Positions 1 to 64,000 of a DNA stretch of 64,000 nucleotides are shown here, piece after piece. Source of the stretch: Phycisphaerales bacterium. Lineage in GTDB: Bacteria; Planctomycetota; Phycisphaerae; Phycisphaerales; SM1A02. The notes below the pieces were generated by a model, which did no database searches, was not told the DNA's origin, and worked only from the letters and a program-made list of their open reading frames with translations. Made by a program: the position numbers and the translations under genes. The first letter of the stretch is position 1, and each line of letters begins with the position of its first letter. The DNA is taken from assembly GCA_022446965.1 (NCBI GenBank), contig JAKVBV010000004.1, positions 1 to 64,000 on the forward strand, in the 5' to 3' direction.

Positions 1-44
1 CGAATGCCGCCGCCGCCCTTGAGGTCGCCGCAGCTCACCGTGAT

Positions 45-461
45 CTAGTAGTCGGCCTCGAATCCTTCGTCGAATCTCAGCCCATTGCCGCTGCCGTCGT
101 CGCCCATGCGTTGCAACGCGGCGTAATCGACATCAGGATTGATGCCTAGGATTCGCTCCTGGCCACCGTTGCGGGCATCGATGAAGACATCAAGCTTGTT
201 CCAATTACTCTCGAGCGAACCGGCGAGGTGGACGTACAGGATGCCTTCTTCAACCACCGCACGTGCGATGTCGAGTTCGCTGCCGTTGGCGTAGGCGGGC
301 CCGTCATCGGCGTTGTTGCCGAAGCTGGTCTGCGTGTTCTGATAGGCGAGTGCGGTGCCATAGGTGGCCTCCGCCGTGCCATCCACGATCACCGTGCCGG
401 CCTGCGTCATTGCCATGGTTGACAGCGCAGTGGACAGTGCAACAAGCGTCTTCATCATCAT
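45..461 (-). CDS. Secreted protein, frame interrupted by a TAG near the window edge
   Basis: The product is a 138-residue exported protein of unknown function. Residues 1-21 form a signal peptide (MMMKTLVALS start, hydrophobic core, likely cut after TQA). The rest resembles planctomycete secreted proteins whose sequences carry the phrase 'GFEADY'. The start at 461 is chosen because GAGGAG lies 7 nt upstream. The frame stops at a TAG right after GFEADY, yet the same frame stays open from there to base 1 and reads ITVSCGDLKGGGG. The TAG therefore looks like a nonsense change of TGG or a Tyr codon, and the gene may be a pseudogene or a sequencing error. Its true end lies outside the window. Confidence 0.6.
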   Translation of the reverse strand: MMMKTLVALSTALSTMAMTQAGTVIVDGTAEATYGTALAYQNTQTSFGNNADDGPAYANGSELDIARAVVEEGILYVHLAGSLESNWNKLDVFIDARNGGQERILGINPDVDYAALQRMGDDGSGNGLRFDEGFEADY

Positions 462-568
462 TGGTGGGCTCCTCTCTCGATGTCGCACCACGGCGACTGT
501 CCATCCACCATACAGTCGAGGCCGCTGAGGGCCAAGTACTTCCTCTCAAGCCCGGTGTCAGAAGTCGT

Positions 569-1768
569 TTACGCTCGAGGGCGCAGCATCGCGGCCACCA
601 CGCTCTGGGCATGCACGGTGGATGACTCACCCAGTGGACCGAACCCGCCCACAGCATGGAAGCCCACCAGCGGGGGCTTGCCAAGCCGCTCTCGGAGCAC
701 GCCGTTGTCGTGGGCAGGGTGGCCGAAGAATGCGGTGCCTCGCGCTCGGCAACTTGTCGCCAGCACAGCAAGCGGCGGACGATCGAGCGATTGCCCGTCA
801 AGCAACAATCGAAGGTCTTCGTCGGCCGCCTTGGCGGACCGCACATGAAACTGCACCGTGCGGCCCACCTTAGGTACGGCCGCCACGGCGATGCCCTTTT
901 CCGGATCCACGCCCATGACACTGCGAAGATCAAAATCGCCGCGGCCAAAGCGCTTCTTGTTGGAATCCACGGCCTGGCCGAAGACGAGCCCACGCTTGGC
1001 GAGTTCACGCACCTGCTCGGGCGCCGCTTGCACCATGTCCTGCAGCGCTTCGGCAGCGTTGCGACCACCGAGGGCCTGCACCACGTTTTCTGTCGCTTGC
1101 GTAACCACCAGAGGATCGCCGAATGGAGAGCACCCTTCGCTGGCGATGACATCGAGATCGATGCCACCAAGTGTCACGCCAACGCAGCCTTCGGTCATCG
1201 CCAAGTCATCAAGCAGCACGCAATTGCTGCCCTGTTGCGAGGCGCCAGAGAGCAGCCCACCAAACACCTGAATTCGGCTCGGACCACAGTCCGCCAGCGT
1301 GGGCACCATGCGAGTGCCCGGTGTGGTGTAAGGATCGCCCAGCACCAGCATGCCTTGGGTGTCGTCATTGATGCCGATCAGATCCGACAGCAGGTGGGGT
1401 TTGGAAATCGGCAACGGATGGCGTGGTGTGGATCGCCACACCCGCGTCTGCATGCCAGGCACTTTCAGGGCGATGGCGGCCGCGGCTGGCCGGCCTTCCG
1501 GTGCTCGAGCATCGCCCATCACGGTGTCCACCGTGCCGCCCACAAGATGCGCCGCGCCAACGGTGCGACGTAATGCCGTGGCCGCTTCGGGCAGCACTCG
1601 CGCGTGATGGAATGACGCCATCAGCACCACGAGATTTGGCGCTTCGCCACGCAGTCCTTCATGCAGCGTGTCTGCCACCTCACCGATGGCCGTGCGGCCA
1701 TCGAGATGCTCGCTCATGGCGGACACCGCCACAGCTTCGCCTTGTTCGCGTCGTGTGCCTGTGAGCAT
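569..1768 (-). CDS. FIST domain protein (FIST_N plus FIST_C)
   Basis: This 399-residue protein has the layout of FIST sensory proteins, which are thought to bind small ligands such as amino acids. The N-terminal FIST half covers about residues 35-215 (LVVLMASFHH, VGGTVDTVMG and LVLGDPY stretches). The FIST_C half follows to about 375 (DLRSVMGVDPEKGIAVA, LLLDG, ALVATSCRARG-like and HAVGGFGPLGE motifs). No transmembrane segment or output domain is present, so it is probably a stand-alone cytoplasmic FIST protein. In such proteins the C-terminal signature is a Cys-Arg-Gly region followed by Gly-rich 'FYCxGEIGP', and both parts can be recognised here. Start 1768 is preceded by TAGGCT with 8 nt spacing. 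Confidence 0.8.
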   Translation of the reverse strand: MLTGTRREQGEAVAVSAMSEHLDGRTAIGEVADTLHEGLRGEAPNLVVLMASFHHARVLPEAATALRRTVGAAHLVGGTVDTVMGDARAPEGRPAAAAIALKVPGMQTRVWRSTPRHPLPISKPHLLSDLIGINDDTQGMLVLGDPYTTPGTRMVPTLADCGPSRIQVFGGLLSGASQQGSNCVLLDDLAMTEGCVGVTLGGIDLDVIASEGCSPFGDPLVVTQATENVVQALGGRNAAEALQDMVQAAPEQVRELAKRGLVFGQAVDSNKKRFGRGDFDLRSVMGVDPEKGIAVAAVPKVGRTVQFHVRSAKAADEDLRLLLDGQSLDRPPLAVLATSCRARGTAFFGHPAHDNGVLRERLGKPPLVGFHAVGGFGPLGESSTVHAQSVVAAMLRPRA

Positions 1769-1776
1769 GAACCTGC

Positions 1777-1782
1777 AGCCTA
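1777..1782 (-). promoter_or_regulatory. -10-like hexamer of the FIST gene
   Basis: TAGGCT on the minus strand ends 8 nt before the ATG at 1768. No Shine-Dalgarno site lies between them. The spacing fits a leaderless or very short-leader transcript. Confidence 0.35.
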
Positions 1783-1795
1783 GCGATCCAGCGGC

Positions 1796-2425
1796 TCAGA
1801 AAGGCGCCGGGCAAGTAAAGGCCAGATGCTCGCCGGTGCCAGGATGTCGAAAGCCGAGCATCGTGGCATGCAGACACAGCCGGTCAGCCAGCGCCAGTCC
1901 GGCCGGGGGGGCGTACAGATCATCACCCAATATTGGATGGCCGATGTGCAGCAGATGCAGTCGCAACTGATGGCTGCGTCCAGTTGTTGGGGTAAGCGAG
2001 AGGCGGGCGGTGCCGGCGTCATCATCTCGACCGATCACCTGCCAGCAGGTCTGCGATGGACGCCCCTGCACGGGATCGATGCACTGCCGTGGTGGGTTGT
2101 CGAGATCCTTGCGAATGGCGGCATCGATATGGCCTTCGTCGGCATCGGGCACGCCCAGGACGAGCGCTTCGTAGGTCTTGTCCACCTCACGCTCTTGAAA
2201 CTGAATGCTCAAATCTCGGTGCGCCTGGGCATCACGAGCCAGCACGATCAATCCGCTGGTATCCCGATCAAGACGATGCACGATGCGAATGCCGGGAAAC
2301 TCGGTGTCAGCTCGGGCCACGAGGCAGTCGGCCTTGTCCGGGCCGATTCCCGGCACGGACAGCAGGCTCGTGGGCTTGTTGAAGACCACCAGACGGCTGT
2401 CGGCGTGAATGACCTGCGGCATCAT
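1796..2425 (-). CDS. RluA-family pseudouridine synthase
   Basis: This enzyme isomerises uridine to pseudouridine in rRNA or tRNA. The 209-residue protein begins MMPQVIH and carries the family motif HRLDRDTSG with the catalytic Asp near residue 53, followed by LIVLARD and, later, the GRSHQLRLHLLHIGHPILGDDLY block typical of RluA/RluC/RluD. There is no N-terminal S4 domain, so it is closest in build to RluA itself. The exact target uridine cannot be read from the sequence. Start 2425 is chosen over an upstream in-frame ATG because it matches the family N-terminus and keeps the divergent gene at 2464 free. TACCAT lies 9 nt upstream. Confidence 0.88.
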   Translation of the reverse strand: MMPQVIHADSRLVVFNKPTSLLSVPGIGPDKADCLVARADTEFPGIRIVHRLDRDTSGLIVLARDAQAHRDLSIQFQEREVDKTYEALVLGVPDADEGHIDAAIRKDLDNPPRQCIDPVQGRPSQTCWQVIGRDDDAGTARLSLTPTTGRSHQLRLHLLHIGHPILGDDLYAPPAGLALADRLCLHATMLGFRHPGTGEHLAFTCPAPF

Positions 2426-2434
2426 GCGGTGGGC

Positions 2435-2440
2435 ATGGTA
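2435..2440 (-). promoter_or_regulatory. -10-like hexamer of the pseudouridine synthase gene
   Basis: TACCAT on the minus strand ends 9 nt before the ATG at 2425, without a Shine-Dalgarno site. It lies in the 38-bp gap shared with the divergent lipoprotein gene. Confidence 0.4.
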
Positions 2441-2451
2441 GGGGCGAGCAG

Positions 2452-2457
2452 TAGGAT
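2452..2457 (+). promoter_or_regulatory. -10-like hexamer of the lipoprotein gene at 2464
   Basis: TAGGAT ends exactly 6 nt before the ATG, so transcription would begin at or next to the start codon. No Shine-Dalgarno site is visible. Confidence 0.45.
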
Positions 2458-2463
2458 GCACCG

Positions 2464-3114
2464 ATGCACAGGGCACTGACCATTCTGATGATCCTCTGCA
2501 CCGTGGGCTGCACCCAGCGCACGATCGAGTACCGCCGTGTGCCGGCCTGGGCGCGGCAACTGGGTGCCACCGAGAGCTCCTTCACTGACGAGGACGGCCG
2601 CGAAGTGCGGTGGGTGTATGACACCACCGACAAGGCCTTCGTGGCCACAGGAACGATCGGGGCCGACGGAAAGCACGTCCCCGGGGCGGCTCCGGCGGGG
2701 CCGCGGGAAGAAACACAAGACGGCGTGGTCTTGCACTGCACACTGCCCATGCACGTGGTGCGCAACCTGCGGCAGTGCATGGTCGAAGAAGACTACGACC
2801 TGATCTGGGAGCAACTGCTCGCCGAGGACCAGCGTGAGTACTACGCAGCCGGGGGCGAAGAAGGCCGCGCGGCATTTGAGCGATTCCTCACACAGGCCCG
2901 CAAGGATCTGGTGACGTGCCTGCGGCGCATGGAAGCCGGCGACGTGTTCGGCGATGTGAAGCAGGAGATGCTCGACGAACACCGCATGGGCATCTGGCTG
3001 CATCCACGTGTGCAGGGTGAGTTTCCAATCAAGGGCATCGTGATCGTGCAGGCTGCCGATGGCACACTTCGATTGCACGACATGATCTTCGATACGTCTC
3101 GCCGTAAGGCCTGA
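2464..3114 (+). CDS. Predicted lipoprotein of unknown function
   Basis: The 216-residue product starts with a short signal peptide ending in a lipobox (TVGC, Cys16), so it should be lipidated and attached to a membrane facing the periplasm. The mature part is hydrophilic, without recognised motifs. Residues around 105-165 (helical, acidic: MVEEDYDLIWEQLL, REYYAAGGEE) and a C-terminal stretch of alternating strands (GIVIVQAADGTLRLHDMIF) suggest an NTF2-like or SnoaL-like fold, but that is only inference. It is transcribed alone, diverging from the pseudouridine synthase and ending at a strong bidirectional hairpin shared with clpC. Confidence 0.7.
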   Translation: MHRALTILMILCTVGCTQRTIEYRRVPAWARQLGATESSFTDEDGREVRWVYDTTDKAFVATGTIGADGKHVPGAAPAGPREETQDGVVLHCTLPMHVVRNLRQCMVEEDYDLIWEQLLAEDQREYYAAGGEEGRAAFERFLTQARKDLVTCLRRMEAGDVFGDVKQEMLDEHRMGIWLHPRVQGEFPIKGIVIVQAADGTLRLHDMIFDTSRRKA

Positions 3115-3120
3115 ACGCAA

Positions 3121-3147
3121 CATGCCCCCGCCGAGGGCGGGGGCATG
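3121..3147. terminator. Bidirectional hairpin between the lipoprotein gene and clpC
   Basis: A perfect 12-bp GC-rich stem (CATGCCCCCGCC / GGCGGGGGCATG) with a 3-nt loop lies in the 58-bp gap between two convergent genes. There is no long T tract on either side. Confidence 0.7.
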
Positions 3148-3172
3148 CATGAGTGCGTGATGACCGGCGGGA

Positions 3173-5710
3173 TCAGGCCGGGGCTTCCTCTTCCTGTTCG
3201 GAAGACTCGTCCGTATCCGCCTTGGCCGATGATGTTTCGCACGGCGTGAAGAACAGGTTGTCTTCGTCTTCCTTGTGCGTGACATCGATCTTGGTTCCAG
3301 TCTCGTACTCACCGCTGAGCAGGGCTTCTGCTAGCGGATCTTCGATGTGTGTGCTGATCGCACGACGCAGTGGACGAGCACCGAAGTCGGGGTTGTAGCC
3401 CTTCTCGATGAGGAAGTCCTTGGCCGCGGCATCGAGCTCCATGTCGAGCCCACGCAGCTTGAGGCGTTCGATCACCTTCTCGAGCTCGTTGTCGATGATG
3501 CCGTAGAGGTCGTCCTTGGTGAGGGGGCGGAACACGATTGTGTCGTCCAGACGGTTGATGAACTCGGGGCGGAAGAACTTCTCCACCTGGCCCATCAGCG
3601 CCGAACGCATCTTCTCGTAGTCCTGCACCTCGGCACGCTTGCCGAAGCCGAAGTTGCTGCCGCCCTTGATGAGGTCGGCGCCGATGTTCGACGTCATGAT
3701 CACGATGCAGTTCTTGAAGTCCACCTTGCGGCCGAACGAGTCGGTGAGGCGTCCTTCCTCCATGATCTGCAGGAGCATGTTGAAGACATCGGGGTGTCCT
3801 TTTTCCACTTCGTCCAGCAGGACGACGGAGTAGGGGCGGCGACGGATCTTCTCCGTGAGCTGGCCGCCTTCTTCGTAGCCGACGTAGCCGGGAGGCGCGC
3901 CGACGAGCCGTGACACGGTGTGCTTCTCCATGTACTCGGACATGTCCAGATACACGAGCGCGTCAGCATCGCCGAACATGAACTCACTGAGGGCCTTGGC
4001 CAACAGCGTCTTGCCCACGCCGGACGGCCCGACAAAGAGGAAGCAGCCCATGGGGCGGTTGGGATCTTTCAGGCCACTCCGCGCCTTGCGAATGGCACGG
4101 GAGACCTGCGTGACGGCATCCGCCTGGCTGACCACGGTCTTGTGCAGTTCGTCTTCGAGCTGCAGCAGACGTGCGGATTCGCTTTCTTCCAGACGGGTCA
4201 GCGGCACGCCGGTGATCTTGGATACGACCTCGGCGATCGTGTCTTCATCCACCGTGCCGGCGGACTGCGCCATGCTGTCACGCCACTCTTCCTTGATGCG
4301 GTCCTTCTCGGCACGCAGCTTCTCAGCTTGATCGCGGAGGTTGGCAGCCTTCTCGTAGTCGGCGCTCTTGACGGCGTCTTCCTTGTCGACGTTGAGCCGT
4401 TCGATCTGCGACTCGATCTCGGTGAGATCTGGCGGCTTGCTCATCGATGACAGACGCACGCTGGCACCGGCTTCGTCGATCACGTCGAGCGACTTGTCGG
4501 GTTGCACGCGAGAGGGCATGTAGCGAGTGGACATTTCCACGGCTGCTTCGAGAGCGCCGTCGGTGATCGTCACACGGTGATGCTCTTCGTACTTGACCCG
4601 AAGTCCCTTGAGGATCTCCACGGTCTGCGAGGCGGACGGGGGCTCGACGGCCACGCTCTGGAAGCGTCGCTCAAGGGCCGCATCCTTCTCGATGTACTTG
4701 CGGTACTCGTCGAACGTGGTGGCACCGATGCATTGAATTTCGCCACGTGACAGGGCAGGCTTGAGCACGTTGGATGCGTCGATGGCACCCTCGGCGCCAC
4801 CAGCACCGACGAGCGTGTGCAGTTCGTCGATGAACAGGATCACGTTGCCAGCCCGACGCACTTCGTTCATCACAGCCTTGATGCGTTCTTCGAACTGGCC
4901 GCGATACTTGGTGCCGGCGACCATCATGGCCAGGTCGAGCACGACCACACGCCGCTCATGCAGCAGGTCGGGCACTTCCTTGTCGATGATCTGTTGCGCG
5001 AGGCCTTCGACGATGGCGGTCTTGCCCACGCCGGCTTCACCCAACAGCACTGGGTTGTTCTTTGTGCGGCGGCAGAGGATCTGCACCAGCCGTTCGATTT
5101 CACCGGCGCGGCCGATGACCGGATCGAGATCCTTGTTGCGAGCGAGCTCGGTGAGATCGCGACCGAAAGAATCCAGTGCAGGCGTCTTGCTCTTGCCACG
5201 GCGGGGGGACGGGCTGGACTGGGCTTCAGGCTCCATGCCTTCGTCCAGTTCTTCCATCTCTTCGCCTTCGACACCGGCGCCCAACAGGTTGAGCACCTCT
5301 TCGCGGACTTCCTCGAGCTTCACGCCGAGATTCATGAGCACTTGAGCGGCCACACCGTCCTGCTCACGAAGCAGGCCGAGCAGCAGGTGCTCAGTGCCCA
5401 CGTAGTTGTGGTTGAGATTGCGTGCTTCCTCGATGGCGTACTCAAGCACCTTCTTGGCGCGAGGCGTCTGGGGCAGCTTGCCCATGGTCACCATCTCAGG
5501 ACCGCTCTTGACGAGCTTCTCAACTTCCAGACGCACCTTGCGGAGGTCGATGTCGAGGTTCTTCAGAACGTTCGCACCGACGCCCGAGCCTTCCTTGACC
5601 AGACCGAGCAGGATGTGCTCAGTACCGATGTACTCATGATTGAACCGCTGGGCTTCCTGATTGGCCAGGGCCATGACTTTGCGTGCGCGGTCCGTGAGAC
5701 GTTCGAACAT
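3173..5710 (-). CDS. clpC: ATP-dependent Clp protease ATP-binding subunit ClpC
   Basis: ClpC is a Hsp100 AAA+ unfoldase that feeds substrates to ClpP. The 845-residue product begins [10 protein letters not shown], the standard ClpC start. Two Clp-N repeats cover residues 1-145. Walker A of D1 is GEAGVGKT near 224-231, with Walker [11 protein letters not shown] near 293-302. A UVR-type coiled segment lies around 443-480, which separates ClpC from ClpA and ClpB. Walker A of D2 is GPSGVGKT near 561-568, and a C-terminal ClpB-D2 small domain follows. The protein ends in an acidic tail. The clpP gene is not in this window. The 5' region holds TAGACT about 66 nt upstream of the ATG. Confidence 0.97.
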
Positions 5711-5776
5711 TGCCTGATCTCCAAATCCTGTGGGACTGTCCCGTGACGTACATCGGGACAATGCCGCCAATGGTGC

Positions 5777-5782
5777 AGTCTA
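5777..5782 (-). promoter_or_regulatory. Possible -10 of clpC
   Basis: TAGACT on the minus strand would give a leader of about 60 nt. The same hexamer precedes both tRNA genes in the window. No good -35 is visible at 16-18 nt. Confidence 0.3.
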
Positions 5783-5885
5783 TTTCGGTCGACAGCCCAA
5801 GGTTCTCGCAACCTGAGGCCCTGCATGGGCATGTACGCCTGTCAGCAGCCAGATGTGTGGTCCGAAACCTGCCTTTTTGACACAT

Positions 5886-6581
5886 TCAGGAGAGTTCTGG
5901 GACCTCTTGCAGTCGGCGTCCGTGCAGTGTGAGCACCCGATCGGCCCGCCTAGCGATGGCGTGATCGTGGGTGACGATCACCATGGTGAGGCCGTCGCGG
6001 TGCAGATCGGCTAGGACATCGAGGATGGCCTCGCCGGTCTTGGCGTCGAGATTCCCGGTGGGCTCATCGGCGAGCAGCACATCTGGGTCGTTCACCAAGG
6101 CCCGGGCCAGCGCCGTGCGTTGACGCTCGCCACCGGACAATTCTCGAGGCCGGTGGTGGAGACGGTCTTGCAGCCCGAATCGTTCGAGTAGTTCGATGGC
6201 ACGAGACCGGCCCGACACGGCGCCTACGCCGCTAGGCACCGTGGCCGGCAGCATGGCATTTTCCAGCACGGTGAGTTCCGGAAGCAGGTGGTACAGCTGG
6301 AAGACGAAGCCCACCCGCGATGCGCGGATGCGGTCGAGAACGGATGGTGGCGCGCCGCCAAATGACGTCTCACCGATCTGGATCGATCCGGTGTCAGCTG
6401 TATCCAGCCCGCCGAGCAGATGGAGCAAGGTGCTCTTACCCGAGCCACTGGCGCCCAGAATGGCGAGCCATTCGCCCTTGTCCACGCTGAGGGAGCAGTC
6501 GTCCAACACGGGCACGTCGACGCGATCAAGGTGATATGTCTTGGCCAGCCCTTGGGCCTGCAGCAGGATCGTGTCACTCAT
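5886..6581 (-). CDS. lolD: Lipoprotein-releasing ABC transporter ATP-binding protein (LolD-like)
   Basis: This 231-residue ATPase belongs to the MacB/LolD/FtsE group. It has Walker A GASGSGKST, the Q-loop in FVFQLYHLLPELTVLEN, the signature LSGGERQRTALARAL and Walker B VLLADEPT followed by GNLDAKTG. Those last residues and the 'FQ.yHLLPE' stretch are typical of LolD. It overlaps the 3' end of the permease gene by 8 bp on the same strand, so the two are made together as a LolCDE-like or MacB-like exporter acting at the inner membrane. Whether its cargo is lipoprotein cannot be proved here. Confidence 0.88.
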   Translation of the reverse strand: MSDTILLQAQGLAKTYHLDRVDVPVLDDCSLSVDKGEWLAILGASGSGKSTLLHLLGGLDTADTGSIQIGETSFGGAPPSVLDRIRASRVGFVFQLYHLLPELTVLENAMLPATVPSGVGAVSGRSRAIELLERFGLQDRLHHRPRELSGGERQRTALARALVNDPDVLLADEPTGNLDAKTGEAILDVLADLHRDGLTMVIVTHDHAIARRADRVLTLHGRRLQEVPELS

Positions 6582-8451
6582 AGCGCAGCGCCCTCACAGG
6601 ATCGATGTCCGCAGCATGGGCGGCGGGAATCGAGGCGGCGACCACCGACACGACCACAGCGGCGAGTGCCGTCAGCAGTGCCGCATTCCAGTCCACCGTG
6701 TTGGGCACGGTGTCGAAGTAGTACACCGATGGGTCCCAAATCTGAATGCCACCAGCGGCATGCAACATGAGCAGTCCGCCACCCGCTGCGGCACAGGCCA
6801 CGAATGCATACACGCCAAGCAGGACGGGTAGCAATCGGCGGCCTCGGCCGATGCGAACGCCAAGTGCCAGCAACCCGATGCCCGCTGCGATGCACGCGAA
6901 ACCCGGCCATTGTGGCGGCGCGGCGAGGGCATCGTGAATCACGTTCACGTTGGAGGTGATGCCCCACCCCAGTACGAGTCCGGTGAATGACCCCAGCACG
7001 CCCACGACGAGCCCGTACAGCAGGAAGATGGTCACGATGCCCGATCGTGGCGCACCAACACTGCGCAGAATGCCGATGTCACGTGTCTTCTCATAGACGA
7101 TCGCCCAGAAGATGGCCACGATCAGCGCGCCGCACACCAGGTAGATGATGGAAAAGAGGGTGCGCATCATTTCGCGCTCTTTCTCCACCGGGCCGATGAA
7201 CGACGCGTTCTGCTGTTCCCAGGTCTTGATGCCGAGTCCTGGCGACAGATCAAGTATGGGGACGTCGGTGCCGCCCTCCAACGCGGCAGCGGCGTGTTCG
7301 AAGCGTCGCCACAACTCGCGCGTGATCTCCCGCAACTCTGTTGGTGTGACGCCCTCGACACCCCGCACGAGCACCATGGTCACTCGCGCAGGATCTGTAC
7401 CGATCACCGTGAGGGGGTCGTCGGGATCCACACGGTCGGCTTCGTCAAGGTGAGTGAGCGACTGCACCACATCCAGAGGCATCAACACGCGTGTCTGGTC
7501 CACCAGATACACGCCGGACTGAAACTCGTTGACGACTGGAAGCGAGATGTTCTCCGGTTCGAGGAAACCGCCGCGGGCGGCGATGGGCAACATCGACACC
7601 GTTACGTCGAAGCGGGGCATCCACCACCACCCATCGCGAGCGATCACGGTTTCACCGTCGGGGCCGCGATCATTGGCCTTGGACACATGCAGCCCCATCA
7701 CCATGGCAGCCCGTCCATCGCGGGTGAGGGTCAGACCCTCACGCTGCACCTGCGCCGCGCTGCCCAGTCGAGGGTCGGCTTCCACGATCAGCTGCCAGGC
7801 CTCCGGGTTGACGGCGGCCTTGAGTGCATCGGGGCCATCGAGGGCCACGATCCGCATGCGAATCTCCCAGCCATCATGCTGCGTGGCGGCAACGAAGGTC
7901 ATCAGTTCGTCGTCTGATTTGTCGTTGGTCTCCTCAGCGGCAGTCGCTCGAAGCAGCCTGACCTTCGACTCGTCGTCGAGTGCGTTGGCCACCTCCGGGC
8001 CAGCGGTGCTCAGTGCGTCACGGAGCACGTGCGGTGCGGCCGACTCGGGCAGGCTGTCCCAGTGCAGCGTGTCGCTGTAGCCCGTGACAGCGCTGAAACT
8101 CTCCGGCTCGATGCCCCAAATCTGCACGTTGGCGCTGTCCTTGGAATCGCCGTCGGGATAGGGCATGCGGACAGAGCCGAAGGTGTCGATAACCGGTGTC
8201 GCGGCGAGCACGCGGTCATCGCCTTCCAGCGTTTCGATGAGCAGGTCGTAATGGGGGAAGCCTCGCACCGGATTGGAGATCACGACATCACCCATCAGCG
8301 TGCGTCCACTGGCCAGCACCATGTTGAGGAAGCCGGTCATCACCGACACCACCACGATGACCAACGCCACACACAACGCCACGGCCGCGACCGCCAACAA
8401 AGGCGTCAATCGCGAGGTGAGGTATCGGCGGGTGAGTTGCAGTTGGTACAT
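6574..8451 (-). CDS. ABC transporter permease, LolC/LolE/FtsX family
   Basis: The 625-residue membrane protein starts MYQLQLTRRYL. A transmembrane helix lies at about 15-40 and is followed by a large periplasmic domain of around 350 residues. Three or more helices follow in the C-terminal FtsX domain (MMRTLFSIIYLVCGALIVAIF, and the final VRALRYE typical of MacB/LolC permeases). An extra pair of hydrophobic stretches sits between the FtsX helices (WPGFACIAAGIGLLALGVRI, LLGVYAFVACAAAGGGLLML), making it longer than the usual 400-residue LolC. It lies upstream of the ATPase and overlaps it. Role: the membrane half of a lipoprotein-type exporter, by context. Confidence 0.85.
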   Translation of the reverse strand: MYQLQLTRRYLTSRLTPLLAVAAVALCVALVIVVVSVMTGFLNMVLASGRTLMGDVVISNPVRGFPHYDLLIETLEGDDRVLAATPVIDTFGSVRMPYPDGDSKDSANVQIWGIEPESFSAVTGYSDTLHWDSLPESAAPHVLRDALSTAGPEVANALDDESKVRLLRATAAEETNDKSDDELMTFVAATQHDGWEIRMRIVALDGPDALKAAVNPEAWQLIVEADPRLGSAAQVQREGLTLTRDGRAAMVMGLHVSKANDRGPDGETVIARDGWWWMPRFDVTVSMLPIAARGGFLEPENISLPVVNEFQSGVYLVDQTRVLMPLDVVQSLTHLDEADRVDPDDPLTVIGTDPARVTMVLVRGVEGVTPTELREITRELWRRFEHAAAALEGGTDVPILDLSPGLGIKTWEQQNASFIGPVEKEREMMRTLFSIIYLVCGALIVAIFWAIVYEKTRDIGILRSVGAPRSGIVTIFLLYGLVVGVLGSFTGLVLGWGITSNVNVIHDALAAPPQWPGFACIAAGIGLLALGVRIGRGRRLLPVLLGVYAFVACAAAGGGLLMLHAAGGIQIWDPSVYYFDTVPNTVDWNAALLTALAAVVVSVVAASIPAAHAADIDPVRALRYE

Positions 8452-8472
8452 GGGTGCTCGGGCAGAGGGATT

Positions 8473-9153
8473 CTACGACCCGCCCAGATTGCTTGACGGC
8501 AGAGCACACTGGTGCAGCACCGCACGAGGTACGCCAAGGTCGATCACATCCACGGGGCCGGTCCATGTCGAGGCGTGGTCGAGGCTCAAGCCAAGCTTCA
8601 TGCCCCCGAAGGTGACGGTGTGCGTCGCGTACACCGCCACTGGTGCGGGCAGGCCTGTGTCGGCGTCGAGACCAGAGGGCAGATCCAGTGCCAGCACGGG
8701 TGCGGCATGGACGTTGATGGCTTCAACCCGCATCCGGCCGGCATCGTGCAGCGTGCCGGTGAACCCCGTGCCCAGCAGGCCGTCGATCAGCAGGTCGGCA
8801 GGGGGCAGCGGCCCACCTGCACGCACGTCGATGCCCAGTTCCGTGGTGCGTTGAGCATTGGCATAGGCATCCGTGTCAGCACTGGGCAAGGCGTGGGCTA
8901 CCACGCACACGGCACGGTCGTGTTCGTGCAGCAGTCGAGCCACGGCCCAGCCGTCGCCACCGTTGTTGCCCGTGCCGCACACGATGCAGATGGACGCACC
9001 GGCCTCGGTCATGGCCATGGCCTTCTCGGCGGCCCCCTGGGCAGCGCGTTCCATCAGGGTGAGCCCGGAAATGCCCTCGGCGATGGCCATCGCATCGACC
9101 GCGCGGATGCCCTGACGGTCAAAAACCAGCGGCGAATGCTCCTCGGGGGTCAT
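8473..9153 (-). CDS. nnrE: NAD(P)H-hydrate epimerase (YjeF N-terminal domain)
   Basis: The enzyme interconverts the R and S epimers of hydrated NAD(P)H so that the repair dehydratase can act. The 226-residue protein has the YjeF_N fold: GTGNNGGDGWAVARLL nucleotide-binding loop near residues 60-75, LIDGLLGTGFTG near 120-132, LDLPSGLDADTG near 157-168, and THTVTFGGMKLGL. The fused C-terminal dehydratase (NnrD) found in Escherichia coli is absent, so NnrD must be encoded elsewhere or missing. It diverges from the glycosyltransferase gene, and TACACT lies 7 nt before its ATG. Confidence 0.9.
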   Translation of the reverse strand: MTPEEHSPLVFDRQGIRAVDAMAIAEGISGLTLMERAAQGAAEKAMAMTEAGASICIVCGTGNNGGDGWAVARLLHEHDRAVCVVAHALPSADTDAYANAQRTTELGIDVRAGGPLPPADLLIDGLLGTGFTGTLHDAGRMRVEAINVHAAPVLALDLPSGLDADTGLPAPVAVYATHTVTFGGMKLGLSLDHASTWTGPVDVIDLGVPRAVLHQCALPSSNLGGS

Positions 9154-9160
9154 GTCGTCG

Positions 9161-9166
9161 AGTGTA
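9161..9166 (-). promoter_or_regulatory. -10-like hexamer of nnrE
   Basis: TACACT on the minus strand ends 7 nt before the nnrE ATG. It is mirrored by another TACACT on the plus strand 13 bp away serving the divergent gene. Confidence 0.4.
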
Positions 9167-9179
9167 GGTGACCACGACG

Positions 9180-9185
9180 TACACT
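9180..9185 (+). promoter_or_regulatory. -10-like hexamer of the glycosyltransferase gene at 9195
   Basis: TACACT ends 9 nt before the chosen ATG. There is no Shine-Dalgarno site in the 9-nt gap. Confidence 0.4.
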
Positions 9186-9194
9186 TCGCCCCTC

Positions 9195-10367
9195 ATGGAG
9201 TACCTCGCTTGGACCATGTTCGGCCTGTGCAGCCTCGTCGCCTTCTGGTGGCTGGCGGTAATCGCACGGATCGGGCGGATGCACGCCACGGGGCTGTCGT
9301 TGCGTAGGGGTCTGGATCTCGAGGTGGACACCATACAGCAGGTGACCATCGTGATTCCGGCCCACAACGAAGAGCGGGTGCTGGCCAAGTGCATTGATGG
9401 TGTGTTGGCCCAAACATGGCCGGCGTTGAATGTTGTCGTGGCCTTGGATCGATGCACTGATGCGAGCGAGTCGATCGTGCGATCACGCGCTGAGCAGGAC
9501 GACCGGCTCAGCATCGTGCGGTTGGAGTCGTGTCCACCGGACTGGGCGGGCAAGTGCAACGCACTGCGGCATGGTGCCGAGCAAGCCGACGGGGAGTGGC
9601 TGTTGTTTCTCGACGCCGACACGAGTGCCCACCCCGATCTGGTGCGGGCGCTGGTGGCGACCGGTGAGGACCGTGACGTGGCCCTGTTGTCATTGCTGCC
9701 GGACCTCGACTGCTCGTCGTGGTTCGAGCGTGTCTCACAACCGGTGGCGGGCATGGCCCTGATGCAGATGTACCCACTCGATCGGGTGAATCGAGATCAC
9801 CGCAACCGCCCATTCGCCAATGGGCAGTGCATGCTGTTCCGTCGTGAGTGGTATCGCAAGGTGGGCGGTCATGTGGCTGTACACGATGCACTACTGGAAG
9901 ACCTGGCCTTTGGCCGCGTGATCGACGCCGCAGGCGGTCGAGTGCGTACGCTCAAGGCCCAGGGCCTGTTGACGGTGTCGATGTACGGCGACTGGCAGGC
10001 GTTCCGTCGAGGGTGGACACGGATTTTTCTTGAAGGTGCCCAGCGTCGTGTGCGCAAGCTGGGGCAGTACGCGGTGCGGCAGGAAGTGCTCGGTGCCGGG
10101 CCGCCGGTGGCCATGGCTGGTGCGATCTGGAGTGGGTTGGCGTTGGCCATGCCTGCAGTCTGGGTGGCCGGCGTCGTGGCCCTGGTGCTGCAGCTGGTGG
10201 CGCTGGCGTGTGTGTATCACATATCCCGTCAGCCGCTGTGGTGCACGGTGCTGTTTCCCTTTGGCTGTTTTGAAGTGGGCCGGGCGATGCGCCGTGCAAG
10301 ACGCCTTCTGTTGACCGGCGCACCTGTGAAGTGGGGCGGCCGTGAATATGTGCTGGAGCCACGATGA
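9195..10367 (+). CDS. Membrane-anchored family 2 glycosyltransferase
   Basis: The 390-residue protein starts MEYLAWTMFG with a membrane helix at residues 1-25. The GT-A domain follows: VTIVIPAHNEE (about 48-58), DRCTDAS, the DxD-type metal site LFLDADTSAH (about 138-147), and an acceptor-side LLEDLAFGRVI. Two or three helices at the C-terminus (about 310-365) anchor it. The layout matches HpnB-like and CrtQ-like transferases. The donor and acceptor are unknown. It resembles the transferase at 29304 in domain order. The surE gene follows with a 4-bp ATGA overlap. The start at 9195 is preferred over an in-frame codon at 9168 because it gives a proper membrane N-terminus. Confidence 0.82.
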   Translation: MEYLAWTMFGLCSLVAFWWLAVIARIGRMHATGLSLRRGLDLEVDTIQQVTIVIPAHNEERVLAKCIDGVLAQTWPALNVVVALDRCTDASESIVRSRAEQDDRLSIVRLESCPPDWAGKCNALRHGAEQADGEWLLFLDADTSAHPDLVRALVATGEDRDVALLSLLPDLDCSSWFERVSQPVAGMALMQMYPLDRVNRDHRNRPFANGQCMLFRREWYRKVGGHVAVHDALLEDLAFGRVIDAAGGRVRTLKAQGLLTVSMYGDWQAFRRGWTRIFLEGAQRRVRKLGQYAVRQEVLGAGPPVAMAGAIWSGLALAMPAVWVAGVVALVLQLVALACVYHISRQPLWCTVLFPFGCFEVGRAMRRARRLLLTGAPVKWGGREYVLEPR

Positions 10368-11158
10368 AGATTCTGCTGACCAATGATGACGGCATCCACG
10401 CACCTGGCCTCGCAGCAATGCACGATGCCATCGCCGATCTGGGTGAGGTATTCACGGTGGCGCCACTCACCGTGCAGAGTGCCACGGGGCATGGCATCAC
10501 GTTCACTGAACCGTTGATGGTGGAAGAGGTCGAGTTTCGTCCGGGTGTTCCAGGGATGGCGGTTGATGGGCGGCCCGCAGACTGCGTGAAACTCGCACTG
10601 CAGACGCTCTGGCCGGGGAAGTTTGGTGATGGCAGCAGGCCGGATCTCACCATCAGCGGGCTGAACTCAGGTGCCAATGTAGGCATCAACATTCTCTACT
10701 CGGGCACGGTGGCCGCAGCAGTGGAGTCGGCGTTTCTTGGCGTGCCGTCGATCGCCACCAGTCTGCACATGGATTTCTCGCCAGAGGGGAAGAACGACAT
10801 GGTGCGGGCGGCGCAGATCGCTCGCGTCGTGATCGACCGCCTGTTGGCAGCTCGCACGATGAGTGCACGTGAAGTGGTGAATGTGAACGTGCCGAGAACG
10901 CCCTCGGCCGATGTCCCAATGCCGCCAGTGCGGGTGGTGGAGATGTGCCCCACACCGCTGGACGAAGGCCATGAGCTCCGGAAGGCACCGGATGGTCGCT
11001 CGTACTACTGGATTGTGGGCGATGGCCTGCCATTCAAGACGGCACCTGGCGACGGTGACATCGGCACATTGCGCGACAAGTGCGTCACGGTGACTCCGCT
11101 CGATTGGATCATGACCGATCGTGATCGGCTGAGTGTCTGGCGCGACGCGCTGCCTTGA
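10364..11158 (+). CDS. surE: 5'/3'-nucleotidase SurE
   Basis: SurE removes phosphate from nucleoside 5'- and 3'-monophosphates using a divalent metal. The 264-residue product has the metal-site start ILLTNDDGIHAPGL (Asp8, Asp9), the VAPLTVQSATGHGIT loop, GRPADCVKLAL, and ISGLNSGANVGINILYSGTVAAA with the Asn and Ser typical of the active site. The length is normal for the family. It overlaps the glycosyltransferase by ATGA and ends head-to-head with the TonB-like gene with no gap between stop codons. Confidence 0.95.
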   Translation: MKILLTNDDGIHAPGLAAMHDAIADLGEVFTVAPLTVQSATGHGITFTEPLMVEEVEFRPGVPGMAVDGRPADCVKLALQTLWPGKFGDGSRPDLTISGLNSGANVGINILYSGTVAAAVESAFLGVPSIATSLHMDFSPEGKNDMVRAAQIARVVIDRLLAARTMSAREVVNVNVPRTPSADVPMPPVRVVEMCPTPLDEGHELRKAPDGRSYYWIVGDGLPFKTAPGDGDIGTLRDKCVTVTPLDWIMTDRDRLSVWRDALP

Positions 11159-12208
11159 TCACCGCACGTCGATCTGCACTTGTATGTTGATGATCACTGG
11201 AGTGGCCGGAGTGATGGCGTCGATGGCATCACCTTCGGCCTGCCATGAGTGCAATGATCGCTTCACGATCTTCTCCATGGTGCCCATGGTGTCGACCACA
11301 TCCGACCAGACCACGTCACCGCGGTCTGGACCGCTGGTGGGAATGCTGCCAATGAACGTGCGGGCGGGCTTGAGACGGCCGTTGTCCCCGCGGCTCGAGT
11401 CGTCGAACACCAACCGCACGTACACGTGGTAGCGACCACGCCGCGTGACACTCTGCAGTGCCGTCCAATCAGGCGCCACTGGAAGCAGCTTCACGCCCTC
11501 ATGCGCGAGCGGCTTGCCGAGGTTCATCTCACGGGGCGTGACCTTGAGGACCGATGCGGCGTCTGCATCACGATCCGTACCGTGCAATCGCAGGGGGGCA
11601 TCGATGCGCCCTTTGGGGCCTGGAGGCAGCGTTGGATCCGGTTCAGAGGTCGTGGGAACAGGTGGCGATGGTGGCTCAGGCTCAGGTTCAGGTTCTGGCG
11701 TCGGTTCAGGTGTCTGCGTTGGTGTGGAGTCCGGCGCAGGGTCTGGTGTGGGTGCGGAGTCTGGTGTCGGCTCCGGTGTCAGCGTCTCGGTGACGGCCGT
11801 GGTGGCGTCGCCGCCGGAGGGCAGTTCGACAGCCGGGGCAGGATCAGGTATTGGGGGCACGATTGGGGCCGCTGGTGTGTTCGGCGGTGGTGCGTTGATG
11901 CCCGCGGCATGGTCCCCTTGCGTTGTCTGCAACATCGCCTGCTCGAATTGGGCGCGGTCAGCAAGGTGCTCCATGAACTCGTCGTGGCCAATCCACGTGA
12001 GTGTGGCGGCGGTCGAATCATCGATACCCAACTCAATAGGTGGGGGTGTGTCAGATTGCAACTGTGAATCGTGCGCAGCATCCACATCGCGGGCGAGGCT
12101 GGGCGTTGTCGTCAACAACACGGCCATGCCGGGCAACAGCAGAAGTGCGTTGAGCAGTACCGAACCACACATCGACGCGACCAGCCTGTTTCGATCAGAT
12201 GTACTCAC
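11159..12208 (-). CDS. Proline-rich, TonB-like periplasm-spanning protein
   Basis: The 349-residue protein has one N-terminal transmembrane helix (about residues 10-34), then a long Pro/Glu/Thr/Asp-rich stretch (about 100-210, with PEPEPEPEPP-type repeats), then a compact C-terminal region with strands (RYHVYVRLVFDDS, VIINIQVQIDVR). That is the layout of TonB/TolA energy-coupling proteins. The C-terminal domain has no clear TonB_C signature, so the name is by layout and context only. Its gene overlaps exbD by ATGA, which strongly suggests that the two proteins work together. No outer-membrane receptor or ExbB lies nearby. Confidence 0.55.
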   Translation of the reverse strand: MSTSDRNRLVASMCGSVLLNALLLLPGMAVLLTTTPSLARDVDAAHDSQLQSDTPPPIELGIDDSTAATLTWIGHDEFMEHLADRAQFEQAMLQTTQGDHAAGINAPPPNTPAAPIVPPIPDPAPAVELPSGGDATTAVTETLTPEPTPDSAPTPDPAPDSTPTQTPEPTPEPEPEPEPPSPPVPTTSEPDPTLPPGPKGRIDAPLRLHGTDRDADAASVLKVTPREMNLGKPLAHEGVKLLPVAPDWTALQSVTRRGRYHVYVRLVFDDSSRGDNGRLKPARTFIGSIPTSGPDRGDVVWSDVVDTMGTMEKIVKRSLHSWQAEGDAIDAITPATPVIINIQVQIDVR

Positions 12209-12630
12209 GGCGCGGTGTCTTCCGGGCGACCGACAAGTCTGATGTCGATGTCTGCGCGGCGCAATCGGTCCCAGACTGCGGTGAGCATGGGACCACGGTC
12301 CACCGTGCCTTGTCCGTCTTCCAGCACGAGATAGATGGTGGTGTCAGGCGCGTCGTCAAGCAGGCCTTGCAAATGGTGCTGCAGATCAGCCAGCGAGACT
12401 TCTGTCTTGCCCACATGGATGGTGCCGTTGGTTCGCAGCACCACGGCCGCCGCCGGGGCAGGTTCGGCCGGCTCGCCTGAGGCGTAGTGCTCGAGCGGCA
12501 CAGGCACCATGTCCACCCGAACCATCAGCACCATGGCATAGAGGAAGAACGTGAGGATCAGAAAGATGACATCGATCAACGGCATCATTTCGATGCGAAC
12601 ATCGAAATCGTCCCGTCTGACCTTCATCAT
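12205..12630 (-). CDS. ExbD/TolR-family protein
   Basis: ExbD and TolR couple the proton gradient to a periplasm-spanning partner. The 141-residue product has a single helix at about 16-40 in which the family Asp is present (MMPLIDVIFLILTFFL, Asp20), and a periplasmic domain of about 95 residues ending in the RRADIDIRLVG strand. The start MMKVRRDDF is supported by AGGAGGG 7-9 nt upstream. The obligate partner ExbB/TolQ/MotA is not found in this window, so it must be encoded elsewhere. Confidence 0.85.
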   Translation of the reverse strand: MMKVRRDDFDVRIEMMPLIDVIFLILTFFLYAMVLMVRVDMVPVPLEHYASGEPAEPAPAAAVVLRTNGTIHVGKTEVSLADLQHHLQGLLDDAPDTTIYLVLEDGQGTVDRGPMLTAVWDRLRRADIDIRLVGRPEDTAP

Positions 12631-12673
12631 GGTCGACCCTCCTGTTGTGGGTGTGTTTGGATACGTGAGTGGA

Positions 12674-12856
12674 TCAGAGATCCAGTTGCAGTGCGGCTAG
12701 CGCCGGGGTGGTGTCTTCCGTGAACTCAAACACTCGGTCAAGACCCGTGGCGATCATGGCACCCCATACGCCATCGCGACGAAGTAGGCTTTCGCGGTTG
12801 GTCAGCGATTTTCTACTGAGCGCAGCGACGGTGTCGGTCCATTTGCTCAGCGACGC
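12674..12856 (-). pseudogene. Decayed, internally deleted copy of the STAS gene at 13438
   Basis: The minus strand reads 60 codons to a TGA. The last 21 residues are almost the same as the end of the STAS protein at 13438-13791 (ATGLDRVFEFTEDTT shared exactly, then PALAALQLDL versus TALATLQLDL). The first ten positions also align (ASLSKWTDTV versus MPLNQWSDTI), but the ATG has become GCG. SLTNRESLLRRDG matches SLANRIDLIRREG. About 57 codons are missing in frame, including the central STAS strand and helix. It overlaps the end of the lipoprotein gene by 10 bp. No start codon fits, so it is called a pseudogene. Confidence 0.75.
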
Positions 12857-13230
12857 TCCAAGACCATCTCCGCACCGCCCATGCTCATCACCATGCGGTT
12901 GCCGTCAAGAGAATTGATGGTGTAGCTCAAGGTCATGTCGAAGTCATCCGGGTCGTTCGGATCGGCCAAGGTGACTGTCGTCAGCTCGTCGCCCGTGAGC
13001 GTCCAAGTGCCATTCGATTGAGTGCCCATCGAGGCCTGAACCAGTTCGCCGCCGGGATTGAACTCCATCCAGTTACGATCGGAGACAGAGGCAGCGCCCA
13101 TGGATTCCGTGATAACCCACTTCCCCTGGAGGTTGGTATCTGTGATTCCTCCGCTGTCATCTCCACCACTACAGCCCATGAGCATCGCGGAGAGAAACAG
13201 GATCAAGCCGATGTGGTGAATGTTGCGCAA
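12847..13230 (-). CDS. Small predicted lipoprotein, lipocalin-like
   Basis: The 127-residue product starts at a TTG with AAGGAG 7 nt upstream, which is why this start is chosen over a longer frame. The signal peptide (RNIHHIGLILFLSAML) ends at a lipobox LMGC. The mature part (LQGKWVITE, GGELVQASMG, GTWTLTGDELTTV, DFDMTLSYTINSLDGNRMVM) has the pattern of short lipocalin-like domains that begin with 'GxW'. The function is unknown. It lies between the intact STAS gene and its decayed copy. Confidence 0.7.
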   Translation of the reverse strand: MRNIHHIGLILFLSAMLMGCSGGDDSGGITDTNLQGKWVITESMGAASVSDRNWMEFNPGGELVQASMGTQSNGTWTLTGDELTTVTLADPNDPDDFDMTLSYTINSLDGNRMVMSMGGAEMVLERR

Positions 13231-13437
13231 TGCAATGCTCCTTGTTGAACAGGCGAAGAGGTCTTGGACAAGCGCGAGACCGAATACGAACAGCATTTGC
13301 ATCCTAATGACGAATTCTTCAACCCCGCAAGTTCCCTCATCACGCTGCACACGTGGAGCCATAACAATCGCCTGTTGCTGCGAATTCGGGCTCAACAACG
13401 ACCGGTTCAACCGCACCAGAGCCGAACCCCGATCGGA

Positions 13438-13791
13438 TCAGAGATCCAGCTGCAACGTGGCGAGTGCCGTGGTGGTGTCTTCCGTGAACTCGAAGACTCG
13501 ATCAAGGCCCGTGGCGATCATCGCGGTCCACACGCCATCGCTGACGCGACACAGCATGAGTCGACGGCCAGCGTTGAGCAGAGTCTTGCGGGTTCGCAGG
13601 AGGGCACCCAGGTTTGAGGAGTTGACCGACTGCACTTGTGACAGGTCAACGATCACATTTGGCACGCCTTCGTCACCTTCGCGACGAATCAGGTCGATCC
13701 GGTTGGCCAGTGATTCCATGTCTTCGGAAAACAACGGCTCATTGCTGAGTTCAGCAATCGTGATCGTGTCGGACCATTGATTCAGTGGCAT
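13438..13791 (-). CDS. STAS-domain protein, anti-sigma factor antagonist type
   Basis: STAS proteins of this size act as SpoIIAA-like switches that bind an anti-sigma factor when unphosphorylated. The 117-residue protein shows VPNVIVDLSQVQSVNSSNLGALLRTRKTLLNAGRRLMLC, the central STAS strand-loop-helix, with Ser58/Ser59 at the usual phosphorylation position. The usual Asp-Ser-Ser-Gly is here Asn-Ser-Ser-Asn. No serine kinase is adjacent. The gene starts 7 bp... upstream of it gyrA ends at 13798 on the same strand, so it may be cotranscribed with gyrA. A decayed copy lies about 0.6 kb further on. Confidence 0.85.
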   Translation of the reverse strand: MPLNQWSDTITIAELSNEPLFSEDMESLANRIDLIRREGDEGVPNVIVDLSQVQSVNSSNLGALLRTRKTLLNAGRRLMLCRVSDGVWTAMIATGLDRVFEFTEDTTTALATLQLDL

Positions 13792-13797
13792 GGATGA

Positions 13798-16392
13798 TCA
13801 GCCTTCCTCGGGATCTGCGGCATCGGAATGCTCCGTGATGGCGGCGGCGACGAGCCGATCACCTTCTCGAAGTTTCACCAGCCGCACGCCCATGGTATTG
13901 CGGCCGATGCGGCTCACCGAATCCAGCGGGATGCGAACCACCATGCCCGATTCGCTCGCAAGCACCAGGCCGTAGCCATCATCAGCGCGGCGGATGGTCA
14001 CCACGCGGCCGTTGCGGCCGTCGGTGCGAATGTCACGGCGTCCCTTGCCGCCGCGTGACTGCGGTCGGGTGGAGCCGTCTTCACTACGGACGAGATACTC
14101 GCCCATGTCGGTGCGCTTGCCGTAGCCATTCTCGGTGACGGTCAGGAGATCGAGGCCCTCTTCGGCTCGCACGAAGCCGACCACTTCGTCGTCGCCGGCG
14201 AGGTCGATGCCCTTCACGCCCGCGGCGGAGCGGCCCATGACACGGGCGTCGTTCTCGTTGAAGCGGATCGACATGCCGTTGGCCGTGGCCAGGAGCACGT
14301 CGTGATCACCGGAGGTCTTGATGACGCCGACGAGCCCGTCACCGTCGTTCAGGTTGATCGCATTGATGCCCGCGACATTCACGTTGCGGTAGTCCTTCAA
14401 TGCGGTGCGCTTCACCTTGCCGCGGCGAGTGGCGAAGAAGAGGAAGTCCTCGCCTCGTTCGAAGTCTGGGATGGCCAGGAAGGCCATGGTCGACTCGTCG
14501 TCTTTTAACCGCAGCACGTTGATGATGGCGCGGCCCTTGCCGGTGCGGCCACCTTCGGGCAGTTGCCAGACTTTGATGCGGAACACGCGACCTTGGTCTG
14601 TGAAGCACAGCAGGTCGTCGTGTGACGAGCATGAGATCACATGCTCGGTGAAGTCGTCTTCGCTCTTGGCGGCGCCACGCACACCCACGCCACCGCGGCC
14701 TTGCGTGCGGTAGGTGTTCAAGGGCAGCCGCTTCACGTAGCCCTCGTGCGACACGGTGACGACCACACGGTGCTCGGCGATCAGATCGCCCATGTCGTCG
14801 CCGCCTTCTTCGTCTTCAACAATGGCGGTCTGTCGTTCGCTGCCGAACTTCTCTTTGAGTGTGAGGCAGTCTTCGCGGATCAGCGAAAGCACGCGCTCGG
14901 GGTCGGCCAGGATCGACTCGTACTCAGCGATTTGCTCCACGTAGCCGCGGTATTCCTCGACGAGTTTCTCAATCTCGAGGCCTACCAACTGGATCAACCG
15001 GAGGGCGCCGATGGCCTCGGCCTGCACACGGGTAAGGGCCACGCCCTCTCCGCTGGCGGCTTCCATCAGTCGAGTGGGGATCGTGGCCGCGTGGGGGTGA
15101 TCGCCGGCGATCTGGAATCGGCGTTCCATCAACTTGCCGATGGCTTCATCGCGTGTGCGTGAGCCGCGGATCAGTGCGATCACATCATCGATGTCGCACA
15201 CCGCGAGGATGAGACCTTCAAGACGGTGGGCCGACTTGCGGGCTTCACGCAGCAGGTGCTCTGTGCGGCGGCGGATGACGTCGATGCGGTGATCGACGAA
15301 GCGGTCGATCAATTGCCGCAGGCCCATCGTGCGCGGGCGGCCCTTGTCCAGAGCGATGTTGATGATTGACACCGTGCTCTGCAGCGGGGTGAACCGATAC
15401 AGCTGCCGTTCAACGACATCCGGATCGGCGCCTCGCTTGAGCTGCACCACGATCCGGGTGCGGTGCTTCTTGCCCGAGAAGTTCTTGACGTCGGAGATTC
15501 CCTCGAGGCGGCCGGCCTTGACGGCGTCGACGATCTTCTCGATCAGGTTGTTCTGCACCACCTGATAGGGGATCTCGGTGATCACGAGGCACTCGCGGCC
15601 ACTGATTGTTTCCTGCTCCACTTCGCCACGGACGATCACGCGACCACGGCCAGAGGCATAGGCACGGGCGATACCACTGCGACCGACGATCGTGCCGCCG
15701 GTGGGGAAGTCAGGGCCGGGGATGATCTGCAGCAGGGCGGCGAGATCGGTGCCTGGTTCGTCGATCACCTTCACGATGGCGTCGCACACTTCGTTTACGT
15801 TGTGCGGCGGCATCGAGCAGGCCATGCCCACGGCGATGCCGTTGGAGCCGTTGACCAGCAGGTTGGGCAGACGGGCCGGAAGCACGGTGGGCTCGGCGCG
15901 TGTTTCGTCGTAGTTGGGGCGGAAGTCGACGGTGTCGAACTTGATATCCGCGAGCATCTCGGTGGCTGCGGACGAGAAGCGAGCTTCGGTGTATCGCATG
16001 GCCGCCGGCGGGTCGCCGTCGATCGAACCGAAGTTGCCCTGTTTGTCCACCAGAGGCAGACGCATCTTCCAATCCTGACCGAGGTTCACCAGCGTGGGAT
16101 AGATCACGGATTCACCGTGCGGGTGGTAGTTACCCGAGGTGTCGCCGGCGATCTTGGCGCACTTGCGGTGTTTGCGGCCCGGCTGCAGGTTCAGATCGTG
16201 CATCGCCACGAGAATGCGGCGTTGTGACGGCTTCAACCCATCGCGGACATCGGGCAGGGCTCGGTCCGTGATGGTGGACATGGCATAGGTCAAGTAGCTC
16301 TCGTGGAGCTCTTGTTCGATCTCCTGCTCGACAACCATGCCGAGGTTGGAGGGAGTGTCGTCGTCGCCGATGTGTTGTGTTTCGTCACTCAT
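13798..16392 (-). CDS. gyrA: DNA gyrase subunit A
   Basis: GyrA cuts and rejoins DNA in the A2B2 gyrase that adds negative supercoils. The 864-residue protein has the N-terminal winged-helix part (ALPDVRDGLKPSQRRIL), the catalytic Tyr in AMRYTEARFSSAA (about residue 130), the coiled-coil region, and six C-terminal beta-pinwheel repeats. The GyrA box is present as QGRGGVGVRG near 560, which favours gyrase over topoisomerase IV. The gyrB gene is not in this window. An entire topoisomerase VI lies at 51-54 kb, so this genome carries two kinds of type II enzyme. Confidence 0.96.
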   Translation of the reverse strand: MSDETQHIGDDDTPSNLGMVVEQEIEQELHESYLTYAMSTITDRALPDVRDGLKPSQRRILVAMHDLNLQPGRKHRKCAKIAGDTSGNYHPHGESVIYPTLVNLGQDWKMRLPLVDKQGNFGSIDGDPPAAMRYTEARFSSAATEMLADIKFDTVDFRPNYDETRAEPTVLPARLPNLLVNGSNGIAVGMACSMPPHNVNEVCDAIVKVIDEPGTDLAALLQIIPGPDFPTGGTIVGRSGIARAYASGRGRVIVRGEVEQETISGRECLVITEIPYQVVQNNLIEKIVDAVKAGRLEGISDVKNFSGKKHRTRIVVQLKRGADPDVVERQLYRFTPLQSTVSIINIALDKGRPRTMGLRQLIDRFVDHRIDVIRRRTEHLLREARKSAHRLEGLILAVCDIDDVIALIRGSRTRDEAIGKLMERRFQIAGDHPHAATIPTRLMEAASGEGVALTRVQAEAIGALRLIQLVGLEIEKLVEEYRGYVEQIAEYESILADPERVLSLIREDCLTLKEKFGSERQTAIVEDEEGGDDMGDLIAEHRVVVTVSHEGYVKRLPLNTYRTQGRGGVGVRGAAKSEDDFTEHVISCSSHDDLLCFTDQGRVFRIKVWQLPEGGRTGKGRAIINVLRLKDDESTMAFLAIPDFERGEDFLFFATRRGKVKRTALKDYRNVNVAGINAINLNDGDGLVGVIKTSGDHDVLLATANGMSIRFNENDARVMGRSAAGVKGIDLAGDDEVVGFVRAEEGLDLLTVTENGYGKRTDMGEYLVRSEDGSTRPQSRGGKGRRDIRTDGRNGRVVTIRRADDGYGLVLASESGMVVRIPLDSVSRIGRNTMGVRLVKLREGDRLVAAAITEHSDAADPEEG

Positions 16393-16450
16393 GAATGCAC
16401 TGTGCGTGGGCCATGCGATGCACGGCGATGCACTGCGTCATTGTACCCGT

Positions 16451-17053
16451 TCAGGCCCCATCTGGACGCACATGGAGGAGTGCTTCACGGTTCCCGGAAC
16501 GACCTTTTCGGCTGCTCTTGGAGCCCCGAATCGGCGACCACGTTCGGCCAAGAATCGACAGCCCCAGATCCGCCATCGATGCCACCGTGGCGTCGACAAT
16601 CGTGGCCGCATCGTCGTCGCTCAGAACCCCGTTTTTGAGCATGGTTTTCTTCTCATCACCGCCCACTTCGTAGTGCGGCTTGACCAAGGTGATGATGGAG
16701 CCGCCCGGGGCGAGCCACTGCACCGCGGCCGGAAGTGCCTTGCGCTGCGGGGTCCACCCCAGATCGACCACGACCAGATCAACCCCGCCTTCCGGAGGGT
16801 CGGCATGCAGGGCATTGGTGCGTTCGTGGACATCCACTCGGTCGTCACTTCGAAGTGACCACGCCAGCGTGCCGTAGCCGGTGTCCACGGCGATCACACT
16901 TGCAGCGCCGCGGTGCAACAGCACATCCGTGAATCCACCCACATTGCAGCCCAGGTCGGCGCACCGCAGCCCGGTCACATCGACGGAGAATTCGGTGAGG
17001 GCGTGGTCGAGTTTGTCGCCTGCTCGTGAGACGAACCGCTTGGGCTCAGTCAT
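16451..17053 (-). CDS. TlyA-like rRNA methyltransferase lacking the S4 domain
   Basis: TlyA proteins methylate ribose in 16S and 23S rRNA. This 200-residue product begins MTEPKRFVSRAGDKL, which is the interdomain linker of TlyA, and continues with the FtsJ-type domain: CADLGCNVGGFTDVLLHRGA (SAM site, about 30-50), AVDTGYGTLAW, VDLVVVDLGWTPQ, and GGSIITLVKPHYEVG. The usual N-terminal S4 RNA-binding domain of about 60 residues is missing. The start at 17053 overlaps the lpxI stop by ATGA, so the short form is probably real. Substrate choice is therefore uncertain. Confidence 0.82.
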   Translation of the reverse strand: MTEPKRFVSRAGDKLDHALTEFSVDVTGLRCADLGCNVGGFTDVLLHRGAASVIAVDTGYGTLAWSLRSDDRVDVHERTNALHADPPEGGVDLVVVDLGWTPQRKALPAAVQWLAPGGSIITLVKPHYEVGGDEKKTMLKNGVLSDDDAATIVDATVASMADLGLSILGRTWSPIRGSKSSRKGRSGNREALLHVRPDGA

Positions 17054-17886
17054 ACTTCGAGGCCGATGACCGAAATGCCCTTGGCGTCGGCGGCGGCGAT
17101 CACGGCGTCGCGATCGAGCAGAATCACGCTGCCCGCGCCCACGGCCAGCACACCGGCGCCTGCGGCAGCGAGCTGTTCGATGGTCTCCACACCCACGGTG
17201 GGCACATCGGCGCGACGATCGTGATTGGCGGACGAGTTCTTGAGCAGTGTCCATCCCGACATGCGGCACAACTCACCAGCCCGCTTGATCATCGCGGCAG
17301 TGCCTTCGGCTGCTTCCACTGCGATCACATCACCGTCGCGGATCGCCATGGATTGTCCGATGCCCAGATTGGCCGACTGCTGCACGAGGGACCAGCCCAG
17401 TGCGATGTCCTGCTGTTGTCCAGCCGTGGCAGCGACGGCGCCCAACTGGCCCACCGACGCCATGTGTTCCGAAATGTGCGTGGTTGAGTCCATCAGCGTG
17501 ATGCCACCGTGTTCCATTTCATCCGCAACGGCTGCGAGCACCGCCGGAGACCGTCGGTCATGGCGAAGCCGACGATACCACAGGCGCAGCCCCGCCCAGT
17601 CGGGCACATCCCGAAAGGCACGAAAGCGATCGTGCATGCGGGTCTTGTCCACGCGGCCCACCATCACGGCCTGCTCGGCGCCGCATTTGCGAAGTCGTCT
17701 GCTCCATGAGCCAGGACGGTACAGCGACACTTCCGTGAACCAGTCACACAGGTCTCGAAGCGCAGGGTGGGCGTGCCCACGAAAGGCCACGCAGGCCACG
17801 CGGTGCCCCTGGGCTCGCATGCCTCTGGCCACAAGCACGGGCAGCTGGCCTTCGCCGGCAATCAGTCCTACGACGTCGCTCGTCAT
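17050..17886 (-). CDS. lpxI: UDP-2,3-diacylglucosamine pyrophosphatase LpxI
   Basis: LpxI hydrolyses UDP-2,3-diacylglucosamine to lipid X plus UMP in lipid A synthesis, at the inner face of the membrane. The 278-residue protein has the LpxI N-terminal domain (VGLIAGEGQLPVLVARGMRAQG) and the C-terminal DUF1009 domain (LMDSTTHISEHMAS, GQSMAIRDGDVIAVEAAEGTAAMI, PTVGVETIEQLAAAGAGVLAVGAGSVILLDRDAVI). It indicates an outer membrane with lipid A. It diverges from the LOG gene, and the two 5' ends are only about 30 bp apart. Confidence 0.92.
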   Translation of the reverse strand: MTSDVVGLIAGEGQLPVLVARGMRAQGHRVACVAFRGHAHPALRDLCDWFTEVSLYRPGSWSRRLRKCGAEQAVMVGRVDKTRMHDRFRAFRDVPDWAGLRLWYRRLRHDRRSPAVLAAVADEMEHGGITLMDSTTHISEHMASVGQLGAVAATAGQQQDIALGWSLVQQSANLGIGQSMAIRDGDVIAVEAAEGTAAMIKRAGELCRMSGWTLLKNSSANHDRRADVPTVGVETIEQLAAAGAGVLAVGAGSVILLDRDAVIAAADAKGISVIGLEV

Positions 17887-17917
17887 GCGCACAGTATGAC
17901 CGGGTAGGGTGCAGAAC

Positions 17918-18505
17918 ATGAAACGGGTCACCGTGTATTGTGCCTCATCCACTCGCCTGCCACAGTCGTGGTACGACGCTGCCGAAGCGATCGGCAAGCA
18001 ACTGGCAGAGCATGACTTGGAGCTTGTCTACGGCGGCGGATCCATCGGCCTGATGGGGGCCTGTGCCACCGGTACCAAGCAGGCCGGTGGCCATGTGCAC
18101 GGGGTGATCACGCACAAGCTTGTGGCCATGGAGCAGGCATGGGATGGGTGCGACGTGCTGGACGTGGTGGACACCATGCAGCAGCGTCGCCGCAAACTGT
18201 TGGATCTCGCCGATGGGCTACTTGTGTTGCCTGGCGGCCTGGGCACGATGGAAGAATTCTTCGAAGCACTGGTTGCCCGGCAGCTCGGTGATCACGGCAC
18301 GCCCATCGTGCTGGTGAACATCGACGGTGCACTCACGAGCCTGATCGACATGCTCAATGACCTCACGCAACGACAGCTGATTCGTGACAGCATTCACAGT
18401 CTGTACGCCGTCGCAGACGATCCGTCGCAGGCCGTGCAGCTACTGCTGAATCAAGACGGTGGCGTGGTGGATCCCGCGGGCTTCGTACCCAGCGGCGAGG
18501 GCTGA
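17918..18505 (+). CDS. LOG family protein (nucleotide 5'-monophosphate phosphoribohydrolase)
   Basis: LOG-family enzymes split the N-glycosidic bond of (cytokinin) nucleoside 5'-monophosphates or AMP. The 195-residue protein has the Rossmann-like start VTVYCASSTRLPQSW, YGGGSIGLMGACA, and the catalytic signature LPGGLGTMEEFFEA (about residues 105-120, with the Glu and Arg/Lys used in catalysis). The exact substrate is unknown and cytokinin production should not be assumed. An in-frame GTG at 17909 would add three residues. Confidence 0.88.
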   Translation: MKRVTVYCASSTRLPQSWYDAAEAIGKQLAEHDLELVYGGGSIGLMGACATGTKQAGGHVHGVITHKLVAMEQAWDGCDVLDVVDTMQQRRRKLLDLADGLLVLPGGLGTMEEFFEALVARQLGDHGTPIVLVNIDGALTSLIDMLNDLTQRQLIRDSIHSLYAVADDPSQAVQLLLNQDGGVVDPAGFVPSGEG

Positions 18506-18510
18506 CCTGA

Positions 18511-20619
18511 TCAAGAGGCCTTGGCCTTCTTCACACTGTCGACCACCTGCTGCACGGTGTAGAAGTCACCCTTGAAGATCTCGCTGCCATCCGGGGCGAA
18601 GATCACCAGCAACGGAATCTGATGGCGGCCCATGTCATGCAGCATGGCGTTGCCTTCTGCGTTGTTGCCGGTGAGATCCACCTTCATCGGCACCACGCCC
18701 GCTGCGCCAAGGGTTGCGGCGACTTCGGGGCTGGCCAGCACGGTCTTCTCGAGTGCCTTGCAGTTCAAGCACCACTCGGCAGTGAATTCCAGCACCACCA
18801 CGTTGCCCTCGTCCAGCGCCGTCTCGAAGCGGTCAGGTTGGTAGTACACCCAGTCGATGGGGCCCTTGTCCGTGAGGTGATTGGCGCCAAACACAGCCGT
18901 GGCGCACAGGAGCACGGACAACACTGTGCCGATGACCTGCCATTTGCCTGCCGGTGGTCGAGTGCCGTCTTCACGCTTTGGGCTGAGCATCCAGGCGCGG
19001 TAGCCCAGCCACAGGGCGGAGGCGACCACCACAGCCGCCACGAACCAGAAGTACATGCGGCTTGGTGGTTCCGGCGGCTCTGCCAGCATGCCACTGAGGC
19101 CCACGCCGATGAAGAACGCCGCAGCAGCGAGCATGAGTCCACCGAGGAACTGTTTGATCAACTCACTGGCCGGTCCCGCTTTGGGCATGCGGTCCGTGAG
19201 ATGCGGGAACATCGCCAGTACGAGATACGGCAATGCCATGCCCACACCGATGGCGGCGAACGTGACCAATGTGACGGTGTTCGACTCGACCGTTGCAGCC
19301 CATGCCATCGCTGCGCCCATGAACGGTGCCGTACACGGCGTGCTGAGCACCGCCGTCATGATGCCGAAGAGGAATGAGCCCGTCAGAGTGTCGTGCTTGG
19401 GACTCACCATGTACACGGCGTCAGGCAGCTTGAGCGTGAACAGCCCGCACATGCCAACCGCCATGGCGGCAATGATCACACCCACACCCACGGAGAATGC
19501 GGGGTACTGGAACAGTTGGTTGCTGGCAGTAAAGCCACTGAGGAGGGTGATGGCGAGCCCGATGGCCATCCAGAAGGCCGTCACGCCGACGGCCATGGCG
19601 ATACCCAGTGCAACCGTGCGTTGTCTGGAGTGCGATCCCGCGGACAGTGCCATGATCTTGATGGGAATCACCGGCAACACGCAGGGCGTGAGATTCAGCA
19701 AGAAGCCGCCGAATGCAGCGATCACCAGCAGCATGAGAAAGCCCAGGCCGCTGGCATCCACACTGAACTCCCATCCGAAGGCGTTGAACACCACGGGTTC
19801 CTCAGCGGGGGCTTCTCCCGAGGCGATGCGTGAATACACGCTCGTATCGAAGCCGCTGAACACGGGCGGTTCAGTTTCAGAACCATTGATATTCGCCAGT
19901 GTCTCGGGCGTGACGATGTCGAATGTCACATCGATCGCGCTCTGCAGCCACCGCTTCGAGGGCTCGGCGCCTGGTGCTGGAGGCCGGGGCGTGGGGGCCA
20001 TGCACATGATGTCGTCGCACGCCTGAAACACAGGGTGGACGCTGAGTGTGGCCGACCCAAGCGGGGCGTCGGCGGCCACATGCACGGGCACGAAGGCCAC
20101 AGCTTTGCCCTCGTACACCCCGTAGAGCACCGGCGTGCCGCCGAAGGCCACTTCCACATCGTGGGCCTCAGGCCACTGAATCCACTTGGTGCGGGCGATC
20201 AGCGAGCCGTTCTCAGGGGCATCAATGACAATGTCGGTGGCCACGTAGTCGCTGGGGGAGCCCAGCTCCGGCGGGACCACTGGTGCGTGCGTATGGATAT
20301 GCCAGCCGGGCTGGTGGTCGAAGATCACCGCGATGGCGGTGTCCTGGCCTGGGGTGACTTGGGCCCGTTGGGCGACCACGCTGACATCCACCTGGTCTCG
20401 CGAATCCATGTAGACCGGCGGTTCGGGCTGCGTGGGCTGCGGCGGCGCGAATGGATTGCCAAAGGGCAATGTGGCCGGCAGGGCGATGAGAAGGGCTGAA
20501 AGGGCTGACAACGCGGTTTTCCTTGAGCGAGGACGACGTTGCAGTGTACGGCATACCCCCCCGGATCGGTTGCCAACAACTTTCGGGGCGGATACCCTGC
20601 TCCGTTCGAGTGTGGCCAT
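18511..20619 (-). CDS. DsbD-like thiol:disulfide interchange protein
   Basis: DsbD carries electrons from cytosolic thioredoxin to periplasmic thiols. This 702-residue form has an N-terminal periplasmic DsbD-alpha-like domain (about 75-270), a membrane part with eight helices and the two buried redox sites NLTPCVLPVIPIKI and STPCTAPFMGAAMA, and a C-terminal thioredoxin domain with EWCLNCKALE. All the Cys pairs needed for electron relay can be seen. The start is uncertain: ATG at 20619 gives a long basic n-region before the hydrophobic signal (ALSALLIALPATLP), while TTG at 20511 with AAGGA 8 nt upstream would give a shorter one. Confidence 0.87.
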   Translation of the reverse strand: MATLERSRVSAPKVVGNRSGGVCRTLQRRPRSRKTALSALSALLIALPATLPFGNPFAPPQPTQPEPPVYMDSRDQVDVSVVAQRAQVTPGQDTAIAVIFDHQPGWHIHTHAPVVPPELGSPSDYVATDIVIDAPENGSLIARTKWIQWPEAHDVEVAFGGTPVLYGVYEGKAVAFVPVHVAADAPLGSATLSVHPVFQACDDIMCMAPTPRPPAPGAEPSKRWLQSAIDVTFDIVTPETLANINGSETEPPVFSGFDTSVYSRIASGEAPAEEPVVFNAFGWEFSVDASGLGFLMLLVIAAFGGFLLNLTPCVLPVIPIKIMALSAGSHSRQRTVALGIAMAVGVTAFWMAIGLAITLLSGFTASNQLFQYPAFSVGVGVIIAAMAVGMCGLFTLKLPDAVYMVSPKHDTLTGSFLFGIMTAVLSTPCTAPFMGAAMAWAATVESNTVTLVTFAAIGVGMALPYLVLAMFPHLTDRMPKAGPASELIKQFLGGLMLAAAAFFIGVGLSGMLAEPPEPPSRMYFWFVAAVVVASALWLGYRAWMLSPKREDGTRPPAGKWQVIGTVLSVLLCATAVFGANHLTDKGPIDWVYYQPDRFETALDEGNVVVLEFTAEWCLNCKALEKTVLASPEVAATLGAAGVVPMKVDLTGNNAEGNAMLHDMGRHQIPLLVIFAPDGSEIFKGDFYTVQQVVDSVKKAKAS

Positions 20620-20969
20620 GAGGGCCCACCCGTCTGGAACCAGATTCTGATGTCGACGACCCGACAACTCGTTTCCCATGTGGAGTGATGCACTCCAACC
20701 CGTGGCCAGCGTCGGTCGTGCGCTGTCCGTCCTGTGGCCCACGTCGGGCTGCTGCAGGGGCCTTCTGATGGCCTGATCCGATCGTCACACGATCGTGTTG
20801 GGCTGGTGCAGGCCACCAGCTGCGTCGACGCGGGTCGAAGATGCCCTGACACCGGGCCTCGGCCCGCTGTGTCATTCAAGGGCCCGACATTCCAGTTCGT
20901 CTTCGCGCGAACGACATTTCAATCCTGCTGCCCCGCGCAGCGACAACCAAAGAGACCAGGCACACCGCC
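20620..20969. other. Divergent control region between the DsbD-like gene and nusA
   Basis: No gene is seen in these 350 bases. A small GC hairpin (CGGGCC-TC-GGCCCG, 20853-20866) lies about 100 nt before the nusA start and could be part of its leader. The rimP gene, which often precedes nusA, is not here. Confidence 0.4.
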
Positions 20970-22403
20970 ATGAGTTCCGACCTCATCCGATTCATTGACG
21001 CCATCGCCCGCGACCGCGGCGTGGACCGCGACCTTCTTCTGCAAGATCTCGAGCAGGCCCTTGTCAGCGCCGCTCGGAAGCACTTCAACTCGCTCGACAC
21101 CGAGGCTTTCGGGTGCGCCATCGACGTGGCTTCCGGCGAGATTCGTTTGTGGCGCATGGATGAAGAATCCGGCACCCACGAGATGATCCCGATGGAAGCG
21201 CTCGGCCGTATTCCGGCCCAGACTGCCAAGCAGGTGATGATCCAGCGGTTCCGCGAGAACGAGAAGGTGAGCCTGCTCGATGAGTACGGCAAGCGGGTGG
21301 GCGATGTCATCACCGGTGCAGCGCACCGTTATGAAGGCGGCGCGCTGATCGTGCAGATCGACCGTGTGGAAGGCTTCATGCCCCGCAGTCAGCAGATCCC
21401 CGGCGAGCAGTTCCATCAAGGTGATCGTGTGCGATGCCTGATTCAGGAAGTGCGTGAAGAAGGTAGCCGCGTGAAGATCATCCTGTCGCGACGCCACGAA
21501 GACTTCATCCGCCGTCTGTTCGAAGCAGAGGTGCCGGAAGTGTCCGAGCATGTGATCGAACTGAAGGCGATGGCACGTGAGGCGGGCTTCCGCACCAAGG
21601 TCGCAGTCGCGTCGATCGATTCCAAGGTCGATGCCGTGGGCGCCTGCGTGGGCGTGCGTGGCAGCCGCATCCGCAACATCGTGGATGAACTCGGCGGCGA
21701 GAAGATCGACATCGTGCGGTGGAACGAGTCGAGCCAGGTGCTCATCGCCAACGCACTCAAGCCTGCCGAAGTGGAAGACGTGAGTCTGTGCTTCGAATTG
21801 GGCCGAGCAACAATCATCGTTCGCGAAGATCAGCTGTCATTGGCCATCGGCCGTCGCGGCCAGAACGTGCGGCTCGCCGCTCGTCTCACCGGCTGGGACA
21901 TCGACATCCTTACGCCCGAGGAATTCGCCAAGGGCCTAGAAGTCATCGAAGAAACCGTCAAGCCGCTCAACGGCATCGAAGATTCCATGCTCGATCGCAT
22001 GGGTGCCTTGGGCATGATCAGTGTGTTCGATGTCGAGGAAGTCGGCGCCGACGTGCTGGTGGCCGAAGTGGGCATGACCGAAGAGGTCGCCGCCCTGGTG
22101 GTGACCGCCTGTGCGCAACGAGCCAAGGAGCTCGCCGAGAAGCAGGAGAAGGAACGCGAAGAAGCCGAACGCCGCAAGGCCGAGGAAGAAGCCGCGGCCG
22201 ACTCCGTGCTGGGCGATGGTGGCGCAGTGGAACCATCCGCCGAAGCGGCGGTGGATTCGATTCTTGGTGGCGGCTCCGCCCCCGAGCCGCCTGGCGAAGC
22301 CGTCGACGCATCGGAAACGCCCGATGCCCAAGCGGCTGAAGAAGACACTGCTGAAGCAGATGAAGCGCAGGAAGCATCGGAGGCACCCACCGAAGCCTCC
22401 TGA
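20970..22403 (+). CDS. nusA: Transcription termination/antitermination protein NusA
   Basis: NusA binds RNA polymerase and nascent RNA to control pausing and termination. The 477-residue protein has the polymerase-binding N-domain (1-100), the S1 domain (about 105-180, VGDVITGAAHRYEGGALIVQI), two KH domains (VDAVGACVGVRGSRIRNIVDEL and ISLAIGRRGQNVRLAARLTG-like) and one helix-hairpin-helix segment near 330-375. After a charged helix (KELAEKQEKEREEAERRKAEEE), the tail of about 95 residues is acidic and low-complexity. It contains two copies of a short motif, DSVLGDGGAVEP and DSILGGGSAPEP. It opens the nusA-infB-rbfA operon. Confidence 0.95.
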   Translation: MSSDLIRFIDAIARDRGVDRDLLLQDLEQALVSAARKHFNSLDTEAFGCAIDVASGEIRLWRMDEESGTHEMIPMEALGRIPAQTAKQVMIQRFRENEKVSLLDEYGKRVGDVITGAAHRYEGGALIVQIDRVEGFMPRSQQIPGEQFHQGDRVRCLIQEVREEGSRVKIILSRRHEDFIRRLFEAEVPEVSEHVIELKAMAREAGFRTKVAVASIDSKVDAVGACVGVRGSRIRNIVDELGGEKIDIVRWNESSQVLIANALKPAEVEDVSLCFELGRATIIVREDQLSLAIGRRGQNVRLAARLTGWDIDILTPEEFAKGLEVIEETVKPLNGIEDSMLDRMGALGMISVFDVEEVGADVLVAEVGMTEEVAALVVTACAQRAKELAEKQEKEREEAERRKAEEEAAADSVLGDGGAVEPSAEAAVDSILGGGSAPEPPGEAVDASETPDAQAAEEDTAEADEAQEASEAPTEAS

Positions 22404-22478
22404 GTGGAGGCCGGCGTGCATGTGTGACTCGGTGCGTGCCGAGTCCAATGAGTCCCGGGGGGGGAGTTGGAGCGATTC

Positions 22479-25184
22479 GTGGCCAAGAAAGCGGCATCAA
22501 TCAGGGTTCATCAGGTCGCCAAGGAACTTGGCGTCACCTCCAAGGCGATCGTGCAGAAGTGCACGGAGGAGGGGATTCCCGACATCACCAACCACATGTC
22601 CGCATTGTCCGCCGGTCTCGCGGCAACGATTCGGGAGTGGTTCAGTGGTGAAGGCGCCTCAGGCAGCGCCGTGGAGACGGCTGCCAAGGTTGATCTGAAG
22701 AAGGCCAAAGCCAAGCCCCGCAAGAAGGCCGCCAAGAAGACGGCGACCAAGGCCAAGGCAGCAGATGCACCTGCAGCGGTCGCGCCACTTGTGGTGGGAC
22801 CTGTCGCAGAGCCAGTTGCGCCTGCTACGCCTGCAGTGCCTGAGGCGCCGGTCGCTCCAGATTCAACGGACACACCCGAGGCTCCGGCTGATGAGAACAA
22901 GGCCGATGGCCCCGTCGCCACGCCCAACACGCCCGACCGTCCGGATGTTGTGGCTCCCATCGGTCGCAAGCTCGATGAGCCCAAGAAGACCAAGCTCTCG
23001 GGACCACGGATCATTCGCGTGGAACAGCCCGAAGCAGTGCCGCCACCGCGTGCCCGCGGCCCGCGGCCTGGTGGTCCCGGTGGGCCTGGTGGTCCCGGTG
23101 GGCCTGGTGGTGGAGGTGGTGGCCCCGGCCGACCCATGCCCATGGATGCGCCCGGCCGAGATTCGGGTCGAGGCGGCAGCCGTGGTCGCAACAACCGACG
23201 CCGCAGCAACACGCCTGAGCGCAGTGGTGGTCGAGATGGTCGCCAGCAGCAGGATCAGAATCGCCAGAGCAACTGGCGAGAGCAGGATCTGCGTGAACGA
23301 GAAATGCGGCTCAATCGCAGTGGCGGGTTCTTCCGCGCTGTTCGTCGTGACAGTTCCAAGCGGGCGACTGCCGGTGGTGGCGAACGTGCCAAGACCGCGT
23401 TCGATCAGGGCGGTTCCATCCAGATGGCTGAACCGATCGGCCTGAAGGACCTCAGCGCCGAGAGCGGTGTGAAGACGCGCGACATTCTCGCGTGGCTCAT
23501 TTCCCACGGCCACGAGTACACCATCAACAGCGTGTTGCCCAATGAGGTGGCTGTCGAGTGCATGATGGGCTTCAACATCGAGTTGGAAGTGACCGAGCAC
23601 CTGACCGCCGAAGAAAAGCTCGAAGAGGCATTCGCAGCTCGCGACATGCACGACGAGCAGACACGTTCGCCGGTGGTCACGATTCTCGGTCATGTGGATC
23701 ACGGCAAGACCTCGCTGTTGGATCAGATCCGCAGCGCGAACGTGGCTGATGGCGAAGCCGGTGGCATCACCCAGGCGACCAGCGCATTCCGCGTGCCCGT
23801 CACTGTTGGTGATGGTGATCGTGTGATCACGTTCATCGACACGCCGGGCCACGAAGCATTCACCGAGATGCGTGCTCGTGGTGCCAAGGTCACCGACATC
23901 GTGATTCTGCTCGTGGCCGCCGACGACGGCGTCATGCCGCAGACCGTGGAGTCGATCGCCCATGCCAAGGCGGCCGGTGTGCCGATCGTCGTGGCGCTCA
24001 ACAAGATCGACAAGCCTGAGGCGACCGACGCCAACATCCAACGCATTCTGGGTCAGCTCGCCGAGCAGGAACTGAATCCCGTGGAGTGGGGCGGCGACAT
24101 CGAAGTGGTTCGCACCAGTGCGCTCAAGGGCGAGGGTATTCAGGACATTCTGGAAATTGTTGACCTGCAGGCCCAAATGCTCGAACTCACCGGCGACTTT
24201 GGTGGTCCTGCCGAGGGCACCGTGCTGGAAGCCAAGTTGGAAGAGGGCCGCGGTGCGGTCGCCAACATTCTGGTCCAGCAGGGTCAGCTCAAGAAGGGCG
24301 ATTACGTGGTGGTTGGCCGTGGCTTCGGCCGTGTTCGTGACATCGTCGATGACCGCGGCAATCGCGACAAGCAGGCCGGCCCGTCACAGCCCGTGGCGAT
24401 TTCAGGCATCAACGAAGTGCCCGATGCCGGCGACCGTTTCTTCACGGTCAAGAATCTTCGCGAGGCTGAGGCTGCCGCCAAGGAGCGCATCCAGGCCGAA
24501 CGAGAGAAGGCGTTGTCGCGAGACAAGGTCACGCTCGACAACATTCTTGACCACATGGCCGAGGCAGGGAAGAAGGAACTGCCCATCATCCTGAAGGCCG
24601 ACGTGCAGGGTTCGGTGGAAACCATCCGTGCGTCGCTCGACAAGATGACGACCGACGAGGTCAAGGTTGTGGTCAAGCACGCCGCCGTGGGTGGCATCAC
24701 CGCTTCCGACGTCTCGTTGGCCGAAGCATCAGGCGCGGTCGTCATCGGCTTCAACGCCACGGCATCGGGTTCGGTGCGAAAGTCGGCGGAGCAGGCTGGT
24801 GTCGACATCCGCGACTACAGCGTGATCTACGACATCACCGAGGACATCGAGAAGGCCATCAAGGGCATGCTCGATCCGGAGCATCGCATCGAAGTGCTCG
24901 GCCATGCCGAGGTGCGTGATGTCTTCCGTGTGTCCAAGGTCGGCATGGTGGCCGGTTGCTATGTGACCAGTGGCACCATCGAACGCAACGCACTCATCCG
25001 TGTGACGCGCGAGGACATCGTCATCGAGAACGACCGCAAGCTGTCACAGCTCAAGCGCTTCAAGGATGACGCCAAGGAAGTTCGCTCTGGTCTGGAGTGC
25101 GGCATGTTGATCGACGGATACGACGACATCCGCGTGGGCGACGTGCTTGAGTGCTACAAGACGCAGGAGGTCCGGCCCGAGTGA
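22479..25184 (+). CDS. infB: Translation initiation factor IF-2
   Basis: IF-2 places initiator tRNA on the ribosome using GTP. The 901-residue protein starts at GTG 22479, chosen because GGAG lies 6 nt upstream (an in-frame TTG at 22467 is less likely). The first IF2_N domain covers 1-50, then a long Lys/Ala/Pro linker and a Gly/Pro-rich segment (about 190-225) with a perfect 18-bp DNA repeat. A second IF2_N domain lies near 318-370. The G domain has GHVDHGKTS (about 403-411), DTPGHEAF and NKIDKPE. Domains II-IV follow, with the usual C-terminal VGDVLECYK. The rbfA gene overlaps its stop. Confidence 0.97.
23070..23105 (+). repeat. Two perfect 18-bp tandem units in infB
   Basis: GGTGGTCCCGGTGGGCCT occurs twice in a row and encodes GGPGGP twice, in the flexible linker of IF-2. 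It is in frame. Confidence 0.85.
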
Positions 25185-25579
25185 TCGGGGCGGCAACCAC
25201 ATTGAGTCGATCTCAAGAGCGCAATGATGAAGTGCTGCGACGTGCCATGCAGGAACGCCTGGCCCGCGGCATTGCCGATCCTCGAGTCAAGGGCATGGTG
25301 TCCGTGACTCGAGTGTCGCTGAGCCCGGACCGCGCCGACGCGCGGATCTGGGTGTCGGTGTTGCCTGAACAGCACGCCGAACTTTCCGTGCGAGGACTGC
25401 AATCTGCAGCGGCCAAGCTGCGCAAGGAACTGGGAGAGAAGCTCCGCATGCGGCGTCTGCCGCGGCTGCACTTCCTTCTGGACGATTCACTCAAGCGAGA
25501 AGCCCGGGTGTTGCGGGCGATCGACGAGGCTCGAAGTCGCGACAGCGACGCTGATACCGGCGAGGACATTCAACCGTGA
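25181..25579 (+). CDS. rbfA: Ribosome-binding factor A
   Basis: RbfA helps mature the 30S subunit and the 5' end of 16S rRNA. The 132-residue protein starts at GTG 25181, overlapping the infB TGA, with AGGAGG 10 nt upstream. It shows the RbfA core: RSQERNDEVLRRAMQERLARGIADPRVKGMVSVTRVSLSPD, ARIWVSVLP, and the AAAKLRKELGEKLRMRRLPRLHFLLDDSLKREARV KH-like segment. The length is normal. Confidence 0.95.
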   Translation: MIGAATTLSRSQERNDEVLRRAMQERLARGIADPRVKGMVSVTRVSLSPDRADARIWVSVLPEQHAELSVRGLQSAAAKLRKELGEKLRMRRLPRLHFLLDDSLKREARVLRAIDEARSRDSDADTGEDIQP

Positions 25580-26652
25580 AGAACGCTGCGGCATACACCA
25601 AGAAGATCACGTCCGTGCTCAAAGGCCTGAAGAAGAAGGCCGACATGCCCGAGGCGGACACTGATCCGATCGAAGTGCTTGTGAAGTCCGTCCTGATGTG
25701 GGAATCCACCAGTGACAAGGCCGACGCCATGTACGCCAAGCTTGTGGCGGCCACGGTGGATTGGAACGACCTGCGGGTGTGCATGCCCCAGGAGATCGCC
25801 GAGCTGGCAGGTGACAAGTCAGTGGAAGCGATGGAGCGCGCGACTCGGCTGAAGATGTCGATGCGTTCGGTGTATCTGCGCCACCACGAGGTGACCCTCG
25901 AGCCCGAGCGCACTGGTCGCAAGCGTGAGGTGAAGTCGTTCATCGAGAAACTCGAGGGCATTCCCTCCAGCGCCGCTGCGCGACTGCTGAGTGTGTGCTT
26001 CGATGTGCCCACCATCGCGGTGGATTCGCAAGTGGCCGACTTGTTCAAGGCCAAGGGTGCGCTGCCGGAAGACGCCACCGCCGAAGACCTGTCCTCGATG
26101 CTCAACAAGCAAGTGAGCCCGGCACAGGTGCTCGACACGCTGGCCAAACTGCAGGCGTGGGTCGATGGCGACCACACCAAGCTGCAGGCCACACGCAAGA
26201 AGGCTCGTCAGGCCCACGATCGCGCTGCGGCCAAGGCTCGCAAGGCATCGCAGGATGCCCGTGCTGATCGACAGAAGGCTCGTGCCAAGGCCGCGGAAGA
26301 AGCCCGAAAGGCTGCCGAAGAGAAGGCACGCCTGCGTGAGGCCAAGAAGGCGCAGGCCGAGGAACGCAAGATCAAGGCTGCCCAGGAACGTGAAGCCAAG
26401 GCTGTTGCAGCAGAGGCCGCGAAGAAGGCCAAGGCTGCCGCAAAGAAGAAGGCTGCCAAGAAGAAGGTGACCAAGAAGAAGGCGGCGAAGAAGACCACCA
26501 AGAAGGTGGCGAAGAAGACCACCAAGAAGGTGGCGAAGAAGACCACCAAGAAGGTGGCGAAGCGCAAGACCACCAAGAAGGCGGCCAAGAAGGTGGCGAA
26601 GCGCAAGACCACCAAGAAGGTCGCCAAGCGCAAGAGCACGCGTCGATCGTGA
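25576..26652 (+). CDS. HhH-GPD-like protein without catalytic Lys, with histone-H1-like tail
   Basis: Residues 25-200 resemble the endonuclease III fold: DPIEVLVKSVLMWESTSD matches the first helix region and PTIAVDSQVADL matches the catalytic-Asp segment (Asp150). The helix-hairpin-helix is degenerate (LEGIPSSAAAR instead of LPGVGRKTA), so the lyase Lys is a Ser, and there is no 4Fe-4S Cys loop. Residues about 205-358 are almost only Lys, Ala, Arg, Glu and Gln, first as charged helix and then as TTKKVAKK repeats like histone H1. It starts at GTG 25576, overlapping rbfA, and overlaps the next gene by 4 bp. A DNA- or RNA-binding role is inferred; activity is doubtful. Confidence 0.72.
   Translation: MKNAAAYTKKITSVLKGLKKKADMPEADTDPIEVLVKSVLMWESTSDKADAMYAKLVAATVDWNDLRVCMPQEIAELAGDKSVEAMERATRLKMSMRSVYLRHHEVTLEPERTGRKREVKSFIEKLEGIPSSAAARLLSVCFDVPTIAVDSQVADLFKAKGALPEDATAEDLSSMLNKQVSPAQVLDTLAKLQAWVDGDHTKLQATRKKARQAHDRAAAKARKASQDARADRQKARAKAAEEARKAAEEKARLREAKKAQAEERKIKAAQEREAKAVAAEAAKKAKAAAKKKAAKKKVTKKKAAKKTTKKVAKKTTKKVAKKTTKKVAKRKTTKKAAKKVAKRKTTKKVAKRKSTRRS
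26491..26562 (+). repeat. Three perfect 24-bp tandem units encoding KTTKKVAK
   Basis: The unit AAGACCACCAAG followed by AAGGTGGCGAAG is repeated three times without a mismatch, then continues in broken form to the end of the gene. It is part of the coding sequence of the H1-like tail. Perfect copies suggest recent slippage. Confidence 0.9.
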
Positions 26653-28133
26653 TCGTTCGTCTCGCCACGGCGGTCATCGGTGCATCTGCCCTGAGCTGGG
26701 CAGTGTGGGCCGGTCCTGCGGTGGACGCCGTGGCGCAGTTGATCGGGCCGCCGCAGATCGACACCCCAACAGTCACGGTTTCACTCGAAGCGCAGCGGCA
26801 GAGTCTCGAAGCACATGTCCAGGCCCGCACGGCATTCGTGCAGGGGGATCATGCTCAGGCCATGACGTTGTGGCAGCAGGCGCTTCGTGCCGATCCGGCA
26901 AATGCCGAGGCCTGGGAAGGCCTCGCCCGTGCGGCAACGAATGCAGGTCTGCACGAGTCGGCGGCGACCGCCTGGCACCGTCGATTACAACTGGTGCCCA
27001 CCGACATGGAGGCCATGGGGCATGTGGGCGAGGCATTGGCCAAGCGTGCGCCCGATGTGGCCCTGCCCATGCTCCTGGCGGTTCGAGATCACCAGTTCGA
27101 AGGCGACGACCCTGTGGACGGCTGGCGCCGCGACGCGTTGTTGTACAGCATGCTCAAGCGGGGCGGCTACGACGAAGCTGCCGCGGAAGTTGGGGAATCA
27201 CTCTATTCCGCGATCACCACTGCTGCTGTGCAAGATCCACCGAGCGATGCGGCTGATGCTCGCTGGCGAAGGTTGCTGCATGACATGCATGAACAGGGCG
27301 TGTCCAGCGCCGCACTGTCGGCCGCGATGGTGCGGGGGTTCAAGGCACAGGAATTGGCGGCGGACTTGAAGGCGGCGCCTCGGGCTCGTGCTCGTGCAAC
27401 TGCGGCTCGGTTTCACTCCGCTGCACTGGCGATTGCAGCTGGGTCCGGTGTGTCGGCGGCAAATGTCGAGCGGTACCTCACACAGGCCGCTGATGACGAT
27501 GGCCTTCGGTTGCTTCCGGCCTTTCGCGATCCGATGACGTTGTCCGAAGCGTTGTGGCGATCGGCGCTCATGTCGCTGGCACTTGATCATCCTGACATCG
27601 CCGAGCAGTTGTTGGAGCGATCACTTGAAATCGATCGCCATAACGCCGCCGCCGCCAACACGCTCGGATGGGTGTTGTTGGAACGGGACGGCGTTACGCC
27701 TCGTGTGCAAACACTGCTCACACAGGCACTGGCCGCCATGCCGGACGATCCCGCCGTGCTCGACAGCATGGGATGGATGCATCTGCAATTGGGCGACACC
27801 GATCGCGCCGTCGAATTGCTCACAGCCGCACGAACAAAGGCGCTTGAGTTCGCACCCAACCTGCGCGAGTTCGGCGGCCAACTGGAAGACCCTGAGATCC
27901 TCTTTCATCTGGCCGAAGCGCTTGCCGCAGCGGGACACGCGCAGGAGGCGACCGAGTTGTGGACCGCAGGCCTGGCGCAGCTCAACGGTGTCGCGAAGAA
28001 GTGGCGCATCGCCGACGGGGGGGCCGAGCAGCGGCGCTCGTGGGGCTTGCAGGTGGTCGATCCCGAGGCCCTCTATACTCACCGGTTCGGATGGCTTGAG
28101 TGGGCGTTGCGCAACAGGTTGTCCGGGTCCTGA
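26649..28133 (+). CDS. Exported TPR-repeat protein of unknown function
   Basis: The 494-residue protein starts at GTG 26649, overlapping the stop of the preceding gene. Residues 1-29 look like a signal peptide or anchor (VRLATAVIGASALSWAVWAG, DAVA). TPR units lie at about 60-145 (HAQAMTLWQQALRADPANAEAWEGLARA) and about 310-460 (HNAAAANTLGWVLLERDG, DDPAVLDSMGWMHLQLGDTDRAVELLTAA). The middle is helical and not assigned. The second block resembles the C-terminal TPR units of BamD/PEP-CTERM-type scaffolds, but no specific partner is visible. It is probably the last gene of the infB operon or cotranscribed with yebC. Confidence 0.75.
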   Translation: MIVRLATAVIGASALSWAVWAGPAVDAVAQLIGPPQIDTPTVTVSLEAQRQSLEAHVQARTAFVQGDHAQAMTLWQQALRADPANAEAWEGLARAATNAGLHESAATAWHRRLQLVPTDMEAMGHVGEALAKRAPDVALPMLLAVRDHQFEGDDPVDGWRRDALLYSMLKRGGYDEAAAEVGESLYSAITTAAVQDPPSDAADARWRRLLHDMHEQGVSSAALSAAMVRGFKAQELAADLKAAPRARARATAARFHSAALAIAAGSGVSAANVERYLTQAADDDGLRLLPAFRDPMTLSEALWRSALMSLALDHPDIAEQLLERSLEIDRHNAAAANTLGWVLLERDGVTPRVQTLLTQALAAMPDDPAVLDSMGWMHLQLGDTDRAVELLTAARTKALEFAPNLREFGGQLEDPEILFHLAEALAAAGHAQEATELWTAGLAQLNGVAKKWRIADGGAEQRRSWGLQVVDPEALYTHRFGWLEWALRNRLSGS

Positions 28134-28149
28134 TTGGAGAAGATGAACG

Positions 28150-28902
28150 ATGGCTGGTCACAGCAAATGGGCAAACATCAAGCACCGCAAGGCACGGCAA
28201 GATGCTGTCAAGGGCAAGGCGTGGAGCAAGTGCTCCCGCGCGATCATGGCTGCCGTTCGTGCCAGTGGTGATCCCGATCCAGACACCAATCTGAAGCTGC
28301 GGTATGCCATCGAAGACGCCAAGAGTGTCAACATGCCCAAGGACACCATCAAGAAGGCCATCGACAAGGCCGCCGGCGCCGGCAACGACGGCGTCGTGTT
28401 TCAGGAAGTTCGCTATGAGGGCTATGCCGCTGGCGGCGTGGCCATTCTGGTGGACTGCCTCACTGAAAATGTGCAGCGCACGGCACCGATTATTCGGCAC
28501 GCCTTCGACAAGCACGGCGGCAACATGGCGAAGAATGGCGCCGTGTCCTTCGGCTTTCAGGCCAAGGGCGTGATCCTGATCGAGTCGGGCAAGACCGACG
28601 AAGAACAGCTCATGGAAGTGGCCCTTGAAGCCGGTGCAGATGACATCGTTGAGAACGACGGCGGCTTTGAAGTCACCACCGAACCGGGCGCGTTCATCAT
28701 GGTGAAGGATGCCGTCGATGCGGCTGGCATCGAGACATTGTCTGCAGAATTGACCATGGTTCCCGATACCAACGTGAGTTGTGACGCAGCGCTGGCGGGC
28801 AAGGTGCTCAAGCTCATTGACGCCATCGAAGAGCAGGATGACGTGCAGAAGGTGCACACCAACGCCGATATTCCGGAAGAAGTTCTGGCTTCGCTGGACT
28901 GA
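28150..28902 (+). CDS. YebC/PmpR (TACO1) family protein
   Basis: Members of this family help translation through difficult stretches or act as DNA-binding regulators. The 250-residue product begins with the hallmark AGHSKWANIKHRKARQD, followed by KGKAWSKCSRAIMAAVR, NLKLRYAIEDAKSVNMPKDTI, YEGYAAGGVAILVDCLT and DDIVENDGGFEV. The length is the family standard. GGAGA lies 9-13 nt upstream of the ATG. It is commonly next to ruvC, which is not seen here. Confidence 0.95.
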   Translation: MAGHSKWANIKHRKARQDAVKGKAWSKCSRAIMAAVRASGDPDPDTNLKLRYAIEDAKSVNMPKDTIKKAIDKAAGAGNDGVVFQEVRYEGYAAGGVAILVDCLTENVQRTAPIIRHAFDKHGGNMAKNGAVSFGFQAKGVILIESGKTDEEQLMEVALEAGADDIVENDGGFEVTTEPGAFIMVKDAVDAAGIETLSAELTMVPDTNVSCDAALAGKVLKLIDAIEEQDDVQKVHTNADIPEEVLASLD

Positions 28903-28931
28903 TTTGCCACACTGGGAGTGTGGTTTACGGC

Positions 28932-29219
28932 ATGACACATCACGAGACGGTCACGCGCGCCATCGTCTGGAGTGGACGAGTGCAGGGTGTGGGCTTTCGC
29001 GCCGCGGCCTGTTCTGTCGCGTCCATGTACGACATTCGTGGTGCGGTGCGCAACGAACCCGACGGCACGGTGCGGTGCGAGGTGCGCGGCCCTGATGCAG
29101 AGATCGATCGCTTCATTGAAACGCTCGAAGCTCGCATGGATCTATATGTGCATGATCGATTGGAATCCGCTCCAGGTGTGTTGCCCCTGCCCCAAGAGGG
29201 CATGGTGGTGGCCGGCTGA
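28932..29219 (+). CDS. acyP: Acylphosphatase
   Basis: This small enzyme hydrolyses carboxyl-phosphate bonds such as acetyl phosphate. The 95-residue protein has the signature SGRVQGVGFRAAA with the catalytic Arg, and GAVRNEPDGTVRCEVRG with the catalytic Asn. The length matches the family. The ATG at 28932 is preferred over an in-frame start at 28920 because it leaves the usual short N-terminus. Confidence 0.92.
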   Translation: MTHHETVTRAIVWSGRVQGVGFRAAACSVASMYDIRGAVRNEPDGTVRCEVRGPDAEIDRFIETLEARMDLYVHDRLESAPGVLPLPQEGMVVAG

Positions 29220-29303
29220 CGTCGCCTACGATGCCTCCATGGCAGCGCAGGCACTGAGTCAACGGCACAACACCACGGTCGACATCTCAGGTGAGCGTGT
29301 CCG

Positions 29304-30473
29304 ATGAGCGTCGCGCTCTGGGTGATCGCTGTGGCGTCGGCCGCATGGTGGCTGTTGCAGTTGAGCGCAGCACTCCGCACGGTGCACAGTGTGCCGCGGA
29401 TTGCGCCGGATCGAGGCGCATGGTCGCCACCCGATGACGTCACGGTCAGCGTGATCTGTCCGGCGCGGAACGAAGCAGACGAACTCGAAGCGGCGATGCG
29501 CACGCGGTTGTCGGATCCGGCGCCATGGCTGGAGTTCATCGCTGTAAACGATCGATCGACCGATGCCACGGGCGAGATCTTCGATGCACTGGCAGCCAAA
29601 GATGACAGGCTCACGGTGGTGCACCTCACAGACTGCCCCGAAGGCTGGCTGGGCAAGGTGCATGCGCAGTGTCGTGGCATCGATGCAGCAACTGGCGAGT
29701 GGTTCGTGTTTTCCGATGCCGACACGCATGTGGAACCGGGCATGGTGGCTGGGGCCCTGGCGCATCTGCACGACGAACGCGCCGACGTGCTCGGTCTATT
29801 GCCCCGCATCGTGGATGGCCCGTGGCTGTTGCGTGCGGCACTGCCAGCCATGATGCGCATGTTGATTGGGGCGCTGCGGCTGTGGGAGGCCAACGATGAC
29901 GCCAAGGATCGCGTGATGGGCGTGGGGGCGTTCAACCTTGTCTCGCGCAGTGCGCTTGATCGTGCCGGAGGCATGGACGCACTGCGCATGGAAGTGGCGG
30001 ACGACGTGGGCTTGGCGCACATCGTGCGTGAAGCGGGGGGCAGGGCTCGGCTCGCCAGCGCACCAGAGGGTGTCTGGATCCGCTGGTATCGCACCGTGGG
30101 CGATTTGCTGCGGGGCACGGAGAAGGGTGTGGCCAAGGCGGGGTCGCGCGGCAAGTTGGTCTTCGGTTTGTCCATCGCCTGGGTGCTGCTGGTCTGTGAA
30201 CTGGCACCGTTCACGCTGTGGTGGTTCTGGCCGGCGACACCCGCCATTGTGGCGTTGATCGTGGGTGGGCTGGCGATCATCGTGTCACTGCGTCTGGCCG
30301 TGGGATGCCGATTGCCGGTGCTGTGGTCGCTTCTGCCGCCGCTCTCCACGCTGTGCGCGGCGATGTTGTCGATCAGGGCGGTGGTGCTGGCCCTGTGTCG
30401 AGGCGGCATTCGATGGAAGGGTGATGCGCACACGCTCAAGGCGGCGAGAGACGGCGAACGCGTGCAGCTTTAG
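29304..30473 (+). CDS. Membrane-anchored family 2 glycosyltransferase (second copy type)
   Basis: The 389-residue protein has an N-terminal helix (1-25), a GT-A core with VSVICPARNEADELE (about 48-62), FIAVNDRSTDAT, GWLGKVHAQCRG and the metal site FSDADTHVEPG (about 135-146), and three C-terminal helices (about 290-370). The 'CPEGWLGKxHA' phrase is typical of HpnB/CrtQ-type enzymes that work on hopanoid or carotenoid-like lipids. The acceptor is not known. It has the same layout as the transferase at 9195 (whose phrase is CPPDWAGKCNA), so the two are distant paralogs. Its stop overlaps the stop of the convergent small membrane protein gene. Confidence 0.82.
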   Translation: MSVALWVIAVASAAWWLLQLSAALRTVHSVPRIAPDRGAWSPPDDVTVSVICPARNEADELEAAMRTRLSDPAPWLEFIAVNDRSTDATGEIFDALAAKDDRLTVVHLTDCPEGWLGKVHAQCRGIDAATGEWFVFSDADTHVEPGMVAGALAHLHDERADVLGLLPRIVDGPWLLRAALPAMMRMLIGALRLWEANDDAKDRVMGVGAFNLVSRSALDRAGGMDALRMEVADDVGLAHIVREAGGRARLASAPEGVWIRWYRTVGDLLRGTEKGVAKAGSRGKLVFGLSIAWVLLVCELAPFTLWWFWPATPAIVALIVGGLAIIVSLRLAVGCRLPVLWSLLPPLSTLCAAMLSIRAVVLALCRGGIRWKGDAHTLKAARDGERVQL

Positions 30474-30676
30474 AAGATGCCCTCGCCGGAGATGAACAGC
30501 AGCACGAGGCCCCAGAGCAATCCGATGCCCGCAATGATGAGGCCCGCCCAGACCATCCACATCCACTCGAACGCCAAGCCGGCTCCGCTGATGCCTGCGC
30601 CCGCTGCGATCAAGATCGCCGGCATGAAAATCAGGATGAGGAACTGCAGGCAGCCGCGTTTGTCACTGTCATTCAT
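30470..30676 (-). CDS. Small membrane protein, two helices
   Basis: The 68-residue product has a short hydrophilic start (MNDSDKRG) and two hydrophobic helices (about 10-32 and 38-62) separated by Glu-Trp-Met-Trp. No family is recognised. It is supported by the good membrane pattern, the TACACT hexamer 9 nt before its ATG, and its snug convergent position. Its start lies about 45 bp from the tRNA-Val gene on the other strand. Confidence 0.65.
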   Translation of the reverse strand: MNDSDKRGCLQFLILIFMPAILIAAGAGISGAGLAFEWMWMVWAGLIIAGIGLLWGLVLLFISGEGIF

Positions 30677-30685
30677 GGCAGGCGT

Positions 30686-30691
30686 AGTGTA
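30686..30691 (-). promoter_or_regulatory. -10-like hexamer of the small membrane protein gene
   Basis: TACACT on the minus strand ends 9 nt before the ATG at 30676, with no Shine-Dalgarno site between them. Confidence 0.4.
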
Positions 30692-30705
30692 TTGATCTCA
30701 CGCGG

Positions 30706-30711
30706 TAGACT
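30706..30711 (+). promoter_or_regulatory. Possible -10 of tRNA-Val
   Basis: TAGACT lies 9 nt before the mature tRNA 5' end. The identical hexamer lies 12 nt before tRNA-Lys. Confidence 0.45.
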
Positions 30712-30720
30712 GTCCGCTTG

Positions 30721-30794
30721 GGGCGATTAGCTCAGTTGGCTAGAGCACCGTGTTTACATCGCGGGGGTCGCTGGTTCGAGTCCAGTATTGCCCA
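30721..30794 (+). tRNA. tRNA-Val (anticodon TAC)
   Basis: All four arms fold: acceptor GGGCGAT/ATTGCCC, D arm GCTC/GAGC, anticodon arm CCGTG/CGCGG with loop TTTACAT, and T arm GCTGG/CCAGT with TTCGAGT. The anticodon is TAC, reading GTA and related Val codons. The 3' CCA is not encoded; the base after the acceptor stem is A. Confidence 0.95.
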
Positions 30795-30840
30795 TTGAAC
30801 CCACTGCCCGGTCGCAGAGCGATCGGGCAGTGGGTTCAAT
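30794..30840 (+). terminator. Long hairpin directly after tRNA-Val
   Basis: A perfect 17-bp stem (ATTGAACCCACTGCCCG and its complement) with a 13-nt loop starts at the last base of the tRNA. It could terminate the transcript or guide 3' processing. There is no T tract after it. Confidence 0.6.
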
Positions 30841-30843
30841 GAG

Positions 30844-30918
30844 AGCGTCGAAAGTCGACCCGCCGAAGGCGGGGAGGCGAGCGGCTTTTGACTTGAGACT
30901 CGGTCGACTCGCGACGCT
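30844..30918. other. Structured spacer between tRNA-Val and the SRPBCC gene
   Basis: AGCGTCG (30844-30850) pairs with CGACGCT (30912-30918), and GTCGACC (30854-30860) pairs with GGTCGAC (30902-30908), separated by symmetric 3-nt internal loops. Inside the arm is a small hairpin CGCC-GAA-GGCG. It follows the tRNA hairpin at once. The role is unknown; it may be part of a processed leader. Confidence 0.45.
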
Positions 30919-30942
30919 GTACGTTCTACTCTCTACATCCTC

Positions 30943-31410
30943 ATGAAGCCCTACACCGTTGCCGTCGACATCAACGCCCCGTTGGATCTCGTGCTGGAGC
31001 TGTTTGATGACCCAGACAATCTCCCCAAGTGGCAGAAGGGGTTTGTGTCCTGGACATTGCGCGAAGGCGAACAAGGCCAGGTGGGCGCCATCGCTGACGT
31101 GGTGTTTGAGAACAAGGGCCGTCGCATCGACATGACCGAAGAGGTCACTGCTCGCAATCTGCCCGAACAGTTCGATAGCCTCTATCGCTGGGGCAAGAAC
31201 CACAACACGGTGACCAACCGCTTCATCGCGATCGACGACGACACCACCCGCTGGGAAGCGACCTGCGTCTATTCGCTCAACAGCATGGGCATGAAGCTCA
31301 TGGGCCTGCTGTTCGGCAAGAAGTTCCGCGAGCAGCACCTCGAGTTTCTGCAGGACTTCAAGGCCTTCTGTGAAGACGGCGTGGATGTGCGCACCGGCGA
31401 ACGAGGCTGA
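30943..31410 (+). CDS. SRPBCC (START-like) domain protein
   Basis: The 155-residue protein starts MKPYTVAVDINAPLDLVLELFDDPDNLPKWQKG, the standard first strand and helix of SRPBCC proteins, which bind hydrophobic ligands in a deep pocket. Further strands (VADVVFENKGRRIDMTEEVTARN, NRFIAIDDDTTRWEATCVYS) and the long C-terminal helix (KLMGLLFGKKFREQHLEFLQDFKAFC) complete the fold. There is no signal peptide. Ligand and pathway are unknown. It stands alone between two hairpins. Confidence 0.85.
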   Translation: MKPYTVAVDINAPLDLVLELFDDPDNLPKWQKGFVSWTLREGEQGQVGAIADVVFENKGRRIDMTEEVTARNLPEQFDSLYRWGKNHNTVTNRFIAIDDDTTRWEATCVYSLNSMGMKLMGLLFGKKFREQHLEFLQDFKAFCEDGVDVRTGERG

Positions 31411-31427
31411 TCCAAGGTCAAAACACA

Positions 31428-31468
31428 ACGACGCCCCGGGCCACTTCCCTCACAGCCCGAGGCGTCGT
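31428..31468. terminator. Bidirectional hairpin between the SRPBCC and Xer genes
   Basis: ACGACGCC plus CGGGC pair with GCCCG plus GGCGTCGT around one C-A mismatch, with a 13-nt loop. It lies in the 74-bp gap between convergent genes. Confidence 0.65.
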
Positions 31469-31484
31469 CAATGGTGCGTCGTAC

Positions 31485-32510
31485 TCAGCCCGCTTCGGCT
31501 CGTGGGTGGGCCGCGTCGTAGGCCTGCTGCATGCGGGTGGTGGTCAGATGGGTGTACACCTGCGTCGTCGACAATGATCGATGGCCCAACAATTCCTGCA
31601 CGGCACGCAGATCGGCGCCGTTGTCCAGCAGGTGCGTGGCGAAGGAGTGCCGCAGCGTGTGGGGCGAGATCGACGGGTCGAGGCCGGCCTTCTCCAGATA
31701 CTTGCTCAGCTTGCGTCGCACTGAGCGAGTGGAGATACGGCCGCCATCGCGGTTGATGAACAGCGGCGAGGTGCTTTCGCCGGCACGGCCCACGCGTTGA
31801 CGCATGGCGATCCAATCGCTGATGGCTCGCAAGGCGTGGGAGCCCAGCGGCACAATGCGTTCACGCTTGCCCTTGCCCCGTACCATCAGTGCCTGGCCCG
31901 GTTCGTCGACATCGCCGAGGTTGATACCAACCAATTCACTCACCCGGATTCCGGTGGAGTAAAGCGTTTCGAGCATCGCTCGATCACGACAACCCAGCGG
32001 CGTGTTGGCGTCGGGGGCCGCAAGCAGTCGTTCGACATCGTTCACCGTGATCGCCTTGGGCAGTCGCTTGGACTGTTTCGGCGTACGGATGAGGGTCATG
32101 GGATTGGTGCTGATGACACCGAAGCGTTGCAGCCACTTGTGGAAGGACCGCAGCGTGGCGATCTTGCGGGCCATCGTGGCGGCGCTGTAGCCGGTCTCGC
32201 TGAGATTGCCGAGGAAGGCACGAATGCGATCGACGTCGGCTTCCAGCACGAGGCTGGTCATGGTCACGGGCACGGTGCCCACCACATCGTCGGCGGGGGT
32301 GTCCACCTGCACGCGGGCCCAGGCCTGTGCCTCGGCAGCGTCGTCCACGTCAAGGGCAGCCTCTTCCGACAACCACGTGGTGTATTGCCGCAGGTCCACG
32401 CCATAACACTTGGCCGTGTACGGGCTGAAGGCTCGTTCTTCGAGCAGGTGGTCGAGGAAGGCCTTGACAATGGGCAGGCGAAGTTCGGGTCGGTCAGCAG
32501 GGGTGTTCAT
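31485..32510 (-). CDS. Tyrosine recombinase of the XerC/XerD family
   Basis: Xer recombinases resolve chromosome dimers at dif. The 341-residue protein has the N-terminal SAM-like domain (IVKAFLDHLLEERAFSPYTAKCYGVDL) and the catalytic domain with all key residues: Arg189 (STGIRVSELV), Lys near 213-215, His284 and Arg287 (HTLRHSFATHL), His310 (LLGHRSLSTTQ) and Tyr319 (VYTHLT). Between residues 48 and 93 the N-domain has about 25-30 residues more than usual, rich in Asp and Ala. No integron or phage genes are adjacent, so a housekeeping role is likely. C and D forms cannot be told apart here. Confidence 0.9.
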   Translation of the reverse strand: MNTPADRPELRLPIVKAFLDHLLEERAFSPYTAKCYGVDLRQYTTWLSEEAALDVDDAAEAQAWARVQVDTPADDVVGTVPVTMTSLVLEADVDRIRAFLGNLSETGYSAATMARKIATLRSFHKWLQRFGVISTNPMTLIRTPKQSKRLPKAITVNDVERLLAAPDANTPLGCRDRAMLETLYSTGIRVSELVGINLGDVDEPGQALMVRGKGKRERIVPLGSHALRAISDWIAMRQRVGRAGESTSPLFINRDGGRISTRSVRRKLSKYLEKAGLDPSISPHTLRHSFATHLLDNGADLRAVQELLGHRSLSTTQVYTHLTTTRMQQAYDAAHPRAEAG

Positions 32511-32891
32511 GGTGTCTCTGGTGGCAGGAGATGAGGGCCAAGGAAGACGATGCGCTGGCGGCCACTTCCATTCGGATGGGTGAGATTCCACCCGACAGTG
32601 CCATCAGATCGCTGTTGGTCAGGTCTGTGATGGGCGTGGTGGGCAGCATTGGCGGGCAGGACAACAGCACGACCTCCCCGGTGACGGGGTTGGGTCCTTG
32701 GCAGGAGGATTGGGTTGATGGCCGACGCGCGACGCTCGCTCCGGCACGCTTTCCATCGACCGCGCACGCCTTATCCGGACAACATTTCCAGACGCTTTCC
32801 ACAGACACCCAAATCTGGGCTGATTCCGGGGTTTGCATCAACTCGGTGCTTCAAAGGAAGGGCAGGGATGCAGTAGACTGGTGGGCTTACC
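32511..32891. other. Gap between the Xer gene and tRNA-Lys
   Basis: No convincing gene is seen in about 380 bases. Short open frames on both strands have no recognisable residues and no good start. The last 45 bases hold the likely tRNA-Lys promoter. Confidence 0.4.
32850..32879 (+). promoter_or_regulatory. Possible promoter of tRNA-Lys
   Basis: TTCAAA (32850-32855) and TAGACT (32874-32879) are 18 bp apart, and the -10 ends 12 nt before the tRNA. TAGACT is shared with tRNA-Val. Confidence 0.45.
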
Positions 32892-32964
32892 GATCGCGTA
32901 GCTCAGTTGGTAGAGCAACCGCCTTTTAAGCGGTAGGTCCTGGGTTCGAGCCCCAGCGCGATCA
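32892..32964 (+). tRNA. tRNA-Lys (anticodon TTT)
   Basis: The acceptor GATCGCG/CGCGATC, D arm GCTC/GAGC, anticodon arm ACCGC/GCGGT with loop CTTTTAA, and T arm CTGGG/CCCAG with TTCGAGC all pair. The anticodon is TTT. The 3' CCA is not encoded. Confidence 0.96.
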
Positions 32965-33023
32965 CTCCTCGGTGGTGTCCGAGGGGCTGTGAAGACCTCG
33001 AAAGGTTTGTTCGAGCAACGTCG

Positions 33024-36000
33024 ATGCGCATCGTTCTGCATGCACAATGGTCCGCAGGTCACCTGCACTGCTGGGGGGAGTCCCCACAACGATGGCGTGA
33101 TCGCTCCGGCGATGGGTCGGTGACAGCGGGCACCGTCGAGCACGACTTCGCCGTGCCGGCCGACGCCCTTGCTCAACAACTGGGGACTGACACAGCGACC
33201 GCGGGCACGTGTGTTCTGAACCTTCCACGTGATCTCCTCGGGCCTTGCCCAAGTGATCGCCTCGCCGTAGCCCTCGCCCGGGTGGAACGAGCCGAAGACC
33301 CCTGGATGGGCGCGGTCTCCGTGCCCACCATGGCGATGAGCCCCATCGACGCGGTCGCGTGGTTGCTGCGCGTGCGTCAGCACGATCTACCGGAAGACTT
33401 CGAAGCCGGGCACGACCTGCGGTTTCTCGCCGAAGTGGCGGCCTTCGCTGTCGATCGGGTGGCCGATCAACGCGTGGTGCCCACCATGCGGCTGGATGCC
33501 GAAGGTGCCGTCAATGCCTCGTGGCGCCCGTGGCTGCAAGATGAAGAGGGCGCCGAGCGCCTCGCCATGTTGCTCACCGCCATGCCGCCTGCGGCTCGCG
33601 CCGTGGATGACGCCCTCGGTGACGACGCCTGGCCGCGATTGGCCGACGCCCTAGGCACCATGGTTGACGCCCTCGTACGAGCTCGCCTCACCCGCGAAGA
33701 CTTCATCGAAGCGCTCGAAGGCCGAAGCTGCGACGACCCGCATGTGGTCTGGTTGCACGGGCTGCTGGGCAACGCCAACGCGGTGCCTGCCGTGGGCGAT
33801 GATGCGGTCAAGCTGTTTCGCGATGTCCGCTCATGGCTCGGCCGGCTCGATGATCTGGCTGGCAATGCTGATTTGCGGCTGTGGTTGTCGCTGGAGGCCC
33901 CTGAAACGGGTGACGGCCAGTGGATCCTGAGTGTGGGCCTCGTGCCTCGACACGATCAGGACATGCGACTGACGGCTGAAGACATCTGGCAGGAGGCCCC
34001 GGAAGTGCGGCAGGCTGCCGGGGATGTCGATCCGCAGGAAGCCCTGATCACCGAATTGGGGTCGGCCGCACGCATCTGGCCGGAGATGGACAGCCTGCTG
34101 ACCGAAGCGGCGCCCACCTCGCTCAACTTGCCCACCGCCAAGGCGTGGGCCTTCCTCGGCGAGTACCGCCCGCTGCTTGAAGATGCCGGCGTACTCGTGG
34201 ACGTGCCACGGTGGGTGGGACAGGATGACGCGCGGTTAGGGCTGCGTTTGTCGCTCAGCGCCGTCGACGAGGCACCGAAGGGATTGGAAACCCGCATCGC
34301 CTATCGCTGGATTGTCGCAGTAGGCGAACAGCGACTCACGCTCGAACAGCTGCTGCGTCTGAAACAGAGCGGTGAACGCCTCGTGCGCATCGACGATCAG
34401 TGGGTGGAAATCGAACCCGAGCAACTCGACGCTGCGATCTCACTGCTGCAGCCCGAAGCGGCACAAGAGGCATCACTGCTTGAAGCACTGCGTCTGGCTG
34501 GCGGCGGCGACGCCGCCACGGCCGGCATGCCGGTGTTGGGTGTTGAGGCCACCGGTTGGCTCAAGGGCCTGCTTGGTTCACCGGAAGACGAGTCGATGGA
34601 GCACATCGACCAGCCCGAGGCCTTCAAGGGCGAGTTGCGGCCATACCAGTGCATGGGTCTGTCGTGGCTGTCCTTCCTCGATCGCCATGGGCTCGGCGCC
34701 TGCCTGGCTGACGACATGGGTCTGGGCAAGACCGTGCAGTTGATCGCATTGCTGCAATGGGAACGCGCCGCAGGTCGTCTGTGCGGACCAACCCTGCTGG
34801 TGGTGCCCACCTCGGTCGTAGGCAACTGGCGCCGCGAACTGGAGCGGTTTGCTCCAGAACTCAACGTGCACATTCAGCACGGCCCCGAGCGTCCCTTGGG
34901 CGACGCCCTCGCCGTGGTGGCCGCCGACAACGATGTCATCATCACCACCTACGCCCTCGTGGCCCGCGACCGGGAGTCGCTCGAGCCCATCGAATGGCAT
35001 CGCGTGGTGCTCGACGAAGCCCAGTCAATCAAGAACCCGCCCACCAAGCAGGCCGGTGCGATTCGCGCCCTCAACGCTTCGAGGCGGGTAGCCCTCACCG
35101 GTACGCCGGTGGAGAACCGGCTCACCGAGTTGTGGTCGATCATGGACTTCTGCAACCCGGGTTTCCTGGGCGATCAACCCACGTTCCGCCGTCGCTTCGC
35201 CCGACCTATCGAACGCCATCGCGACGATGCCGCCGCGGCCGACCTGCGTCGGCTCGTACAGCCGTTCATCCTGCGGCGTCTCAAGACCGACCGCAATGTG
35301 ATCGACGATCTGCCCGACTGCGTTACCACGCGAGAGCATGCCGTGCTCACGACGGAACAGGCCGAGCTCTATCAGGAGTCGGTCGAGGAGATGCTCGGCC
35401 AGGTGGATCGATCCGAAGGCATTCAGCGGCGAGGTTTGATTCTGTCGCTGCTTGGCCGTTTGAAGCAGATCTGCGATCACCCGGTGCTGGCGGTCAAGGG
35501 TGACGCCGCCGTGACGAGCGCCGTATCCGAGGGTGATCCCGCCGCATTGGCCCGACGCAGTGGCAAGGCCGTGCGAATGTTGCAGTTGCTTGAGGAAGTG
35601 CTCGCCAACGGCGAACGCGCGTTGGTGTTCACGCAGTACCGCCGCATGGGTCGTTTGCTCGCGGCGATGATCGAACACCAACTCGAGTGCCGCACCTTGT
35701 TCTTGCACGGCGGTACGCCGGTGCCCAAGCGGGAGAAGATGATCGAGACGTTCCAGGATCCCGAGGGCGACGCCCCGGTGTTCGTGCTCAGCCTGAAGGC
35801 TGGTGGTCTGGGTCTGAATCTCACGGCCGCGAGCCACGTGTTCCACTTCGACCGGTGGTGGAATCCTGCCGTCGAGCGGCAGGCCACCGACCGCGCGTTC
35901 CGCATCGGCCAGACACGCACAGTGCAGGTGCATCCGTTCGTGTGCACTGGCACACTTGAGGAACGCATCGACCGCATGCTCGAAGAGAAGACGGAACTGG

Positions 36001-36110
36001 CCGAGCGCATCATCGGTACGGGCGAGGAGTGGATCACGGAAATGAGCACAGGCCAATTGCGTGACCTGCTCACACTGCGTGACGACGCCTTCTCGGGGGT
36101 GGAAGCATGA
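33024..36110 (+). CDS. SNF2-family DEAD/DEAH helicase
   Basis: This 1028-residue protein is a bacterial SNF2 ATPase of the HepA/RapA-like group that remodels protein-DNA complexes. Residues 1-530 are an N-terminal region typical of the planctomycete/actinobacterial SNF2 proteins. The ATPase core follows: [14 protein letters not shown] (Walker A, about 560-573), TTYALVARD, the box DEAQSIKN (about 664), [18 protein letters not shown], and the C-lobe with [34 protein letters not shown] and [11 protein letters not shown]. A partner gene overlaps its stop by 4 bp, the usual arrangement for this family. Confidence 0.93.
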   Translation: [1028 protein letters not shown]

Positions 36111-36967
36111 TTCGCGGTTCCGACGAAGCTCGCGCTCCACGTCCATCGCGTCGTCGCGGCCGACGGTTGCGGCTCAAGATGGAGCAGGACCAACTTCGCG
36201 CCAACGCCTTGTGTGCAGCGTGGATCGACACCGTCACGGCGCTCGTGGGGGAGGCTGCCATGGCGGACGGTTTCACGGCGGCCAAGGAAGGTGCGGTGCG
36301 CAGTCTGGACTTCAGTGCCGGTCGCATTTCCGGTCCAGTCGAAGCTGACGGCGAAGCGCCGCGCAACGTGGCCTTCATCCTGCCGGTGATCGATGATGCG
36401 TCATGGGATGCCCTCGTGGCCGACATGGCCGGGGAGGCTGTGTACACCGCACGACTGCTCGAAGGCCAACTACCGCCGGATCTCGAAGCGCTCTTCAGCC
36501 GTCGTGGTCTTGCCTTGGTCCCGCCACAAGATGACGGTCTCGCTGTGGACGCCGACAAGCGCGTCACCAAGCAGCACTGGCGGCCGGCCGCCGTGGCATG
36601 GTTGGTCGCCGAGCGGCTGACCACCCATCCGCTGGAGTTGCTCACCGTGCGGGGGATGCCGGCAGAAGTTTTGTTGGAGCGATTGCGACACCATCGCACC
36701 CGTCGCAACGCCGACGGTTCCGAGGCGCATCCCCTGGCTCAGATTGATCCGCAATTGATGAAGGGTGAGCCCATCTCCGCGGCGGCGTCAGCGTTCTGGC
36801 GGAGCCCGCATCCTGTCCACGATGTACCCCGCGATGCGCATCCTGAGCACGCCCTGTTGCGGCGACTAGGTGGGTCGAGCCTGGGTGGCAAGTTCCCCCT
36901 CTGTGGCCTGCTGGCGACGATCTACGACGAGATCGCCAGTGAGGCCCGCGATCTGCAGGATCGCTGA
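36107..36967 (+). CDS. SWIM-type partner of the SNF2 helicase, zinc ligands lost
   Basis: The gene next to this kind of SNF2 helicase usually encodes a SWIM zinc-finger protein. This 286-residue product keeps the surrounding features: ALFSRRGLALVPP before the motif, and AAVAWLVAERLTTHPLELLTVRGM after it (about 161-184), which match the 'HxAAVxYLLAE...P..LF.LRG' end of SWIM proteins. The CxC...CxH ligands expected at about 143-160 are absent; the stretch reads LAVDADKRVTKQHWRP with only His157. So it probably does not bind zinc this way. The start overlaps the helicase stop. It is otherwise unassigned, with a basic N-terminus (residues 8-24). Confidence 0.7.
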   Translation: MIRGSDEARAPRPSRRRGRRLRLKMEQDQLRANALCAAWIDTVTALVGEAAMADGFTAAKEGAVRSLDFSAGRISGPVEADGEAPRNVAFILPVIDDASWDALVADMAGEAVYTARLLEGQLPPDLEALFSRRGLALVPPQDDGLAVDADKRVTKQHWRPAAVAWLVAERLTTHPLELLTVRGMPAEVLLERLRHHRTRRNADGSEAHPLAQIDPQLMKGEPISAAASAFWRSPHPVHDVPRDAHPEHALLRRLGGSSLGGKFPLCGLLATIYDEIASEARDLQDR

Positions 36968-37095
36968 ACAGGCGCAAGTCATGCTGGGGCAGGGGATTCC
37001 TCCCAAACCGCATAACCCGCTTAAGTGGCCCTGCATCTGGGTCGATGGATGAGCACGCCACGAGGGTGGAGCCTCGAGGCGGTGAGGAGTTCGCC

Positions 37096-37269
37096 ATGTC
37101 CACGTCCCCTGATGATCGTTTCAAGGACCTTCGCAAGGCCCTGCAGGCGGTCGACGCCGATATCGATGCCGCCCGCAACAAGCGGCAGGCTGACGAATCA
37201 CCCGAGACGGTGCGCCGTCTTGCAACACGTCGAACCGACATCCCGTGGTGGATGAAACAAGCGGGCTGA
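37096..37269 (+). CDS. Small hydrophilic protein, 57 residues
   Basis: The product starts MSTSPDDRFKDLRKAL, is mainly charged helix (about 8-42), and ends DIPWWMKQAG. The start at 37096 is supported by GAGGAG 6 nt upstream. No family is recognised. It lies between the helicase partner and a terminator hairpin, so it may be the last gene of that unit or independent. Confidence 0.55.
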   Translation: MSTSPDDRFKDLRKALQAVDADIDAARNKRQADESPETVRRLATRRTDIPWWMKQAG

Positions 37270-37294
37270 ACACAGCGGATACGCACGAATGACA

Positions 37295-37322
37295 GCAGGC
37301 CTTCCGGAAGGGGAAGGCCTGC
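37295..37322. terminator. Bidirectional hairpin before rplS
   Basis: GCAGGCCTTCC pairs with GGAAGGCCTGC, an 11-bp perfect stem with a 6-nt loop, in the 78-bp gap between the small-protein gene and the convergent rplS. Confidence 0.7.
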
Positions 37323-37347
37323 CGTCGCTGTGTGTTTGGAATTGAGA

Positions 37348-37725
37348 TCAGCTGGTGTGCTTCAAGCCGCGACGCTGATCACGCAGACGACGGGCTTTGC
37401 CCACGCGGCTACGCAGGAAGTACAGCTTGGCTCGACGGGCATCGCCGCGACGGACGACTTCGATCTTGGCGATGCGAGGGGAATGCAGCGGGAAGATCCG
37501 CTCCACACCTTCGTTGGCCACGATGCGACGCACGGTGATCGTGCGGTTGACGCCACGGCCACGCTCGGCGATCAGCACGCCTTGATAGACCTGCACGCGT
37601 TCCTTGTCGCCTTCGATGATGCGAACGTGCACGTCGATCGTGTCACCCACGCTGAACTGCGGAAAGTCAGCTGGGTCACGAAGCTGATCGGCGGTGACGC
37701 CTTCGATGATTGATTGCTTGCTCAT
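37348..37725 (-). CDS. rplS: 50S ribosomal protein L19
   Basis: The 125-residue protein has the L19 pattern: FSVGDTIDVHVRIIEGDKERVQVYQGVLIAERGRG, TITVRRIVANEGVERIFPLHSPRIAKIEVVRRG, and the basic end KLYFLRSRVGKARRL. L19 lies at the 30S-50S interface. It is the third gene of rpsP-trmD-rplS. AAGAAG lies about 10 nt before its ATG. Confidence 0.97.
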   Translation of the reverse strand: MSKQSIIEGVTADQLRDPADFPQFSVGDTIDVHVRIIEGDKERVQVYQGVLIAERGRGVNRTITVRRIVANEGVERIFPLHSPRIAKIEVVRRGDARRAKLYFLRSRVGKARRLRDQRRGLKHTS

Positions 37726-37805
37726 GGTTCTGCTTCTTTCGGTTTCGACCTCGAATGGGTCGTGGCAACTTGAGTCGCTGTGCTCAGGGGTTGCCGTTGA
37801 TGGAA

Positions 37806-38513
37806 TCAGTCTTTGGGGTCTTCACGCAGATCAGGACGTCGTTGCTGTGTGCGTTGTCGTTGTTGTTCTCGTCGCCAGGTGGCGATGGCACCGTGGTCAC
37901 CGCTGAGCAACACTTCGGGCACCTCTCGGTTGTCCCAGACACGAGGTCGTGTGTAGTGCGGCGTATCCAGCAGGGGTGTGCCGTCGTCATCCGTGATCGA
38001 GAACGAGTCTTCTGCAGCGGAGTCATCGTGGCCCAGCGCTCCAGGGAGCAGTCTGGCGATGGTGTCGACCAGCACGAGTGCCGGTAGTTCTCCGCCGGAG
38101 AGCACGTAGTCGCCGATGCTCACTTCTTCGGGCTCGAGTGCGTCGATGACGCGTTCGTCGATGCCTTCGTAGTGGCCGGCGATCAACAGGAGTCGTTCCT
38201 GTCGTGCCAACGACTCGACATGATCTTGTGTGAGTCTCCTTCCTTGCGGCGAGAGCAGCATCCTGTGCGTTCGTCGCGGGTCCTTGTCTTCAACGGCCAG
38301 CACCGCATCGTGCAACGGCTGGCACATCATCACCATGCCTGGTCCGCCACCGAACGGTCGGTCATCCACCTTGTTGTGCTTGTCCCTGGTCCAGTCACGA
38401 ATGTCGTGGACATGAACCTCGAGCAGGCCGCTCTCCCGTGCTCGGCCCACGATGCTCGCATCGAGCGGGCCCGTGAGCATGTCGGGGAACAAGGTCAGGA
38501 TGTCGATCCGCAT
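37806..38513 (-). CDS. trmD: tRNA (guanine-N1)-methyltransferase TrmD
   Basis: TrmD makes m1G37 in tRNAs next to the anticodon, which prevents frameshifting. The 235-residue protein begins MRIDILTLFPDM and has the knot-forming SAM site: GHYEGIDERV (about 105-114) and SIGDYVLSGGELPALVLVDTIARLLPG (about 122-148), with DRPFGGGPGMVM near 47-58. The start is the second-best long-frame ATG but matches the family exactly. Confidence 0.97.
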   Translation of the reverse strand: MRIDILTLFPDMLTGPLDASIVGRARESGLLEVHVHDIRDWTRDKHNKVDDRPFGGGPGMVMMCQPLHDAVLAVEDKDPRRTHRMLLSPQGRRLTQDHVESLARQERLLLIAGHYEGIDERVIDALEPEEVSIGDYVLSGGELPALVLVDTIARLLPGALGHDDSAAEDSFSITDDDGTPLLDTPHYTRPRVWDNREVPEVLLSGDHGAIATWRREQQRQRTQQRRPDLREDPKD

Positions 38514-38532
38514 CGGTGCGGTGCTCTGGGCC

Positions 38533-38802
38533 TCAGCCCTCGAGCTTCTGCCCCGGAGTGGGATCGATGTCCGACCGCTTGAGCAGCGTGCGCACCGTGT
38601 CACTGGGCTGGGCACCAACGCTCAACCAGTACTTGATGCGATCAGCCTTCAGGCTGAGCTGCTTGTCTTCGGGCGCGACCGGATCGAACCAGCCCAGCTC
38701 TTCGATGACCCGCCCGTCACGGGGGGCTCGCTTGTCCATGGCATTGACGCGGTAGAAGGGACGGTGCCGGCGTCCCATGCGCTTCAGTCGCAAAACGACC
38801 AT
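38533..38802 (-). CDS. rpsP: 30S ribosomal protein S16
   Basis: The 89-residue protein starts MVVLRLKRMGRRHRPFYRVNAMDKRAPRDGRVIEELG, the standard S16 sequence. AGGAGGAG is placed 5-8 nt upstream of the ATG at 38802, an unusually strong Shine-Dalgarno site for this window. In most bacteria rpsP is followed by rimM before trmD; here trmD follows directly after a 19-bp gap. Confidence 0.97.
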   Translation of the reverse strand: MVVLRLKRMGRRHRPFYRVNAMDKRAPRDGRVIEELGWFDPVAPEDKQLSLKADRIKYWLSVGAQPSDTVRTLLKRSDIDPTPGQKLEG

Positions 38803-38969
38803 ATGACTCCTCCTGTGCACTGCACGTGGCTCGGTACACCGTCGGCTCGATGCCGACTGCCGTGTCCGGCTCGCTCCGGGAATGGTGCCTGAGTCAAGAG
38901 GCCCCACCGTGGGGAACGAGCTTCGCCGCGTGGACGAACGGAGCATTGTAGCGGAAACACGGATAAACG

Positions 38970-38982
38970 GGGGTCAGACCCC
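38970..38982. repeat. GGGGTCAGACCCC palindrome overlapping a stop codon
   Basis: This is the reverse complement of the box at 46515-46527. Here the minus-strand reading supplies the last Gly-Val and the TGA of the M50 protease gene. Confidence 0.6.
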
Positions 38983-39642
38983 GGCCACGAGCTTGGCCAC
39001 AGTGGCGGTGGCGGCGGCGGCGAGGCCCCAGAACACGCTGAAAGCCCCGGTCATGAAGATGAGCATCAGCACCATGAGTGAGGCGATGCCCGCATTGGGG
39101 TGGCTGCTCAGCCGGCGAATGGGCTCAAAAAGGCCCTCAAGGATGCGCCAGCCGTCCAGTGGCGGCATGGGAAGCAGATTGAACAGGCACAACAAGGCGT
39201 TGATCATGCCGCCGATCGACAGAAAGGTCACGGCGTACGAGGCCATCGGGCCTTCCCACCCAGATCGCATGAGCAGGCCCAGCGCGACGCTACACAGCAG
39301 AAACAGTGCCAAATTCATCGCTGGCCCAGCAGCGGCCACCAGCACGCTGCCCCAGCGCCGGTTGCGAAATCGGGCAGGATTCACGGGCATCACACCCCAG
39401 GCAATCCCCAAGATGGCGAACAACAGCAGTGAGAAGCCGCCCATGTGCACCATCGGGTCAAGGGTCATGCGGCCCAGTTCGCGGGGTGTACCGTCACCTT
39501 GCCGCAGGGCTGCCCAGCCATGAGCCAGCTCATGGAGCACGATCGACCCGATCACGGCCACCGTCCACGAGGCAACGGCAACCGCCCCAGCGGTGCCGCC
39601 GTCATGCCTGTCGAAGATCATGTGTACCCACCATCCGCTCAC
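38974..39642 (-). CDS. Site-2-type intramembrane metalloprotease (M50)
   Basis: The 222-residue membrane protein has about six helices, the zinc motif HELAH (residues 37-41) in the first, and the third ligand in LLPMPPLDGWRIL (Asp near 165). It is the short rhomboid-like M50B form without a PDZ domain. Such enzymes cut membrane proteins; the substrate is unknown. The start is a GTG at 39642 with AGGAGG 6 nt upstream. Its final codons and stop lie within a GGGGTCAGACCCC palindrome. Confidence 0.88.
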   Translation of the reverse strand: MSGWWVHMIFDRHDGGTAGAVAVASWTVAVIGSIVLHELAHGWAALRQGDGTPRELGRMTLDPMVHMGGFSLLLFAILGIAWGVMPVNPARFRNRRWGSVLVAAAGPAMNLALFLLCSVALGLLMRSGWEGPMASYAVTFLSIGGMINALLCLFNLLPMPPLDGWRILEGLFEPIRRLSSHPNAGIASLMVLMLIFMTGAFSVFWGLAAAATATVAKLVAGV

Positions 39643-39977
39643 GGTCGACCTCCTAGGGTGCCGGAAAACCCCTCGTTTTTGAGGGCTGGAGCGGCATGCT
39701 ATCGAAGGTTGGGCGCGTCCATGGCCGGATTGGCCACTTTCTCACTGTCAGGGCGAACTCACCACGGCTGTGGGACATACGAATGGCCATGCAGGCTGTT
39801 GCTGTCACCTCACCGCCGCTGCGCGGACTCACTCGCCTTGGATCCGCGCTTCCGGTGGTGCCGACACCGTGGGAATGCTCGGCTAGAATCGCCACCGCCG
39901 TGGGCCGTACGGTGTCCCGAGTGGGGCGTCTTGGCTTGATCCGGGAGGATTCCGGAGCCCGTACGGCGAGTAGAGCC
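39643..39977. other. Divergent control region between the protease and sigma factor genes
   Basis: These 335 bases hold no convincing gene. They contain the protease Shine-Dalgarno site, a small hairpin (CCCTC-GAGGG near 39668-39683) and the likely promoter of the sigma factor gene at 39861-39889. Confidence 0.4.
39861..39889 (+). promoter_or_regulatory. Possible promoter of the ECF sigma gene
   Basis: CCGACA (39861-39866) and TAGAAT (39884-39889) are separated by exactly 17 bp. The leader would be about 80 nt. Confidence 0.4.
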
Positions 39978-40586
39978 GTGACAGCACCCACCGACGAACA
40001 ACTCATCGAATCGCACTTGGCCGGAGACGCTTCGGCCTTCACCACATTGGTGGAGCGCTACGCCCTTGAGTTGGTCCCGTTCCTGACTCGGCTGACCGGG
40101 TCACGAGCGGCCGCCGAAGACGTCTTCCAGGAGACGTTCCTGCAGGTGCATCAATCAGCCCACACCTTTGATTTGAGCCGTCGATTCCGTCCGTGGATGT
40201 ACACGATCGCGGTCAACAAGGGCCGTGACTGGCACCGCCGCAACAAGCGTCGCAAGGCGTTGTCCTTGTCGGTGCCCGTGGGCGAGGATGGCCGTGACAG
40301 CTTTGTCGACCTGCTGGCCGCCGACACGGCCTCGCCCGACGCCCCCATCAGTGCCAGCGAAGAGGCGGCCAAAGTGAAGCGGGTTGTCGACACCATGCCC
40401 GAACACCAACGCGAGATCATTCTGCTGAGTTATTTCCAGAAGCTCTCGTACAACCAGATTGCCGAGACACTTCGTATTCCACTGGGCACGGTCAAGAGCC
40501 GTCTCCATGCAGCAGTGGCGTCATTCGCCCGCGCGTGGGAAGTGGAATCCGGGTCACAGAAGGAACCTTCCGTTGACACACCCTGA
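39978..40586 (+). CDS. ECF-type RNA polymerase sigma factor
   Basis: The 202-residue protein has sigma region 2 (DEQLIESHLAGDASAFTTLVERY, then TGSRAAAEDVFQETFLQVHQ at about 45-64, RFRPWMYTIAVNKGRDWHRR) and region 4 (about 130-185: MPEHQREIILLSYFQKLSYNQIAETLRIPLGTVKSRLHAAV). The linker is of ordinary length and regions 1 and 3 are absent, so it is an ECF factor. The GTG at 39978 is the only start that fits region 2; its Shine-Dalgarno site is weak. The next gene overlaps its end by 14 bp and is likely its regulator. Confidence 0.9.
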   Translation: MTAPTDEQLIESHLAGDASAFTTLVERYALELVPFLTRLTGSRAAAEDVFQETFLQVHQSAHTFDLSRRFRPWMYTIAVNKGRDWHRRNKRRKALSLSVPVGEDGRDSFVDLLAADTASPDAPISASEEAAKVKRVVDTMPEHQREIILLSYFQKLSYNQIAETLRIPLGTVKSRLHAAVASFARAWEVESGSQKEPSVDTP

Positions 40587-41484
40587 CGATACGGGCACGC
40601 CTGCATTGAGCCCGGCTGATCGAGCCGCGATCGATCACCTTGCTGAAGCAGGATTCAACGAAGACCAACTGCACGGTCTTGACGGCGATGCGCTCACACG
40701 AGCGCACGCCGCTCATTCGTTATTGGGGAACTTGAACAGCTATCCCGATGGTGAACTCTCCGAAGACGACCGCACGACGTTGGTGCATGCCACGATGGCG
40801 AGAATTCGTCGCGAAGAAGACATGCAGCATCAACGGATGCGGCTGCAGCCTGACGACGCTTCCGGCCGAGGCAGCCGAATGCGGTTCCGCCTAGCTGAGT
40901 TCGGCGCTGTCGGTGCCGTTGCCGCCATGGTGGCCGGCGCTGCCGTCCCCATGGCCCATATGGCCAAGGAACGCGCGGTTTCGCTGGGAACGCACCGAAA
41001 CCTGTCTGCGCAGCACGCAGGGATCACATCGTGGGCGACCGCCAACAATGGCCGACTGCCCTCCAGGGCGGTCTCCGAAGGCGTGTCTGACCTCACCGGC
41101 ACGGCCGCGACCCAGTTGGACATTGGTGCGGTGATTGATCACGGCCACTGCCACAAGGGCACGCTGCAGAATCCTCGACGGCCCGGAACCGGTGTCCATG
41201 GATTTTCGGTCATTGTGATGCCCATCTCAGGTGGCTTCTTTGGCGATGCGGAGCTGGTGTTGGTGGGCGACCGCAACCCCGCTCTGGAAGGCCTTCTGGA
41301 TGGCCAGTCATTCGATGAGGCCATCAGCCAGCAGCGATTTCGTCGGCGGCTGACCGACCATCCGGCGGTCCTGTTTGGTGATGGTCGGGTGATTGACGCC
41401 CGTAACGGCACCGTGAAGGGCGATCACGTCTGGAATGTGGACCGGTCCGGTGCCATCGAGCAAGATGTGCTGCTGGTGCACTGA
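40573..41484 (+). CDS. Single-pass membrane protein, likely partner (anti-sigma) of the ECF factor
   Basis: The 303-residue protein starts at TTG 40573 (AAGGA 8 nt upstream), inside the end of the sigma gene. Residues 1-110 are cytoplasmic and helical, one transmembrane helix lies at about 112-135, and the rest is extracytoplasmic. That outer part resembles planctomycete prepilin-like proteins: ITSWATANNGRLPS near the start and HPAVLFGDGRVIDARNG near the end, like the 'H...DG' signature. No zinc HxxxCxxC motif of classical anti-sigma factors is found. The regulator role comes from gene overlap. Confidence 0.62.
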   Translation: MTHPDDTGTPALSPADRAAIDHLAEAGFNEDQLHGLDGDALTRAHAAHSLLGNLNSYPDGELSEDDRTTLVHATMARIRREEDMQHQRMRLQPDDASGRGSRMRFRLAEFGAVGAVAAMVAGAAVPMAHMAKERAVSLGTHRNLSAQHAGITSWATANNGRLPSRAVSEGVSDLTGTAATQLDIGAVIDHGHCHKGTLQNPRRPGTGVHGFSVIVMPISGGFFGDAELVLVGDRNPALEGLLDGQSFDEAISQQRFRRRLTDHPAVLFGDGRVIDARNGTVKGDHVWNVDRSGAIEQDVLLVH

Positions 41485-41522
41485 TCCGGGGTGCTTTCCA
41501 AGCGTCCGGGACCGACAGGGCA

Positions 41523-41551
41523 TTGATTGAGGGGCCCGATGCGGCTATCCT
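41523..41551 (+). promoter_or_regulatory. Promoter of rpmI-rplT
   Basis: TTGATT (41523-41528), a 17-bp spacer and TATCCT (41546-41551) form the best sigma-70-like promoter in the window. It leaves a leader of about 40 nt before the L35 start. Confidence 0.55.
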
Positions 41552-41598
41552 GCTCGACTCGACACATTGAACGTGTGTCAGACAGGAGCTTCTTTGAC

Positions 41599-41883
41599 AT
41601 GCCCAAGAACAAGCCCAACAAGGGTCTGCTCAAGCGCATCCGCATCACCTCCTCCGGGCGGGTGAAGTTTGGACGTGCCTTTGCCCGCCATAAGCGGTCG
41701 CACAAGTCAGGCAAGCTCCTGCGTTCGTATCACCGGAGCGCGTACGCCCATCCGTCGGATGTGCGTCGGGTCGCCGCCTTGCTGCATCGTCGAATCACGG
41801 CCGGTCCGGCCGAGACCTGCTGCAGTTCCTCGTGCGATGCCACCGCCGCGGTGGACACGGCAGAAGAGACGACGGAAGACTGA
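41599..41883 (+). CDS. rpmI: 50S ribosomal protein L35 with a Cys-containing C-terminal extension
   Basis: Residues 1-64 are normal L35 (MPKNKPNKGLLKRIRITSSGR, ARHKRSHKSGKLLR). The protein runs on to 94 residues with the extension ETCCSSSCDATAA and an acidic end (AEETTED); typical L35 has 64-66 residues. The three Cys residues (74, 75, 79) have no partner motif. The infC gene that often lies upstream is absent. Confidence 0.93.
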   Translation: MPKNKPNKGLLKRIRITSSGRVKFGRAFARHKRSHKSGKLLRSYHRSAYAHPSDVRRVAALLHRRITAGPAETCCSSSCDATAAVDTAEETTED

Positions 41884-41992
41884 TTCACGTGTGCCATCGG
41901 GCAAGGTGCCCGGTCGCAGTGACACAGAGTTTGTATTCGACGGGTCGAAGCGGTGACACCATCACCCTCCGATCGAATCAGGAGAGTTCGAC

Positions 41993-42364
41993 ATGCCTCG
42001 CGCACGAAAAGGTGCTGCACGCACCAAGGCCCGCAACCGCATCCTTCGCGAAGCTCGCGGGTACCAGGGAACCAACCGACGTCACAAGCAGCAGGCGCAA
42101 GTCGCGCTGCTGCGTGCGGGCAGCTTCGCCTACCGCGATCGCCGCAACCGCAAGCGTGACTTCCGTCGCCTGTGGATCACCCGTATCTCCGCCGCCTGCC
42201 GCATGCGAAACACGCGCTACAGCCGGTTCATCAACGGGCTTGGTCGCGCCGGTATCGCGCTGAACCGCAAGATGCTCAGCGAGATCGCCATCAGCGATCC
42301 GGCCACGTTCGACACGCTCGTGGAGCAGGCCGAAGCCTCGACCACGGCGCAGGCCGCGGGCTGA
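41993..42364 (+). CDS. rplT: 50S ribosomal protein L20
   Basis: The 123-residue protein has the L20 sequence: PRARKGAARTKARNRILREARGYQG, RDRRNRKRDFRRLWITRISAACR, and LGRAGIALNRKMLSEIAISDP. L20 is needed early in 50S assembly. AGGAGAG lies about 7 nt before the ATG. A 109-nt spacer separates it from rpmI. Confidence 0.97.
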   Translation: MPRARKGAARTKARNRILREARGYQGTNRRHKQQAQVALLRAGSFAYRDRRNRKRDFRRLWITRISAACRMRNTRYSRFINGLGRAGIALNRKMLSEIAISDPATFDTLVEQAEASTTAQAAG

Positions 42365-42373
42365 TTCAACTCA

Positions 42374-42991
42374 ATGGCAGGTCATGGGGACTTCCTGTGG
42401 CAGTTCCTGACCAACCGTGATTCGGTCGGTGCCGTTGCGCCGTCATCGAATGGGCTGGGCCGCGCCATCACCGCGCCGGCTCGTGCTGTGGCCGCGCCAC
42501 GTCGGTGGCTGGAAGTCGGTCCTGGCACGGGCGTCTTCACCAGACAGCTGATCGCCGCCATGGAGGAGGACGATCACCTTGACGTGGTTGAACTCAACGA
42601 CGCATTCTGTGCCGTGCTCGAGCGTGATGTGCTTCCAGCAGCTGGTGACCAGGCCGTGTTGCATGCCGGGTCAATCCTCGATGTGCCACTGCCAGGTGCG
42701 TACGACGCTGTGGTGTGCGGCTTGCCGTTCAACGCATTCCCCACCCATGTGAGCCGGGCCATGGTGCGTCGACTCATCGGCATGCTCAAGCCTGGCGGAA
42801 CGATGTCGTACTTTGAGTACGCAGGTATCCGGCGTGTACGCAGCGTGATAGGCTCGGCCACGCTCAAGCGGGCGATGTTCCGCCACGAGGCCTTTGTCAA
42901 CAGTCTCAAACGGGACATGAAGGGGCGGCGGGATCTTGTCATGATGAACATGCCGCCTGCCTGGGCAGTGCATCTGACCAAGGAACAATGA
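42374..42991 (+). CDS. SAM-dependent lipid N-methyltransferase (PmtA/OlsG-like)
   Basis: The 205-residue protein starts with the family phrase FLTNRDSVGAVAPSSNGLGRA, seen in phospholipid N-methyltransferases of the Rhodobacter type and in OlsG, which methylates ornithine lipids. The SAM site is WLEVGPGTGVFTRQL (about 45-59), followed by VVELNDAFCAVL, and GLPFNAFP as motif IV. It would act at the inner membrane on lipid headgroups. An rRNA target is less likely. Its stop overlaps the next gene by ATGA. Confidence 0.75.
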   Translation: MAGHGDFLWQFLTNRDSVGAVAPSSNGLGRAITAPARAVAAPRRWLEVGPGTGVFTRQLIAAMEEDDHLDVVELNDAFCAVLERDVLPAAGDQAVLHAGSILDVPLPGAYDAVVCGLPFNAFPTHVSRAMVRRLIGMLKPGGTMSYFEYAGIRRVRSVIGSATLKRAMFRHEAFVNSLKRDMKGRRDLVMMNMPPAWAVHLTKEQ

Positions 42992-43950
42992 TCATGAGCG
43001 AGTCGGCACTTCCGACGATCGACGACATCCGCCAGGCGCACGAGCGTATCGCGGGTGTCGTGCATCGAACGCCCGTGCTGCGCTGTCGCACCCTCGATGC
43101 AATGACCGGTTTCGAACTGCACATCAAGTGTGAGCAGCTTCAGCGGGTTGGGGCGTTCAAGTACCGCGGGGCAAGCAATGTGGTGCTCGGGATGTCGGAT
43201 GAAGACGCGTCGCGTGGTGTGTGCACGCACTCCAGTGGCAATCATGCACAGGCCCTTGCGCTCGCTGCGCGAGAGCGTGGCGTGCCAGCGTGGATCGTGA
43301 TGCCCACATCTGCACCATCCGTGAAGCGAGCCGCAGTGGAGGGGTACGGGGCGACGGTCGTCGAGTGTGAGCCGACGCTCGAAGCCCGCGAAACGACGGC
43401 AGCCCAGGTGGTGGCCGACACCGGGGCGTTATTCGTGCATCCCTACGACGACGCACGCATCATTGCCGGACAAGGCACCGCAGCACTTGAGTTGCTGGAA
43501 GATGCCGGTGAACTGGACGCCATCATCACGCCCGTCGGCGGCGGTGGATTGCTTGCGGGCACCTGCATCGCTGCGTCCGCCGTGCATTCTGGCATCCGAT
43601 TGATCGGAGCCGAGCCTGACGGGGCCGACGACGCGGCGCGTTCACTACAGGCTGGGTCGTTGATCCCGCAGACCGGCCCGAACACCATCTGTGATGGTCT
43701 GCTGACGAGCCTCGGCCAGTTGAACTGGGCCGTGCTGCGGTCGCACCTTGAGACGATCGTCACGGTGTCCGATGCACAGGTCATCGACGCCATGCGGCTG
43801 TTGTGGTCGCGAGCCAAGACGGTGGTGGAGCCCTCGGGCGCCACGCCGCTGGCCGCCGCGATCAGTCCTGGGTGTCCACTTGAGCGTGGTGCACGCATTG
43901 GACTGATCTTGAGCGGAGGGAACGTCGATCTTGATCGACTGCCCTGGTGA
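42988..43950 (+). CDS. Threonine dehydratase/serine racemase-type PLP enzyme
   Basis: Fold-type II PLP enzymes of this group deaminate or racemise Ser, Thr or hydroxy-aspartate. The 320-residue protein has the PLP Lys in GAFKYRGASN (Lys58), the Asn loop SSGNHAQALALAA, the Gly-rich phosphate loop PVGGGGLLAGTC (about 181-192) and a C-terminal LSGGNVDLD. There is no ACT domain, so it is the short catabolic or racemase form. The substrate is uncertain. Confidence 0.87.
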   Translation: MIMSESALPTIDDIRQAHERIAGVVHRTPVLRCRTLDAMTGFELHIKCEQLQRVGAFKYRGASNVVLGMSDEDASRGVCTHSSGNHAQALALAARERGVPAWIVMPTSAPSVKRAAVEGYGATVVECEPTLEARETTAAQVVADTGALFVHPYDDARIIAGQGTAALELLEDAGELDAIITPVGGGGLLAGTCIAASAVHSGIRLIGAEPDGADDAARSLQAGSLIPQTGPNTICDGLLTSLGQLNWAVLRSHLETIVTVSDAQVIDAMRLLWSRAKTVVEPSGATPLAAAISPGCPLERGARIGLILSGGNVDLDRLPW

Positions 43951-43953
43951 GGT

Positions 43954-44037
43954 TCAGAACGTGACGCCGATCATCACGTAGCCGGTGACGGCGTCGTCCA
44001 ACGGGTGGTGCTGCCACCGCCGGGTGAGCTCAGCCAT
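43954..44037 (-). pseudogene. Possible remnant of an outer-membrane beta-barrel C-terminus
   Basis: The minus strand reads a 27-codon frame, MAELTRRWQHHPL then DDAVTGYVMIGVTF and stop. The end (alternating hydrophobic residues, terminal Phe) looks like the last strand of an outer-membrane beta barrel. No upstream part is present. It may be a gene remnant or chance. Confidence 0.3.
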
Positions 44038-44100
44038 TCGATGCCTGCGTGGAGGAGTTTTTTCAATCGGCGGGACTGTCATTCTGCGATGTTGATGTGA

Positions 44101-45208
44101 TCAGGCGCCTTCAGCACGGCGGCGTTTGAGTTCGGCGTCGATGAAGCCGTCGAGGTCGCCGTCGAGCACGGTTTGGGGATTGCCCACTTCGTGGGCTGTG
44201 CGGTGGTCCTTCACGCGGTTGTCGTACAGCACATAGGAGCGAATCTGCGAGCCCCAGCCGCGGTCCACCTTGCCGCCGGTGGCGGCGTCAAGTTCGGCCT
44301 GACGGCGTTCCTCTTCCAGCTGATCAAGTTTGGCCTGCAGAATCTGCATGGCCTGCTTGCGGTTCTGGAGCTGTGCCTTGTGAGTAGAACTCACCACCAT
44401 GAGTCCGGTGGGCTTGTGCACGATGCGAACAGCAGAAGCCACCTTGTTCACGTTCTGACCGCCGGGGCCTGACGATCGGGCGAATGTGGTCAACTCGATG
44501 TCATTTTCGTCGATCGACACGTCGGTGTCGTCGAACTCGGGTGTGACATCCACGGTGCAGAACGAGGTTTGTCGCTTGCCCTGTGAGTTGAACGGGCTCA
44601 CGCGGGCGAGCCGGTGGGTGCCACGTTCGCACGACATGTAGCCGTAGGCCAGTGGGCCCTTCACGTGATACGTGACGCTGGAGATGCCCACTTCGGAGCC
44701 GTGCACCAACGCGACCTGTTCGTACTTCCAGCCCTGTTTGTCCCACCAGGCGGTGTACATGCGGTCAAGCATGGTGGCCCAGTCGTCGGCGTCGTTGCCA
44801 CCGTCGCCGGCTTGAATGGACACGAAGCAGTCTCGGTGGTCGTGCTTGCCGCTCAGGAGTGACTGCAACTCCACACGTTCCATCTTGCGATTGAGCGTAT
44901 GGAGGTTCTCGTCAACTTCCTGGAGAAGTTCAGCGTCATCCGCTTCCTTCGCCAGTTCGTAGCCCACCTGGGCGTCTTCGAACTCTTCGATGCACGTGGC
45001 CAGACCTTCAGTCTGTGCCTTGAGCAGTTTGAAGCGTGTGATCACCTTCTGGGCCGAAGTTTGGTCGTCCCAGAAGCTGGCGGTGTTCATCTGTTCCTGG
45101 AGCGTGGATTGCTCCTGCACCTTTGCGTCGTAGTCAAAGAGAGTCGCGGATGGTCAAGATCCGCGCCTCAAGATCGTCGAGAACTGGTTGGTGCGCTTCG
45201 TAATGCAT
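44101..45208 (-). CDS. prfB: Peptide chain release factor 2, with programmed +1 frameshift
   Basis: RF2 ends translation at UGA and UAA. Translation starts at ATG 45208 and reads [12 protein letters not shown] to codon 24 (CTT), then meets an in-frame TGA at 45136-45134. A +1 shift continues with GAC TAC GAC and gives 368 residues in all, the normal RF2 length. The stop-recognition motif is SPF ([10 protein letters not shown]) and the catalytic motif is GGQ ([12 protein letters not shown]). Automated calls would start at 45120 and lose the N-terminus. Confidence 0.95.
45133..45139 (-). promoter_or_regulatory. Programmed frameshift site CTTTGAC in prfB
   Basis: The conserved CTT TGA C heptamer lies at codons 24-25. 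The strong internal Shine-Dalgarno found upstream of this site in Escherichia coli is not evident here; the bases before it are ATCCGCGACTCT. Confidence 0.93.
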
Positions 45209-45272
45209 GGGTGCGAATGGTACTCGCCATCCACAGCGCTGCGCAGCCATCGGCGCTGGCAATGGCCAGTGC

Positions 45273-45278
45273 TAGAAT
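45273..45278 (+). promoter_or_regulatory. -10-like hexamer of the aminotransferase gene
   Basis: TAGAAT ends exactly 6 nt before the ATG at 45285, and no Shine-Dalgarno site is present. Confidence 0.45.
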
Positions 45279-45284
45279 TCGCCC

Positions 45285-46523
45285 ATGAACGCTACCAGCA
45301 TCGATGCCGTTTCCACCCGCGCCGCCGCCATCAAGCCGTCCGCGACGCTCGCGTTGACCGCTCGTGTCCGGGAGCTGCGTGCTGACGGGCAGGATGTCAT
45401 TGGATTCGGTGCGGGGGAACCGGATTTCACAACACCACAGGTGATTTGCGATGCCGCGGTCGAGGCCCTGCAGGGCGGCATGACGCACTACGTGCCCGTG
45501 CCAGGCACGCTGGATGCGCGATCCGCAATCGCCATCCGGCTGCAGGAGCGCAACGGCATCGAGTGCACGGTGGATGACGTGATCATCTCCAATGGCGGGA
45601 AGTTCTCGTGCTACCTGGCCATTCAGGCGTTGGTGGATCCGGGTGACGAAGTGGTGCTGCCCACCCCGGCGTGGCTCAGTTACAAGCCGATGGTGGAGCT
45701 CGCTGGCGGCACGGTGGTCGAGGTGCCTGCCGGGCCCGATCAGGACTTCCTTGCCAGTGCAGACGCCATCGCCGCGGCGTTGTCCCCCCGCACCAAGCTC
45801 GTGATCATCAACAGTCCGTCCAATCCGTGCGGCACGATGTATGCGCCCGATCAAGTGCGGGCCATCGCGGATGTCATCGCCACGCACGATCGCGCGTGGA
45901 TCATGAGCGATGAGATCTATGACCAGTTGATTTACGGTGATCGCGAGCATCTGTCCTTCGGGTCGCTCGAGCAGGTCAAGGATCGCACGATCACGATCAA
46001 CGGGCTGAGCAAGACGTGGGCCGCAACGGGCTGGCGTATCGGCTGGGCGTGTGCCCCGGGCCAGGAGGGTGCGGTGATCAAGGCCATGAGCCGCCTGCAA
46101 AGCCAGAGCAGTTCATCGATCACGGGCTTCCTCAATCCTGCCGTGGTGGCGGCCTGCACTCGGACGGATGACGACGTGGCCGCGATGCGGTCTACGTTCG
46201 AGCAGCGATCAGCCTTGATGTACGAGTTGGTGTCGGCATGGCCGCGGGTGACGTGTCCGTCCCCGGCGGGGGCCTTTTACGTGTTCCCAGATGTGAGTGG
46301 CACTTTTGGCACCACCAGCCAGGACGGGCGGCCGATTGACTCGGCGACCGCCTTCGCGGCAGCGTTGCTGGAAGAAGCCTCCGTGGCGGTGGTGCCCGGC
46401 GAGGCCTTCCTGGGATGTGGTGGCAACCACGTACGGCTGTCCTTCGCCACGGACGAGGCCTCGATCACCGAGGGCTGCGGCCGTGTGCACCGCTGGCTTG
46501 AGCAACTCTCAATTGGGGTCTGA
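45285..46523 (+). CDS. Class I/II PLP aminotransferase (aspartate aminotransferase-like)
   Basis: The 412-residue protein fits the prokaryotic AspC Ib group: IGFGAGEPDFTTP near 38-50, NGGKFSCYLAIQALVDPGDEV, INSPSNPCGTMY (about 182-193), DEIYDQLIYG and the PLP Lys in NGLSKTWAATGWRIGW (about residue 243). It probably makes aspartate from oxaloacetate and glutamate, perhaps also prephenate-linked reactions. The final residues Ile-Gly-Val and the stop are provided by a GGGGTCTGACCCC box. Confidence 0.9.
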   Translation: MNATSIDAVSTRAAAIKPSATLALTARVRELRADGQDVIGFGAGEPDFTTPQVICDAAVEALQGGMTHYVPVPGTLDARSAIAIRLQERNGIECTVDDVIISNGGKFSCYLAIQALVDPGDEVVLPTPAWLSYKPMVELAGGTVVEVPAGPDQDFLASADAIAAALSPRTKLVIINSPSNPCGTMYAPDQVRAIADVIATHDRAWIMSDEIYDQLIYGDREHLSFGSLEQVKDRTITINGLSKTWAATGWRIGWACAPGQEGAVIKAMSRLQSQSSSSITGFLNPAVVAACTRTDDDVAAMRSTFEQRSALMYELVSAWPRVTCPSPAGAFYVFPDVSGTFGTTSQDGRPIDSATAFAAALLEEASVAVVPGEAFLGCGGNHVRLSFATDEASITEGCGRVHRWLEQLSIGV

Positions 46524-46626
46524 CCCCTAGCGATAGGGAGATGGGGCCTGTTTCCCGTATTTTGCGAGCATTTGGCGACTGATGCGCCGCATTTAGCGAC
46601 ACAGCCCATAATTGGGGTCTGGCTCC
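46511..46626 (+). repeat. REP-like element: two GGGGTCTG boxes 99 bp apart
   Basis: AATTGGGGTCTGACCCC (46511-46527) and AATTGGGGTCTGGCTCC (46610-46626) are direct repeats with two differences. Between them GCATTTGGCGAC and GCATTTAGCGAC form a second near-repeat. The first box contains the stop codon of the aminotransferase gene. It looks like the scar of a small palindromic repeat. Confidence 0.55.
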
Positions 46627-46770
46627 AGCGGGGGGGCGAACAGCCGCCTCAGGGTCGTGAGACGCTGGCAAAAACCGCCCTGAACGGCTACACTCCTCGA
46701 TTCACACAAGGTTTTCACACCACCGGCGGCATCGTCCCTTCGAGGGGGTCGTCGAGGAGATCAGGCAACT

Positions 46771-47040
46771 ATGGCCCTGACCATTGAACAGACTTCGTCC
46801 ATTGTCGGCGAGTACCGCCGAAGTGACACCGACACGGGTTCGCCCGAGGTCCAGATCGCGCTGCTGACCACCCGCATTCAGGAGATCACCGATCACCTGA
46901 AGTCCAACAAGAAGGACCACGCCGCTCGGCTGGGCCTGTTGAAGTTGGTCGGCAAGCGCAACCGTCTGCTGCGCTACCTGTCGCGGACGAACAACGACGC
47001 ATACAAGACGCTCATTCAGCGACTGGGTCTGCGGAAGTAA
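46771..47040 (+). CDS. rpsO: 30S ribosomal protein S15
   Basis: The 89-residue protein has the S15 pattern: DTGSPEVQIALLTTRIQEITDHLKSNKKDHAARLGLLKLVGKRNRLLRYL. It binds the central domain of 16S rRNA and in many bacteria also represses its own mRNA. It is directly upstream of pnp, as usual. A possible promoter (TGGCAA, 17 bp, TACACT) lies about 70 nt before the start. Confidence 0.97.
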   Translation: MALTIEQTSSIVGEYRRSDTDTGSPEVQIALLTTRIQEITDHLKSNKKDHAARLGLLKLVGKRNRLLRYLSRTNNDAYKTLIQRLGLRK

Positions 47041-47048
47041 CAACAACC

Positions 47049-47066
47049 GCCCCCTGTGGTGGGGGC
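47049..47066 (+). terminator. Small hairpin between rpsO and pnp
   Basis: GCCCCC pairs with GGGGGC across a 6-nt loop. It may be a partial terminator or an RNase III-type processing site like that known between rpsO and pnp elsewhere. Confidence 0.35.
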
Positions 47067-47205
47067 AGTCGGATCCACGCTGCCGGACGGTGGCAGTGGA
47101 CCGACGGCACACGTATCTGTGTGCCTTCGGTCTTCTGCCCTCTACCGGGAGCCGGATCCCCAACAAACGCAAGCGCCACGTTCGCGCTTGCCAAGGATTC
47201 GATCC

Positions 47206-49464
47206 ATGGCAGAAAGCCAGGTTCATTTCGTCGAGCGCGAAGTCGGCGGACGCACCATGCGTCTGGAAACCGGCCGTATCGCAAAGCTCGCCAGCGCCTG
47301 TGTCATCGCTTCGCACGGTGACACGGTCGTCATGTGTACGGCCATGCGGGCCAACCCGCGTCCCGGTCTTGACTTCTTCCCATTGCAGTGCGACTACCGC
47401 GAGCGTATGAGCGCCGGCGGCCGCTTCCCCGGTGGCTTCCGTAAGCGTGAAGGTGCTCCCAACGAGAAGGAAATCCTCACCATGCGGATGATCGATCGCC
47501 CGATCCGTCCGCTGTTCCCCGATGGCTTCATCGATGAGTGCCAGATCCAGTGCTGGGTGATGAGCCACGACGGCCAGAACGACGCCGACGTGATCGCCTG
47601 CACCGGTGCTTCGGCAGCCCTGAGCTGCACCGACGCACCCTTCCAGGGTCCTGTGGCCACCGTCCGCGTGGGTCGCATCGTCACCGAAGAAGGCGCACAG
47701 TTCATCATCAATCCCACCCACGCCCAGATGGAGTACAGCGATCTCGATCTGGTGCTTTCGGGTCACGCCGATGGTGTGAACATGATTGAAGTTGGTGCCG
47801 CCGAGGTGCCCGATGAAGACGTGCTCGCCGCCATCGAATACGGCTACGAGCATGGCTGCAAGCCGATCCTGGAAATGCAGGAAGAGCTCAAGGCCAAGGT
47901 GGGCAAGGATCCCGTCATCAACTCACTCAACCTGCCCGACGACGACGTCATGCAGGCCGTGATCGACGCCTGTGGCGACGAGATGGAAGCCGCCCGTCGC
48001 ATTCCCGGCAAGGCCGACCGCAGCGCTGCTGTCGATGCCCTGCGTGAGAAGGTGATGACCGAGCACTTCTCCATGCCCGAAGGCGTCACCTACGACGTGT
48101 ACAAGGACGCTGAGAAGCGTGCCGGCATGGCTCGCGAAGCGTTCCGCACCTACGAGAAGAAGACCACGCGTCGGCTGATCGTTGAAGAAGGCATTCGTGC
48201 CGACGGTCGGGCATTCGAAGAGATTCGTCCGCTCGAGATCGAAACCAGCCTGTTCCCCCGCACACACGGGAGTGCGATGTTCCAGCGTGGTGAAACGCAG
48301 GGCGTGCTCACGTGCGTGTTGGGCACCGCAAAGGCTGAGCAGATCGTCGACGGCTTGATGCCCGAGTACGCCAAGAAGTTCTACCTGCACTACAACTTCC
48401 CGCCGTTCTGCGTGGGCGAGGCCGGCCGCATCATGGGTCCGGGTCGCCGCGAAATCGGCCACGGTGCACTGGCCGAGCGTTCGCTTCTGGGCATTCTGCC
48501 CGACGTCGACGACTTCGCCTACACCGTGCGTCTGGTGAGTGACATCACCGAGTCGAACGGCTCCAGTTCGATGGCTTCCGTGTGCGGTGGCTGCATGGCC
48601 CTCATGGACGCCGGCGTGCCGATCAAGGCCACGTGTGCTGGTATCTCCGTTGGCCGCTTCAGCTCCGGCGACAAGGTGGTCCACGTGACGGACATCCTCG
48701 GCGAAGAAGACTTCTTCGGCGACATGGACTTCAAGATCTGTGGCACCCGTGACGGCATCACCGGCATCCAACTCGACCTCAAGGCCCGCGGCCTGTGGTT
48801 CGACGAGATCAAGGCGATCTTCGCACAGGCCCGCACCGGTCGCATTGAGATCATCGAGAAGATGGAAGCCCATCTCCCTGCACCCCGCAGCGAGATGAGC
48901 CCGTATGCTCCGAAGCTCGTCCAGATCAAGATCGATCCGGACAAGATCGGCAAGCTCATCGGCCCTGGTGGCAAGATGATCCGCGGTATCTGCGAGCGCA
49001 CGGGCGCACAGGTGGACGTGGAAGATGACGGCACCGTCACGATTGCCTCGACTGACCAGGCTTCGGGCGACCAGGCCCTGGCCGAAGTCGAAGCAGTGGC
49101 TGCCGAGATCAAGGTCGGCACCGTGTACGAGGGCAAGGTTGTTTCGACGAAGGACTTTGGTGCCTTCATCGAGATCGCAACCGGCACTGACGGCATGTGT
49201 CACATCTCAGAGTTGGCCCACGGCTACGTGGCCAATGTCAACGATGTCGTGAGCATCGGCGACGTGGTCAAGGTCAAGGTCATCAATGTCGATCCCACCG
49301 GTCGCATCAAGCTCAGCCGCAAGGCCTTGCTTGAGCCCGAGGACGGCGACGATGCCCCCAAGGCCGACGGCGGTGACGACAACTCGGGTGAAGACGGCGA
49401 AGGTGGCGACAAGAAGCGTCGTCGTCGACGTCGCGGTGGCCGCAAGCCGGCCGAGGCCTCCTGA
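47206..49464 (+). CDS. pnp: Polyribonucleotide nucleotidyltransferase (PNPase)
   Basis: PNPase degrades RNA from the 3' end using phosphate and is part of the RNA degradosome. The 752-residue protein has the two RNase PH domains (GGRTMRLETGRIAKLASA... and RADGRAFEEIRPLEIETSLFPRTHGSAMFQRGETQ), the all-alpha linker, a KH domain (IGKLIGPGGKMIRGICERTGA, about 583-603) and an S1 domain (YEGKVVSTKDFGAFIEIATGTDGMCHISE). The Lys/Arg-rich end KKRRRRRRGGRK is an added basic tail. Confidence 0.97.
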   Translation: MAESQVHFVEREVGGRTMRLETGRIAKLASACVIASHGDTVVMCTAMRANPRPGLDFFPLQCDYRERMSAGGRFPGGFRKREGAPNEKEILTMRMIDRPIRPLFPDGFIDECQIQCWVMSHDGQNDADVIACTGASAALSCTDAPFQGPVATVRVGRIVTEEGAQFIINPTHAQMEYSDLDLVLSGHADGVNMIEVGAAEVPDEDVLAAIEYGYEHGCKPILEMQEELKAKVGKDPVINSLNLPDDDVMQAVIDACGDEMEAARRIPGKADRSAAVDALREKVMTEHFSMPEGVTYDVYKDAEKRAGMAREAFRTYEKKTTRRLIVEEGIRADGRAFEEIRPLEIETSLFPRTHGSAMFQRGETQGVLTCVLGTAKAEQIVDGLMPEYAKKFYLHYNFPPFCVGEAGRIMGPGRREIGHGALAERSLLGILPDVDDFAYTVRLVSDITESNGSSSMASVCGGCMALMDAGVPIKATCAGISVGRFSSGDKVVHVTDILGEEDFFGDMDFKICGTRDGITGIQLDLKARGLWFDEIKAIFAQARTGRIEIIEKMEAHLPAPRSEMSPYAPKLVQIKIDPDKIGKLIGPGGKMIRGICERTGAQVDVEDDGTVTIASTDQASGDQALAEVEAVAAEIKVGTVYEGKVVSTKDFGAFIEIATGTDGMCHISELAHGYVANVNDVVSIGDVVKVKVINVDPTGRIKLSRKALLEPEDGDDAPKADGGDDNSGEDGEGGDKKRRRRRRGGRKPAEAS

Positions 49465-49485
49465 TCGCTGATCAGGCACTCACCC

Positions 49486-50280
49486 GTGCACTTCATTGAC
49501 CTCAGTATCGGTGCGGCAATCGCTTTGGCGGTTGCCGCACCGATCGCTTTTCTCTGGCTTCGGCGCGCCCGTCGCGCCGAAGAGGAAGCTCGCCGCTCAC
49601 AACGGCTGGCCGAGATCGGGTCGATGACCAGTGGTCTTGCGCACGAGATTAAGAACCCACTGAGCACCGTGGGGCTCAATGCACAATTGCTGATCGAAGA
49701 CCTGCGTGCTGCGGCACTGGACGAAGACGAAGCCGACCGCATGGTGCGCCGTGTAGAGACACTGCAGCGTGAGGTTGACCGTCTCGGTGGCATTCTGGGT
49801 GACTTCCTGCAGTTTGCCGGTCGCATGAAACTCGACCCACAGGCGCATGACATTGGGGCGTTGGTCGAAGCCATCGGCGACTTCTACAACCCGCAGTGTG
49901 AGCAGAGCAACGTGATCCTGCGTGTGCAGGTGCCAGGCCAGCCGATCATGGCGACGGTGGAGGAGGGGCTGTTCAAGCAGGCCCTGCTCAACCTCATGAT
50001 CAATGCAGTGCAGGCCATGGACTGCACCGGAGGCGAACTGATGTTGCGCGTGGTGCCCGCGGGCGACCGCGTGCAGGTGCTGGTAATCGACACCGGGCCG
50101 GGCATTTCCGGGGCCAATCAGGACGAGATCTTCCACCCCTACGTGAGCACACGAACCGGTGGTACTGGACTGGGGCTGCCCACCGCTCGGCGTATCATCG
50201 AAGAGCACGGCGGCTCGCTCACGGTGGCGAGCGAACAAGGCAAGGGCACTGAATTTGTGATCGCGCTGCCTGTGGCGTAG
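49486..50280 (+). CDS. Membrane sensor histidine kinase (NtrB-like core)
   Basis: The 264-residue protein starts at GTG 49486, has one membrane helix (about 5-25), a short linker, the HisKA domain with the phospho-acceptor His in SGLAHEIKNPLSTV (about residue 52), and an HATPase domain with the N box NLMINAVQAM, DTGPGISG and GGTGLGLPTARRIIEEHGG. There is no sensory domain beyond the helix. The ANTAR regulator gene lies convergent and nearby, but pairing between them is only a guess. Confidence 0.88.
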   Translation: MHFIDLSIGAAIALAVAAPIAFLWLRRARRAEEEARRSQRLAEIGSMTSGLAHEIKNPLSTVGLNAQLLIEDLRAAALDEDEADRMVRRVETLQREVDRLGGILGDFLQFAGRMKLDPQAHDIGALVEAIGDFYNPQCEQSNVILRVQVPGQPIMATVEEGLFKQALLNLMINAVQAMDCTGGELMLRVVPAGDRVQVLVIDTGPGISGANQDEIFHPYVSTRTGGTGLGLPTARRIIEEHGGSLTVASEQGKGTEFVIALPVA

Positions 50281-50308
50281 AAAAGGTGTCAGGCAGTCTT
50301 GCTCATGT

Positions 50309-50440
50309 TCAGCCCGAGGGCGTCGCGGGCATCAGCATGCCAATCAAGCACGGCAGCACGAACAGGCAGACCGCGGCTGCGATCTCCACCACCGCCACGA
50401 TCTTGCCGGTGGACCACGGTTGCTTCGTTTGATCAGTCAT
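50309..50440 (-). CDS. Small membrane protein, 43 residues
   Basis: The frame reads MTDQTKQPWSTGKIVAVVE, then a hydrophobic helix (IAAAVCLFVLPCLIGMLM) and PATPSG. It is a plausible single-pass small protein in the gap between the kinase and the ANTAR regulator. No Shine-Dalgarno site or TANNNT box is visible before it, so support is limited to its composition. Confidence 0.45.
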   Translation of the reverse strand: MTDQTKQPWSTGKIVAVVEIAAAVCLFVLPCLIGMLMPATPSG

Positions 50441-50465
50441 GGGTGGAAAGATCGCCGAACGCCTT

Positions 50466-51062
50466 TCACTCTCCGAGGAGTGAGTCGCTGTCGACTACGC
50501 TTTGGGCGACATCGATGAGTGACTTGCGGCTGTTGCGGGATTGCTTCTGCAGCATGCGCATGGCGTCGGGTTCGTCCACGCCCTTACGCTTGACGATGAT
50601 CCACTTGGCTTGCTCGATGATCTTGCGTTGCTCAAGGCGTTCCTTGAGGTCATCAATCTTGCCGTCCTGTTCCAGATGGGCGAGCCATCGCGACCACGCT
50701 ACTTCGATGCCCACGCGAAGTTGATCCCGGCTCACGGGCTTGAGCAGGTAGCCGAACACACCGATGTCGCTGCCCATGCTCACGTACTCAGGATCGGAGT
50801 ACGCGCTGAGCATCATCACCGGCACACCCAGATCGCCAAAGATCACCTTGGCGGCTTCGAGACCGTCCGTGCCTGGCATTCGAATATCGAGCAATGCCAT
50901 GTCGGGCTGTTGTGATTTGCACAACTCGATGGCGTGCGCACCGTCGCCGGCGGGGCCGACCACCTCAAACCCCAGATCATCAAGTGCAGCCACCATGCCA
51001 CTGGCAACGAGATGTTCGTCGTCGGCGATGAGCACCTTGGCGGGGTGGGAGGGGATGGCCAT
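50466..51062 (-). CDS. Response regulator with ANTAR RNA-binding output
   Basis: ANTAR proteins bind paired hairpins in RNA and prevent early termination. The 198-residue protein has a receiver domain (VLIADDEHLVASGM, phospho-acceptor in ALLDIRMPGTDG at about residue 56, LSAYSDPEY, LKPVSRDQLR) and a C-terminal ANTAR helix bundle (LKERLEQRKIIEQAKWIIVKRKGVDEPDAMRMLQKQSRNSRKSLIDVAQSVV, about 135-190). The KIIEQAKWIIV region is the signature. TACAAT lies 6 nt before the ATG. No double-hairpin RNA target was found in this window. Confidence 0.92.
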   Translation of the reverse strand: MAIPSHPAKVLIADDEHLVASGMVAALDDLGFEVVGPAGDGAHAIELCKSQQPDMALLDIRMPGTDGLEAAKVIFGDLGVPVMMLSAYSDPEYVSMGSDIGVFGYLLKPVSRDQLRVGIEVAWSRWLAHLEQDGKIDDLKERLEQRKIIEQAKWIIVKRKGVDEPDAMRMLQKQSRNSRKSLIDVAQSVVDSDSLLGE

Positions 51063-51068
51063 GGCGGG

Positions 51069-51074
51069 ATTGTA
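51069..51074 (-). promoter_or_regulatory. -10-like hexamer of the ANTAR regulator gene
   Basis: TACAAT on the minus strand ends exactly 6 nt before the ATG at 51062. Confidence 0.45.
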
Positions 51075-51105
51075 GAGGGGCCGCTCCCGAGGGGGGCGGA
51101 CCAAC

Positions 51106-52269
51106 TCAGTCCAGGAAATCCTTCGCCTTGAGCCGCTCGGGCACGTAGGTCTCGGTCACGTAGGAGATGTCCTTGGTGATCAGCGATTCCACTTCCATTT
51201 TGAAGCCATTGGTGAGGAGCTTCTTGATCTCCTTCTGCCACGGCCGCTTGTCCTTGAACCAGGGGTAATCCGCGATCTGCCGCGCACGGGTCACATCCCG
51301 GTCGTTCAGGGCAATGCGGACATCGGCCGACAGATCGCACCGGTCGTAATCCTCGGCGCGGATGCCCATGAACTTGGCATCCGGAATGGCCATGCGTTCA
51401 CTCTCGAACGCGAGGTTGATCGATCCCTGCTTGATGACGCTGTAGATGTAGTGGCCCCAGGGGTCACAATCGAGCAGGCAATACACCGGCAGCCCGAGTT
51501 CCTTGTTCAGGCGATGCAGCAGGCGGCGCACACCGCGAGGCGGCTGGCCCGAGCCTTCCGTGAGAATGCAGTTGTGCTTCTCCCAGAATCGGTCTTCATT
51601 GAACCGGCTCCAGACGGTGTCCTTCTCCACATGCAACACGAACTTGGCGTCGCATTCCTTGAACTGCATCACGCTGGGTTCGCAGATGCTGGGAATGGCG
51701 TAGCCGCCTGTGCCCATGCGGCGACAGTTGATCTCGTCGCCGTTGTCCACGATCGTGATGTTGCCCACCATCGTGCCACGCTTCTTGGCAAACACGTGCA
51801 GTTCTTCTCGCAGGCCGCCCAGACCCACTTCAAGATCCTCCAGCACCGTGTCCGACTCGGACTGATCGTTGAAGGTCTTCTCTTTGGTGCCCTCGATCGT
51901 GTGCAATGACATGTAGTACATGCCACGCAAACTGAGCGTCTTCTCTGCCTTGATCAGATCCTTGCAGCCCTTGGCCAGCAGCAAGGACTGCATGAACTTG
52001 CGGGCTTGCCCCACGTTGAACAACTCGCGCGTCTGGGTGGCATCGCCCATCTCCAGAATGCGCTTGCGCTTGTTCCAGTTCATGTTCGACACCGTGCGCA
52101 GCGGAATATCCATCGACGGATCGCGGCCCTTGAGCCCGTCCTTGGCGACGGAATCAGCCAGCGCCTCGATGGCGGCGACCGTTTGTGCGTCGCGCTTCTT
52201 GCTCACCGGACCGCGCTTGGCGGTGGTCTTCTTCTTGCGGGTCGTCGACTTGGCTTTCTTCTTGGCCAT
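51106..52269 (-). CDS. DNA topoisomerase VI subunit A (Spo11-like)
   Basis: This is the DNA-cutting subunit of the A2B2 topoisomerase VI, known mainly from archaea and plants. The 387-residue protein has a basic N-terminal tail (MAKKKAKSTTRKKKTTAKRG), the winged-helix domain with the catalytic Tyr in LRGMYYMSLH (Tyr118/119), and the Toprim domain with metal ligands in PVYCLLDCDPWGHYIYSV. Its start shares one base with the stop of the B-subunit gene, so the two are translated together. It is a complete protein without obvious damage. Confidence 0.92.
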   Translation of the reverse strand: MAKKKAKSTTRKKKTTAKRGPVSKKRDAQTVAAIEALADSVAKDGLKGRDPSMDIPLRTVSNMNWNKRKRILEMGDATQTRELFNVGQARKFMQSLLLAKGCKDLIKAEKTLSLRGMYYMSLHTIEGTKEKTFNDQSESDTVLEDLEVGLGGLREELHVFAKKRGTMVGNITIVDNGDEINCRRMGTGGYAIPSICEPSVMQFKECDAKFVLHVEKDTVWSRFNEDRFWEKHNCILTEGSGQPPRGVRRLLHRLNKELGLPVYCLLDCDPWGHYIYSVIKQGSINLAFESERMAIPDAKFMGIRAEDYDRCDLSADVRIALNDRDVTRARQIADYPWFKDKRPWQKEIKKLLTNGFKMEVESLITKDISYVTETYVPERLKAKDFLD

Positions 52270-54116
52270 CAGCTCTTGCGGCTCGTCTTCTTGCGGGTGG
52301 ACTTCTTCTTCACGGTGCGTTTGGCTGCCTTGGACCCACGACGGGGCAGTTTGCGTGCCGGCATGTCTTCATCGAACAAGCTGTCGCTGCCTTCGTCACC
52401 GGCCGTGCTGCGGTCGTGCAGGATGATGACGTCGTCATCCTTCTCCAATGCATCCTGCTTGCCGACCACCTTGCCGTCCTGGTCCAGCTTCTGGTCGGCT
52501 TCTTCAGTCTTGCGGGTGGCGATCTTCTGCAGGGCGACATACAACTGACGGGCATCGGTGCCCGTGATGTTGTGGCACGCCGTGGAGATCTCGCCGATGT
52601 AGCGCTCGAACACGCTGCGCCGCTCAGCCTCTTTCTTCATCTTCTGTCGGCGTCGCAGGTATGTGCCCAGCTTGCGGCCGCACTCCTGCAGGGCAAGACG
52701 CAGTTCCTTGCGGATCTCGTCGTAGTCGGCGATGGCTTCCTTCGACTCACTCGTGAAGGGCACCCACACACTGGCCATGTGCACCATCACCACCAGCGGT
52801 CCGGTCGGCAACGACCCCTTGGGCTGCGACAGGCCGTAGTTCTTCCAACCCGTTTCCAGCACGGCCTTGAAGGATGAACACGCTGACTGCTGATACAGCA
52901 GTGGTACGCGATTGGCGAACCGAAGAATGCGGGCGGTGTCCTCACGGGCCAGATTCCCACCGTAGGCGATGGCCACCTCCATCTGGAAGGGGTTTCCGCG
53001 ATAGACCGCCGGCGGCCGCGTGGACGCGGCGAAGAACTCCGCCTGCACTTCCTTCAGCAAGCCCGCCAACAATGCTCGCGACCCGATGGGGACGAGACAG
53101 TCGGTGGGGGGCGCCATGATCGAAGTCTCTTGAATCGCCTTGTAGAGCGCTTCGGCCTCAGCGTGGCCCATCGTGCTGATGCGTGTGCGGGGCGTGATCG
53201 TGGTGGACGTCTTCTTGTCGGCGAGCTTCACCAGTTCGCTGGCCTTGCGTTGTCCGACGCGAGAGAACTCGTTCTGCAGGAACGAACTCACACTCGTGGG
53301 TTCAGTGCGTTCGAGCATCTGAATCAACGTGCCAAGTTCGATGCCCTTGGGATGGGGCTTGATCTCCTTGGCTTCGGCGGGCAATTCGTTCATCGCACGC
53401 GGGAAGACCACCGTTTCGTTGGTCGGGCTGGTCCAGGAGATCTCCGCGTGTGGATTGGCGATGGCCGTCTGCTCGAGATACTCGTCGATGCTCTGGCGGC
53501 CCTTCTGGTACTTGCCTTCCAGTTCGATCGTGACGATGGTGCCGTGGCCGTCGGCGAAGAACTTGTCGTCTTCGGGATGCTCGGTGTCGCTGACCACCTC
53601 GGCACGGTTCTTGGAGGTGTCGATCTTCAACACCACTTCGTGCGAGGGTTTGCGCTTGCCGGTCTTGGAGACGATCTTCACCGGCTTGCCCGTGGTCATC
53701 AGGCCGTACATGCCAGCAGCCGAAATGCCGATTCCCTGCTGGCCGCGCGACATCTTCATGCGGTGGAACTTCGACCCGTACAGCAACTTGCCGAAGATGT
53801 TCTCGATCTGCTTGCGCACGATGCCCGGGCCGTTGTCCTGAATGGTCAGCTTGAACCGGGTCTCATCAGTCTGAAGCATCGTCACTGCGATGGTCGGCAG
53901 AATGCCGGCCTCTTCACAGGCGTCCAGGGCGTTGTCGACAGCTTCCTTGACCGTGGTGAGTACGGCCTTACGGGGGTTGTCGAAGCCCAGCAGGTGGCGG
54001 TTCTTGGCGAAGAACTCGGAGACCGAGATCTCACGCTGCATGGCGGCCATGGACTCGGCCGTGGCTGCTGTGCGGGACTTTGATTTCTTGCGTGGTGCGG
54101 ATGCGGCAGGGGGCAC
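52269..54116 (-). CDS. DNA topoisomerase VI subunit B
   Basis: This subunit binds ATP and captures the second DNA. The 615-residue protein has the GHKL fold: EAVDNALDACEEAG (about 57-70), DNGPGI, and GQQGIGISAAGMYGLM; then the H2TH-like segment (SVSSFLQNEFSRVGQRKASEL), the transducer domain and a basic tail (GSKAAKRTVKKKSTRKKTSRKS). The start is set at GTG 54116 with GGAG 10 nt upstream; an ATG a few bases before it is in another frame. Downstream is the A subunit in the same operon. Confidence 0.92.
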   Translation of the reverse strand: MPPAASAPRKKSKSRTAATAESMAAMQREISVSEFFAKNRHLLGFDNPRKAVLTTVKEAVDNALDACEEAGILPTIAVTMLQTDETRFKLTIQDNGPGIVRKQIENIFGKLLYGSKFHRMKMSRGQQGIGISAAGMYGLMTTGKPVKIVSKTGKRKPSHEVVLKIDTSKNRAEVVSDTEHPEDDKFFADGHGTIVTIELEGKYQKGRQSIDEYLEQTAIANPHAEISWTSPTNETVVFPRAMNELPAEAKEIKPHPKGIELGTLIQMLERTEPTSVSSFLQNEFSRVGQRKASELVKLADKKTSTTITPRTRISTMGHAEAEALYKAIQETSIMAPPTDCLVPIGSRALLAGLLKEVQAEFFAASTRPPAVYRGNPFQMEVAIAYGGNLAREDTARILRFANRVPLLYQQSACSSFKAVLETGWKNYGLSQPKGSLPTGPLVVMVHMASVWVPFTSESKEAIADYDEIRKELRLALQECGRKLGTYLRRRQKMKKEAERRSVFERYIGEISTACHNITGTDARQLYVALQKIATRKTEEADQKLDQDGKVVGKQDALEKDDDVIILHDRSTAGDEGSDSLFDEDMPARKLPRRGSKAAKRTVKKKSTRKKTSRKS

Positions 54117-54269
54117 GGAGGTCCATCTCCAAGGGGTCGGGGATCCCCAGTCGGGGGCCATCGGGCCTCGTGCCCGATGGCGGCACCGTAGCCGATTTCG
54201 CCGCTGCAGGCAGTGTGAAATCCGCTTCCGCCATGGCGTGCACATCCGACTCGGGGCCTGAAAACACAC

Positions 54270-54275
54270 TAGAAT
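54270..54275 (+). promoter_or_regulatory. Possible -10 of ndk
   Basis: TAGAAT lies about 66 nt before the ndk start. The -35 is not convincing. Confidence 0.3.
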
Positions 54276-54341
54276 TCTCGGCCCTCCACGCTGCGGCATG
54301 GCGTCGCATGCGGGAGGTTGAACAGGCAGGAGACGCCACCA

Positions 54342-54818
54342 ATGGCCATGGAAACCACACTCATCATCCTCAAGCCCGACGCCGTGCAACGCGGTCTGAT
54401 GGGTGCCATCATCAGCCGCTTCGAAGCCAAGGGGCTGCAGATCTGCGGCGCCAAGATGATGCAGATCCCCATGTCGCTCGCCGAGCAGCATTACTCGGAT
54501 CACAAAGGCAAGCCCTTCTACGACGGCCTCGTGGGCTTCATGACCTCCTCGCCGGTGCTGGTGCTGGCTATCCGCGGCGTGGGCGCCATCGCCATCTGCC
54601 GCAGCATGATGGGTGCCACCTTCGGCTCCAAGGCTGACGCTGGCACCATTCGCGGCGACTTCGGCGTGTCGAACAGCTTCAACCTGATCCATGGCTCGGA
54701 CAGTCCCGAAGCCGCCGAGAAGGAGCTGGGCCTGTTCTTCAACGACGGCGAAGTGCTCGATTGGTCGCGTGCCAACGAGTGCTGGGTCTACGATCTCTCC
54801 GGTGGCGACCCTGAGTGA
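54342..54818 (+). CDS. ndk: Nucleoside diphosphate kinase
   Basis: Ndk moves the terminal phosphate between nucleoside triphosphates and diphosphates. The 158-residue protein has TLIILKPDAVQRGLMG, the GTIRGDF loop, and the phospho-His in NLIHGSDS (His117). It starts at ATG 54342 with AGGAG 9-10 nt upstream. It is slightly longer than the usual 140-150 residues because of its C-terminus (RANECWVYDLSGGDPE). Confidence 0.96.
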   Translation: MAMETTLIILKPDAVQRGLMGAIISRFEAKGLQICGAKMMQIPMSLAEQHYSDHKGKPFYDGLVGFMTSSPVLVLAIRGVGAIAICRSMMGATFGSKADAGTIRGDFGVSNSFNLIHGSDSPEAAEKELGLFFNDGEVLDWSRANECWVYDLSGGDPE

Positions 54819-54848
54819 TCCCGCAGCACTGACGCGATGACACACACC

Positions 54849-54878
54849 AGCCCCGATGGCGTTGCCGCCATCGGGGCT
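54849..54878 (+). terminator. Hairpin after ndk
   Basis: AGCCCCGATGGC pairs with GCCATCGGGGCT, a 12-bp perfect stem with a 6-nt loop, 31 bases after the ndk stop. Confidence 0.65.
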
Positions 54879-54924
54879 GTCATGCGCCATGTGTTTTGGC
54901 AACGGAGACACCCGAAACGCCCGA

Positions 54925-54930
54925 TACCAT
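54925..54930 (+). promoter_or_regulatory. -10-like hexamer of the polyferredoxin gene
   Basis: TACCAT ends exactly 6 nt before the ATG at 54937, and no Shine-Dalgarno site is present. Confidence 0.45.
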
Positions 54931-54936
54931 CGAGGC

Positions 54937-56844
54937 ATGGCCTCCAATTCCAGCACATCACTGCCGGTCGTCAACCGCACGAGCATGAGTCGCGTCGCCA
55001 AGCGGCGACTGTGGGTGTTGCTCACGGTGCAGGTGTTGATCATTGCGCACGTGCTGATGTGGTGGTTGAGTACACAGTACGGCTGGTTTGGCGGCTACAC
55101 CTTGAGCCCAATCGAACCCAGTGAATCGATCGAAACGGTGTCTGACGGCATCGTGAATGCCGGAGCGATCTTCTTTGCCACGGCCCTGTTGAGCACGGCG
55201 CTGCTGGGTCGGTGGTTCTGTGGCTGGGGATGCCACGTGCTGTTGCTGCAGGATGGGTGCACCTGGTTGCTCAAACGTGCGGGCATTCGTCCGCGTGCAT
55301 TCCGATCTCGGCTGCTAATGCTCGCGCCGCTCGCCTTGGCGCTGTACATGTTCGTGTGGCCACTGGCCTATCGCTTCCTTGTGGCGCCCTTCACACGGCC
55401 GGATCTCACGTGGCCGGGCTTTTCGTCGCACCTGCTCGTGCGTGATTTCTGGGCCACGTTTCCAGGCGTCACCGTGGCCGTGTTCTTTCTCGGCATCTGC
55501 GGGGTGCTCACCGTGTACATGCTCGGCAGCAAGGGGTTCTGTACCTACGGCTGTCCGTATGGCGGTTTCTTTGCGCCGCTTGATCGTCTCGCCCCGGTGC
55601 GCATTCGTGTGAACGACAACTGCCAAGGGTGCGCCGAGTGCACCGCGGTGTGCACGTCGAACGTTCGTGTGCACGAAGAGGTGGCCACGCACGGCATGGT
55701 GATCGACAACGGGTGCATGAAGACCATGGACTGCATCGAAGCGTGCCCCAACGATGCGCTGTCCATGAGCGCCGGTCCCAATGCCGCCGGTGGCCCAAGG
55801 CCAAAGCGCACGTGGGATCTCACCTGGCCACAGGAGTTCGCGGCCGCGGCGCTGATGCTGGTGCTCTTTCTGGTGTGGCGTGGTGCGTGGGGCGTGATTC
55901 CCATGCTGATGGCTATGGGTACCGCGGCCTGCGGTACTTGGTTGTTGTGGCGGGTGTACACCATGGTGCGCAGCGACAACGCCAAGTGGCTCAAGTGGCA
56001 ACTCAAGCGAGCGGGCAAGGTGCAGGGAAAGGGCTGGGTGGTACTCGCCGTGGCCACGCTCTTCACGATCGTCACGTTTCAGAACGCCGTGGTGCAGGCG
56101 TCGGCATTCCGCTCGAGTCTCACAATGCAGCCGCACACCATACGGCACACGTTGGCGACGCCCATCGCGACGGGTTCGCAGGCCAGCGAGGTGCACCAGG
56201 CGCTCGAGCATCTGGCCCCGACGATGGATCTTCGCAGCGGTGGCTGGGCGATCGTGGAGAGCCCGGCGCATCGATATGCCCGCGCTCGACTGCTGGCCAT
56301 GCAGGGCAAGCTGCACGACGCTCACACCGAGATGGTCGTGGTGATGGCGCACGCTCGGCCGACAGAAGCTGCCTGGCGTGATGGGTTTGCCTTGCACACG
56401 CTGTTGCTGCCTGAAGACGACACGCAAGCATGGGCTGAAGTCGTGCTGGCCGATCATCCCGACTGGGGTGGATTGCGTACCGATGTGGTGGCGTGGCTCA
56501 CATCGACAGGCCGCGCCAGCGACGCACTCGATATGGCCGCCGAAGCGATGTCGCTGGAAGACGCCCGCCGCCTCATGCTGCGTGCGGTGGATTTGTTGCA
56601 GGCAGGCCGCGCAGTCGAGGCGCTGCCACTGATGCAGGACTACGTGAACGCCACACCCAAGGACACGCTTGCTCGCGCGGCGCTCGCACGATTGCTGCTG
56701 TCTTTGGGCCACACCACACAGGCCGGTGTGCAGATGCAACGAGCCATCTCAGAAGGGCCGAATCTTCCACCAGCGCAGCAGCAGGCACTCGCGGCCGAAG
56801 TGGCGGCATTCAACGCGATGGCCGAATCAAAGTCGGCGCCCTGA
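54937..56844 (+). CDS. Membrane polyferredoxin (NapH/CcoG-like) with C-terminal TPR domain
   Basis: The 635-residue protein begins with membrane helices (about 22-45, 72-95, 120-145, 170-195) and carries WFCGWGCHVLLLQD and SKGFCTYGCPYGGFF, as in NapH/CcoG-type redox proteins. Two 4Fe-4S sites follow (CQGCAECTAVCTSNV and CMKTMDCIEACPNDAL). Two further helices lie at about 300-350. Residues about 400-630 form a soluble helical TPR-like region, which is unusual for the family. A role in copper handling, cytochrome maturation or nitrous oxide metabolism is possible but cannot be chosen. Confidence 0.83.
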   Translation: MASNSSTSLPVVNRTSMSRVAKRRLWVLLTVQVLIIAHVLMWWLSTQYGWFGGYTLSPIEPSESIETVSDGIVNAGAIFFATALLSTALLGRWFCGWGCHVLLLQDGCTWLLKRAGIRPRAFRSRLLMLAPLALALYMFVWPLAYRFLVAPFTRPDLTWPGFSSHLLVRDFWATFPGVTVAVFFLGICGVLTVYMLGSKGFCTYGCPYGGFFAPLDRLAPVRIRVNDNCQGCAECTAVCTSNVRVHEEVATHGMVIDNGCMKTMDCIEACPNDALSMSAGPNAAGGPRPKRTWDLTWPQEFAAAALMLVLFLVWRGAWGVIPMLMAMGTAACGTWLLWRVYTMVRSDNAKWLKWQLKRAGKVQGKGWVVLAVATLFTIVTFQNAVVQASAFRSSLTMQPHTIRHTLATPIATGSQASEVHQALEHLAPTMDLRSGGWAIVESPAHRYARARLLAMQGKLHDAHTEMVVVMAHARPTEAAWRDGFALHTLLLPEDDTQAWAEVVLADHPDWGGLRTDVVAWLTSTGRASDALDMAAEAMSLEDARRLMLRAVDLLQAGRAVEALPLMQDYVNATPKDTLARAALARLLLSLGHTTQAGVQMQRAISEGPNLPPAQQQALAAEVAAFNAMAESKSAP

Positions 56845-56849
56845 GGCGA

Positions 56850-57299
56850 TCACTTGGCGGTGAGCAGGTCGGCCAGCGCTTGAGGCGAAGCTGCGTCGTA
56901 GATCGCTAGCCGCGTGGTGCGTTCGGAGAGCCGCCGCGAAAACCAGCCCAACACTTGAATGTGATCGGCGGTTCGGTTGGGCGGGGAAAGCACCAGTACC
57001 ACCAGGTGTACGGGCTTCTGGTCGAACGCGTTCCAATCCACGCCCTCAGCCATGCGTCCCACGGCCACGACGACGTTGTCCAGCCCGGGCATGCGGGCAT
57101 GCGGCACGGCAAGGCCTTCGCCGATGCCGGTGGTGCGTTCGCTCTCGCGTTCAAGCACCAACTCCAGCGCGGTGGCGGTGTCGTTCATGTCACCACGTTC
57201 ACCCACCAACTCGATCAGGCGGGCGATCGCGTCGTTGCGATTGTCCACGTCGAGCGGGGCGATGATGCACTCAGGATGAATGAGCTTGGCGACTTGCAT
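56850..57299 (-). CDS. PTS IIA domain protein (fructose/nitrogen type)
   Basis: This 149-residue domain receives phosphate from NPr/HPr and acts as a regulator or sugar PTS part. It has the IIA-Fru/Ntr fold with GIGEGLAVPHARMPGLDN, including the phospho-His (about residue 67), VAVGRMAEGVDW, and VLVLSPPNRTADHIQVLGWFSRRL. The start at 57299 is preferred because upstream in-frame residues look non-coding. TACAAT lies 13 nt upstream. No other PTS gene is in the window. Confidence 0.88.
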   Translation of the reverse strand: MQVAKLIHPECIIAPLDVDNRNDAIARLIELVGERGDMNDTATALELVLERESERTTGIGEGLAVPHARMPGLDNVVVAVGRMAEGVDWNAFDQKPVHLVVLVLSPPNRTADHIQVLGWFSRRLSERTTRLAIYDAASPQALADLLTAK

Positions 57300-57357
57300 G
57301 GGCAAGCGGGGGATTGTATCGACGCTTCCGTCAGTCGCCAACGGCTGCACACAAAAC

Positions 57358-58668
57358 TCACACGGTGCGGCGGAGCAGGGCGTGGAAGGCACCGTCGTGA
57401 TACGCCCCCGGGGGGTCGCCGGGCAGGCCAGCGGGTTCAGTGATCTTGGTGTCCACCACGCTCATGGGGTGGTACTCGCATAACCACCGCACTTGCTGCT
57501 CATTTTCCTCGGGGTCGATCGAGCAGGTGGACCACAACAGATGCCCACCATCGGCCAGCAGGCCCATGGTGTTGGCGGCGATCTGCCGCTGCTTCTCACG
57601 CATGGCCCGGCGGGTGCGTCGATCGAGGCGATGGCGGGCCTCAGGGCGGCGGGGGAGGACGGCCGTGTTCGTGCACGGCACATCCAGCAACAGCAGATCG
57701 GCCTGGCCGGCGAGCTGCTGCAATGCGGCGAAGTCCATCGCCTGCAGATTGGGCACCGCCTCGGCGGCGCGGGCCAGATCCTGGGCCCGGCCCGGATGGG
57801 TGTCGGCGCCGATGACCTGTGCATCCGGGTGCAACGCCGCGAGCTGACGGCTCTTGGTGCCGCGGCCGGCGCATGGGTCGATGATCATCGACGGTGTCAA
57901 GGCGGCAGTTGCCTCGACTGCCTTGGCCGAAGCGGGATCCTGCACCTGAGCATCGGGAGACGCTGCGAAGACGTCCGCGATGGGCGTACCGGGCTCGAGT
58001 ACGGTGAAGCCGTCGATCGTGTGGGGTGTGCCTGGCACACCGTCACCACGCATGATGATCGGTGGTTCGACGATCGAGTGCAGCGCGCGATATCGAGCGA
58101 TGTCGATTCCACTGGTGGTGACCCAGCGTTCGAGCACCGACGCATGCATGCCCGCCTGCGCAGCGAGGCGAGCGAGATCGTCCTTGCCCGGAAGTGGTTC
58201 GCTCAGCAGCCATCCACCGCCGTCGGCGTGCAGCAGGTGGGCGGGGCTGTCTGGATCAGCCGTCTCGACACGCTCGACACGAAGTTCGGCGATGCGTCGA
58301 AGCACGGCGTTCACCATGCCCGCCGCACGTGGACGCACGCTGGCCTTGGCACATTCCACTGCTTCGTGCAACACGGCGTGGTCAGGCAGCTTGTCCAGCA
58401 GCAGCAGTTGTGCGGCACCGGCTAGCAGAATGGCCTGCAGTTCCGGGTGTTGCTTTGTCCAAGGTGCCTTCAGGCGTCGTTCGAGCAGCCCTTGCAGCAG
58501 GCTCCATCGCACGACGACCGCACGGTCAATGGCGATGGCCAGCGAGGCATCGCGTGGCGACAGCCCGGCCACATCCACGGACTCCGGATGCAGACGCGGG
58601 AACGCAGCGCACCGCTTGGCCAGATGGGCCACGGCGCGAGCGCGAGGTGTATCAGTGTGCTGCGGCAT
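57358..58668 (-). CDS. rsmB: 16S rRNA (cytosine967-C5)-methyltransferase RsmB
   Basis: RsmB makes m5C967 in 16S rRNA. The 436-residue protein has an N-terminal NusB-like helical domain (about 8-150, [27 protein letters not shown]), a link segment, and the RsmB/NOP methyltransferase domain: [19 protein letters not shown] (about 272-290), [23 protein letters not shown] with the first Cys, and [12 protein letters not shown] with the catalytic Cys. The start overlaps the metK end by 17 bp. Confidence 0.93.
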
Positions 58669-59848
58669 CAGCCGCTGCAGCGGTCTTGAGCCCATCGACG
58701 CGGTCGGTCTTCTCCCACGAGAAAGACCCGTCATCCCCCGGCGTGCGGCCGAAGTGGCCGTGATAGGCCGAGGCCTCGTAGATGGGCGACTTCAGCCCGA
58801 GGCTGTCGATGATGCCCTTGGGCGTGAGCGGGAAGACTTCGGCGATGGCGGATTCGATCGCAGCTTCTGGCACCTTGGCCGTGCCTTGGCAGTCGACATA
58901 GACCGACGTGGGCTCAGCCACACCGATGGCATAGGACAACTGCACTTCGCACGTGTCAGCGAGATCTGCGGCGACCACGTTCTTGGCGATGTAGCGGGCC
59001 ATGTAGGCCGCGCTGCGGTCCACCTTGGACGGATCCTTGCCGGAGAAGGCACCACCACCGTGACGACCACGGCCACCGTAGGTGTCCACGATGATCTTGC
59101 GGCCGGTGAGGCCACAGTCGCCGTGGGGGCCACCGATTTCGAACACCCCGGTGGGGTTCACGTGCACCGTGATGCCGTCGTGCCACCAGTCACCCAGGAC
59201 GGGCCTGATGACATGTTCGATGATGCCTTCGGACAACCCACTCTGGTTGTCATTCCACTCCGGGCCGTGTTGCGTGGAGAGCACCACGGTTTCAACTTCG
59301 GCGGGGGTGTTGTCGGCGTTGTAGCGCACCGTCACCTGCGACTTGGCGTCGGGACGAAGGTGGGGGACCGTGTTGGCCTCGCGAACTTCGGCATGCTTGG
59401 CCACCAGTTGATGCGAGAGATCAATTGGCAGCGGCATGAGTGAGTCGGTTTCGCGGCATGCATAGCCGAACATGATGCCCTGATCACCAGCGCCTTGTTC
59501 AGCGTGCTTGCCTTCACCTTCGGACACACCTTGCGAAATGTCCGGCGACTGCTTGTCGAGCGCCACCATCACGGCGCACGACTCGGCGTCGAACCGCATG
59601 TTGGCGTCGTTGTATCCAATGCGGCGAATGGTGCGTCGCACGACATCGGGGATGTCGACGTAGCCTTCGCAGGTCACCTCGCCGGAGACCACGACCAGGC
59701 CAGTGGTGCACATGGTTTCACAGGCCACCCGGGAATTCGGGTCGACCGCGAGCATGGCGTCGAGGATGGCATCGGAGATCTGATCGGACACCTTGTCGGG
59801 GTGGCCCATCGAGACGGATTCAGACGTGAATTGGTAGTCGCGTGACAT
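58652..59848 (-). CDS. metK: S-adenosylmethionine synthetase
   Basis: MetK makes SAM from methionine and ATP. The 398-residue protein starts [29 protein letters not shown] and carries [58 protein letters not shown] and [30 protein letters not shown], all canonical. TACAAT lies 9 nt before the ATG. It is cotranscribed with rsmB and perhaps the PTS IIA gene. Confidence 0.98.
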
Positions 59849-59857
59849 GATCCCCGC

Positions 59858-59863
59858 ATTGTA
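59858..59863 (-). promoter_or_regulatory. -10-like hexamer of metK
   Basis: TACAAT on the minus strand ends 9 nt before the ATG. No SAM-riboswitch-like leader can fit, as the gap to the divergent gene is only 66 bp. Confidence 0.45.
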
Positions 59864-59899
59864 TCCGACCCCCCTCTCGGACGGGCTTGGTCGGGGGGC

Positions 59900-59905
59900 T
59901 ATCAT
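59900..59905 (+). promoter_or_regulatory. -10-like hexamer of the gene at 59915
   Basis: TATCAT ends 9 nt before the ATG, with no Shine-Dalgarno site. Confidence 0.4.
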
Positions 59906-59914
59906 CGCCCTTCC

Positions 59915-60367
59915 ATGGACGTCCAGATGGAACTCTCGAGGATCCTCATCCGGGAACTGACCGACGGTCAGTTGATCGAGTTGCACGAGGTCGACGGCCC
60001 GCGATCATTCCCCATCATGATCGGGCTGCCTGAAGCCATGGCCATCGAACGACGCCTCAGCGGGGAGGCCCCGCCACGGCCCATGACGCACGAGTTGATG
60101 GATAGCATCATGGCCACCCTTGGCGGCCGGCTCGATCGCGTGGTCATCCATGAGCTCAGCGAGGGCACCTTCTACGCCGTGTTGTGCATCGAGACAGCCG
60201 AGGGCGAGCGCCTGGTCGATGCCCGTCCTTCCGATGCCATCGCCCTCACAGCCGCCCATGGCGTGCCGATCTTCGTCTCTGAGTCGGTGCTCGATGCCGT
60301 GCAGCAGCAGGACATGGAGACCGATCCCGATGGCGAGTTCGGTCCACCTGATGAGTTCGCGCCGTGA
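59915..60367 (+). CDS. Bifunctional nuclease (BFN/DUF151) family protein
   Basis: The 150-residue protein has the BFN fold found in bacteria and plants: [42 protein letters not shown], then [18 protein letters not shown] and [23 protein letters not shown]. Family members are reported as DNases/RNases, but the catalytic details are not settled. The acidic end ([12 protein letters not shown]) is a short tail. The truD gene overlaps its stop by GTGA. Confidence 0.92.
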
Positions 60368-61509
60368 CCGGCCCTCGCATCCGCGAACACCCTGAAGACT
60401 TCATCGTCGACGAGATCGCCACCGTTGAACCCGTGGACGATGGTGATCACCTGCTGCTGCAGGTGGAAGCGACCGATCTTGACCATCACTCTATGGTGCA
60501 GCGGCTGGCCAGAGCGCACGGTGTGGACGGCCGAGCTGTGGGGTGGGGCGGCATGAAGGACAAGCGGGCCATCACGCGGCAGTGGGTCACGGTCAAGACC
60601 GATCGCGACGCCGCCATGATCGACGACAGCGATCTGAAGGTGCGCGAAGCGATGCGATGTCGACGGCGGCGTCGGCCTGGCGCCCTGTTGGGCAATCGCT
60701 TCGAGATCACCGTGCGTGGCGTGGAGCCCACGCTGTTGCTGCAGGTCATGCCCAAACTCGAGTCGATTGCCCACAAGGGTCTGCCCAATCGGTTCGGCCC
60801 CCAGCGATTCGGACATCGAGGGGTGAATCCGCTGTTGGGTCGGGCGATGCTCGCCGGAGACCACGAACAGTTGTTGCGCATCTGGCTTGGGCAGGAGGGC
60901 CCGCCGTTTGACGACCGCGAACTCGACCGGCGGCAGTGCTTCGATCAAGGCCGCTTTGAGGAGGCGTTGCAAGGCTGGCCGCCATCGTGGCACGCGGAGC
61001 GGCTGGCGTTGTCTGCCATGCATGCCACCGGGCAGGCATCGCGCGCCGTTGCGAAGGTGCCTGGTCGAATTCGCAAACTGTGGGTGGATGCACTGCAGTC
61101 GATGTGCTTCAACGCGGTCCTCGACCATCGTGAAGCCAATGGCATGCTCTTCGACATCGGTGAAGACGACGTCGTATCCGTGTTCACTCGCTTTCACGAT
61201 GAAGTTGGCGACGACGAAGGCCCTGATCGAACGGCAACCGGCCCGATGTTCGGCAGACGGATGCGATCACCCGGGCCATCCGTCGCCGCGCTTGAACACA
61301 CGGTGCTCGAAGCACAAGGGCTGACGGCGGAGCAGTTCAATGAAGGCCGCGCGGCGCCCGGCGGGGCGCGGCGTCCGTTGATGGTACCGGTGCTTCGAGC
61401 CTCGGCAGAGTCTGGGGTGGATGACCGCGGCGGGTTCGTGAAGGTGCGATTCAGCTTGCCACGGGGTGCCTACGCGACCACGGTGCTCGCCGCGTTGGGG
61501 TTGGGCTGA
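60364..61509 (+). CDS. truD: tRNA pseudouridine(13) synthase TruD
   Basis: TruD makes pseudouridine 13 in tRNA. The 381-residue protein starts at GTG 60364 and has the catalytic Asp in GWGGMKDKRAITRQWVTV (Asp66), GNRFEITVRG, and GLPNRFGPQRFG. The C-terminal part contains RRPLMVPVLRAS and SLPRGAYATTVLAALGL, typical of the family. The inserted TRUD domain (about 150-290) has the expected size. Its stop and that of the convergent tadA are adjacent. Confidence 0.95.
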   Translation: MTGPRIREHPEDFIVDEIATVEPVDDGDHLLLQVEATDLDHHSMVQRLARAHGVDGRAVGWGGMKDKRAITRQWVTVKTDRDAAMIDDSDLKVREAMRCRRRRRPGALLGNRFEITVRGVEPTLLLQVMPKLESIAHKGLPNRFGPQRFGHRGVNPLLGRAMLAGDHEQLLRIWLGQEGPPFDDRELDRRQCFDQGRFEEALQGWPPSWHAERLALSAMHATGQASRAVAKVPGRIRKLWVDALQSMCFNAVLDHREANGMLFDIGEDDVVSVFTRFHDEVGDDEGPDRTATGPMFGRRMRSPGPSVAALEHTVLEAQGLTAEQFNEGRAAPGGARRPLMVPVLRASAESGVDDRGGFVKVRFSLPRGAYATTVLAALGLG

Positions 61510-61510
61510 T

Positions 61511-61981
61511 TCAGGCCTGCCCGCGACGGGCGAGAAAGAACGCCTGCAGGAGTTCAAGACAGGCTTCCGCCTGAATGCCGCCGGTGACATCCATGCGGTG
61601 ATTGAGGCGTTCGTCGCGGGGGATGTCGTACAGCGTGCCGGCGGCCCCGGCTTTGGGGTCGGTCAGTCCGTACACCAGTCGTCCCATGCGGGCATTGACC
61701 AGTGCACCGGCGCACATCGGGCACGGCTCGAGCGTGACCACCATGGTGCAGTCGTCCAACCGCCAGGTGTTCAATGCCTTGCCCGCTTCACGCAGGGCCA
61801 CGATTTCGGCGTGCCCGGTGGGATCCAGATCACGCTCCCGTCGATTGCCGCCGGTGCCGACAATCTCATCGCCGCGAAAGATGACGGCGCCCACCGGGAT
61901 CTCATCGGCGGCTGCGGCCTCGCGGGCCAGCGCCAGTGCGTGGTCCATCATCACCGTGTCGGGTGGGGTGGGCAGTGGCAC
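61511..61981 (-). CDS. tadA: tRNA-specific adenosine deaminase TadA
   Basis: TadA makes inosine at position 34 of tRNA-Arg(ACG). The 156-residue protein has the zinc and catalytic residues in HAEIVAL (His57, Glu59) and EPCPMCAGAL (Cys87, Cys90), the DEIPVGAVIF strand, and NTWRLDDCTMVVTLEPC. The C-terminal RLNHRMDVTGGI matches TadA rather than guanine deaminase. It is the second gene of a tatC-tadA pair with a 5-bp gap. Confidence 0.93.
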   Translation of the reverse strand: MPLPTPPDTVMMDHALALAREAAAADEIPVGAVIFRGDEIVGTGGNRRERDLDPTGHAEIVALREAGKALNTWRLDDCTMVVTLEPCPMCAGALVNARMGRLVYGLTDPKAGAAGTLYDIPRDERLNHRMDVTGGIQAEACLELLQAFFLARRGQA

Positions 61982-61986
61982 GGTGA

Positions 61987-62964
61987 TCAGGCCTCGGCGT
62001 CGGCGTCGACCGGTCCACGCATCTTGGACGCGGGAATCCAGACGGCCAGCAGAATGCCCAGCTCGTACAGCAGGTACAGCGGGATCAGCATGATCATCAT
62101 GGAGAACACGTCAGCGGGCGTGGCGATCGCGGCCACCATGGCGCACACGAGCAATGCCCACTTGCGACGCTTGCGAAGCGTTTCAACTTTCACCACGCCG
62201 ATCCAATTGAGCAGCAGCACCACCAGTGGCAATTGGAAGGCGAACGCGATGCCCAACGCGAGCGCCAACACGAAGTTCACGTACGAGCTGAGCTGGAACA
62301 CCTGGCTAATCGCGTTCTGTCCCGCCAGCTGCATGCTGAGCACCTGTACGTGTCCGGCTTCGGTGGCCGAGACCGCAACTTCGATCGAGCGGCCGTCATC
62401 GGCGAGCCAGGCTTGGCCGATGGCGGCCAGTTCGGGGCGGCCCACAGGGAACGTGGCGCCCATCACATGCGATGGTTCCATGGTTGCAGGCAGCAACACC
62501 TGTGGCGAATCGATGCCGCTTGCGAACAGCATGAGCATCTGCAGCATCAGCGGCAGCATGACGTAGTACAGCAGCGTGATGCCGGAGACCATCAGGATGA
62601 AGGAGCCCGGCACAAGCAGATGCACGTACCGCCGTTCGTGGGGGTACAGGCCCGGCGCGATGAACTTCCAGCCTTGCCACATGATCCACGGCAGAGAGAT
62701 CACGATTGCTGCCACGATCGAGAGTTTCATCTCCAGCAGCAGAAACTCCGGAGGGCTGAGCACCTGCAATTGCGGAGCCCATCCGCCGGCCAACTGCACT
62801 TTCTGCAACGGTCGAATGATGAGTTCGATCAGCCAATCGGAGATTGCGAAGATCACGACCGCCAGCGGCAGTGGCACGATCAGCGCAGCGATCACACGCT
62901 TGCGGAGATCATCAAGATGATCACCGAGCCCCATGGTGTATTCGCTTGGGTTTTTGGGCAACAT
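61987..62964 (-). CDS. tatC: Twin-arginine translocase subunit TatC with a periplasmic insertion
   Basis: TatC recognises twin-arginine signal peptides and builds the Tat export channel. The 325-residue protein begins with MGLGDHLDDLRKRVI (conserved cytoplasmic start) and has helices at about 24-50, 77-100, 118-148, 228-250 and 270-300. Conserved stretches SPPEFLLLEMK and FIAPGLYPHERR are present. Between helices 3 and 4 lies an extra segment of about 70 residues (148-218), so the protein is longer than the usual 240-260. tatA/tatB are not in this window. Confidence 0.93.
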   Translation of the reverse strand: MLPKNPSEYTMGLGDHLDDLRKRVIAALIVPLPLAVVIFAISDWLIELIIRPLQKVQLAGGWAPQLQVLSPPEFLLLEMKLSIVAAIVISLPWIMWQGWKFIAPGLYPHERRYVHLLVPGSFILMVSGITLLYYVMLPLMLQMLMLFASGIDSPQVLLPATMEPSHVMGATFPVGRPELAAIGQAWLADDGRSIEVAVSATEAGHVQVLSMQLAGQNAISQVFQLSSYVNFVLALALGIAFAFQLPLVVLLLNWIGVVKVETLRKRRKWALLVCAMVAAIATPADVFSMMIMLIPLYLLYELGILLAVWIPASKMRGPVDADAEA

Positions 62965-63013
62965 GCTGACGAGGCATGGTATCCGCCTCTTCTCCGTGGT
63001 ACGCCAGGGGACG

Positions 63014-63019
63014 TACCAT
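63014..63019 (+). promoter_or_regulatory. -10-like hexamer of the DnaJ-like gene
   Basis: TACCAT ends exactly 6 nt before the GTG at 63026, and no Shine-Dalgarno site lies between. Confidence 0.45.
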
Positions 63020-63025
63020 GCACCT

Positions 63026-63922
63026 GTGGACCGTGATCCGTACGACGTTCTGGGTGTCAGTCGCTCCGCTTCAGCCGACGAGTTGAAGGCGGCCTATCGC
63101 GCGCTGGCCCGCGAGCTGCACCCCGATGTGAACGACGATCCTGATGCAGCGCAGAAGTTCACCGAGGTGCAGCAGGCGTGGGATCTGCTGTCCGATCCGG
63201 AAAAGAAGGCCATGTACGACCGCCACGGGCGGGTGGGCTCACCCGCGGGCGGCTTCGGCGGTGGGGCGGGCATCGATCCGGCTCGCTTCTCCGAGATCTT
63301 CGAAGACCTCTTTGGGGGCGGAGGCGGTGGTGGCCACAGCCCATTTGGTGGGCAGCCCAGGTCTCAGCCTCGGCCACAGCAGGGCGCCGACCATCGCAAG
63401 GATCTGCATGTGACCTTCGTCACGGCGGTGCGTGGTGGCACCGAGACCATCAAGCTGGACAACGGTACGAGCATGGATCTGCGGATTCCTGCGGGCATCG
63501 ACGACGGCCGCACACTCCGGGTGCGTGGCAAGGGCGGCCCCGGCGGCAACGGCGGAGCGCCAGGCGATCTGCTCGTGACGGTGCGGGTGGGTGGGCATCC
63601 ACTGTTTCGTCGCGATGGACTGCATCTTCGGCTCGATGTACCTGTGACGCTGGCCGAAGCGATCACGGGCACCGCCGTCGAATTGGATCTGCTCAGCGGT
63701 ACGGTTGTGCTTCGGATTCCTCCGGGGACATCAAGTGGAACGAAACTGCGTGTTGCGGGGCATGGGGTGTCTGCTGCCGACGATCGCAGCGGCGATCTCT
63801 TGGCCACAGTGATGATCGTGGCACCGGCGGAGATCACCGATGCGATGAAACAGGCCGCGGCCCAAATCGATCTGCCCGATCCGCGAGCGGGCATCGACGG
63901 CATGCGGACGGTGTCCGAGTGA
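63026..63922 (+). CDS. DnaJ-family cochaperone without zinc domain (CbpA-like)
   Basis: The 298-residue protein starts at GTG 63026 with the J domain (1-68: DPYDVLGVSRSASADELKAAYRALARELHPDVNDD, HPD at 32-34), a Gly/Phe-rich linker (about 72-115: GGFGGGAGID, FGGGGGGGHSPFGG), and two client-binding DnaJ_C domains (KDLHVTFVTAVRGGTETI, GLHLRLDVPVTLAEAITG, GTVVLRIPPGTSSGTKLRVAGHG). The zinc-finger Cys repeats of classical DnaJ are absent, so it is the CbpA type. queC overlaps its stop. Confidence 0.92.
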   Translation: MDRDPYDVLGVSRSASADELKAAYRALARELHPDVNDDPDAAQKFTEVQQAWDLLSDPEKKAMYDRHGRVGSPAGGFGGGAGIDPARFSEIFEDLFGGGGGGGHSPFGGQPRSQPRPQQGADHRKDLHVTFVTAVRGGTETIKLDNGTSMDLRIPAGIDDGRTLRVRGKGGPGGNGGAPGDLLVTVRVGGHPLFRRDGLHLRLDVPVTLAEAITGTAVELDLLSGTVVLRIPPGTSSGTKLRVAGHGVSAADDRSGDLLATVMIVAPAEITDAMKQAAAQIDLPDPRAGIDGMRTVSE

Positions 63923-64000
63923 AGCGGGCAATCGTGCTTGTGTCGGGTGGTCTCGATTCAGCGACCACGCTGGCGATCGCACGGGACGAGGGCTTCGAGT
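63919..64000 (+). CDS. queC: 7-cyano-7-deazaguanine synthase QueC, 5' part
   Basis: The first 27 codons read KRAIVLVSGGLDSATTLAIA, the ATP-binding PP-loop (SGGLDS) of QueC, which turns 7-carboxy-7-deazaguanine into preQ0 in queuosine synthesis. It starts with GTG 63919, overlapping the stop of the DnaJ-like gene, and leaves the window unfinished. QueC is inferred over other PP-loop ATPases from the short N-terminus and the SATTLAIA sequence. Confidence 0.85.
   Translation, partial: MKRAIVLVSGGLDSATTLAIARDEGFE

Follow-up and report, generated by a model that had tools for sequence, protein, structure and literature searches.

A Phycisphaerales ECF sigma factor gene paired with a putative anti-sigma factor that carries a type IV prepilin-like sensor half

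Organization of the locus

The window analysed here is a 64,000-nucleotide stretch of a Phycisphaerales genome (contig JAKVBV010000004.1, assembly GCA_022446965.1). An initial annotation of this DNA, made from the letters alone, described an ECF sigma factor gene overlapped for 14 bp by a gene for a membrane protein, and this layout holds: the genes lie at 39978-40586 and 40573-41484, and the overlap (40573-40586) is exactly 14 bp. The features of the locus are as follows.

38974-39642, - strand: M50 metalloprotease gene, adjoining the sigma gene and divergent from it
39884..39889, + strand: TAGAAT, vegetative -10-like site 5′ of the operon, putative promoter element
39978..40586, + strand: ECF sigma factor gene; GTG start, 202 aa; Sigma70_r2 and Sigma70_r4_2 above the Pfam cut-offs; TIGR02937
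40560..40565, + strand: AAGGAA, putative ribosome-binding site 7 nt 5′ of the TTG, read from sequence
40573..41484, + strand: putative anti-sigma factor gene with a pilin-derived transmembrane sensor; TTG start, 303 aa
40573..40857, + strand: putative cytoplasmic zinc-less class I anti-sigma domain, residues ~1-95, from a profile link to class-level domains
40885..40953, + strand: transmembrane helix corresponding to pilin alpha1-N; F105 is pilin position 1 and P126 is pilin Pro22
40897-40899, + strand: codon of E109, pilin Glu5 in the pilin register of the helix
40954..41481, + strand: predicted extracytoplasmic DUF1559-like pilin head, with a shortened H-X6-DG

The sigma factor is readily classified, with Pfam matches to Sigma70_r2 (2.4e-16) and Sigma70_r4_2 (4.1e-14) and an NCBIfam match to TIGR02937 sigma70-ECF (1e-28). 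Its partner has a single hydrophobic segment (residues ~105-127), and when searched alone gave zero matches in Pfam and NCBIfam at E ≤ 10; a scan of viral contigs with the same protein found no relative. The two motifs that the initial annotation cited for a prepilin-like outer part, ITSWATANNGRLPS and VLFGDGRVID, lie at residues 151-164 and 266-275, and relatives carry fuller versions of them (CANNLRxxGxxFxxYAxDxNgxxP and NHGGRGQNVLxxDGxxxWL). Because the window protein has no family match of its own, the prepilin-like assignment could be tested only through these relatives.

Conservation of the sigma factor and its partner

With the window protein alone as query, relatives turned up in 47 of 61 related genomes, and a homologue of the ECF sigma gene lies directly 5′ of the partner gene in all 30 near loci, window included. 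An ECF sigma gene also adjoins 81 of 84 non-redundant members of the family (redundancy judged over the last 150 residues; 40-residue stretches of two of them recur in others). Among loci of the same class outside the window's order, the sigma gene is adjacent in 19 of 20 taken from among the strongest matches, hereafter the class-level loci, and in 17/17 further loci with weaker matches, taken from lower in the list and from a sample of the phylum. Three of the 84 members lack an intact sigma gene: L124 and L135 start at a contig edge, and L119 has a region-4 remnant (3180-3272), to which the upstream sigma gene has shrunk by decay or through an assembly error. The two genes overlap in 52 of the 81 sigma-adjacent pairs, with a 4-bp form in 36 (nearest-start-codon rule). 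The tight coupling that the initial annotation read from a single overlap therefore goes beyond chance, and the pair is conserved, contrary to the first of the two outcomes by which that annotation said its proposal would be refuted.

For profile searches we built an alignment, A1, from 28 of the 30 near loci, leaving out L010 and L019 for their long or doubled N-termini; a closer set, A2, yielded 15 related loci. A1 matches at E < 1e-35 in 62 of 65 genomes of the window's order (counted from the result table), a count of matches, not of sigma-adjacent loci, among genomes many of which supplied rows of A1. In a phylum sample of 199 genomes, 16 have a match at E ≤ 1e-20, 13 of them in the same class and three in another class; these three (L215-L217) all have a GFTLIEL prepilin motif and no sigma gene upstream. 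Finally, in 20 genomes picked mostly for weak best matches (three of the window's order and 17 others, mainly from our families f7, f11 and f16), with 30 loci and at least one locus per genome, a sigma-adjacent member was found only in one (G186, locus L187), which makes it probable that part of the class lacks the pair.

The outer half is homologous to DUF1559-type prepilins

Through the relatives, the prepilin-like outer part proposed in the initial annotation is borne out as whole-length homology to planctomycete prepilins. When compared with 28 DUF1559 prepilins of the class, the outer part aligns over 183 columns, from the helix to the H-X9-DG region (hhalign, 99.8%, E 9.7e-29), and a reversed control gave 0.5% and E 0.11. 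The 28 prepilins were picked from 30 loci with a pattern requiring G, A or S at -1, and their own -1 residues therefore prove nothing. The closest true prepilins among those 28 (L168, L180 and L165) match at E 5e-37 to 7e-36 over nearly the whole domain. Single-sequence Pfam matches of the DUF1559 kind are seen in nine of 28 family members at E ≤ 1; four of these scores (three of 21.7-22.9 bits and one of 13.1) all fall below the cut-off of 23.3. PF07596 found no match at E ≤ 0.01 in the window's own genome, and control genomes gave no signal either. By profile comparison, then, the outer half is a homologue of type IV prepilins of the DUF1559 kind.

Matches to pilins of known structure point the same way. 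Searched against the PDB by sequence, A1 finds the geopilin 7tgg (E 8.7e-4), 9egp (0.0036) and 2m7g (0.0072), and more weakly PilE1 (0.061) and GspG (1.2); these alignments share pilin positions 1 and 5 and Pro22 with the family. An acidic residue stands at position 5 in 86 of 100 members and proline at position 22 in 94 of 100, and no acidic residue occurs at helix positions 6 to 24 in any of 83 rows. The window equivalents are F105, E109 and P126, and its protein thus has the Glu5 within a hydrophobic alpha1 that characterizes type IV prepilins.

Structure predictions agree in register. Two AlphaFold models are poor (pLDDT 52 and 56); both show three cytoplasmic helices, one helix of 48-50 residues and then strands, and that of the window has an extra three-residue stretch and places its long helix at 108-157 with low confidence. 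Foldseek searches against the PDB and viral models gave nothing significant. VIA structural alignment places type IV pilins at ranks 1-3 and 6, and at ranks 1 and 2 pilin residue 1 falls on model residue 105-106, the same register as in the sequence; with Z only 2.8-3.9, we use these alignments solely as agreement on register. No anti-sigma fold appeared in the VIA alignment of this poor model, which is not evidence of absence.

Two features of the head vary within the family. The motif histidine is kept in 93 of 101 members, with H-X6-DG in the window and H-X10-DG in many relatives. Two head cysteines (A1 profile positions 137 and 197) occur together in 85 members, are jointly missing from 11 and are discordant in three (p 7e-12). 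Parsimony on a FastTree tree of 99 members requires six and five changes for the two positions singly and seven jointly, or about four shared changes (6 + 5 - 7). The cysteines have been gained or lost together, as expected of a disulfide, and the pair is probably a disulfide of the pilin head; this fits a head that probably lies outside the cytoplasm. The window has T and N at these positions, and since its lineage has lost both cysteines and shortened the motif to H-X6-DG, the head here appears to be a derived form.

Loss of the prepilin cleavage motif

In a set of 138 unique homologues, a class III cleavage motif with G at -1 occurs in 0 of 97 sigma-adjacent proteins and in 26 of 41 non-adjacent ones (Fisher 7e-18); with G, A or S permitted at -1, the counts are 0/97 and 36/41 (4e-28). 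The non-adjacent set includes L119, L124 and L135, and these three family members without an intact sigma gene account for three of its five exceptions. With two duplicate pairs still in each side, the G(-1) count is 0/99 versus 27/42, and a looser pattern gives 18/99 versus 38/42, several of the 18 matching elsewhere in the protein. Read by profile column, the residue at -1 is most commonly Arg (46 of 100), with Gly in 10 of 100. The window has R104 where prepilins have Gly(-1), and lacks the short leader ending in glycine or another small residue. Among eight prepilin rows (seven from the window's own genome, two of which are one gene, and one from L113), G is present at -1 in seven and E at position 5 in all eight. 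Thus, the proteins paired with a sigma gene have lost the canonical cleavage motif, as judged from their sequences.

These counts bear on the idea that the partner is a dual-purpose pseudopilin, which prepilin peptidase would cut, the head then going into a filament and the released anti-sigma domain being degraded, with assembly turning sigma on. Such a protein would be expected to keep the pilin fold and Glu5, as these do, in a genome encoding prepilin peptidase, as this one does; moreover, G(-1) with a hydrophobic +1 is present in seven of 83 rows, and since Gly stands at -1 in 10 of 100 members, some might still be cut. Nonetheless, with the motif absent from all 97 sigma-adjacent members, Arg the commonest residue at -1, in the window as well, and a cytoplasmic part of ~100 residues, whereas the published leaders that glycine ends in bacterial prepilins are described as 6-26 residues long (PMC4471445), we regard this as highly improbable.

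The cytoplasmic part is linked through relatives to class I anti-sigma domains

A profile of all 20 class-level cytoplasmic domains (A7) has as its top PDB rows RskA (4nqw_B, E 4e-4) and RsiW (5wuq_C, E 0.15, not significant). A7 repeats an earlier 16-member profile, A5, which excluded L114, L116, L119 and L120 and matched RskA at E 1.4e-4. In NCBIfam, NF052375 ('anti-sigma factor') matches 12 of the 20 class-level domains (best 2.4e-12) and PRK13920 ('putative anti-sigmaE') matches 11 of the 20 (best 2.1e-8). The one member for which full scores are given reaches 21 and 23.6 bits, against whole-protein cut-offs of 100 (NF052375) and 225 bits (PRK13920). Pfam RskA_N matches one of the 16 class-level domains first tested (0.002). 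By these profile matches, the N-terminal part of the class-level relatives is a zinc-less class I (RskA-like) anti-sigma domain.

The domain has diverged in the window's order, to judge from the same kinds of search. A profile of 25 order-level sequences (A6, made of the window and 24 of the 50 order-level domains that a pattern selected from 63) found no anti-sigma factor in the PDB. Its top PDB row, a lysozyme entry (E 7.5e-6), was discarded as a short chance match of 19 residues with no stretch passing alone. Against NCBIfam, the 25 domains gave one weak anti-sigma match for each of two models, with NF052375 matching only one of 25 (E 0.0099), and the whole-protein NF052375 matches listed score 16-26 bits against a cut-off of 100. 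A6 and A7 nevertheless align with each other (hhalign, 96.6%, E 5.6e-10), and it is through this link and the gene order that the window domain can be called a putative anti-sigma domain, by descent and gene order and not by direct recognition.

An alternative explanation is that the partner is no anti-sigma factor, only a pilin-like membrane protein that shares a transcript with the sigma gene. The lack of any family match for the window protein alone is compatible with this, as is the failure of the order-level N-terminal domain to be recognized as an anti-sigma factor in the PDB. We consider it improbable, in view of the RskA-like domain in the class-level orthologues and of the pairing with an ECF gene, which sharply separates these proteins from true prepilins.

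The initial annotation had also proposed a new anti-sigma class that senses pilin-like or envelope cues. Its reading as an anti-sigma factor stands in part: the cytoplasmic part has a tie to anti-sigma domains of class I and the novelty lies in the outer part as a sensor, but the class is not new, as the anti-sigma domain is of the known RskA-like class I. Mirror-tree correlations of sigma with the anti-sigma domain and with the head (r = 0.47 and 0.29 overall, 0.23 and 0.20 in the order, and 0.66 and 0.77 in the class) do not give a stronger co-evolution with the former that is robust across the sets.

Promoter, neighbouring genes and genome context

In 27 of 41 loci a vegetative -10-like hexamer lies in the 130 bp that precede the sigma gene, compared with a mean of 3.5 and a maximum of nine in 300 block-shuffled sets. 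No ECF-type GAAC...CGT site occurs in the 250 bp upstream of the window sigma gene, and a search of 41 upstream regions for ECF-type autoregulatory promoters returned two chance-looking matches, neither in the window. Given a housekeeping-like promoter and no ECF-type site, sigma is probably controlled mainly after translation.

In clusters of neighbouring genes spanning at least four loci (59 loci; rough ORF calling in GC-rich DNA), nothing besides the pair recurs in more than two of 19 loci outside the order, and pilus genes were not seen as recurrent neighbours. The context therefore names no cue. Ribosomal protein genes lie nearby: directly downstream of the pair in the window (41599-42364) are rpmI (Pfam L35p) and a likely rplT, assigned by eye, and in 26 of 40 wide loci the centre of rpmI lies 1.3-1.8 kb downstream of that of the sigma gene. 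An ORF at 36107-36967 (+ strand), following a helicase-like ORF (by eye), has no Pfam match at E ≤ 0.01 and a similarly placed homologue in seven of the 40 wide loci.

In 13 of the 40 wide loci a divergent M50 gene likewise precedes sigma, at a distance of 1.0-3.9 kb, and only in L044 is it as close as in the window; genes found with the upstream M50 resemble rpsP, trmD or rplS (labels assigned by eye). A second M50 protein is encoded elsewhere in the genome, as a 702-residue frame. Release of sigma by M50 proteolysis is possible, although a role for this M50 as the dedicated protease is unproven, with an M50 gene within 4 kb of the pair in only the 13 loci.

These observations bear on whether the sensor has anything to do with pili. 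The pilin-derived half could instead be without any pilus tie and sense cell-wall stress, redox through the disulfide, or a ligand, with proteolytic release as for RseA or RsiW. The two M50 proteins, the divergence of the head with the loss of its cysteine pair in the window lineage, and the absence of pilus genes among the recurrent neighbours would all suit such a sensor. The Glu5-like acid and Pro22 are harder to reconcile with it, as both are kept class-wide (in 86 and 94 of 100 members) and a mere anchor needs neither; similarly, 27 of the 40 wide loci, a few of them truncated by contig ends, showed no M50 gene near the pair, and window-like closeness is limited to the single locus. We view a sensor without a pilus tie as a real possibility, if somewhat short of probable.

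A model for an anchored, prepilin-derived anti-sigma factor

We think it likely that the locus encodes an ECF sigma factor and its anti-sigma factor, with a prepilin that has evaded processing as the sensor. The architecture, the gene pairing, the homology of both halves and the loss of the cleavage motif are properties of the sequences themselves; we infer the conversion of a prepilin into an anchored receptor. A DUF1559-type type IV prepilin would have acquired a class I anti-sigma domain at its N-terminus, making it an inhibitor, with the pilin alpha1 helix serving as membrane anchor and the pilin head as sensor. With the prepilin-peptidase site lost, the protein would stay uncut in the inner membrane, its anti-sigma domain attached. 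The housekeeping promoter would provide a basal level of sigma for post-translational control, and the cytoplasmic domain would keep this sigma factor inactive. We predict that the pilin-like half, with its Glu5-like residue, packs against pilins, pseudopilins or the assembly platform, and that an altered contact or damage to the head would change the helix or expose the protein to proteolysis, thereby releasing sigma.

As the cue for this prepilin-derived receptor, we prefer the pilin/pseudopilin pool or the assembly platform, by analogy, because pilins contact one another through the alpha1 helix with Glu5 (PMC4471445), because ten T2SSE-family ATPase matches and one prepilin peptidase match are present in the genome, and because the PilS-PilR system of Pseudomonas responds to inner-membrane pilin levels (PMC6058289). 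The genome also encodes GFTLVEL-type prepilins. In its most specific form the model describes an uncut 'spy pilin' that mixes with pilins or pseudopilins, or docks on the platform, through its Glu5 helix, so that sigma would read the depletion or build-up of subunits; we offer this tentatively and, on the whole, doubt it. If true, much of the class would possess an anti-sigma factor that senses pilins within the membrane.

Relation to known systems

RskA (anti-sigma-K), a zinc-less, membrane-bound class I anti-sigma factor, has one transmembrane helix and is encoded beside its ECF sigma gene. The window protein shares both properties, and its family has an N-terminal domain of the same type, as seen in the profile match to 4nqw_B. 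Unlike RskA, its outer part appears to be a converted type IV pilin, and the domain in the window's order has diverged and is recognized only through relatives. Anti-sigma factors of the RseA/RsiW type, released by S1P and M50 cleavage, have the same topology as that predicted for the window protein; RsiW is only the second, non-significant PDB row, M50 proteins of the kind used on this type are encoded in the window's own genome, and we know of no relationship between the sensor half of RseA or RsiW and the pilin-derived one. PilS is a histidine kinase and is not known to be pilin-derived; it serves as a working analogy for a regulator that reads pilins inside the membrane, and we claim no homology.

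DUF1559, or H-X9-DG, prepilins (PF07596, TIGR04294) are homologous to the window protein from the transmembrane helix to the H-X-DG motif. Unlike them, the window protein has a cytoplasmic anti-sigma domain of ~100 residues in place of a short leader, has lost the cleavage motif and is encoded alongside an ECF sigma gene. In a study that used Pfam to scan the domains fused to class I anti-sigma factors, the main text has no words beginning 'pilin' or 'DUF1559' (PMC7406223). Among the titles and abstract openings listed for anti-sigma factors together with pilins or prepilins, none describes such a protein; an earlier mention in the tables of ECF classification or planctomycete ECF papers is possible. 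What is new is the sensor variant, the kind of anti-sigma factor being already known.

Planctomycetes have many DUF1559 proteins, and they have ECF sigma factors, and the pair ties the two together. In Planctopirus limnophila, for example, 68 DUF1559 paralogues are reported to form the largest paralogue group, and two of these, whose function is unknown, are essential (PMC10632474). The pair offers a candidate role for the DUF1559-type domain, that of sensor in an anti-sigma factor, and it suggests a route from pilus subunit to signalling receptor, in which a cleavage site is lost and an anti-sigma domain gained. Through it these bacteria may monitor the condition of their own pili or secretion fibres.

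Variants within the family

Two loci, L019 (1234-2331, - strand) and L029 (1156-2349, - strand), appear to carry the anti-sigma domain twice in tandem ahead of the membrane helix, each seen as two separate tblastn stretches. In the head, many order-level members (such as L024, L009 and L011, around GYCxxxHLxCP) add a C-x3-H-x2-C stretch, often with further histidines, which could bind metal; the class-level members examined have the CP and lack the preceding C-x3-H.
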